Source of the DNA: a virus
Strand: one strand, 5' to 3'
Virus record (IMG/VR): IMGVR_UViG_3300023084_000095
Span: 1-27,683 of that record
DNA: 27,683 nt
In this document: positions 1-27,683 of the stretch, in pieces
Layout of the letters: every line of letters begins with the position of its first letter
How positions within the stretch are numbered: position 1 is the first letter of the stretch
The notes under the pieces: model-generated
Database searches by the model: none
What the model saw: only the letters and a program-made list of their open reading frames with translations
What the model was told of the DNA's origin: nothing
Translations under genes and position numbers: made by a program

Positions 1-531
1 CCTTCTATGAGTGAAAACCTTTTTCCACTCTCTTGGAGGAGGCTTTCCATGTGTATTAAAACAGATGGTAGGAATTTTATATTCATCTGGAGCAAAATAA
101 TAATAAACAGTTTGTCTAGAACCACCGGGGTGTATTCTCCACAGTCCTTTATCTCTAACCTCAGGCCAATTATCTTCAGGTCCTTGATAGTCTAATCTAG
201 GCTCCCAATGTACTCCCATTGGATTTTTAAATCCATTGTTCATTAAAAACTCTCTAGCCAACCATACTGTTTTAGGAAATCTTTCGTATTTTAAAAACTC
301 TTGCATTGAGATGTCTGGTCCCTTGGCTAAGAGTTCGTGAAAATAAGGAAGCATGTGCGTGCCATAAAAATCTTGTGTTGCTTCTTCGAAATAAAGTTCA
401 TTTTTTCTAAAGTCTACAAGTCCAAGATTTTCCTTTTCCATTTTACCTTTAGCAAACCAATAGTCGTAAACTGCCTGAAGGTTTTTAAAATCTTCGTTTA
501 CTAGACTCTGTGTTATTCCTCTCAGTATCAT
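1..531 (-). CDS. Unknown protein, 3' end cut by window edge
   Basis: An open frame runs from an ATG at 531 to base 1 without a stop, giving 177 codons. The protein starts MILRGITQSLVNED and ends at the edge in VFTHRR, so the C-terminus is missing. Its ATG directly follows the TAG of the zinc-ribbon gene (TAGATG), the same tight packing seen elsewhere in this operon, which supports a real gene. The protein is soluble and rich in aromatic residues. A Trp/His/Gly stretch near residues 130-136 reads WRIHPGGSR. I do not recognise the family. It is probably the last visible member of the nrd operon read from the promoters near 7000 and 8000. No membrane segment or signal peptide is visible. Confidence 0.75.
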   Translation of the reverse strand, partial: MILRGITQSLVNEDFKNLQAVYDYWFAKGKMEKENLGLVDFRKNELYFEEATQDFYGTHMLPYFHELLAKGPDISMQEFLKYERFPKTVWLAREFLMNNGFKNPMGVHWEPRLDYQGPEDNWPEVRDKGLWRIHPGGSRQTVYYYFAPDEYKIPTICFNTHGKPPPREWKKVFTHRR

Positions 532-699
532 CTAATAGTCCTCTTCATCTCCATAATCTATTTCTAGTTCTTCTTCTAGCTCAAGTTTTGTTCCACAAAA
601 AACACAAAACTCTGCTTCATAATAATTTTCATCCATATCGTGTACAACCTTAAAACAGCCTTCACACGACATACATTCTAATATATTAGGTTTCGGCAT
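532..699 (-). CDS. Small zinc-ribbon protein
   Basis: This is a 55-residue ORF. It has two Cys pairs, CMSCEGC near residues 9-15 and CVFCG near 32-36, which is the layout of a small treble-clef or zinc-ribbon fold. The C-terminus is strongly acidic (LELEEELEIDYGDEEDY). The start ATG lies inside the last codons of the dCMP deaminase gene (14-base overlap) and the stop abuts the next ATG, so translation is likely coupled. Small acidic zinc-ribbon proteins are common in T4-like phages and usually have no assigned role. A part in transcription or in binding a DNA-metabolism enzyme is possible but not shown. The overlap pattern and Cys spacing support a real gene. Confidence 0.7.
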   Translation of the reverse strand: MPKPNILECMSCEGCFKVVHDMDENYYEAEFCVFCGTKLELEEELEIDYGDEEDY

Positions 700-1111
700 C
701 TATTTCTCCTACTTGCGAAATCTTAACGCCCGCTTTGTGTAGAAATTCTAGTCCGGATTTATCCCTATAATCATTACCCCAATAAACCTCAGATATGCCT
801 GCTTGATAAATCAACTTAGAACATTCTAAACAAGGTGCGTGTGTCGTATATAGTAAAGCACCTTGCCCACTCTCTGTACTCCTAGCTAACTTAGCAATAG
901 CATTTGTTTCTGCATGTAATACTTCTGGCTTCGTTACATTGTTTTCATCTTCACAGGCATTATCCCAGCCTGAAGGTGTGCCGTTGTAGCCTAGACTAAT
1001 GGCTCTACCATCTTTCCATATGACACAACCCACTTGTAATCTTTTTGCTCTTGACAGTTTAGATACAGACTGTGCCATCTCATAAACTACAGCACTTAGT
1101 CTTTTATTCAT
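686..1111 (-). CDS. dCMP deaminase (deoxycytidylate deaminase)
   Basis: The enzyme converts dCMP to dUMP, the substrate for the ThyX encoded upstream at 6246-6938. The zinc-dependent deaminase signature is complete: H66-A-E68 (ligand and catalytic Glu) and P93-C94-L-E-C97. The N-terminal helix and the substrate-binding GYNGTPSGWDN segment near residues 41-51 match phage and bacterial dCMP deaminases. I chose the ATG at 1111 because it forms an ATGA overlap with the nrdB stop and has GGGGAG five bases upstream. An in-frame ATG at 1135 would add eight residues but overlaps nrdB further. The 141-residue length is normal for the short bacterial and phage type. Order nrdB, dCMP deaminase is typical of phage nucleotide operons. 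Confidence 0.93.
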   Translation of the reverse strand: MNKRLSAVVYEMAQSVSKLSRAKRLQVGCVIWKDGRAISLGYNGTPSGWDNACEDENNVTKPEVLHAETNAIAKLARSTESGQGALLYTTHAPCLECSKLIYQAGISEVYWGNDYRDKSGLEFLHKAGVKISQVGEIDAET

Positions 1112-2091
1112 GAAACTCCCCAAACATCCGACCAATCTCCGGACAATGCACCCCGTGCATAGTCTGTTGCTCTGTTCTCAAAGAAGTTTGTATGGGTCGG
1201 GGCGTTGATCATTTCCTCTACCCAAGGCAAAGGATTCTTTTTAACTTTAAAAATACCTCTCATACCTAAACTAATAAGACGTCTGTCTGCAATATAACGA
1301 ATATACTTTTTAACTTCCTCGGGTGTCAATCCTTCCATAGGACCCATAGCAAATGCTAAATCAATAAACTTATCTTCAAGCTCTACCATCTTTTCTGCAA
1401 TAGTGTAAATCTGAGACTTCAGTTTGTCATTCCAAATATCTAGATTTTCTTGTACATATTCTTTAAACAACTTAATCATGTTCTCAGCATGCTGTGTTTC
1501 ATCAACGATAGACCATGTAATAATCTGTCCCATTCCTTTCATCTTGCCATGACGTGGAAAGTTTAACAACATAATGAATGATGAAAAGAGTTGCATGCCT
1601 TCCGTGAAGGCAGAGAAAGCGGCAATGTTAGTTGCAACAGATTCTCTTGTGCCATTGGCATTAGACAGATCAGTAAAGTAATCGTGCTTATCGCGCATAG
1701 CCTCATATTCAAGAAATTCATTGTAAGTAGACTCCGGCATTCCTAGTGTTTCAATTAAATGGCTATAGGCAGCAACATGTAGTGCTTCCCTTGCCGCAAA
1801 TCCAGCAAGCATCATTCTTATTTCTGGTTGTGGGAAATAAGGTAAATAATTTGTTACATAGCCACCTGCAACATCAATATCTCCCTGTGTGAAAAAGCGA
1901 AAGATGTTTGTGAGGAAAGCCTGTTCCTCTTTTGTTAAACGATTCTTCCAATCCTTTACGTCTTCTCCCATAGGAACTTCGGTGTGTAGCCAATGAGACT
2001 GCTCGTGTTTTAGCCAAGCATCATAGGCCCATGGGTAATTGAAGGGCTTAAAATAAGTCCTTTCGTCTGTTAGTTTTAATTTTTTTGACAT
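1108..2091 (-). CDS. nrdB: Class Ia ribonucleotide reductase, beta (radical) subunit
   Basis: This is the small subunit that generates the tyrosyl radical used by NrdA to reduce ribonucleotides. The diiron ligands are visible: D71, E102, H105, E164, E198 and H201. The radical tyrosine fits Y109 in E102-A-L-H-V-A-A-Y109, the same spacing as E115, H118 and Y122 of the E. coli enzyme. The protein has 327 residues, somewhat shorter than E. coli NrdB. It is separated from nrdA by two PP-loop ATPase genes rather than lying next to it, which is unusual. It overlaps dCMP deaminase by ATGA, so the two are probably translationally coupled. Expression is likely early or middle, from the sigma-70-type promoters at 7002 and 7990. 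Confidence 0.96.
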   Translation of the reverse strand: MSKKLKLTDERTYFKPFNYPWAYDAWLKHEQSHWLHTEVPMGEDVKDWKNRLTKEEQAFLTNIFRFFTQGDIDVAGGYVTNYLPYFPQPEIRMMLAGFAAREALHVAAYSHLIETLGMPESTYNEFLEYEAMRDKHDYFTDLSNANGTRESVATNIAAFSAFTEGMQLFSSFIMLLNFPRHGKMKGMGQIITWSIVDETQHAENMIKLFKEYVQENLDIWNDKLKSQIYTIAEKMVELEDKFIDLAFAMGPMEGLTPEEVKKYIRYIADRRLISLGMRGIFKVKKNPLPWVEEMINAPTHTNFFENRATDYARGALSGDWSDVWGVS

Positions 2092-2101
2092 TATTCTTCT
2101 C

Positions 2102-2734
2102 TTAATTTTTAAATACCTTTTCTATTGCCCAATGACGTTCCACACACCAAAAACATATATTACAAGGTTCTGTTACATTAGGAGTAACACAACTCCAAGT
2201 CTCATCTAGAATAAAATTTTTGAGCCAATAGTCCTTTTGATCTTTGACGATTTGTAAAATATCGTCTTTATATAAATTTCTGAAGGGACATATTCCTATT
2301 AATTTCCCTCCTGTTTTTTGTTCAAACCCATCATACAATTCAAAGGTCCTAGGTTTTGTAGGAAAAAACAAAGGATCTATGTTAAAAGCATTAAAGTCAT
2401 ATGGGTTTTCTCCTGTCATTACAATATCAACTAGATGCCCGTCAAACAAACTTTGTACACCTCTAGCAACACATAACACATCGCTTTCATCAGTCTCAAA
2501 ATATTCACCTACAATGACATTTTCTGTAGGAGCAAATCCATATCTATCGTGCATCCATTTAACCATTTTGTTAGCTCTGTCTGCAGAACCATCTGGTTTA
2601 GGTGCAGTAAGAGGTATTAATGTTTGTCCTCTTTCTTGACATTTTTTAGCTACCAAGTAGTAAAGTATTGTGCTATCAATACCACCTGATACCATAACAC
2701 CTATTCTTTTATCTTTAGGGAAATCTATTTCCAT
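2102..2734 (-). CDS. QueC-like PP-loop ATPase, copy 1
   Basis: This 210-residue protein has an N-terminal PP-loop, SGGIDS at residues 16-21, that adenylates a carboxyl or carbonyl oxygen in the N-type ATP pyrophosphatase family. The C-terminus carries C182, C191, C194 and C197 (CNICFWC), the zinc-knuckle layout of QueC, 7-cyano-7-deazaguanine synthase. QueC makes preQ0 from CDG; phages with full queC, queD, queE and folE sets use it to replace or modify guanine in DNA. No such partner genes are visible here, so the substrate is uncertain. It shares the motif plan of the next gene upstream (2734-3378), overlapping it as TAATG, so the two look like a diverged duplication. Other PP-loop functions cannot be excluded. 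Confidence 0.82.
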   Translation of the reverse strand: MEIDFPKDKRIGVMVSGGIDSTILYYLVAKKCQERGQTLIPLTAPKPDGSADRANKMVKWMHDRYGFAPTENVIVGEYFETDESDVLCVARGVQSLFDGHLVDIVMTGENPYDFNAFNIDPLFFPTKPRTFELYDGFEQKTGGKLIGICPFRNLYKDDILQIVKDQKDYWLKNFILDETWSCVTPNVTEPCNICFWCVERHWAIEKVFKN

Positions 2735-3378
2735 TAATTTGTTCCTGTGTCTAAGTACCCTGCCTTTTCAAATGCCCATTGTCTTTCTGTACACCAATAA
2801 CATTTATTACATCTACCTTCTTGTAGTTCTGTGCAACTATGTGTAATTGGCATAATAACGTCTGCAATGCCAATGTCAAATCCCAACTTAATAGTTTTAT
2901 CTTTAGTGTGGTTTTCAAAAGGCCAAGCGACAAATTCTCTCATCCATTCTTCAGGTTCAAACCTGGGATGTGGATCCTCTTTTTCATGTCTTTGATGTAC
3001 TTCATCATCAAAGGCCGTCATGCCGACAAACAAAAAGTCCACTAACCTGTCGTCCGCCGTCTCTCCAAATATATCCCAAGCACCATTAGTTACATAATCC
3101 CAAGGATTATTGGACAATTCTTTTCCTACAACTGTGGGCTCTTGATAACTTACCCCTAGTTTTTTGCTAAGTGTTTTTATAACATTCTGACTTGCTACTA
3201 AAGCACCATCTAATTTAGGGACAACAAAAGGTTCACAACTCATTCCCCTTTCAGTACATATTTTTTTAACCATATACCATAAACAAGCGCTGTCCCATCC
3301 ACCGGAAACCATTACGCCAACTCTTTTATTTTCTTCAGGTATATATTTTTTTATATCATCCCAAACAATATCTTGCAT
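2734..3378 (-). CDS. QueC-like PP-loop ATPase, copy 2
   Basis: This is a 214-residue paralogue of the neighbouring copy. The PP-loop reads SGGWDS at residues 25-30 and the C-terminal zinc motif uses C182, C190, C193 and C196 (CNKCYWC), followed by a TERQWAFEKAG helix that mirrors ERHWAIEKVF in copy 1. The middle region differs greatly: it carries a charged insert with HQRHEKEDPHP in place of the NPYDFNAFN part of copy 1, so substrate pockets may differ. The gene begins five bases after nrdA ends and runs into copy 1 by TAATG. Sitting between nrdA and nrdB suggests a role in nucleotide or base metabolism, such as making a modified purine, but this is inference from position. Confidence 0.82.
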   Translation of the reverse strand: MQDIVWDDIKKYIPEENKRVGVMVSGGWDSACLWYMVKKICTERGMSCEPFVVPKLDGALVASQNVIKTLSKKLGVSYQEPTVVGKELSNNPWDYVTNGAWDIFGETADDRLVDFLFVGMTAFDDEVHQRHEKEDPHPRFEPEEWMREFVAWPFENHTKDKTIKLGFDIGIADVIMPITHSCTELQEGRCNKCYWCTERQWAFEKAGYLDTGTN

Positions 3379-3382
3379 ACTA

Positions 3383-5179
3383 TTAACCTTCGCACGCTAG
3401 GCATTCACCATCTGCTATTTGATTTAAATCAATCTCTTTAATAATTTCTCTTTCTATTCTTTTAGAAACTTTGTCTGCCTTACCAACTTTTTCTGAACGA
3501 CAATAGTACAATGTTTTAAGTTCATTTTTCCAAGCAAGGAAGTGTACTGCGTGTAAATATTTTTTATGTACGTCAGGCCTAAAAAATAAATTTAAGGACT
3601 GTGCTTGATCTATATAAACTTGTCTATTGGAGGCATGCTCTACAACCCAGCGCTGATCAATTTCCATTGCTGTTTTGTATATAGCCTTCTCTTCATCTGT
3701 TAAACAATTTAAATGCTGTACAGATCCATCGTTGGCAATTATTGACGACCATATTTCGTCATAATCAAGTTTTTTGTTATCTTCAACCTTGTCTTTAATA
3801 AGAGAATCCAAATACTTATTTTTGTTGAGATAAGATCCAGATAACGTGTCCTGTCTGTAAGCATTCGCTCTAAAAGGTTCAATAGACGGCGAAGTGTTTC
3901 CCATGATAATACTGCTACTAGCATTGGGAGCGATAGCCATAACGTGACTAAATCTTCTTCCCGTGCCCTCCGCGTCAGGAGCCTCACCTCTTCCACTACC
4001 CAATTCAATGTTTGCTTCATCTAATTTACTCCTAATGTGCCTAAACATTCTAATATTAGCACCTACTGCTGCTGAGCTTTCCCATGCCATATTATTTTTT
4101 TGTAAATAGGCGTGGAATCCTAAAGCACCTACTCCAATGCTACGTTCACGCATTGCAGAGAACTTAGCCCTAGATACAACATCTGGTGCGTTGTTAATAA
4201 AAAATTCTAAAACATTGTCTAACATCTCAGCAACGTCAAGTAAAAACTGAGAGTTCTTACTCCAAGAGTCATAATGCTCTAGGTTAACTGAGGATAAACA
4301 ACATACTGCTGTTCTGTCCTTGTCTGTAGGTAAAATAATTTCAGAACAAAGATTAGACTGATGAATTTTAAGTTTTAAATCCTTTTGAAACTGTGGCAAA
4401 TATTTGTTGCTAGTATCAATAAAATGTATGTAGGGTTCTCCTGTCTCCATTCGCAATTCCAAAATCTTTTGCCAAAGAGCTCTAGCAGATACGGTATCTC
4501 GAATTTGTCCACTGTGTGGATCAACTAAATTCCAACCATCATCGGCAGTAGGATCTGTCATACATCTTTCAATGATCTCCATAAAACGATCAGATATATT
4601 AATACCGTGGTGTAAGTTTAGACATCGAACATTTTGATCGCCTGTGGGTTTCCTCATTTCGAGGAACATTATAACATCTGGATGACTAATATCAAGGTAA
4701 GTAGCATAACTGCCACGTCTAGTACGTCCTTGACGGTATGCGAGGCAGGATGCATCATATGTTTTAAGATGAGACATAACGCCAGTAGACTTATCATCAG
4801 ATGATCTGATACCAAACCCGATACCAACACCACCACCCAACATGCTAAGCCAATTTGTTTCAGATAAGTTCTCAACTAATCCCTCCGCAGTATCATTGAT
4901 ATAATTTAAAAAACATGAGATAGGCATACCTTTCTTAGAGCGACCAAAGGATAGTATAGGAGTAGAATAAGAAAGCCAGTGTTTACTGGAGTACTCATAT
5001 AGACGTTGTGCGTGTTCTTCATTGCTACCAAATGCCTTACTTACATAAGCAAAACGCTGTTGTGGGGTTGTTTCATCCTCTAACATGTAGCTTTCCCGCA
5101 GACGGTTGAGCCCTAACTTATCAAATAACTCATCTCTCGATGTGTCTATTTGTATTCCTAAATAATCCTCTTTTGCCAT
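3383..5179 (-). CDS. nrdA: Class I ribonucleotide reductase, alpha (catalytic) subunit
   Basis: The catalytic subunit reduces ribonucleotides with NrdB. Key residues are visible: C89 in the first active-site strand, the NLCSE loop with N276, C278 (thiyl radical) and E280, and the partner cysteine at C293/C294. A Tyr-Tyr pair in LYYCRSE near the C-terminus passes the radical, and the final ECLACEG is the redox CxxC tail that thioredoxin or glutaredoxin reloads. At 598 residues it is much shorter than E. coli NrdA (761). The missing part is the N-terminal ATP-cone, so the activity site that senses dATP appears absent. The ATG forms TAAATG with the upstream glycosyltransferase stop. It leads the nrdA, PP-loop pair, nrdB order. 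Confidence 0.96.
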   Translation of the reverse strand: MAKEDYLGIQIDTSRDELFDKLGLNRLRESYMLEDETTPQQRFAYVSKAFGSNEEHAQRLYEYSSKHWLSYSTPILSFGRSKKGMPISCFLNYINDTAEGLVENLSETNWLSMLGGGVGIGFGIRSSDDKSTGVMSHLKTYDASCLAYRQGRTRRGSYATYLDISHPDVIMFLEMRKPTGDQNVRCLNLHHGINISDRFMEIIERCMTDPTADDGWNLVDPHSGQIRDTVSARALWQKILELRMETGEPYIHFIDTSNKYLPQFQKDLKLKIHQSNLCSEIILPTDKDRTAVCCLSSVNLEHYDSWSKNSQFLLDVAEMLDNVLEFFINNAPDVVSRAKFSAMRERSIGVGALGFHAYLQKNNMAWESSAAVGANIRMFRHIRSKLDEANIELGSGRGEAPDAEGTGRRFSHVMAIAPNASSSIIMGNTSPSIEPFRANAYRQDTLSGSYLNKNKYLDSLIKDKVEDNKKLDYDEIWSSIIANDGSVQHLNCLTDEEKAIYKTAMEIDQRWVVEHASNRQVYIDQAQSLNLFFRPDVHKKYLHAVHFLAWKNELKTLYYCRSEKVGKADKVSKRIEREIIKEIDLNQIADGECLACEG

Positions 5180-6256
5180 TTATGTTTTCTCTCTGTAGTC
5201 TTGATCAAGAACGCCCTCACCTGTATAGGAACGTATCTCAAAATGCTTGTTCTTATAATCTATGCCACAAAAGTCTTTATAATCTTCTATAGATCTAACT
5301 TTTCCCACACCATAGATTCCCTTTAACTTGCCAGTATATAATTCTTTTTGTCTTTCATTAGACTGTTTGTCCATTGTTTCTCTATCTATTTCAGGCTCTC
5401 GTTGCGAGTCAACATCACTGTCCCAATAACAAAATCTGTAATCCCTTGGATAATAATGCCTTGAGGGATTTCCTGACATGTGAAATATGTCGTAACCATT
5501 GGTCCAGGACCTCAATGCTAAACTTGGTTCCTCACCTATAAACAATAACTTCCCATCATAAGGAACTTCCTTACACCATTTACCTATAGTAAAAACTGTA
5601 TTTGCACTAAACAAAAATCCTTTGATAAATGGAAATTTACTTTCGTACCATCTTCCCTGTGTTGAAAATTTATAATGGTCTGGTTTTTCTTCAAACTCTA
5701 TCTGAGGTTTACCTATGTTACTTCCACCGTCCCAAATATCGCTCTCTCCACCTACTGTAAGTGCATTCATTGAATACATACCTGTTCTTAAATTTCTAGG
5801 TTTAGATGATTCGTATTTAATAGGATTGTTCCATATATCATGGTCCTCTGCTACCATACCAGGAGGATAGCAAGTTATCAAAGGCCTTTCGTGAAATAAT
5901 AATAAATGACGAAGGTTATTAATATATATTAAATCCCAGTTATCTTCAAACCCTGTATGAGAATCAAACTGAGAATAAAACTCTTCGCCATTATACATTT
6001 CCTGTGTTTTTGCTCTAGCCCAACAACAACCCTGTGTTTCAAAGGGTGATATCAATTCATATTTTAATTGATTGTTGTCTAATAATTTTTTAAAAAACGG
6101 ATGCTTTAAGTCTAAGGCTTCTCCTGGCATGGCTTGTTCAACCACACCAAAGACAAGATTATCTGGCTCAGCAGCATTAGCGTATGCCGTTTTAATTGTA
6201 AACGTTAGAAGAGGATCCCTATAACTAGCTAGGGCAACAAAAATTTTAGAGTTCAT
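5180..6256 (-). CDS. GlcNAc-transferase-type glycosyltransferase (PF11397-like)
   Basis: The 358-residue protein starts with IFVALASYRDP and has QFDSH at residues 96-100. These fit the GlcNAc transferase family typified by Skp1 hydroxyproline GlcNAc-transferase, where the DSH motif binds the metal and nucleotide sugar. A later GEEPSLALRSW segment and a PSRHYYPRDY stretch also match this family as I recall it. The gene overlaps thyX by 11 bases and abuts nrdA, so it is expressed with DNA-precursor genes and not with tail genes. One reading is that it adds a sugar to a modified DNA base or a host target during early infection. Alternatively it decorates surface glycans. The acceptor cannot be read from sequence. 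Confidence 0.8.
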   Translation of the reverse strand: MNSKIFVALASYRDPLLTFTIKTAYANAAEPDNLVFGVVEQAMPGEALDLKHPFFKKLLDNNQLKYELISPFETQGCCWARAKTQEMYNGEEFYSQFDSHTGFEDNWDLIYINNLRHLLLFHERPLITCYPPGMVAEDHDIWNNPIKYESSKPRNLRTGMYSMNALTVGGESDIWDGGSNIGKPQIEFEEKPDHYKFSTQGRWYESKFPFIKGFLFSANTVFTIGKWCKEVPYDGKLLFIGEEPSLALRSWTNGYDIFHMSGNPSRHYYPRDYRFCYWDSDVDSQREPEIDRETMDKQSNERQKELYTGKLKGIYGVGKVRSIEDYKDFCGIDYKNKHFEIRSYTGEGVLDQDYREKT

Positions 6257-6938
6257 TAACTGCCTTTGCTACATCTGGAAAGTGTTGAGATAAAATGTCC
6301 CAGCATTTTTGAGCTACCAGACGATGCTCCTTTTGTGTTCCTTGTTCTGTTCTTAACATACAATAATGAATCCAGGAACGCAAATTTCCTGCCATATATA
6401 ATGTGGTTTCCGTATTACCTTCAGGCAATACTGCACGAGCCTGTTCTTTAGCAATGCCGTTATCCAATGCCCACTTATAAACTTCCTGTGATTTATTAAT
6501 AACTTCCCTTTGCCTCATATTCCATTCTTCGTAAAGACGCTCATGTTGAGTTTTATTACCACCTTTTCCAAAGTCCTCAGGCAAGTCTAAATCAATACTG
6601 TTTTGCCTATTCTTTTTATCTTGTAGTCTAGCTTCGCGATTTATAAAATTAGTTGATTCAGCATATCTTTGACTAAACTCCTGAAAACTAAAGCTACGGT
6701 GCCTAATAATCTGTCTACTAATGTCTCGGGTAGTCTTAATCTCCATGGTGACAGAAACCATCTCAAAAGGGCTCCAATGAGCATTTTTGATTAGGTATTT
6801 TAGCAATTTAGGTGACGTTTCAGCATTGTTTTGATTGCCAGGGTTACTTACACGGGCGGCGTAAGAAATAAGTTCATTAGCACTATGACAACCCGTTGCC
6901 GCTGAAGGTTGTGTGATCCCTACTAAATTCACATTCAT
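6246..6938 (-). CDS. thyX: Flavin-dependent thymidylate synthase
   Basis: ThyX methylates dUMP to dTMP using methylene-tetrahydrofolate, FAD and NADPH. The diagnostic RHRx7SxR motif is intact: R79-H80-R81, seven residues, S89-Q-R91. The preceding WSPFE segment near residue 55 is also typical. The length of 230 residues is normal. I chose the ATG at 6938 because it forms TAATG with the primase stop and has GGAG nine bases upstream; ATGs at 6944 and 6953 would add two or five residues. Phages carrying ThyX do not need the host thyA. With dCMP deaminase and NrdAB it completes the CDP to dTMP route. A perfect sigma-70 promoter at 7002-7030 lies about 60 bases upstream. Confidence 0.96.
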   Translation of the reverse strand: MNVNLVGITQPSAATGCHSANELISYAARVSNPGNQNNAETSPKLLKYLIKNAHWSPFEMVSVTMEIKTTRDISRQIIRHRSFSFQEFSQRYAESTNFINREARLQDKKNRQNSIDLDLPEDFGKGGNKTQHERLYEEWNMRQREVINKSQEVYKWALDNGIAKEQARAVLPEGNTETTLYMAGNLRSWIHYCMLRTEQGTQKEHRLVAQKCWDILSQHFPDVAKAVNEL

Positions 6939-7957
6939 TAACATTTTCTCCATTGTGTGAAATTTAATTTTGCTCTCAAACCTGAGAATGTATTTTTACT
7001 TATTATAGAGGTTATTTCTGCTATTGTCAAACCAGATAATACCATATCGTTTATGTCCTTTTCCTCTATTGTATCAGGCCAAAGACAAACGTTTTCACCT
7101 GCATTAATTGATTTTTCTATTAACCTACAGATCTCTAGATTACGTGGCTGATTATCAAATATAATCGTGTAATCCTTTAATCCCAAATCAGAAACTCTGT
7201 TAAATGCTGATCCACTAGCAGCGATAGAGTTATCCAAAAAGAGACTATCAATAGGTCCTTCAACTACCATGACAGTTTTACTATCATCAATATCTTCCAT
7301 ACCAAAGATAGTAGGAGCATCCTCATCTATCTTTAAATTTATATATCTTAAGTTTTCGCCCCTTATACCTCGCATTGCCATACCTGTTAATTTACCTTGA
7401 CTATTAATAAAGGGCAATATAAGTCTCGGTTGAGCTACAGTTAGACTGCTAGTGTATTTAGTATTTAATTGTGCTGCTTTTCGTATGTCGTCTAAAAAAT
7501 ATAACCTATTATATGTATGTTCTGGAATAGCTCTCGATTTAACATATTGGATAACTTCATGATCTTCTGGTAATGTATCTAGTCTATCCATTAATTCATC
7601 TAATAGGGTTTTTGGGCGAACTTTAGGCTCCTTAAAAGTGAGGTTAAAGTCAGGAGTTTTATTCGCCCGATTACCCGCAATACCTTCTGAATATCTTTCA
7701 AGTGTGTATTGTTTATGTAGCTCTCCGTCTAACAATTCTAGGAGACCTCCGAAAGTTTTACCCGCACCACAGTTATGACATTTATAGAACATGTCATTCT
7801 TAACCTTGTACAGGTATCCGCGTGCTTTGTTTTTCTTTGTGGAACTATCACCACAGATAGGACATCTGAAGTTGAAAAGATACTGATCCTTTCGCTTGTA
7901 ACGTTCTAAGCGAAAGGCAACCATATTAATATATTTTAAATCGACGTATAAAGACAT
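6938..7957 (-). CDS. DNA primase (zinc finger plus TOPRIM)
   Basis: The 339-residue protein has an N-terminal Cys4 zinc finger, C32-P-I-C35 and C60-H-N-C63, as in phage and DnaG primases, used for template recognition. The TOPRIM core follows, with E233-G-P-I-D237 and D268-N-Q-P, which bind metal for primer synthesis. This organisation fits T4 gp61-type primases, which work with a separate helicase. No helicase is in this window. The ATG at 7957 directly follows a run of seven T and has no Shine-Dalgarno; an in-frame ATG at 7924 is also without one. A short leader from the promoter at 7990-8018 would carry the message. It is the first gene of the DNA-precursor operon. Confidence 0.9.
   Translation of the reverse strand: MSLYVDLKYINMVAFRLERYKRKDQYLFNFRCPICGDSSTKKNKARGYLYKVKNDMFYKCHNCGAGKTFGGLLELLDGELHKQYTLERYSEGIAGNRANKTPDFNLTFKEPKVRPKTLLDELMDRLDTLPEDHEVIQYVKSRAIPEHTYNRLYFLDDIRKAAQLNTKYTSSLTVAQPRLILPFINSQGKLTGMAMRGIRGENLRYINLKIDEDAPTIFGMEDIDDSKTVMVVEGPIDSLFLDNSIAASGSAFNRVSDLGLKDYTIIFDNQPRNLEICRLIEKSINAGENVCLWPDTIEEKDINDMVLSGLTIAEITSIISKNTFSGLRAKLNFTQWRKC
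7002..7030 (-). promoter_or_regulatory. Sigma-70-type promoter inside primase gene
   Basis: On the minus strand TTGACA (7030-7025) and TATAAT (7007-7002) match the consensus exactly, with a 17-base spacer. It lies in the 3' end of the primase gene and would start transcription near 6995, just ahead of thyX. It could raise thyX, glycosyltransferase and nrd expression over primase. Confidence 0.7.
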
Positions 7958-7989
7958 AAAAAAAGCACGTAGAAAATTTCTATGTGCTT
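7958..7989 (-). terminator. Rho-independent terminator after late block
   Basis: On the minus strand a 13-base stem (arms at 7989-7977 and 7975-7963, with one A-C mismatch) is followed by a run of seven T that ends right at the primase ATG. It lies just after the stop of the coiled-coil gene at 8015. It would stop late transcripts entering the primase operon. Confidence 0.7.
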
Positions 7990-8018
7990 ATTATAAGATA
8001 GTGTTCTTAGTTTGTCAA
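7990..8018 (-). promoter_or_regulatory. Consensus sigma-70-type promoter for primase operon
   Basis: TTGACA (8018-8013) and TATAAT (7995-7990) on the minus strand are perfect matches with a 17-base spacer. The -35 box overlaps the stop codon of the upstream gene. The expected start, near 7983, falls inside the left arm of the terminator hairpin, so RNA from this promoter could not form the full stem. Confidence 0.8.
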
Positions 8019-8488
8019 GTGCTATGAAATACCATTTCTAAAAGAAATGGTGCTAATCCGCCCATAAGGACAAGACCGCCAACAATAATCCAACGCCACT
8101 TTTCTAGACTAGCAATTCTTTGATCCTGCTCTTTGGATTTGTCCTTAATGTCCTGTCTTAGATTCTCGATACTTGATAATACCTTGTCGATATCTTTACC
8201 CATTTCTTCTCTGATTTCCCTTGATGAAGTAGTTAAACGAGAATGCAGTTCTCTGATATCGGTTTGGTGTTCTTTCCTATGTTCCTCTATCTGACTCTGC
8301 AAGTGCTCTGTTTCCTCTTCTGCTGTTGAAAGCCTAGAAGCATGTACAGCTAAAATTTGGCTTACGTTATTTGATACATCTGTAATCTTATCTAAAGTAA
8401 TTTCTAATTTTGTAAACAACGCGCTCATTTGAGCAACATCGTTTTTAACCAGAGCTACTTCTGTTTCTAAAGATTTAACGGATGCCAT
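8015..8488 (-). CDS. Coiled-coil protein with C-terminal membrane anchor (XhlA/holin-like layout)
   Basis: This 157-residue protein is a long coiled coil over residues 1-130, rich in Glu, Lys, Gln and Leu heptads. It ends in EKWRW and one hydrophobic segment near residues 132-151 (IIVGGLVLMGGLAPFLLEMV). A coiled coil followed by a basic-aromatic border and a C-terminal membrane helix resembles the haemolysin XhlA family and some phage membrane-anchored lysis or tail proteins. No enzyme motif is seen. It overlaps the upstream gene by 14 bases and has a GGAAGAAG ribosome site. It is the last gene of the late block, before the terminator. A holin-related or membrane-tethering role is possible; sequence alone does not settle it. 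Confidence 0.7.
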   Translation of the reverse strand: MASVKSLETEVALVKNDVAQMSALFTKLEITLDKITDVSNNVSQILAVHASRLSTAEEETEHLQSQIEEHRKEHQTDIRELHSRLTTSSREIREEMGKDIDKVLSSIENLRQDIKDKSKEQDQRIASLEKWRWIIVGGLVLMGGLAPFLLEMVFHST

Positions 8489-8999
8489 TTTTCTTCTTCC
8501 GTCTTCGTATCATCGGTTGAAGTACAGGATCTCTTCCAGGTTCTCCTTTAGGACCTATGCCTATTCCGTGGATTGCTCCTCCACCTACGGCATTAGCTGC
8601 AACTTCTTCCATATTAAAATTCTTAAATGATACTAAATTTTGTTCTAATAATTTGGCTTCCATCGCAACATTAGAATCTTGTTCATAAACTTCTAATAGT
8701 GTCTCAATATCAAAGTCATCATCTTCTTCTTTGTACTCTCTAAGTATAGCAAGAGCGGCAGCAAATGTCAATAGTCTTTTAGCATTTCTGTCAGGTGATT
8801 TTACCAAAGCTCTTTGCACTTTAAATACAAATCTATTTAAAAACGAATATGCATCTAACTCCTGTGTTGTCTGAGGATTTTTTATCTTCTTGCCATCCTT
8901 GTCAATGATACCCATTCTGAAAGCATCAGACTGTTCAATAGGTGTTGCAAGCATTTTTAAAATTCTATACGCAACTAATGTATCAACAAATCTAGACAT
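8475..8999 (-). CDS. Conserved phage protein, probable virion or assembly role
   Basis: This is a 174-residue protein. The N-terminal two thirds look helical (VDTLVAYRILKMLATP, FLNRFVFKVQRAL). After an acidic stretch (EEDDDFDIETLLEVYEQD) comes a Gly-rich linker, GGGAIHGIGIGPKGEPGRD, and a very basic tail, RRRKKKNGIR. The GPKGEPGRD piece is collagen-like but too short to form a triple helix alone. I recall similar proteins near structural genes of T4-like marine phages but know no function. The start ATG overlaps the previous stop as TAATG and the gene sits in the late block, which suggests a structural or assembly role. No membrane segment is seen. Confidence 0.65.
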   Translation of the reverse strand: MSRFVDTLVAYRILKMLATPIEQSDAFRMGIIDKDGKKIKNPQTTQELDAYSFLNRFVFKVQRALVKSPDRNAKRLLTFAAALAILREYKEEDDDFDIETLLEVYEQDSNVAMEAKLLEQNLVSFKNFNMEEVAANAVGGGAIHGIGIGPKGEPGRDPVLQPMIRRRKKKNGIR

Positions 9000-9376
9000 T
9001 AAATTTTTCTCAGTACCTTAATTAAATCCTCATTTAGAGGAATATCCGTTTCTCTTATTCCCTTAGAAACTACAGTCTCCAAAGGCATTCGTTGTAAGAA
9101 TACTAGATATGTTTTTAAATCAGACCAATATTCTTGCTCTAATTTATAAAATAACATATCAGTAGCACCTCTACCAAACACATTATATAAAACAACCAAA
9201 TGATTAATAACTAATCTTTCGTTTACTTCTCCTGTTTTCCTGTAGCGATTTAAAAGACGTTTTATATACTTAAATCTTTTTAAATCATCTTCAAGTTCTG
9301 AGATACCCATGCAGCCAGGATTGCTATAATGTTTTGCTGCATATAATAAAAAGTTATTTTCATTCAATTCGATCAT
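8999..9376 (-). CDS. Conserved helical phage protein of unknown function
   Basis: This 125-residue protein is predicted mostly helical. It begins MIELNENNFLLYAAKHY and has a basic region around residues 34-47 (KRFKYIKRLLNRYRKTG) and a middle helix with VINHLVVLYNVFGRGATD. The pattern of a short acidic start, basic helix and hydrophobic helix looks like small T4-like accessory or head-completion proteins, but I cannot name the family. It is followed by the next gene with a TAATG overlap, so the pair is probably co-translated. The ribosome site is weak (GGGTTTAATATAAA before the ATG). It belongs to the same late transcription unit as its neighbours, which carry structural-type sequences. Confidence 0.65.
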   Translation of the reverse strand: MIELNENNFLLYAAKHYSNPGCMGISELEDDLKRFKYIKRLLNRYRKTGEVNERLVINHLVVLYNVFGRGATDMLFYKLEQEYWSDLKTYLVFLQRMPLETVVSKGIRETDIPLNEDLIKVLRKI

Positions 9377-9389
9377 TTTATATTAAACC

Positions 9390-9830
9390 CTAAGAAACAG
9401 TAGCAGTACCTCCTATAACGTACCACTTGCTATTATTATATAGTAGGGTTACAGAGTGTCCTACAGATGAAAATGCTATATCGTTAGCCAGTGTAGCACC
9501 CTGAAGTGTAATTGTGTGTCCCCCTAAGTTAGAGACCATAACGATAATTTTAATTTGTCCATCAACGCCAGTAGCCATTGTCATATTACCTGCACTATCA
9601 ATATCACTAAGATATGTTATGTTGTACAAGCTACTAATTTCGCCTCTAGCTGTTTTGGTTTCACTATCTCCGATACGAATTTTATCATTAAATGTTACAG
9701 ACGTAGAAACATCTGCAAACAAATTAGCAACAGTAAGTTTTTTACTTGTGCTACCTTGTACAAGATAAAGCGTATCAGCACCGGCAGCTGATGTAGCTGC
9801 CGTTAATTCTGATAATTTAGAATCTGCCAT
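9390..9830 (-). CDS. Small beta-rich virion-type protein (tail-fibre-associated style)
   Basis: The 146-residue protein opens with MADSKLSELTAATSAAGADTLYLVQ and SKKLTVANLF, a start often seen in trimeric tail-fibre or head-decoration proteins of marine phages. The rest is Gly-, Thr- and Val-rich with short beta strands and ends in a beta hairpin (HSVTLLYNNSKWYVIGGTATVS) like fibre-tip domains that end in a sequence such as WYVIGG. No catalytic motif is seen. It has a good AGGAG ribosome site and a late-promoter variant, AATAAATA, about 20 bases upstream. Structural use in the virion, probably as a fibre or decoration subunit, is the best reading, based on style and position, not on a proven homologue. 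Confidence 0.7.
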   Translation of the reverse strand: MADSKLSELTAATSAAGADTLYLVQGSTSKKLTVANLFADVSTSVTFNDKIRIGDSETKTARGEISSLYNITYLSDIDSAGNMTMATGVDGQIKIIVMVSNLGGHTITLQGATLANDIAFSSVGHSVTLLYNNSKWYVIGGTATVS

Positions 9831-9851
9831 TAAATACTCCTAAGTTAAAAG

Positions 9852-9859
9852 TATTTATT
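9852..9859 (-). promoter_or_regulatory. Variant T4-type late promoter
   Basis: The minus strand reads AATAAATA, one base from the T4 late box TATAAATA, about 20 bases before the ATG at 9830. It overlaps the upstream stop codon, as do the exact copies at 17694 and 27131. Confidence 0.4.
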
Positions 9860-10106
9860 AGGCGTCTGGGAAGTCAGCGTCGTCGTCTGCTCCACCGGCC
9901 GCTTCATATTCGGTATCGGTGAAAGGATCAGCCATAGCCACTAACGTCTCATAAATGAATCTACCATTGCCTAAGTCTTTTTTGTAGACCCAACCAGGCT
10001 GTGCAATACCAGGTGTGGCTGCAACTTCTGCTTCGTCTACCATAAAGATATCGGCGGCATCAATACCTGTAATAACAGGTTTTACGGTTTTACTCCATGC
10101 GGACAT
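9858..10106 (-). CDS. Small acidic virion-type protein
   Basis: This 82-residue acidic protein starts MSAWSKTVKPVITGID and contains GWVYKKDLGNGRFIYETLVAM, ending in an Asp-rich tail (GGADDDADFPDA). I recall closely similar short proteins in many marine T4-like and podovirus genomes, next to structural genes, with no tested function. It has a strong AAGGAG ribosome site. The stop of the large upstream gene lies four bases before its ATG, so it is co-transcribed from the late promoter at 11648. The W-V-Y-K-K and R-x-x-x-E-T-L pattern suggests a small beta fold. It may be a minor capsid or tail component. No membrane or signal sequence is present. Confidence 0.7.
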   Translation of the reverse strand: MSAWSKTVKPVITGIDAADIFMVDEAEVAATPGIAQPGWVYKKDLGNGRFIYETLVAMADPFTDTEYEAAGGADDDADFPDA

Positions 10107-10109
10107 TTT

Positions 10110-11621
10110 TTATTCTCCTTTGCTTTTAATAATTTGATTGAGTAATTTGTATGCTTCTGAGCGAGTCATATTTTGGATTTTCTCTTTTGATAAATCAGAG
10201 TGTTTAATATACTCTCTTAGCGTATTAATATCCAAATATGTTTCTTCTTTTTTAACAGGTGCCATACCTTTTTGTGCGCCTGGCCTGCTCATGTCTCTTT
10301 TAGCTGCCGCAGCTGCTCTTTTCTCCGCATCTGCATCTTTAGCTTTTAATTTCTGTGCAGCTAATCTAATAAGTTCTAAACGCTTAGCTTTTTGCTCAGG
10401 TGTCATTTCTTCATTCCTCTCTAAAGCCTTCTTAGCTTTATCTCTGTATCCTTGAGCATGACCATATGGTAATTTTTTAATGTCATGACCATCCTTTTTA
10501 GCAAGCTCACCTGCATGCTGTTGGATATTCCAACCATGACTGTTAGGTGTCATAGACTCATTTGCTTGTCTTAAAGCCTTCTTGGCAGCTGGATGATTGG
10601 AAAGTCCTTTCTTGATCTTTTCCATTTTCTTAGCGGCACCGGTGTAGTCTCCACCTTTATGTCTAGGATCGTTAGCAATGCCTTTAGCCATTCTAATTTG
10701 CTTGGCTGTAATATATTCATCTAACTGATTTTCTTCTACTTCTTCTTTAGTAGGTTTAGGACCAGGAATTCTATCTCCTAGTTTCTTTTTCATATGTTGA
10801 TATTCTTTATTAGCTGCAAAGTCTTTTGCTGTAGGCTTAGAAGTAGGCTTACCATCTGCTCCCATGAAGCCAGGAATCATTTTAGCTTCTTCTACACTTT
10901 CTCCCTGTACACCAGGAAACTTTTCTTTGTTCTTATTTTTTAATCTATCTCTAGCTGCATTTGCATCTTTGTTAGGAATTCTAAAACCGCCTGTATCATG
11001 AGACTCTTTGTCTTTAGACATAGCGCCACCTGTAGACTCATCAACGCCCTTTTTCTCATCATCAGAAACGTGCATATTGTCTACAGTATTAAAAAATTTC
11101 TTTTTCTTATCTGCAGGCAAGTCTCTAATACTAGACACTCCAAACTTCTTAAGTGCTGCGTTAAATTTTTCTTTGTAGTCTTCATTCATCTTAATGATGC
11201 TTTCATCTACTTCCTGTTTTTCTTTTTCTTTTCTGAGGGACTTGGCAAAGCTTTTCATTTTCTCAGACTTACTTTTCCTTCCCAATTTTTGGGCTCTCTT
11301 TTCGTCTTTAATTCTCTGCTCTTCACCGTCAACGATTTCTACACCGTCAACCACCCTCTCATCTAGTTGATTCACGATTTGCTCCTCTGTTTGATATCTA
11401 GCTCTCTGAGTATGTTGCTTTGCTCTATTAAAAACAGTATCGTCACCAAAGACTATGAACATTAATTTGTCCATATAATCTTTGATAACTTCTCTTTCGT
11501 TGGGTAGTAATGCACCACCCATCTTTACTCTAGCAATTGCTTTTTTAAGAATAGGAAGTTTCTGAGCGGGCATTAAACCCTGCCTCACTAACATTTCCAT
11601 TCTTTTACTCTGATCTGCCAT
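10110..11621 (-). CDS. Large charged, modular probable virion or head-assembly protein
   Basis: The protein has 503 residues, very rich in Lys, Glu and Asp. Residues 1-80 form a helical domain (MLVRQGLMPAQKLPILKKAI, then ERE VIKDYMDKLMFIVFGDD). The middle is low-complexity and charged. Residues about 310-350 hold a module, MAKGIANDPRHKGGDYTG, then KKMEKIKKGLSNHPAAKKAL, which I recall repeating in structural proteins of marine phages. The C-terminus (LREYIKHSDLSKEKIQNMTRSEAY) is helical. No enzyme motif was found. An exact late box lies 27 bases upstream of the ATG and AAAGGT precedes it, so this is a late gene. A scaffold, core or neck role would fit the composition, but none is established. 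Confidence 0.72.
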   Translation of the reverse strand: MADQSKRMEMLVRQGLMPAQKLPILKKAIARVKMGGALLPNEREVIKDYMDKLMFIVFGDDTVFNRAKQHTQRARYQTEEQIVNQLDERVVDGVEIVDGEEQRIKDEKRAQKLGRKSKSEKMKSFAKSLRKEKEKQEVDESIIKMNEDYKEKFNAALKKFGVSSIRDLPADKKKKFFNTVDNMHVSDDEKKGVDESTGGAMSKDKESHDTGGFRIPNKDANAARDRLKNKNKEKFPGVQGESVEEAKMIPGFMGADGKPTSKPTAKDFAANKEYQHMKKKLGDRIPGPKPTKEEVEENQLDEYITAKQIRMAKGIANDPRHKGGDYTGAAKKMEKIKKGLSNHPAAKKALRQANESMTPNSHGWNIQQHAGELAKKDGHDIKKLPYGHAQGYRDKAKKALERNEEMTPEQKAKRLELIRLAAQKLKAKDADAEKRAAAAAKRDMSRPGAQKGMAPVKKEETYLDINTLREYIKHSDLSKEKIQNMTRSEAYKLLNQIIKSKGE

Positions 11622-11647
11622 TGTTAATTACCTTTGAATTACAATGG

Positions 11648-11655
11648 TATTTATA
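11648..11655 (-). promoter_or_regulatory. T4-type late promoter
   Basis: Exact TATAAATA on the minus strand, 27 bases before the ATG at 11621. The context is CTTATAAATACC. In T4 such boxes are read by the gp55 sigma factor with gp33 and the sliding clamp. Confidence 0.7.
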
Positions 11656-11674
11656 AGAAATGAACATTGAATTA

Positions 11675-11695
11675 AAAAAAGATTAAATCTTTTTT
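11675..11695 (-). terminator. Weak A/T-only hairpin at gene end
   Basis: A perfect nine-base stem, AAAAAAGAT and ATCTTTTTT with loop TTA, overlaps the stop codon of the gene ending at 11694 and runs into more T. The stem lacks a GC core, so it would be a weak terminator or an RNA-end protector. Confidence 0.35.
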
Positions 11696-12887
11696 AGCCG
11701 ATGCCGACTTTACCGTAGCTCTTAACCTTTTTAGGTTTCTTTGGCTTAGGTATTTTTGCCTTTTTAGATTTTTGTGAACTGCTCTTTATAGGTTTTGCAG
11801 GTTTATATTTCTTAGACACTTGTGCCTTTTTAGATCCCCTGCTCTTCATTCTAGCTATTTCCATTTTACGCATGTTGGGTAACATTTTAACAGCTAATCT
11901 TGAAACAAGAGGTGCAAATCTTTTTACCATTGTTTCAAGTCTTGATCTTTCTGCAGGTGGTAAGTTGGCTCTGTTTCTACCTCGTAATAGTCTTTTGTAG
12001 ACCATACCACGAGCTCCACGAACAGCTCTTTTCTTTAATCTTTCGGGTGAAGAACCTCTACGTAGGGCAATTTGTCTTGCTACTTTTAATTTTTGTCTGT
12101 TACGTCTAGCAGAGAAACGTCTTTTTAATCTTCCTTGTACCGATAAAACTTCTGTTATATTAATATCGCTATGATAATCTGTTATATCCTCAAGCTCATC
12201 GTCATCATATAGATGTAATGATAAGGCATCTTCCCATGTAAAATTTTCTGCTTCTGCTTCTAATGACTTAATATCTTCGTCAGTTAAAGTGTCTGCTTCT
12301 GCCTCGTTTTGTTTTCTGTACTCGTGTTTAGAGTTATCCTTTTCAGTTTCAACTTCTATATCCTCACAACCACAATTTTCTTTAACTTGAATAGGAGTAT
12401 TAATTGGCTTAATTAGTTCTGTCTTTTTAGCCTTTTCCTCTCCAGGTGTGAGCTTTTTAAAATACTCTGTACCCTTATCTGTACCCCACTCCATGCCTCC
12501 TGGTGTAGGATCGTACTCGGCGTCTTCTTTAAGTTTGTCTAAAATCTTTTGTCTAATATTAGGCTTTAAGTCTTTAAAATGAAATAAGTTTACGCTTTTC
12601 TCAGTGTGCTTCTCACCTGTCATTACTTGACCGTCGTGTGCGTGTTGTGGACCTTTCCACTCTTTACCGTCTTGTGTATAGTGTCCGTCTGTTTTCCAAG
12701 AATGCTCTTTGCCTTCGTTATGCGACTCTTTCTTTCTTTTAGATGCAAGATAAGCAGCAACTGCCATACTTCTACGTTTAGACTTGCCTTTGCCTTTAAA
12801 TTGAGGGGCGTCAGACTTTTTAAAATCGTCGATGTAGTCGCCTATGCTGTTTTTATCAGCATTTAATTTCTCAGTCAGATCCGTCAT
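11694..12887 (-). CDS. Large basic probable virion protein with modular ends
   Basis: The protein has 397 residues. Residues about 1-55 (GDYIDDFKKSDAPQFKGKGK, then RRSMAVAAYLASKRKK) match a short module I have seen in several marine phage structural proteins. The middle is acidic, with CGCED near residue 170. Residues about 250-350 are strongly basic (GRLKRRFSARRNRQKLK, LRRGSSPERLKKRAVRGARG) and resemble a conserved domain of T4-like cyanophage virion proteins. The last 40 residues are a Lys/Pro/Ser tail suited to binding nucleic acid. No catalytic motif is visible. The ATG at 12887 overlaps the o-spanin end by 17 bases. A DNA-contacting head or neck role is plausible but inferred only from charge. 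Confidence 0.7.
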   Translation of the reverse strand: MTDLTEKLNADKNSIGDYIDDFKKSDAPQFKGKGKSKRRSMAVAAYLASKRKKESHNEGKEHSWKTDGHYTQDGKEWKGPQHAHDGQVMTGEKHTEKSVNLFHFKDLKPNIRQKILDKLKEDAEYDPTPGGMEWGTDKGTEYFKKLTPGEEKAKKTELIKPINTPIQVKENCGCEDIEVETEKDNSKHEYRKQNEAEADTLTDEDIKSLEAEAENFTWEDALSLHLYDDDELEDITDYHSDINITEVLSVQGRLKRRFSARRNRQKLKVARQIALRRGSSPERLKKRAVRGARGMVYKRLLRGRNRANLPPAERSRLETMVKRFAPLVSRLAVKMLPNMRKMEIARMKSRGSKKAQVSKKYKPAKPIKSSSQKSKKAKIPKPKKPKKVKSYGKVGIG

Positions 12888-13305
12888 CTTGGAGTCTCTC
12901 TCTTAATTCCTCTGTTCTAGATTGTTCACTTACAGGTACAGCCTGCTTCTCATAGTAAACAATCAGTGCTGTCTGTTGTTCTATAAAACGTCTAAGTTCT
13001 GCCATGTTTAAAGATAAATTCTCATACCCAGGAACACTTATAGCAAAGAATACAAAGTCTCCGTTATCCTTTACAAATTTTTCTTTAAACTCTTCAAAGT
13101 TCTCTTCTGTAACAGCATAGAAGTACAACTGGTTTAAGTTTAAACCTTTTGGACGTGCCTGTATAGGTATTGTCCTTTCTACTGTTTGTATTTGTGTTAT
13201 AACTTTAGGCTCTGGGCGCAATGTAGAACAGCCCTGTAAAACCAATCCTAAACTAAGGATTAGAAGTAATGCCTTGTAGCTCTTCTCGTAATTTTTCACT
13301 TGCAT
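12871..13305 (-). CDS. Outer-membrane lipoprotein, probable o-spanin (Rz1-like)
   Basis: This 144-residue protein has a lipoprotein signal: basic start, hydrophobic ALLLILSLGLVL, then LQGC with the lipidated Cys at residue 26. The mature part starts STLRPEPKVITQIQTVER and has an alpha/beta region (LYFYAVTEENFEEFKEKF, FAISVPGYENLSLN) and a C-terminal helix. I recall this pattern as a widespread phage Rz1-like or spanin-type lipoprotein. The ATG lies inside the last 53 bases of the membrane-anchored coiled-coil gene upstream, the nested layout of Rz/Rz1 spanin pairs. Together they would fuse inner and outer membranes at lysis. It is longer than the classic Rz1, so the assignment depends on context. 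Confidence 0.75.
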   Translation of the reverse strand: MQVKNYEKSYKALLLILSLGLVLQGCSTLRPEPKVITQIQTVERTIPIQARPKGLNLNQLYFYAVTEENFEEFKEKFVKDNGDFVFFAISVPGYENLSLNMAELRRFIEQQTALIVYYEKQAVPVSEQSRTEELRERLQDDGSD

Positions 13306-13624
13306 TGTTTACTCTGTTTTCAATTAAACCTGGTTTCTGTAATGTCAATACGGTTAAGTTATGACGTCTCAATTTACCAATCAACTCATCTTGGTACACT
13401 TCTGCCTGTTGTAATTCAGATTGAAGTTCTGCCATTTTTACTTGATTGGCTGCGTTTTCCTGTTGTAAGATTTCAAATGCTTCTCGGTTTGCTTCTGCTG
13501 CTACCTCAAGTTTAGCATTATTTTCTCTTAATTGTTCTATTCTTGCTTGGGTGTCTTTGTAGTACAGATAACCTGCACCAAAGAAGCCAACAAGCATTAA
13601 TAATGGTAATAACCTAAATATCAT
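13253..13624 (-). CDS. Membrane-anchored coiled coil, probable i-spanin (Rz-like)
   Basis: The 123-residue protein begins MIFRLLPLLMLVGFFGAGYLYYKD, a single N-terminal membrane helix with little before it, followed by a long periplasmic coiled coil (IEQLRENNAKLEVAAEANR, then QQENAANQVKMAELQSELQQ). This is the plan of Rz-type inner-membrane spanins. I chose the ATG at 13624, which follows the upstream stop TAA by one base and has a GGA about ten bases before; an in-frame start at 13801 would put a long extra segment inside the upstream gene and bury the membrane helix. The 3' end overlaps the lipoprotein gene by 53 bases, as in two-component spanins. Function is inferred from layout. Confidence 0.78.
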   Translation of the reverse strand: MIFRLLPLLMLVGFFGAGYLYYKDTQARIEQLRENNAKLEVAAEANREAFEILQQENAANQVKMAELQSELQQAEVYQDELIGKLRRHNLTVLTLQKPGLIENRVNNASEKLREELQGITSNP

Positions 13625-13625
13625 A

Positions 13626-14153
13626 TTAGCAATTCCATCTTCTTCTTGCTGCTTTACCTCTTTCCCCTGTCCAGCTACGTGATCTAGCACAGAAAGATTT
13701 ACGTCTTTTTGCCGCTTTGCTACCAGGTTTGAGTTTGCTAGGAGGAGTAGTAACAGCAGTTTGTAGTTTACTTCCTGGATTTTGACGTCTATATTTTTCA
13801 ACGCCTTTTTGTGTCAGGCCGGCACCATCTTCAGTGGGACGTTTATGACCGCCTTTTTGGGTCATGCCTTCCATACCCTTATCTTCTTTCACGTAATGGT
13901 GAGAGGTTTTGCCTGTTTTTGTATTGCGCAATTCAACATGACGACCCACTTTGACATCTGTTAATGCTTCATGCGTCCCGTCTTTAAATTTTTGTTGTAG
14001 CTGTTTAACCGTCATGTCCTTGCCGGCTTCTTCCTTGACGCAATTATTTACACGAACACCGCCTTTCATCTTGGTGCCCTTCTTCTTATACCCGTCCCAA
14101 CACTTAGGATCAAGTCTCTGTTTTTCTTCAAAAAACTCTATAAAACTTAACAT
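13626..14153 (-). CDS. DUF6321-like modular Lys/Cys-rich phage protein
   Basis: The 175-residue protein is basic and modular. Residues about 13-42 hold RLDPKCWDGYKKKGTKMKGG, then a NNCVKEE end, a Cys-containing module I recall at many marine phage structural genes. The second half reads DGAGLTQKGVEKYRRQNPGS, KLQTAVTTPPSKLKPGSKAA, then KRRKSFCARSRSW and ERGKAARRRWNC. This agrees with my memory of the DUF6321 pattern, a phage domain of unknown role. The Cys and Arg content suggests metal or nucleic-acid binding. A late box sits 24 bases before the ATG, and the gene is followed by the spanin pair with a one-base gap. It may be structural or lysis-linked. Confidence 0.72.
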   Translation of the reverse strand: MLSFIEFFEEKQRLDPKCWDGYKKKGTKMKGGVRVNNCVKEEAGKDMTVKQLQQKFKDGTHEALTDVKVGRHVELRNTKTGKTSHHYVKEDKGMEGMTQKGGHKRPTEDGAGLTQKGVEKYRRQNPGSKLQTAVTTPPSKLKPGSKAAKRRKSFCARSRSWTGERGKAARRRWNC

Positions 14154-14156
14154 AGG

Positions 14157-14474
14157 TTATTTCCCTTGTTTCATTGTATTTATAATATTTCTAAGTTCTT
14201 CTATCTCATCTTTTAGTTCTGTAGCACCGCCAGGAGCTACAGGTGGGTGAGACCACTCTTCCAATTTATCTATACGTTTTGCTAATAGGGGATATTGACG
14301 ACGCCATTTCTCTTCTTGTTTGAGAATAGCTAAGTCATATTTTTCAGACAGATAGTCTAGGTACTTGTTGATTTTATCTTGGGACCAAATACCTACTTTT
14401 GTTCCCAAAAACCATTGACCTGCTGATGAACTTATAATGCCAGAGACGACTGCTCTAACTAGAAACCACCACAT
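14157..14474 (-). CDS. Small membrane-associated protein, unknown role
   Basis: This 105-residue protein has an N-terminal region, MWWFLVRAVVSGIISSSAGQ, that could be a short membrane helix or amphipathic anchor. It is followed by a helical, charged stretch (DKINKYLDYLSEKYDLAILK) and a C-terminal coiled coil (ATELKDEIEELRNIINTMK). It has a very good GGAGG ribosome site and its start overlaps the nucleotidyltransferase gene by 20 bases. Upstream of the spanin pair, a small protein with a hydrophobic N-terminus could be a holin or a lysis regulator, but its hydrophobic part is short for a pinholin and no second helix is seen. I leave the function open. Confidence 0.65.
   Translation of the reverse strand: MWWFLVRAVVSGIISSSAGQWFLGTKVGIWSQDKINKYLDYLSEKYDLAILKQEEKWRRQYPLLAKRIDKLEEWSHPPVAPGGATELKDEIEELRNIINTMKQGK
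14177..14184 (-). promoter_or_regulatory. T4-type late promoter
   Basis: Exact TATAAATA on the minus strand, 24 bases before the ATG at 14153 (context ATTATAAATACAATG). It lies within the 3' end of the upstream gene and would drive the DUF6321-like gene and the spanin pair. Confidence 0.65.
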
Positions 14475-15096
14475 TGTTTTCCTCCACTAAGAATTTACTG
14501 AAGGACATTTTTAAATCGGAATCTTCATGCAATCCCATTCCATGCCTTGTTGCTTGGAATAGTTTTTTAGCGTGCATATCAGATGCCCTGGGGTGCAACC
14601 CAGACTTGAAACTTTTATAATCATTATTTCCGGCATGTGTTCTCATTTTAGTCCCACTAATGCCTGCTACTCCATCTGCATCTGGATCTCTCTGTCCTGC
14701 AGATACTACTTTCAAATGTTTGAAGTGATACTCACCATTAGGTCCGTTGTACTTATCAGCTAGTCTTTGAAACTCTGATACTCTATCCGAACCCGCTACC
14801 ATAGTTACATGCGTATGTCCTTCTTGATGCATTTTTTTAAGATGTGCTAAGAAATGAGGATGTTCTCTACTACTTGCCTCAAACTTAACACCCGTATGAA
14901 TGTGCTTTAAGTAATTAATTTTTTGATGTGCCTGTAAAGGATTTTTATTTTTATCAAAAGAATGGCTAACAATAACTCTGTGATCTGCGCCATGTTGCTT
15001 TGCTAACTGATGTACTTTATCAATTAGTTTGCTGTGCCCCGCAGTAGGAGGATTTAACCTACCAAATGCGAACACAATATGTTTATCTTTTTGCAT
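14455..15096 (-). CDS. NMNAT/cytidylyltransferase-like nucleotidyltransferase
   Basis: The 213-residue protein has the HIGH-type nucleotide-binding signature: G12-R-L-N-P-P-T18-A-G-H21 near the N-terminus and G-I-S-G-T-K-M-R around 145-152. These are the two motifs of nicotinamide-mononucleotide adenylyltransferases and cytidylyltransferases, in which the first His pair contacts the triphosphate. The order is conventional for the fold and the AGSDRVSEF segment in between fits too. T4-like cyanophages often carry such genes beside structural genes; substrate is not known. The C-terminus (KMSFSKFLVEENN) resembles the MSFKxFL phrase at the start of the neighbouring DUF6267-like gene product. Its ATG follows the upstream TAG directly (TAGATG). 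Confidence 0.82.
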   Translation of the reverse strand: MQKDKHIVFAFGRLNPPTAGHSKLIDKVHQLAKQHGADHRVIVSHSFDKNKNPLQAHQKINYLKHIHTGVKFEASSREHPHFLAHLKKMHQEGHTHVTMVAGSDRVSEFQRLADKYNGPNGEYHFKHLKVVSAGQRDPDADGVAGISGTKMRTHAGNNDYKSFKSGLHPRASDMHAKKLFQATRHGMGLHEDSDLKMSFSKFLVEENNVVVSS

Positions 15097-15345
15097 CTAA
15101 AATACCTTTACTAAATTGTAACCCACAGGAGCGACTGTTTTAATTTCATGTTTTTGTCCCTGTGTGTCTGTAAACTTAAAATGTGTAGGGGTAATTTTTG
15201 TTAGCTTTTTGACACGATATGTCTTTGGCGAACTTGTCTCTAACCTACTACCATCAGGCAATACTTTTGTATCACCTATATGAAAAATGGTTAACTCCCA
15301 TTCTTCTTTAATTAATTTTAACCACCAGTGCTTTAACTTCGTCAT
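15097..15345 (-). CDS. Small conserved phage protein, unknown
   Basis: This 82-residue protein begins with an aromatic, basic helix (LKHWWLKLIKEEWELTI) and continues as a small beta domain (HIGDTKVLPDGSRLETSSPK, then TYRVKKLTKITPTHFKFTD) ending in VGYNLVKVF. I recall near-identical phrases (VLPDGS/T, SPKTYR, HEI, PVGY) from small proteins of T4-like cyanophages, but know no function. It is exactly spaced between the nucleotidyltransferase (TAGATG) and the DUF6267-like gene (TAAATG), which suggests a functional set and tight translational coupling. No membrane segment, signal or catalytic motif is visible. Confidence 0.7.
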   Translation of the reverse strand: MTKLKHWWLKLIKEEWELTIFHIGDTKVLPDGSRLETSSPKTYRVKKLTKITPTHFKFTDTQGQKHEIKTVAPVGYNLVKVF

Positions 15346-16524
15346 TTACTTACCTTTTTTTAATTCGTCTCCTCTAGCAAAGTTGGCAGCACTAAACTCA
15401 TGTCGTGCTACAAACTTAGAAGGGCGTCCATTTCTGTGTACAACATAACCTTCTGGTTTTGTGGGCAACCCACCAATTTCATGTCCAACCTCTGAATGGG
15501 ATGCTAAGGCATTTGTTAATACGTTTTTGGCATTTTGTAAATGCTTGTGCATTTGTAGAACGCTAGTAATATGTTCTTTGCTTTTACTAGCATGTGCAAT
15601 GGCATTATCTCGGGTTGCTGTGTGTCTTGCCTTAGCAGCAGGCGATTTAACTCCTGCTATCTTTTTATCATGATGTGCTGTATAATGTTTTATGAAATCA
15701 TCATGATTGGGTTCACTACCATCGCGAACAGTTTGATTGATATACGTCTTAATGTGTTCTGCATGCTTGCCAACGTGTGCGTGTGCTTCTTTTTTGGTTT
15801 TCTTAAACACTTCTGTGGCTGCTGCCATATGTTTTTTGTACTCTGACTGCTGTTCCTGTGTATAAGCAACTTTGCTTAAATCGTGTTGAACACTTAGATT
15901 GTGTACATCAGGGTGATCATTAAGTTCAATGTCTGCACCATGAACAGCTTTCATATCTGCAAAGTTTTTGCCTTCGTATTTTGTATGTACTGCAATACCT
16001 ATTTGAGAGTTCATAGCCTTTTGTGCATGTTCCGAGCTAGAATCGTGGTGGTAGGTAATTGTGTTCGGTGTGTAATGTACACGAGTGCCATCGTGTCGAA
16101 CATCACCTTTTGTGTGCATAATGTCTGCTTGATAAACACCCTCACCTGAGTGAACTTTAGGTAAGTGTGCTAGTGCAGCCTTTAATTTTTGTGTTAACCC
16201 TGGGGAATGGCCGTGGTTCTTATCGATGTCCTCAGGTGTATAATTAATTTTAGGTTTCTTGTTGAACACAGATTTAGATCCTACAAAAAATTTACCTGTG
16301 TCGGGATGCTTACCAAAAACGACTGATGGACTACCATCATACTTCACAGTAATTTTGGTGTCATTTTGTCCGCCTAGCAACTTGTTATGTACATCGTTCA
16401 AATTGTGGAAGGCGTGGGCAAACCCTTGTTCGCCTCCGTGTATGACGTGATCCTCTACATGCTCCAAGTGCTTGAGCTTGTCTTCTTCTGTCTGTTCTGT
16501 AATGTGTTTCTTGAATGAGAGCAT
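15346..16524 (-). CDS. DUF6267-like protein with ligase-type motifs
   Basis: The 392-residue protein starts MLSFKKHITEQ and agrees with my memory of the DUF6267 phage family. Counting from this start, it has K61-Y-D-G64-S-P followed by VFG and FFVGSKSVF, and near the C-terminus E358-G-Y-V-V-H363 and K370-F-V-A-R. K-x-D-G, E-G-x-V and a late Lys are motifs I, IV and V of covalent nucleotidyltransferases such as DNA and RNA ligases. The middle is a His-rich helical region. This suggests a divergent nucleotidyl-transfer enzyme, inferred from motifs only. The ATG at 16545 is an alternative start but would leave only about five bases of leader after the promoter at 16557. It is served by both early-type and late promoters. 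Confidence 0.72.
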   Translation of the reverse strand: MLSFKKHITEQTEEDKLKHLEHVEDHVIHGGEQGFAHAFHNLNDVHNKLLGGQNDTKITVKYDGSPSVVFGKHPDTGKFFVGSKSVFNKKPKINYTPEDIDKNHGHSPGLTQKLKAALAHLPKVHSGEGVYQADIMHTKGDVRHDGTRVHYTPNTITYHHDSSSEHAQKAMNSQIGIAVHTKYEGKNFADMKAVHGADIELNDHPDVHNLSVQHDLSKVAYTQEQQSEYKKHMAAATEVFKKTKKEAHAHVGKHAEHIKTYINQTVRDGSEPNHDDFIKHYTAHHDKKIAGVKSPAAKARHTATRDNAIAHASKSKEHITSVLQMHKHLQNAKNVLTNALASHSEVGHEIGGLPTKPEGYVVHRNGRPSKFVARHEFSAANFARGDELKKGK

Positions 16525-16556
16525 TTCTTTAGTCCGTTTCTTCATTTTATACCATT

Positions 16557-16585
16557 ATTATAGCACAAAATGAGCCTTTTGTCAA
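16557..16585 (-). promoter_or_regulatory. Consensus sigma-70-type promoter
   Basis: On the minus strand TTGACA (16585-16580), 17 bases, then TATAAT (16562-16557), both exact. The expected start near 16550 lies about 25 bases before the ATG at 16524. A late box also sits 37 bases further upstream. Confidence 0.75.
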
Positions 16586-16621
16586 GCATTATTTTGACTT
16601 ATTTCCCCTATGGGAATCAAG

Positions 16622-16629
16622 TATTTATA
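16622..16629 (-). promoter_or_regulatory. T4-type late promoter
   Basis: Exact TATAAATA on the minus strand (context CTTATAAATACTTG), upstream of the sigma-70 promoter for the same gene, so the DUF6267-like gene can be read both early and late. Confidence 0.65.
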
Positions 16630-16634
16630 AGATC

Positions 16635-16664
16635 TAAAGAAAGATAAGGGCTCTTTCGAGCCCT
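16635..16664 (-). terminator. Rho-independent terminator after repeat lipoprotein gene
   Basis: On the minus strand AGGGCTC-GAAA-GAGCCCT forms a perfect seven-base stem with a GNRA loop (16664-16647), followed by TTATCTTTCTTT. It lies 14 bases after the stop at 16678. Confidence 0.75.
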
Positions 16665-16677
16665 AGTTGGTTAGGAA

Positions 16678-17643
16678 TTAGTTACAAACAATAGTGCCTG
16701 TGCCATCATCCTGACAAGTAATTGGAGTTGCTAGATCTGCGCTAATTTGATTAATCGTTGCCTGTAAGCTGGCAATGATTGTAGCGTAGTTAGACTGTCC
16801 CGACAAGTTAGTTGCATTAGCGTCACCCAACGTGGTAGTTAGAGTAGCAGCATTGGTAGTTTGAATGCTATCCAACAAAGTATTGTACCCTGTTGAAATA
16901 TCAACCATGCCAGTCATGCCGGCTGTACCAAGTGCCTCCATTCCATCCATACCCCATTTACTAACATCTACAATTCCAGTCATACCTGCAGTTGAAATGT
17001 TTTGTGAAGTTTGGAATCCGGTTGTTGCAACACTGTCAACAGTGGCAAAACCTAAGCCTGCAACGTTGGTGGTGGCGTCAAAGCCAGCACCTGCAATACT
17101 ATCAGCAGTGCCAAGTCCCGCAATACCTAAGTCAACTGTTTGTTGTCCTGCGGTATTAAGAGCAGTAAATCCTGCAATCGCAAGATCAGCACTAGCTGTA
17201 GAAGCAGTAGACCATTGTGATCCTAGACCAACAACCATGTCCTGCTGTCCCAATTGAATAGCTTGATTCGAAGCAAAACTTGCCATTTGAATTTCCTTGC
17301 TATTATTAGATTGAGCTTTAGCTAAGTCCGTTTGCAACCAGATGCTACCTAATGTAGTGGCTCCAGGTACTAAGACGCTGGCCCACTTTAAGGCATCTGA
17401 CTCAACATATTGGGGAACTACAGACCTGTCTTGAGTAAGCGCAATAGCCATAACCGCGGCTGATGCTGCCCCTTGATCTCCACTACTTGCTATTTTTGAT
17501 AACGCCTCATATTTAGCGGCGCTTGCTAAAGCATTAGCTTCTGCTGTTTTCCTGATAGCCTCGTAATACTCGGTACCCGTGGAAGCACAGCCCACCATGC
17601 CTAACAAGCCAGTCGCCATTAAGGCAATAGCTAGTTTTTTCAT
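16678..17643 (-). CDS. Lipoprotein with about nine 11-residue repeats
   Basis: The 321-residue protein begins with a lipoprotein signal, MKKLAIALMATGLLGMVGC, with lipidated Cys at residue 19. Residues 162-260 consist of about nine 11-residue units such as AGAGFDATTNV, AGLGFATVDSV, ATTGFQTSQNI and STAGMTGIVDV: usually Gly at position 4 and a hydrophobic residue at position 11. Hendecad units form right-handed or straight coiled coils. Two Cys near the end (TCQDDGTGTIVC) could form a disulfide. I chose the ATG at 17643 because GGGAGAG lies just upstream; an in-frame start at 17682 would precede the signal peptide with charged residues. It has its own late promoter, leader hairpin and terminator. 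Outer-membrane location is likely. Function is unknown. Confidence 0.82.
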   Translation of the reverse strand: MKKLAIALMATGLLGMVGCASTGTEYYEAIRKTAEANALASAAKYEALSKIASSGDQGAASAAVMAIALTQDRSVVPQYVESDALKWASVLVPGATTLGSIWLQTDLAKAQSNNSKEIQMASFASNQAIQLGQQDMVVGLGSQWSTASTASADLAIAGFTALNTAGQQTVDLGIAGLGTADSIAGAGFDATTNVAGLGFATVDSVATTGFQTSQNISTAGMTGIVDVSKWGMDGMEALGTAGMTGMVDISTGYNTLLDSIQTTNAATLTTTLGDANATNLSGQSNYATIIASLQATINQISADLATPITCQDDGTGTIVCN

Positions 17644-17654
17644 AAGTCTCTCCC

Positions 17655-17690
17655 TGATATATATATCAAGCACACTATACATGTGTGCTT
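17655..17690 (-). promoter_or_regulatory. 5' leader stem-loop and palindrome
   Basis: Between the late box and the ribosome site the minus strand carries AAGCACAC-7-GTGTGCTT (17690-17668), a perfect eight-base stem, followed at once by the 14-base palindrome TGATATATATATCA (17668-17655). Both would lie in the 5' leader of the lipoprotein message and may protect or regulate it. Confidence 0.5.
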
Positions 17691-17693
17691 TAT

Positions 17694-17701
17694 TATTTAT
17701 A
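17694..17701 (-). promoter_or_regulatory. T4-type late promoter
   Basis: Exact TATAAATA on the minus strand, 51 bases before the lipoprotein ATG and overlapping the stop codon of the upstream glycosyltransferase gene. Confidence 0.65.
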
Positions 17702-18473
17702 ACAATCTAACAAAAGGAAAGTTTATTTTGTTAGAAACTGTACCCCTTAACTGTTCCAAATTTGGAACAGGTTTAGAGTATTTAATTAGCATATTTTCGT
17801 TATCATACTCTAATATGCCCTCTACACCCACATCAACAACAGCTTTTCTACCACCTCGGTGTAGTCCTAAGGTAATACCAACATTGTTTCTTGTAGAAAC
17901 CTGTTCTAAACGTTGATGAAATTCTCTATCTCCTGTATGATATCCCGTAAAGGACTCATCATAACCACCGGCTTCCCAATAGGTATCTCGATGTACAATA
18001 AATGTATTCAAATGTCCTGGGAATTGAAAAAATTGTTTCTTAGCATAACTATACATATTGAAGAAGTATGCTCTGCCTTTAGAATAAGTTATTCTTCTTA
18101 ACTGCCCAACATCACCTGGATTTAATGTCATGTCCATATCTAAAAAAGCAATAACATCTGTTGGTGCGTACTTGGCTGCTAAATTTCTACAACCATGAGA
18201 ATTAAATCCTAGATCTCTTGTTACTCTCCAAAGCTGTATATCAACACCGTATGGAAAATAAACATCTTTAAGTATATCATGTGCTGGATATTTTACAGAA
18301 TAATCATCTGTAATAAAAATTTCTACTCCAGGAGGATAATCCTCCCAGAGACTTATTTGTTTTTCTAGTAACTCAGGTTCTTCAAAGTAAGAATAGGCTA
18401 TAGTTAGCCTAGGTGGCATCTTATCTTTGTTCTCAAATTTCCCCTGAGATTCCAGCCATGTCTTCTCGAACAT
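17697..18473 (-). CDS. GT-A-type glycosyltransferase (family 2-like)
   Basis: The 258-residue protein contains RLTIAYSYFEEPELLEKQI and an ITDDYS start of a nucleotide-sugar site, then FLDMDMTL with D112 and D114 as the DxD metal motif, and GYHTGDREF that fits the acceptor-side acid of GT-A enzymes. The later part of the domain is complete. Substrates are not readable. The frame is open from 18473, which overlaps the upstream gene by 41 bases; M19 at 18419, just before PPRLTIAYS, is a possible shorter start, and neither has a strong ribosome site. Nearby cytidylyltransferase and GT genes suggest a surface-sugar set. It could modify host lipopolysaccharide or virion glycans. Confidence 0.82.
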   Translation of the reverse strand: MFEKTWLESQGKFENKDKMPPRLTIAYSYFEEPELLEKQISLWEDYPPGVEIFITDDYSVKYPAHDILKDVYFPYGVDIQLWRVTRDLGFNSHGCRNLAAKYAPTDVIAFLDMDMTLNPGDVGQLRRITYSKGRAYFFNMYSYAKKQFFQFPGHLNTFIVHRDTYWEAGGYDESFTGYHTGDREFHQRLEQVSTRNNVGITLGLHRGGRKAVVDVGVEGILEYDNENMLIKYSKPVPNLEQLRGTVSNKINFPFVRLL

Positions 18474-18780
18474 CTAACTTTGTTAAGTCCTCTGTGGGGA
18501 AATCAATAGTTCCGCCATTTTGTAATTGAAAGTTTTCGCCATGTGTTAGATTGTTATTGTCAAACAAATCAAATCCAACATAGGTTTCAACAATCCCCAT
18601 TTGAATCTTACCTTCAAGGATGTGCATGAACTTAGTTACTGCCTCGCCCACGTCTGCCCAAGTGGGCTCCTCTTCAAACCTAGCAATAATATATTCGTTA
18701 CCACCAACAACACGCCACATCGGAATATCCGACGTGCCAATGTTATTCCATAACTTAGTGCATGCTACTAGCTTTAGCAT
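18433..18780 (-). CDS. Unknown small protein
   Basis: The 115-residue protein begins MLKLVACTKLWNNIGTSDIP and continues as an alpha/beta domain (MWRVVGGNEYIIARFEEEPT, then FMHILEGKIQMGIVETYVGF), ending in DVREDMAGISGEI. I do not recognise it. Its ATG lies inside the previous small gene (26-base overlap) and its 3' end overlaps the glycosyltransferase start, so it is part of the same translated chain. No membrane or signal sequence, zinc motif or catalytic signature is visible. It may be an accessory protein of the glycosyltransferase, but this rests on position alone. Confidence 0.55.
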   Translation of the reverse strand: MLKLVACTKLWNNIGTSDIPMWRVVGGNEYIIARFEEEPTWADVGEAVTKFMHILEGKIQMGIVETYVGFDLFDNNNLTHGENFQLQNGGTIDFPTEDLTKLDVREDMAGISGEI

Positions 18781-18943
18781 TATAAAACTCCGGATGTTTT
18801 TTAATTTCTTCTAAGTTCACATTGTACTGAGTTGCTAGTTTTGATGCCGTATCTTTCCAATAGGCTCTAAAACTAGGATCTAAAGCCCTCTTACTAGCCA
18901 TAATACAATTAGCTATTTTTCTTTGTACTGTTTCTTTGCTCAT
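18755..18943 (-). CDS. Small helical protein
   Basis: This is a 62-residue basic protein, MSKETVQRKIANCIMASKRA, then YWKDTASKLATQYNVNLEEI. The ATG at 18943 has AAGGTG upstream. An in-frame ATG at 18967 has no such site. It is helical, has no motif I recognise, and overlaps both neighbours. It is probably a real short gene of the accessory block. Confidence 0.5.
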   Translation of the reverse strand: MSKETVQRKIANCIMASKRALDPSFRAYWKDTASKLATQYNVNLEEIKKHPEFYNAKASSMH

Positions 18944-19088
18944 TTTTTTCACCTTTTCCAATTTCATTTAATCGATCGGCACATTTCCTCAATGTTTGAG
19001 ATATTGTGCCATTTACATTACCAAATTCAATTTCAACTTTGCGAGCTATATTATGTAGTTCCGTTACATGCTCGGTAAACCTATGCAA
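18909..19088 (-). CDS. Possible small gene with TTG start
   Basis: A 59-codon frame starts at TTG (19088) five bases downstream of the previous frame's end context, with GAGG seven bases before. The protein reads LHRFTEHVTELHNIARKVEI, then FGNVNGTISQTLRKCADRL and looks helical. It fills a gap between two small genes that would otherwise be empty and overlaps the next gene by 35 bases. There is no ATG, so confidence is low. Confidence 0.4.
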   Translation of the reverse strand: MHRFTEHVTELHNIARKVEIEFGNVNGTISQTLRKCADRLNEIGKGEKNEQRNSTKKNS

Positions 19089-19251
19089 AGTTTACCCTCT
19101 TCTTCAAAGTCTCAATTTGAGCTTGCCTATTTTCTTCCCAAGTCTTTTCGGAACGCTCTTGTCCCTTTTTGTTTTTCTTTGGGAAAAACTTTGCGCTCTC
19201 TAATCTTTCAAGAGCTCCTAACCTTCTTTCTCTAACCTTATACTGCTTCAT
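19081..19251 (-). CDS. Small basic helical protein
   Basis: A 56-residue frame with ATG at 19251 inside the last bases of the cytidylyltransferase gene (14-base overlap). The protein, MKQYKVRERRLGALERLESA, then FFPKKNKKGQERSEKTWEEN, is strongly basic and helical. I see no family. The overlap suggests translational coupling and a real gene. It may bind nucleic acid or RNA, judging from charge alone. Confidence 0.5.
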   Translation of the reverse strand: MKQYKVRERRLGALERLESAKFFPKKNKKGQERSEKTWEENRQAQIETLKKRVNFA

Positions 19252-19675
19252 CTGCTACCCTCTTTCTTAAACTTGTGCTACTAAAGGAATGCTTTCTAGA
19301 ATTATAAACCATTTCTATAGGAAGTTCTTTTCCTGTAAACTCTTTGTCTCTATACTCCTCACCTATAATTCTAACATCAATAGGTAAAGTCAAAAGCAAA
19401 TCAATTAAATCTCGTTCTGTATTATATATGACAATTTCGTCGATATATTTTACAGCTGCCAATTGAATTTGCCTTTCTACAATAGATTGTACTGGACGAT
19501 TTTTCTCTGGACGATCTAACGTGGGATCGTTTTGTAGTCCAACAATCAAGTAATCACAATTTCGTTTAGCTTCTTCAAGCATTGTGATGTGTCCTGCATG
19601 CAACAAATCAAATGTGCTACAGGTAAACCCTATACGTTGGCTTTTTTTAAAAGCCTCAGAGTAATTTAATTTCAT
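19238..19675 (-). CDS. Glycerol-3-phosphate cytidylyltransferase-like protein
   Basis: The 145-residue protein has the nucleotidyltransferase signature: C-S-T-F-D-L-L-H26-A-G-H29 and the C-terminal S130-F-S-S-T-S-L-R137, plus RPVQSIVERQ near residue 60 and IGEEYRD near 104. This matches TagD-like and heptose-type cytidylyltransferases, which make CDP- or ADP-activated sugar or glycerol phosphate. In phages these genes usually sit with glycosyltransferases; two GT2-type genes flank this region. The product may feed a glycan or lipid modification. Exact substrate (glycerol phosphate or sugar phosphate) cannot be told. The start overlaps the upstream gene by 20 bases, consistent with coupled translation. 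Confidence 0.85.
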   Translation of the reverse strand: MKLNYSEAFKKSQRIGFTCSTFDLLHAGHITMLEEAKRNCDYLIVGLQNDPTLDRPEKNRPVQSIVERQIQLAAVKYIDEIVIYNTERDLIDLLLTLPIDVRIIGEEYRDKEFTGKELPIEMVYNSRKHSFSSTSLRKRVADEAV

Positions 19676-20213
19676 CTTTGTCTCTCAACATTTCATCTGC
19701 CCAGCTGAAGATTGTTTCATCAATAAAATCATACCACCCATCATCTTCAAAAGAGTCATATTCTTTTAGCGGGGTGCCTACTTCTTCTGCTCTTTTTCTA
19801 AAGAACCAATCACCATCGGCTTCTTCATAATCTTCTTCACCGTTAGCAAATACCCATGTACCTATAAAGTTATAAAACTCGTCGGTGTAATTCATACGAA
19901 GTTTAACGTCTGCATCTAACATGCTTAGTTCTTTAGCTAATTGTCTCATGAAAGCTACCGGCGGGCCCCATGCTGAAACAACATAAGCATAGTCATCACC
20001 TTGATAATCATCTAGGTTTGCCCACTTTGGACCAACGTACTCTTCCATGTATTCCCGCGAAGCCCATTCACCATCCCATTCAGGAAGGATAGAAGAAAAT
20101 TCTAATCCGCACTCATTCAAATCCGTTACCGATTGAAAGGCTTCAATAAATTTTTTCCTTGCACTTTTGTTGCTAGAGACTAGCGAAATATCATTGTAGA
20201 CGTTGTTTGCCAT
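19656..20213 (-). CDS. YubB/DUF1281-like protein
   Basis: The 185-residue acidic protein has the pattern of the YubB or DUF1281 group: MANNVYNDISLVSSN, F-SSILPEWDGEW, then VSAWGPPVAFMRQLAKELSM and a middle Tyr-rich beta segment (LRMNYTDEFYNFIGTWVFA). The conserved W-G-P-P followed by a helix and F-x-G-W is what I recognise; it adopts a ferredoxin-like fold and is found on plasmids and phages. Its role is unknown, and possible roles include anti-restriction or nucleic-acid binding. It has GGAG seven bases before the ATG and a promoter (TTGATT, 17, TATAAT) about 30-55 bases upstream, so it may be expressed early. The C-terminus is strongly acidic (EEDYEEADGDW, FEDDGWYDFIDE). Confidence 0.6.
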   Translation of the reverse strand: MANNVYNDISLVSSNKSARKKFIEAFQSVTDLNECGLEFSSILPEWDGEWASREYMEEYVGPKWANLDDYQGDDYAYVVSAWGPPVAFMRQLAKELSMLDADVKLRMNYTDEFYNFIGTWVFANGEEDYEEADGDWFFRKRAEEVGTPLKEYDSFEDDGWYDFIDETIFSWADEMLRDKDEIKLL

Positions 20214-20239
20214 AGGTACACTCCATTAGATTAAAAAAC

Positions 20240-20268
20240 ATTATAACACCATAAAAAAATAAAATCAA
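20240..20268 (-). promoter_or_regulatory. Sigma-70-type promoter with upstream box
   Basis: The minus strand reads TTGATT (20268-20263), 17 bases, TATAAT (20245-20240). Four bases upstream of the -35 box is TGGTCATCTT (20282-20273), identical in sequence and spacing to the element before the promoter at 23367. Confidence 0.7.
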
Positions 20269-20283
20269 CTACAAGATGACCAT

Positions 20284-21027
20284 TTATGTTTTAATAAAAT
20301 TGATAACGGGACGAATAAAGATATCCTTCTCGTAATCTTTTGGGTCATCGTGGTGCTTAGCATGATTGCCGTCGCCCATTGTCATTATATTGACAAAAGT
20401 TGAATCTATAGGTTTGCCGTTGTCATGTGCATTGATCAAAGACATCTGTCCTAGTATAGTGTAAGAAGTTGGAAAAAGCCAACCATATACTAAACCATTA
20501 AAACCAAATAACATATAACAAGATAGTGCATAAAATAAAATAATAAAATAAATGTACTTGTGAATGGCTGTATGCCAACTGTCTTTAGCTAGTCTACCTG
20601 CAGGCAATGAAAGAGCTGGCTGTGCTTTATAATTGTGAAATAGAAAGAACATAGATTTCCAACCTAAATAGCTAGGGCTATGAATATCATATTCTGTATC
20701 AGAGTGTTTGTGGTGATGGTAATGGCTTGCAGCCCATCTCAATGGACTAATCCACGTACCAAGTATAGCTAGTATAGATAGGATCTTTTCATTTGTTCGT
20801 GTCGTTTTAAATGCTCTGTGTGCAAAGTACCTATGATTGCCTATTGTAAAACCAACACTACAAAAAAGATATGTTATGAGAACAGAAGTTGCTACTCCTG
20901 CAATGTTATGATCGTGCGTGAATAAAAGATAAAAGGAATACGGAACAATGACAAACTGTGCAAAGGTAAGTGCAGCATTATGCCATCCTACCATATGCTT
21001 CCAATTTAATTTAGACTTTGTTTGCAT
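20284..21027 (-). CDS. Membrane fatty acid desaturase
   Basis: The 247-residue protein has all three His boxes of acyl-CoA or acyl-lipid delta-9-type desaturases: H65-RYFA-H70, H102-YH-H105-H106 and H222-AK-H225-H226, with the spacing that binds the diiron centre. Several hydrophobic segments (TFAQFVIVPYSFYLLF, VLITYLFCSVGFTIG, FIILFYALSCYML) place the enzyme in a membrane. It would introduce a double bond into host or phage-modified lipids. Fatty acid desaturases are known as auxiliary genes of marine T4-like phages. The start overlaps the GNAT-like gene by 17 bases. The downstream promoter at 20240 starts a new unit. Confidence 0.9.
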   Translation of the reverse strand: MQTKSKLNWKHMVGWHNAALTFAQFVIVPYSFYLLFTHDHNIAGVATSVLITYLFCSVGFTIGNHRYFAHRAFKTTRTNEKILSILAILGTWISPLRWAASHYHHHKHSDTEYDIHSPSYLGWKSMFFLFHNYKAQPALSLPAGRLAKDSWHTAIHKYIYFIILFYALSCYMLFGFNGLVYGWLFPTSYTILGQMSLINAHDNGKPIDSTFVNIMTMGDGNHAKHHDDPKDYEKDIFIRPVINFIKT

Positions 21028-21640
21028 TCAAATATTCCAAAAGTTCTGCTTCATGTTTACCGCCATATAAAACGTGCTGTGGCGTATAATTAATATTTAT
21101 TAGATCTGGATGAGGACGCATAGGCACTACTTTCCTACCCCTGTGCCATACATATTGATCAAAATAATCGGGGGTTACATTATTTAATCTCATATACTTG
21201 AGAAATATTTTGTAATTGTACTTATTAAAGGCCATAATATAACCTTTGTACTCTTTTATGTATAACTCCCAAAATTTTGAGGTACAATATTGTAGGAAAT
21301 CATAGTTATGCCTATTCCTATATTTGGGCATTGTGTAACCACGTGTTCCAAAAATCATATACTCTGTATCATGTAATCTGCAAGAGCCTTGTCCTGCTAC
21401 TATTCGATCACCATCTTTACAGACAATATATACCCCACCCTTGTCCTGATCAAATGTCTTATCAACTATAACTTTGTATAGAAAAGACGCCTGGTTGTTG
21501 TGCCAACCTTTTGTTTCAAATGCTAGACTACCTTCCAGCCCATCTGACCTAGCATCATCGCAAAATTGTTTTATGATATCAATATCAGTCTTACTGTCTA
21601 TTGTATCAAATAACCTGGAGCTCTTGTCTTTCAAAATCAA
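21011..21640 (-). CDS. Possible GNAT-type acyltransferase
   Basis: The 209-residue protein has a central beta-hairpin and helix pattern that fits a GNAT fold: GVYIVCKDGDRIVAGQGSCR, then YMIFGTRGYTMPKYRNRHNY, and a helix FLQYCTSKFWELYIKEYKGY followed by MAFNKYNYKIFLKYMRLN. The G-Y-T-M-P-K-Y-R-N-R-H region could be the pyrophosphate-binding loop, but I do not see a clean Q/RxxGxG/A. It is adjacent to the desaturase (17-base overlap) and to a glycosyltransferase (35-base overlap), so it may transfer an acyl group to a sugar or amine. The assignment is weak and rests on layout. No membrane helix is present. Confidence 0.55.
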   Translation of the reverse strand: MILKDKSSRLFDTIDSKTDIDIIKQFCDDARSDGLEGSLAFETKGWHNNQASFLYKVIVDKTFDQDKGGVYIVCKDGDRIVAGQGSCRLHDTEYMIFGTRGYTMPKYRNRHNYDFLQYCTSKFWELYIKEYKGYIMAFNKYNYKIFLKYMRLNNVTPDYFDQYVWHRGRKVVPMRPHPDLININYTPQHVLYGGKHEAELLEYLNANKV

Positions 21641-22382
21641 ATTTGCTCTTAACCTTACTGATAGTTGCTATAATTGCTCTAGTATCTTGAAAGAACTTCA
21701 TCAAAGAACCTCTAGCACAATCATACATATAGATTTCCTTTTCTGTAAGGCAGTATTTAATGTTGCCATTACAATGCTCTCTATACAAATCGACATTAGC
21801 TATGATGTCCTCAGAACCAAATAATTGATCTGTATATTCAAAACAACCTGCACCTTTTTTAGACAATGCAAGTATTCTGTTAAAAGGAATAATTTGTTTC
21901 AAGGTTTGTTGAAGCTCATAAAAAGCGACTAAGTTTCTTCGACTACCTTCTACATACCCTGCATCAAAAAACTCTCCGTTGTCTAAAGCATTCTCCAATG
22001 TTGTTGGTTTACCATCTAAGAACATTGGATTGTGTTTTAGTCCAATTACATCTGGTTGATGTTTGTGCAATAGGAGCATCAATTTCTGAATACCCCCTTC
22101 GAAGAAATAATCATCTGCATCTATAGGTATAAGCCAGTCATGAGGTGAGTCTGTAGAGAACCAATCTAAAACTGTCTGTTTACCTCTGCCAGGTGTGCCA
22201 TTAGATACAGTAGTAAAATAATGTGCGTTATGCTTTCTAGCCACAAGTCTTGCCTGTGTAGGATAACCTTCGTCTTGTGTATTACAAATAACGACTTTAT
22301 CAATGTCCTCAGGAACAGAGGCAAGGCATCTATCTAGTTTCTCAGCGTCCCACGATGTAAGGGCTGCTACTACTGCTCGCAT
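21606..22382 (-). CDS. GT-A-type glycosyltransferase (family 2-like)
   Basis: The 258-residue protein starts MRAVVAALTSWDAEKLDRCL and has IPIDADDYFF with D88-A-D90-D91 as the metal motif, plus GTPGRGKQTVLDWF and IGLKHNPMF segments expected of a GT2 family enzyme. A basic, aromatic tail follows (KFFQDTRAIIATISKVKSK). Substrate is unknown. It differs from the GT at 17697-18473 in sequence and seems to be an independent acquisition. It overlaps the small gene at 22370 and the GNAT-like gene, so all are part of a run of coupled accessory genes. Likely role: modifying surface glycans during infection or on virions. Confidence 0.8.
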   Translation of the reverse strand: MRAVVAALTSWDAEKLDRCLASVPEDIDKVVICNTQDEGYPTQARLVARKHNAHYFTTVSNGTPGRGKQTVLDWFSTDSPHDWLIPIDADDYFFEGGIQKLMLLLHKHQPDVIGLKHNPMFLDGKPTTLENALDNGEFFDAGYVEGSRRNLVAFYELQQTLKQIIPFNRILALSKKGAGCFEYTDQLFGSEDIIANVDLYREHCNGNIKYCLTEKEIYMYDCARGSLMKFFQDTRAIIATISKVKSKFDFERQELQVI

Positions 22383-22567
22383 AAACGTAATGCCTCAAGC
22401 ATATCGTTCCAATGTGCCACCTGCTCTAGTTCTTTTTCTACAGCTTCGGCAAAGTCCGTATGCTCTGGAATTGCTCTAGGATTTTCTAAAAGAATTTGCA
22501 CATTGAGTTTATGTTTATCAATTTGTGCAGTGAAATGTTTTTGTAAAACTTCGGTTGGTGTTACCAT
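22370..22567 (-). CDS. Small helical protein
   Basis: The 65-residue protein MVTPTEVLQKHFTAQIDKHK, then LNVQILLENPRAI and a Glu-rich helix is acidic and helical, with no motif I recognise. I chose the ATG at 22567 because GGAG lies six bases upstream; an in-frame ATG at 22579 is less well placed. It begins 21 bases after the CCA end of the tRNA and overlaps the GT gene by 13 bases, so tRNA and GT unit may share a transcript. Confidence 0.6.
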   Translation of the reverse strand: MVTPTEVLQKHFTAQIDKHKLNVQILLENPRAIPEHTDFAEAVEKELEQVAHWNDMLEALRLCEQ

Positions 22568-22587
22568 AATATTCTCCATTAAATAAG

Positions 22588-22663
22588 TGGTGCCGGATGC
22601 AAGAATCGAACTCGCGACCTTCTCATTACAAGTGAGCTGCTCTACCTGCTGAGCTAATCCGGC
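22588..22663 (-). tRNA. tRNA-Thr (anticodon UGU)
   Basis: The 76-base cloverleaf on the minus strand has acceptor GCCGGAT paired with ATCCGGC, D-arm GCTC/GAGC, anticodon loop CTTGTAA (anticodon UGU) and T-arm GCGAG-TTCGATT-CTTGC, and ends in an encoded CCA. The first pair of the anticodon stem (G-A) is mismatched. It closely resembles E. coli tRNA-Thr(UGU). It reads ACA codons, which are favoured in AT-rich phage genes. A late box lies ten bases upstream of its 5' end. Confidence 0.93.
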
Positions 22664-22672
22664 GGCTCTCGA

Positions 22673-22680
22673 TATTTATA
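22673..22680 (-). promoter_or_regulatory. T4-type late promoter next to tRNA
   Basis: Exact TATAAATA on the minus strand (GTGTATAAATATCG), only ten bases before the tRNA 5' end, so its start would fall at or just before the mature tRNA. It may also serve the small gene at 22567. Confidence 0.5.
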
Positions 22681-22686
22681 CACTCA

Positions 22687-22705
22687 ACAAAAGTGGGCCT
22701 TTTGT
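22687..22705 (-). terminator. Weak hairpin after HTH gene
   Basis: ACAAAAG-GCCCA-CTTTTGT is a perfect seven-base stem downstream of the gene ending at 22743. No T-run follows (TTGAGTG), so termination would be weak. It may instead protect the RNA end. Confidence 0.3.
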
Positions 22706-22718
22706 AAGTCTTGCCCAG

Positions 22719-22734
22719 GACTTTCTCATTACAA
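22719..22734 (-). repeat. 16-base copy of the tRNA anticodon arm
   Basis: This stretch matches the anticodon-loop/variable part of tRNA-Thr at 22616-22631 in 15 of 16 bases (12 contiguous). It may be a remnant of a lost or duplicated tRNA. Confidence 0.35.
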
Positions 22735-22742
22735 AGAAATGC

Positions 22743-23003
22743 TTACTTAAATAAAGTAGCACCTGCTACAGAATAAGCTGCAGCGATCATTGCTCGGCTT
22801 GGGGTACCGAGGCGATAGACAGTTTTACCTGTCTTGCTCACGTTGGTGTAAACAGGAAAACCTGCTTCTCGAAGTTCTGCAATTCGAGCACCTACTGAAC
22901 GAACTCCAAACATTCTTTCAGCCTGAGCCTCAGAAAGACTCTGCCCTGAAGACAAGAAGTTAAGGATCTTCTTGGTTTGGTTTGTAGATACAGTCTTAGT
23001 CAT
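22743..23003 (-). CDS. Helix-turn-helix protein (HTH_39-like)
   Basis: The 86-residue protein fits a short winged-helix domain: NQTKKILNFLSSGQSLSEAQ, then AERMFGVRSVGARIAELREA for the recognition helix, and PVYTNVSKTGKTVYRLG as the wing. This matches the HTH_39 pattern I know from phage and plasmid DNA-binding proteins. It would bind DNA as a regulator or as an accessory protein; targets are not visible. AGGAG lies six bases before the ATG. It is the last gene of the unit driven from the promoter at 23367, shared with the gene at 23016-23336. The C-terminus (MIAAAYSVAGATLFK) is hydrophobic but short. Confidence 0.75.
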   Translation of the reverse strand: MTKTVSTNQTKKILNFLSSGQSLSEAQAERMFGVRSVGARIAELREAGFPVYTNVSKTGKTVYRLGTPSRAMIAAAYSVAGATLFK

Positions 23004-23015
23004 AATATACTCCTA

Positions 23016-23336
23016 TTAGTTAGACGTTTCATTTACTACAGTTGTCGAACCAGAAACTGCTGGGGCAGTATTAACTACCTTTACAGTTTTAGGAACGTTA
23101 CGATGAATGACTTTCAAAAGAGCATCCTTAGTTTGAGCACTGCCAATATCGGCATTGTCCAAAAGATACTTAGCTGCATCTTTTTTAGTCATTGCTGAAG
23201 GTAACTCGAGAAAAAAGTGTTCCGAGTTATCTTTCAGTTTCTTAATACGGGAAACCATGTCGTTGCCAAAACGTGCCTTAGTAACACCGTTTGACGTAAC
23301 AGAATAACCCGCAAATTTAAAAGTTTGATTAGACAT
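23016..23336 (-). CDS. Unknown early protein
   Basis: The 106-residue protein begins MSNQTFKFAGYSVTSNGVTK and includes a basic helix (FGNDMVSRIKKLKDNSEHFF) and a helix with MTKKDAAKYLLDN, then ends in a Thr/Val/Asn-rich tail (VVNTAPAVSGSTTVVNETSN). I do not recognise the family. AGGAG lies nine bases before the ATG. A sigma-70 promoter (TTGACT, 17, TATAAT) with the shared upstream box lies 31-59 bases upstream, so it is probably an early gene, co-transcribed with the HTH gene downstream. No enzyme or membrane motif is visible. A regulatory or host-takeover role is only a guess. Confidence 0.65.
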   Translation of the reverse strand: MSNQTFKFAGYSVTSNGVTKARFGNDMVSRIKKLKDNSEHFFLELPSAMTKKDAAKYLLDNADIGSAQTKDALLKVIHRNVPKTVKVVNTAPAVSGSTTVVNETSN

Positions 23337-23366
23337 AATGTATTTCTCCTAACAATTTACCCTACT

Positions 23367-23395
23367 ATTATAGCACCACTAATTGAGAAAGTCAA
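23367..23395 (-). promoter_or_regulatory. Sigma-70-type promoter with upstream box
   Basis: The minus strand has TTGACT (23395-23390), 17 bases, TATAAT (23372-23367). TGGTCATCTT (23409-23400) lies four bases upstream of the -35 box, exactly as at 20273. It would drive the genes at 23336 and 23003. Confidence 0.75.
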
Positions 23396-23421
23396 GCAAA
23401 AGATGACCAAAATGATCAATT

Positions 23422-23907
23422 CTATGCTGCCTCCAGTTCTTTTTGTAGTTGCTCGCCAGTGAACCACCCTTTGGCAGTTTTGAATTCACACTTATAATCT
23501 GAGCGTTCGCTCTGTGAGAGAGGAATCCATGACTCACTCTTAGCGAGAATTTCACGGCGCATGTAACCATGCTCGTCATTGTTGGTAAAACGCTGGCAAA
23601 TCCAACGATCCATTTTCCAGACAAACTCGGTTACAGTATCCCAATCCTCGCATTCACGAGCATCGTCCTCAACGATCTCCCAACCTAGGATATACTCCTC
23701 GGAAGCCTCGTTACGGTACTCAATGAGATCCGTCAGAGTAGGAATGCCCTCCTGAGCAATCTTGTTGATCTGAGCAGTGCTCAAATTACGAACAACATAG
23801 GTGTCGCCACCCTTGAACTTCCAATACTGAGGGCACTCGCCCTTACCGTCCCAATCATGGGCACCGTAATTTTCTTTGTATTGGGTCCAAATAACTAACT
23901 TCGACAT
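23422..23907 (-). CDS. Conserved protein of unknown function
   Basis: The 161-residue protein starts MSKLVIWTQYKENYGAHDWD, then GECPQYWKFKGGDTYVV, a phrase I recall from a widely distributed phage and bacterial family of unknown function. It is acidic and aromatic-rich, with helices near AQINKIAQEGIPTLTDLIEY and EDWDTVTEFVWKMDRWICQR. I chose the ATG at 23907 because GAGGAAG lies five bases before it; an in-frame ATG at 23967 lies upstream of the promoter start. Its codon use looks more GC-rich than its neighbours. It lies under a perfect sigma-70 promoter with phased A-tracts, so it may be among the most strongly expressed early genes here. Confidence 0.7.
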   Translation of the reverse strand: MSKLVIWTQYKENYGAHDWDGKGECPQYWKFKGGDTYVVRNLSTAQINKIAQEGIPTLTDLIEYRNEASEEYILGWEIVEDDARECEDWDTVTEFVWKMDRWICQRFTNNDEHGYMRREILAKSESWIPLSQSERSDYKCEFKTAKGWFTGEQLQKELEAA

Positions 23908-23934
23908 AACCACTTCCTCACTTTGTATACCACT

Positions 23935-23963
23935 ATTATAGAGCCTTTTATACCATTTGTCAA
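23935..23963 (-). promoter_or_regulatory. Consensus sigma-70-type promoter with UP-like A-tracts
   Basis: On the minus strand TTGACA (23963-23958), 17 bases, TATAAT (23940-23935), all exact. Directly upstream are three A-tracts of six, seven and nine bases (23967-23972, 23977-23983, 23987-23995) centred about 10.5-11 bases apart. This is the pattern of an UP element or bent DNA. Confidence 0.85.
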
Positions 23964-24055
23964 GCATTTTTTCACATTTTTTTGAATTTTTTTTTCGTTA
24001 TATAAATCAATGACTTACATTTCGCTCTGAGATCCCCTGTAAACGCCTCTCTTGA

Positions 24056-24089
24056 GGGGGTATATCTGGGTATTAGTGGGGTATTAGGG
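24056..24089 (+). other. Putative G-quadruplex-forming tract
   Basis: The plus strand has four G-runs of 5, 3, 4 and 3 separated by loops of 7, 7 and 5 bases, which fits the usual G3+N1-7 rule. It lies in the only 134-base non-coding gap of this part, between the sulfotransferase gene and the A-tract promoter, in an otherwise AT-rich genome. The minus strand is correspondingly C-rich. Confidence 0.55.
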
Positions 24090-24101
24090 TACCCTCAGGC
24101 C

Positions 24102-24701
24102 CTAAGACAGACGGTCAATCTTTTGGGATATGCCGAATCCGTTAGCTACGGATTGGATAGTTTCGTCAAATATGTTGAAATCCTTATTAGTTTTCAATAG
24201 GTTATACTCCGTGTTCACGTCATATAGATCCTCATACCATGTGATCTCTTTATCGTTGAAATAGCAGTAATCTAGTATAGATGCATAGCTATTGGCTAGG
24301 ACTTTAGATGAGTTCATAACGAACTGCTTAAAATCGATAAACTCTGCGAACTGACTTCTCAGTATATAGTCATAGGATGAATAGAAAACGTTCTTCCAAT
24401 TACGCCTAACCAAATAGTAATCTGCAAAGGGCAAAAGTTGAGTAGATGTTTCTGCATTGGCTAGGACTATTCTGTTCTTATGATCTGCCCAACCCTTCAT
24501 AAATTGCTCTGTTGTCCACTCTGGCTGTACAGGTGCCTCATGCGTTTCTTTTTTAATCTGAGTAATAGATACAAAGAATACATCTGGATACTCTTGTATG
24601 TGCGTAGAATGAAGCTCACCAAAAAAAGGTAAGCCTGTCTCCTCAGATTTATCTAAACAAAATTTTGTGCCTCCTGATCGAGGCATTGCTAAAACTATCA
24701 C
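24102..24701 (-). CDS. Sulfotransferase-like protein
   Basis: The 199-residue protein begins with a P-loop-type P7-R-S-G-G-T-K-F14, the 5'-phosphosulfate binding motif of PAPS-dependent sulfotransferases. A second feature, VRRNWKNVFYSSYDY near residue 97, fits the RxxxxxxS region that contacts the 3'-phosphate. The substrate is unknown. The start is GTG at 24701, overlapping the previous stop as GTGA; the first in-frame ATG, at 24686, would cut before the P-loop. With the oxygenase and GT-like genes directly upstream it may add sulfate to a phage or host glycan. No membrane helix is visible, so it should act in the cytoplasm. Confidence 0.7.
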   Translation of the reverse strand: MIVLAMPRSGGTKFCLDKSEETGLPFFGELHSTHIQEYPDVFFVSITQIKKETHEAPVQPEWTTEQFMKGWADHKNRIVLANAETSTQLLPFADYYLVRRNWKNVFYSSYDYILRSQFAEFIDFKQFVMNSSKVLANSYASILDYCYFNDKEITWYEDLYDVNTEYNLLKTNKDFNIFDETIQSVANGFGISQKIDRLS

Positions 24702-26035
24702 TGTTTAGGCTCGTTACTGTAATTTGCCTCTCGTAATTGTAGAACTTGATCTTTAACAAAGTCCTCGGGATCGTGTGAAATCCAATAAGGTCTCCAATCA
24801 ATTAATGTATCCTTTAACCAAGGAACATCCTGAAAATCTTGCTGTTGATCTAAGTTTTGTTGTATTAATACGTTTCTATTGAATAGAGCAATCTTATTAC
24901 AATTTGACATAACTTCAGCATATTGTTCAGGGTTTGTTTTTTTCATTGCCTTCAATCTTCCCATTTCCATACAAATTGCATGTCGGCGGAGATTGTCGTC
25001 TTCTATACTATCATATGTTTCGTCTATGTATGGATGAAATGTTTTAAAGCCCATGTCAAGCCATTCTTTCATAAAGTATGGTGTTGAATATGCTATAACA
25101 GGTTTGGCACAAAGTATTGCTTTATAGGTCTTTTCTGTTAAGAATGCTGGGCTAAAATCTTGTATTGATAAATCGCCGTTCTGATATTGTAAGTAATCTC
25201 CATAAAAGTTTTTAAAGGGAAGATAGTGAGACTCTATTAAAATATGTATGTCAGTTTTTAAAATTGCATTTACAATTACATCATTCCACTTATCCAATTT
25301 TTGTCTTGGATCGGAGGTTGGATCAACTTCGTAAGGGGTGTTCCTTATCCAATTTGCTATTCCAGGTCTTACTTCACCCTTAAGAATTTCTGTTGCATCC
25401 TTTATCATCTCTTCTGTAGTATAGATTTTAACACGTTCTAAATACTCAGCCTGTGGCCCTTTATCCGCATCAGTCATAAAGTATGGATTCATTCTGTGAA
25501 ATGAAAAAATCATATCACTTAAAAAATCTTTTCTGTAAAAATCTAGGTATAGTGCCAATCTTTCTGGGTGATAGTTTCTACTGAAACAAGAAAATTGTGC
25601 TTTGCTAGGCTGTATTAACTTTTCTTCAGGCACCCAAGGAACTCTTAATTGAAGAGCACCATAAAGATAGATATGAGGTTCGCCGTAATCCTTCCAGCAT
25701 TTCAAAACAAATTTTCTAAAGAGTTCGTCCTTAACAATCCAGTGAACTTTTTCTACAGGTATTTTTTGTCTCTTTAGCTGGTTTCTAATAGCAACCAAAT
25801 CTCTTTTATTAAAATAATCATCTGGAAAGTATATTAATATCTTTGTACCGAATGTATCTCTTAAATGATCCCAATGCTCTTGAGACATCAAGTCTTCAAA
25901 TCTAACACCACGAACTGCGGCATCTAGTCTATCGTAAAAATAGATTGCATTTGGATCACTTAGAGCAGTATCCATTTTATAGATATGTTGATTGAGGAAT
26001 CCATCACCTCGTTTGGCCGCACTGTAAAATCTCAT
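24698..26035 (-). CDS. Glycosyltransferase-like protein
   Basis: The 445-residue protein has no membrane helix. Its strongest clue is LTEKTYKAILCAKPVIAYST near residue 300-320, then FMKEWLDMGFKTFHPYIDET. A Glu-Lys-Thr, then a Cys/Ala-Lys-Pro stretch and Gly-Phe-x-T-F is a pattern I recall in phage GT-like or exostosin-like proteins, where it fits the donor-binding domain. The N-terminal half (RFYSAAKRGDGFLNQHIYKM) is not recognised. No DxD motif is obvious. It lies between an oxygenase and a sulfotransferase-like gene, coupled to the latter by GTGA, so all three may act on the same glycan or glycoprotein. Assignment is tentative. Confidence 0.6.
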   Translation of the reverse strand: MRFYSAAKRGDGFLNQHIYKMDTALSDPNAIYFYDRLDAAVRGVRFEDLMSQEHWDHLRDTFGTKILIYFPDDYFNKRDLVAIRNQLKRQKIPVEKVHWIVKDELFRKFVLKCWKDYGEPHIYLYGALQLRVPWVPEEKLIQPSKAQFSCFSRNYHPERLALYLDFYRKDFLSDMIFSFHRMNPYFMTDADKGPQAEYLERVKIYTTEEMIKDATEILKGEVRPGIANWIRNTPYEVDPTSDPRQKLDKWNDVIVNAILKTDIHILIESHYLPFKNFYGDYLQYQNGDLSIQDFSPAFLTEKTYKAILCAKPVIAYSTPYFMKEWLDMGFKTFHPYIDETYDSIEDDNLRRHAICMEMGRLKAMKKTNPEQYAEVMSNCNKIALFNRNVLIQQNLDQQQDFQDVPWLKDTLIDWRPYWISHDPEDFVKDQVLQLREANYSNEPKQ

Positions 26036-26037
26036 TA

Positions 26038-26769
26038 TTATTTCCTTGTTGGTAAATCAAAGGGCTCATCTGTTTCTTTATCATACCAATACAAACTTCT
26101 ATGAGGCCTATCCCCATCTTTATAGTCTGCATCACTATAATAGAAAAATAATCTAAAAGTTGTCCGGTGTACATCTTCAGGACATTTTAGTGGTTTAGGA
26201 TAACCATGAAATCCTCTCTTATGGTAATCCCATATTACTACACTGTTAAATTCACACGGAAAGTCCTTTATCATATTTTCTTTTTTATGATCCCAGAACT
26301 CTAGGGCACCCTTCCATTCAGGGTCCCAGTCGGGTGTTAAGTATACGATTAAGGAAAGTGCTCTGTGTAATTTTAATCTGTCGTTCCAGTTAAAATCTGT
26401 ATGAACTTTTAAACTGTCGCCATTCCAAGATTTAGAATATCCTGCTCCTACTAGATAAGGATCAGAAATTAAATCATCTCTTCCTACTAATTTGCACAAC
26501 CATTCCATGCCCAAAGCGCCATGTAATCCTTCAATAAATTCTCTAGCGACTGGCATGTGTTCTGTTTTTATACACTCCTGCATCCGACTACCATTTCTCT
26601 CAAAGGTAGACCAGTGATGATCAGGTATTGTGTTCGACTCCTCAAACATTCTGCGTGCTAGATTTTCTGGCAGAAAGTTTTTTAGTCTTACATGTGGTAC
26701 CGGAGTCTGTGTACTATACTCATCATGTAGTTCAAAGGCATTGTGCGTTGCCGTAATGTAATCTATCAA
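26038..26769 (-). CDS. 2-oxoglutarate/Fe(II)-dependent oxygenase
   Basis: The 243-residue protein has the HxD...H triad: H123-T-D125 in LKVHTDFNW, distal H188 in FHGYPKPLKC, and R202 or R206 for 2-oxoglutarate. The double-stranded beta-helix region, LSLIVYLTPDWDPEWKGALE, then FNSVVIWD, fits prolyl-4-hydroxylase-like enzymes. Such oxygenases are common in marine T4-like phages; targets include proteins and sugars, but none is known here. It lies in the same run as a GT-like and a sulfotransferase-like gene, which suggests hydroxylation of a glycan or peptide to be decorated next. The stop precedes the GT-like ATG by two bases. Confidence 0.85.
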   Translation of the reverse strand: MIDYITATHNAFELHDEYSTQTPVPHVRLKNFLPENLARRMFEESNTIPDHHWSTFERNGSRMQECIKTEHMPVAREFIEGLHGALGMEWLCKLVGRDDLISDPYLVGAGYSKSWNGDSLKVHTDFNWNDRLKLHRALSLIVYLTPDWDPEWKGALEFWDHKKENMIKDFPCEFNSVVIWDYHKRGFHGYPKPLKCPEDVHRTTFRLFFYYSDADYKDGDRPHRSLYWYDKETDEPFDLPTRK

Positions 26770-26772
26770 TTC

Positions 26773-27099
26773 TTATTTACCTTTAAATGCTTGAGCTCCA
26801 AAAAATGCTGCAACAATACCTGCTACTGCTACAAAATATGTTGGTGCCATATCTCCTAATGTAGCTTGAGCTTGTTCTAGTCCTGCTAAACTAGCAACGA
26901 CCACAGCAAAAGGATAGAGTAACATACCCCAAAGTGCAAACCAAGCCATACTACGTTGACTGTCTCGCATTGCATCCTGGTCTTCAAGTTCTTTTCTCTT
27001 AAATTCCATGTACATTGCTTTTTCTTCATCATCTACTTTACCGTCACCATTGGTGTCTGCAGGGTGGAACTCTTTAGCCTTTACTTCTTCTTCTGCCAT
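26773..27099 (-). CDS. EF-hand membrane protein, possible holin
   Basis: The 108-residue protein has a canonical calcium loop, D15-T-N17-G-D19-G-K21-V-D23-D-E-E26, near the N-terminus, a charged helix (KRKELEDQDAMRDSQRS), then two hydrophobic segments (MAWFALWGMLLYPFAVVVAS and YFVAVAGIVAAFFGAQAF). I recall near-identical proteins in marine T4-like phages, sometimes called holin-like. Two membrane helices and calcium binding would suit a regulated pore, but this is inference. I chose the ATG at 27099 for its AAGGAG; an in-frame ATG at 27126 has no such site. An exact late box lies 32-39 bases upstream, so it is a late gene, which fits a lysis role. Confidence 0.75.
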   Translation of the reverse strand: MAEEEVKAKEFHPADTNGDGKVDDEEKAMYMEFKRKELEDQDAMRDSQRSMAWFALWGMLLYPFAVVVASLAGLEQAQATLGDMAPTYFVAVAGIVAAFFGAQAFKGK

Positions 27100-27130
27100 A
27101 ATAGTTCTCCTTACTAAAGTAATCAAGAAC

Positions 27131-27138
27131 TATTTATA
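27131..27138 (-). promoter_or_regulatory. T4-type late promoter
   Basis: Exact TATAAATA on the minus strand (GTTATAAATAGTTC), 32 bases before the ATG at 27099 and overlapping the stop codon of the gene upstream. Confidence 0.65.
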
Positions 27139-27683
27139 ACTTTTTTTCCCTTATGTTTTTAAATACTTTTAACAGCTCTTCTTTGTCTATTTCTGTTTTT
27201 AGTGTAGCAATTTTTATTTCACCTAACGCCATCCTAGGGTCGTGAAAATTATAAGGCAATTTGTCTGGCATCTTTTGATAGAAAGCCTTATAGTGTTCCT
27301 TTAAATGTTCCGCGTCCTCTTCCGTAATAGGATCGTCTAAATGTACTTCAAAGTCTGTGCTTGTCCAATATTGAGGAACAAGAAGAGATTGGTCTATATT
27401 AAAATTACCTGTTGCCACTATTTGTTCAAATGATCTTCCTTCAAGGTGAGGATAGGATAAAAACATATCTCCAAAGTTTCTTTGTAAAGTAAATTTAAAG
27501 TAATCCTCGTCTCGCAATCTAAATCTTTTTGAACCACCTTTAAACCCCCAATGCAGAGGTTGCTCAAAGTCTGCCTTCTCATACAATATTAAATAGTCTC
27601 TTAAATCTAGATAAGATTGTCTCTGTGCTGTTGTGGATTCTCCTATCCATGTTTCCAAATACTGAAACATCAATGTAGGATTT
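27134..27683 (-). CDS. Unknown protein, probably cut at its N-terminus
   Basis: The frame is open to the window edge. It can start at TTG (27673) or ATG (27670), but neither has a ribosome site, and the preceding codons (Asn-Pro-Thr) stay open, so the true start may lie outside. The visible part is about 180 residues: FQYLETWIGESTTAQRQSYL, then DLRDYLILYEKADFEQPLHW, and later YFKFTLQRNFGDMFLSYPHL. It is soluble with helices and no motif I recognise. The acidic run DDPITEEDAEHLKEHYKAFY and the HDPRMALGEI segment suggest a globular protein. It ends at a late box for the next gene. Confidence 0.6.
   Translation of the reverse strand, partial: NPTLMFQYLETWIGESTTAQRQSYLDLRDYLILYEKADFEQPLHWGFKGGSKRFRLRDEDYFKFTLQRNFGDMFLSYPHLEGRSFEQIVATGNFNIDQSLLVPQYWTSTDFEVHLDDPITEEDAEHLKEHYKAFYQKMPDKLPYNFHDPRMALGEIKIATLKTEIDKEELLKVFKNIREKKL

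Follow-up and report, generated by a model that had tools for sequence, protein, structure and literature searches.

The DNA of Vibrio phage nt-1 contains dPreQ0, and the pathway responsible comprises FolE, QueD, QueE, QueC and DpdA2 (Hutinet 2019, PMC6884629). The signature of canonical QueC was defined by Libby et al. 2026, and Y35, R99, Y131 and Y189 are essential in the E. coli enzyme (PMC13329287). The canonical motifs are also missing from QatC, which fails to rescue queuosine (PMC13329287); two threonines replace its Y and D substrate residues (PMC13279940). In Synechococcus phage S-B43, CmoY converts carboxymethylcytosine to the amide in DNA (PMC12783734).

Here, we analysed two QueC-like genes, QC2 and QC1, located in a virus record of 27,683 bases (the window, i.e. 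the whole stretch of DNA analysed), which is a fragment. G002, an IMG/VR contig of 162,417 bases from a marine T4-like phage, is approximately 99.9% identical to the window over the whole length of the latter. The pair most likely constitutes a non-standard version of the missing step of a 7-deazaguanine pathway, rather than an isolated unknown system.

Gene organisation between nrdA and nrdB

The minus strand of the window harbours, in this order, a probable DNA primase gene (6938..7957), thyX (6246..6953; PF02511, E 1.9e-46), a GlcNAc-type glycosyltransferase gene adjoining nrdA (5180..6256; PF11397, E 5.9e-37), nrdA (ribonucleotide reductase large subunit, 3383..5179; PF02867, E 5.5e-103), QC2 (2734..3378), QC1 (2102..2734), nrdB (ribonucleotide reductase small subunit, 1108..2091; PF00268, E 4.2e-76) and a dCMP deaminase gene (686..1135; PF00383, E 2.4e-21). 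The primase was assigned by gene order and by-eye similarity; it lies upstream in the same direction of transcription, and Pfam gave weak zinc-ribbon matches only. The neighbours with Pfam matches in the window are nucleotide-metabolism genes.

QC2 encodes a QueC-family PP-loop ATPase of 214 amino acids, and QC1 a diverged paralogue of 210 amino acids. There are 4 nt between the nrdA stop and the QC2 start, and 10 nt between QC1 and the nrdB start. The QC2 and QC1 reading frames overlap in TAATG, which suggests translational coupling. The original prediction described a tandem QueC-like pair splitting nrdA from nrdB; the pair is real, and its coordinates and description were right. The arrangement is not due to chance, since QueC-like genes are found between nrdA and nrdB in 51 loci.

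Family membership and sequence motifs

QC2 and QC1 are paralogues (33% identity, E=2e-27), and both passed the Pfam QueC profile (PF06508; 33 and 28.8 bits respectively, cut-off 22). The SGGxDS PP-loop is present in both (VSGGWDS and VSGGIDS) and in all 26 nrd-clade sequences. Each protein also retains the four cysteines of the C(x)8CxxCxxC zinc site of canonical QueC (C182-x7-C190-x2-C193-x2-C196 in QC2 and C182-x8-C191-x2-C194-x2-C197 in QC1), so their earlier description as PP-loop/zinc-site paralogues holds. In the nrd clade as a whole, the PP-loop, K and the four cysteines are invariant or almost so.

Neither QC1 nor QC2 has the catalytic motifs of canonical QueC (YxQxHxxE, VPxRN and YPDC). 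Among the 26 nrd-clade sequences, a strict Y.Q.H and VPxRN were never found and YPDC was found once, while 25 members have a PKxDG-type motif. The NCBIfam equivalog TIGR00364 gave 20.3 and 23.9 bits for the pair, far under its cut-off of 150.3. The Cap9 motifs YxDC and Y/FxQ(x)5E and the QatC motifs WxR and C(x)19CGxCxxRR were absent from the sequences read. QC1 scored below the Pfam cut-offs for asparagine synthase (PF00733, 18.1 vs. 21 bits) and NAD synthase (PF02540, 12.9 vs. 21 bits). The pair belongs to the PF06508 superfamily, but is not canonical QueC.

Single sequences retrieved no meaningful match from the PDB; the family profile alone did so, and its best match was QueC 3BL5 (E 4.5e-8, 191 positions, full length), which argues against the simple asparagine-synthase or sulfur-transfer enzymes considered in the original prediction. 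The AlphaFold2 (AF2) models were confident (pLDDT 91.5 for QC2 and 88.2 for QC1). In Foldseek searches, the best match of the QC1 model was a structure of Cap9 in complex with its modified substrate (E 8.5e-8), and Cap9 and QueC (3BL5, E 3e-6) were both within the top three. The first matches of the QC2 model were tRNA thiolases such as TtuA; Cap9 was also matched.

Distribution and history of the arrangement

The 51 loci, examined with family alignments, comprise 34 distinct protein sets. The arrangement is carried by about 34 distinct marine phage sequences, mostly with a single copy, and the nrd-located sequences form one clade (SH-aLRT 96). Typically, the nrdA-nrdB gap holds one QC2-type gene, and QC2 is the orthologue of the single copy located there in sister phages G004-G006 (67% identity). 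The original prediction suggested that the pair may act as a heteromer on a new substrate; a tandem pair is not required, since most relatives carry one copy; nevertheless, the QC2 plus QC1 pairing recurs in a second lineage. QC1 clusters with the second copy of the tandem pair of locus L189 (SH-aLRT 97) and shares a 3-residue insertion with it. The paralogue is thus old rather than the product of a recent duplication, and at least two lineages have retained it. The L189-type tandem pair recurs in L314 and L315. We also considered QC1 as a decaying pseudo-copy and rejected this, as the motif residues are retained and the insertion is common to the L189 paralogue.

Close relatives of proteins P0001 and P0002 and of one sister-family protein (see below) were found in none of the 50,697 cultured phages; another nrd-clade protein had one weak partial match among them. 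A pattern scan of GTDB genomes revealed no cellular relatives.

The nrdA-nrdB gap seems to collect extra genes. In the second lineage, nrdA is separated from the tandem QueC-like pair by a radical-SAM-like gene (L189:3719-5032 and 5036-6345), and in L193-L196 and L181 a glutaredoxin-like ORF of 60-74 amino acids is found just after the QueC-like gene.

The 7-deazaguanine pathway genes

The original prediction linked the pair to base modification while reporting no queD, queE, folE or dpdA. The latter was an artefact of the fragment, as all four genes are present in G002, in one cluster 50 kb from the tandem pair; the link to DNA base modification is probably right. G002 encodes FolE (E 1e-41), QueD (E 2e-12), QueE (E 1.5e-47), a phosphoribosyltransferase (PRT) and a DpdA2-related protein of 420 amino acids (36% identity over 292 amino acids to DpdA2 of Vibrio phage nt-1, E 1e-55). 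D75, D111 and D264 are invariant in the DpdA2 alignment, and we take them to be the three aspartates expected in a transglycosylase. The DpdA2, FolE, QueD and QueE set of DpdA2-type modifying phages is complete in G002, and the tandem pair accounts for all of its QueC-family matches.

The gene order QueE-PRT-FolE-exonuclease-DpdA2-(DNA-binding protein)-h133-glycosyltransferase-QueD was conserved across 49 DpdA2 loci, where the fragment allows, and in none of them was a QueC present inside the cluster. Gene h133 (L028:8909-9310 in G002, minus strand) corresponds to PHROG 17812, of unknown function; its HRH motif gives it a PTPS-like appearance, and it accompanies the glycosyltransferase and transglycosylase genes. 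The long DpdA2 contigs G007, G008 and G009 had one QueC match each, always between nrdA and nrdB, and G033, which was found via its nrd-located QueC gene, also has DpdA2. Consequently, the nrd-located QueC and the DpdA2 cluster co-occur in all five contigs long enough to test (G002, G007, G008, G009 and G033), a suggestive count which is not independent evidence, because these contigs share ancestry and shared descent may account for the co-occurrence. In Synechococcus phage BUCT-ZZ01 the DpdA2 cluster is complete and the genome contains no QueC; a QueC is encoded by the host species, Synechococcus elongatus. In the cluster vicinity of Acidovorax phage ACP17, Xanthomonas phage X1 and Pseudomonas phage PA5oct, no QueC was found in or near the clusters.

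The original prediction also proposed that the GlcNAc transferase acts with the pair. It does adjoin nrdA, but its distribution does not follow that of the QueC-like genes: among the nrd-QueC loci, PF11397 homologues are confined to this phage and its sisters G004-G006, and we rejected it as a partner. The conserved glycosyltransferase is a different gene, beside dpdA2, and it is this one that is worth pursuing.

A sister family of CxWC proteins

CxWC QueC-like proteins are also carried by other phages, away from the nrd genes. DpdA2 was found in none of the 24 sister-family contigs of at least 62 kb, but seven of the nine contigs of at least 110 kb have FolE and full-length QueE. Five of them (L332 and L335-L338) carry the same glycosyltransferase (47-56% identical), h133 and a TGT-like protein of 510-570 amino acids with a GDSGGYQ-type motif, which looks like a second transglycosylase. 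We therefore rejected the idea, based on the lack of DpdA2, that the sister family is uncoupled from the pathway. This coupling is not universal, since FolE and QueE are present in G018 and G019 with no glycosyltransferase within the stretch examined, and neither FolE nor a full QueE is present in the CxWC genomes G021 and G043. The cultured Pseudomonas phage PA5oct harbours genes for a TGT-like protein, the glycosyltransferase, h133 and QueE together.

The TGT-like proteins lie by the glycosyltransferase and h133 genes, on the minus strand in L338 (7947-9488), L332 (14908-16611) and L337 (15824-17353) and on the plus strand in L335 (3344-4900) and L336 (3300-4919). The motif reads VGDSGGYQI in three of the five, and Pfam and PHROG gave no match for the TGT-like proteins that were scanned. 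CxWC domains also occur, C-terminally or N-terminally, in long radical-SAM ORFs (L045:12252-14744, L081:7143-9641, L084:6060-8681, L102:6213-8696, L083:4901-7171 and L100:1438-2883); a radical-SAM PHROG match was confirmed for L045, L083 and L100, while L081, L084 and L102 were assigned by length and sequence likeness. In L173-L176, QueD relatives (39-45% identical to the G002 QueD) are located apart from FolE/QueE in sister-family phages.

Discussion

The reading we prefer, to which we give an even chance of being correct, is that QC2 and QC1 are divergent QueC-family ATP pyrophosphatases of the phage's own 7-deazaguanine DNA-modification pathway, catalysing an ATP-dependent step on 7-carboxy-7-deazaguanine (CDG). 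CDG would be supplied by FolE, QueD and QueE. Its carboxylate would be activated by adenylation and then amidated by the QueC-like enzyme, yielding ADG, preQ0 or another amide of this kind, which DpdA2 would swap for guanine in DNA, and the glycosyltransferase of the module might decorate the inserted base further. QC1 might serve as a partner subunit or carry out a second, specialised ATP-dependent step. We infer this substrate, reaction and timing, and any heteromer, from the gene content, family, linkage, phylogeny and predicted fold described above. This role is supported by the fact that G002 encodes FolE, QueD, QueE and DpdA2 and no other QueC. Further support comes from the profile and structural matches to QueC, from the conserved PP-loop, K and cysteines of the nrd clade, from the DpdA2 clusters that contain no QueC in phages whose one QueC match lies between nrdA and nrdB, and from the sister-family contigs with FolE and QueE. 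It is weakened by the absence of the canonical catalytic motifs, the low TIGR00364 score and the location of the genes outside the 7-deazaguanine cluster, as well as by the cultured phages with no QueC in their genome (BUCT-ZZ01) or in or near their clusters (ACP17, X1 and PA5oct), and by G021 and G043.

The main rival explanation is that the CxWC proteins act as PP-loop ligases on some unrelated substrate (amidation or thiolation of a nucleotide, tRNA, sugar or protein), and that their link to the module reflects the shared ancestry of T4-like environmental phages. The loss of the canonical substrate motifs, the location in the nrd operon, the fusion of several relatives to radical-SAM proteins, the genomes without FolE and full QueE (G021 and G043) and the thiolase matches of QC2 all fit such ligases. 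However, the C-terminal four-cysteine site and the profile similarity are those of QueC, and FolE/QueE occur together with both families, each time with a different transglycosylase; we consider this explanation somewhat unlikely.

Two further explanations keep the pair close to 7-deazaguanine chemistry. Host QueC might supply preQ0, leaving a later step to the pair, such as the conversion of the installed base to another amide. BUCT-ZZ01, whose module lacks a QueC that its host species has, is consistent with this, and amide ligases of DNA-hypermodifying phages are known (PMC12783734); by contrast, the QueC-family members described so far act on a free base or a protein N-terminus, and we regard a later step as improbable. 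Even less probable is a deazaguanylation of proteins as in Cap9, in which the pair would attach CDG to a protein of the phage or the host and release no free base for DNA. The phage makes its own CDG and the best structural match of QC1 is substrate-bound Cap9, but the Cap9 motifs are absent and a DNA transglycosylase is present.

If the preferred reading, a CDG step in the phage's own pathway, is right, a large group of uncultured marine T4-like phages completes 7-deazaguanine modification of DNA by a QueC without the known catalytic residues, and the module of FolE, QueE, h133, glycosyltransferase and transglycosylase predicts glycosylated 7-deazaguanine in DNA. We found no report of the latter in phage DNA in the literature searched, most subscription papers being outside its scope. 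More speculatively, and rather unlikely in its entirety, the system may be an undescribed hypermodification of phage DNA. A remodelled QueC family, represented in some phages by two specialised paralogues, would make a CDG-derived amide, which DpdA2 or the TGT-like protein would insert and the conserved module glycosyltransferase would glycosylate. Such a system would be common to T4-like marine phages that are uncultured, and jumbo phages in culture, PA5oct among them, would have modules of a related kind. The phages in culture that carry a related module are Acidovorax phage ACP17, Xanthomonas phage X1, Synechococcus phage BUCT-ZZ01 and Pseudomonas phage PA5oct.

The pair resembles canonical QueC (E. 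coli P0AG67; B. subtilis 3BL5) in its PP-loop, zinc site, fold and length (approximately 215 amino acids), and differs from it in the loss of YxQxHxxE, VPxRN and YPDC, with CxWCxERxW in place of CxxC and PKxDG in the nrd clade. The QueC fold is shared with Cap9 (type IV CBASS) and QatC, and in QatC, which has P(x)4TK, the canonical substrate motifs were lost too; however, the Cap9 YxDC and the QatC WxR are absent here, and no defence-operon context was seen. CmoX/CmoY of S-B43 offer a parallel for the role proposed here, that of an ATP-dependent amide ligase through which a phage hypermodifies its DNA, although that system employs an asparagine-synthetase homologue on carboxymethylcytosine and not a QueC with a zinc site. 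Vibrio phage nt-1 shares with our phage a DpdA2 homologue (36% over 292 amino acids), FolE, QueD and the context of phage DNA modification. In nt-1, QueC is canonical and adjoins dpdA2, whereas our phage has non-canonical QueC-like genes within the nrd operon, together with a cluster extended by a glycosyltransferase and h133.
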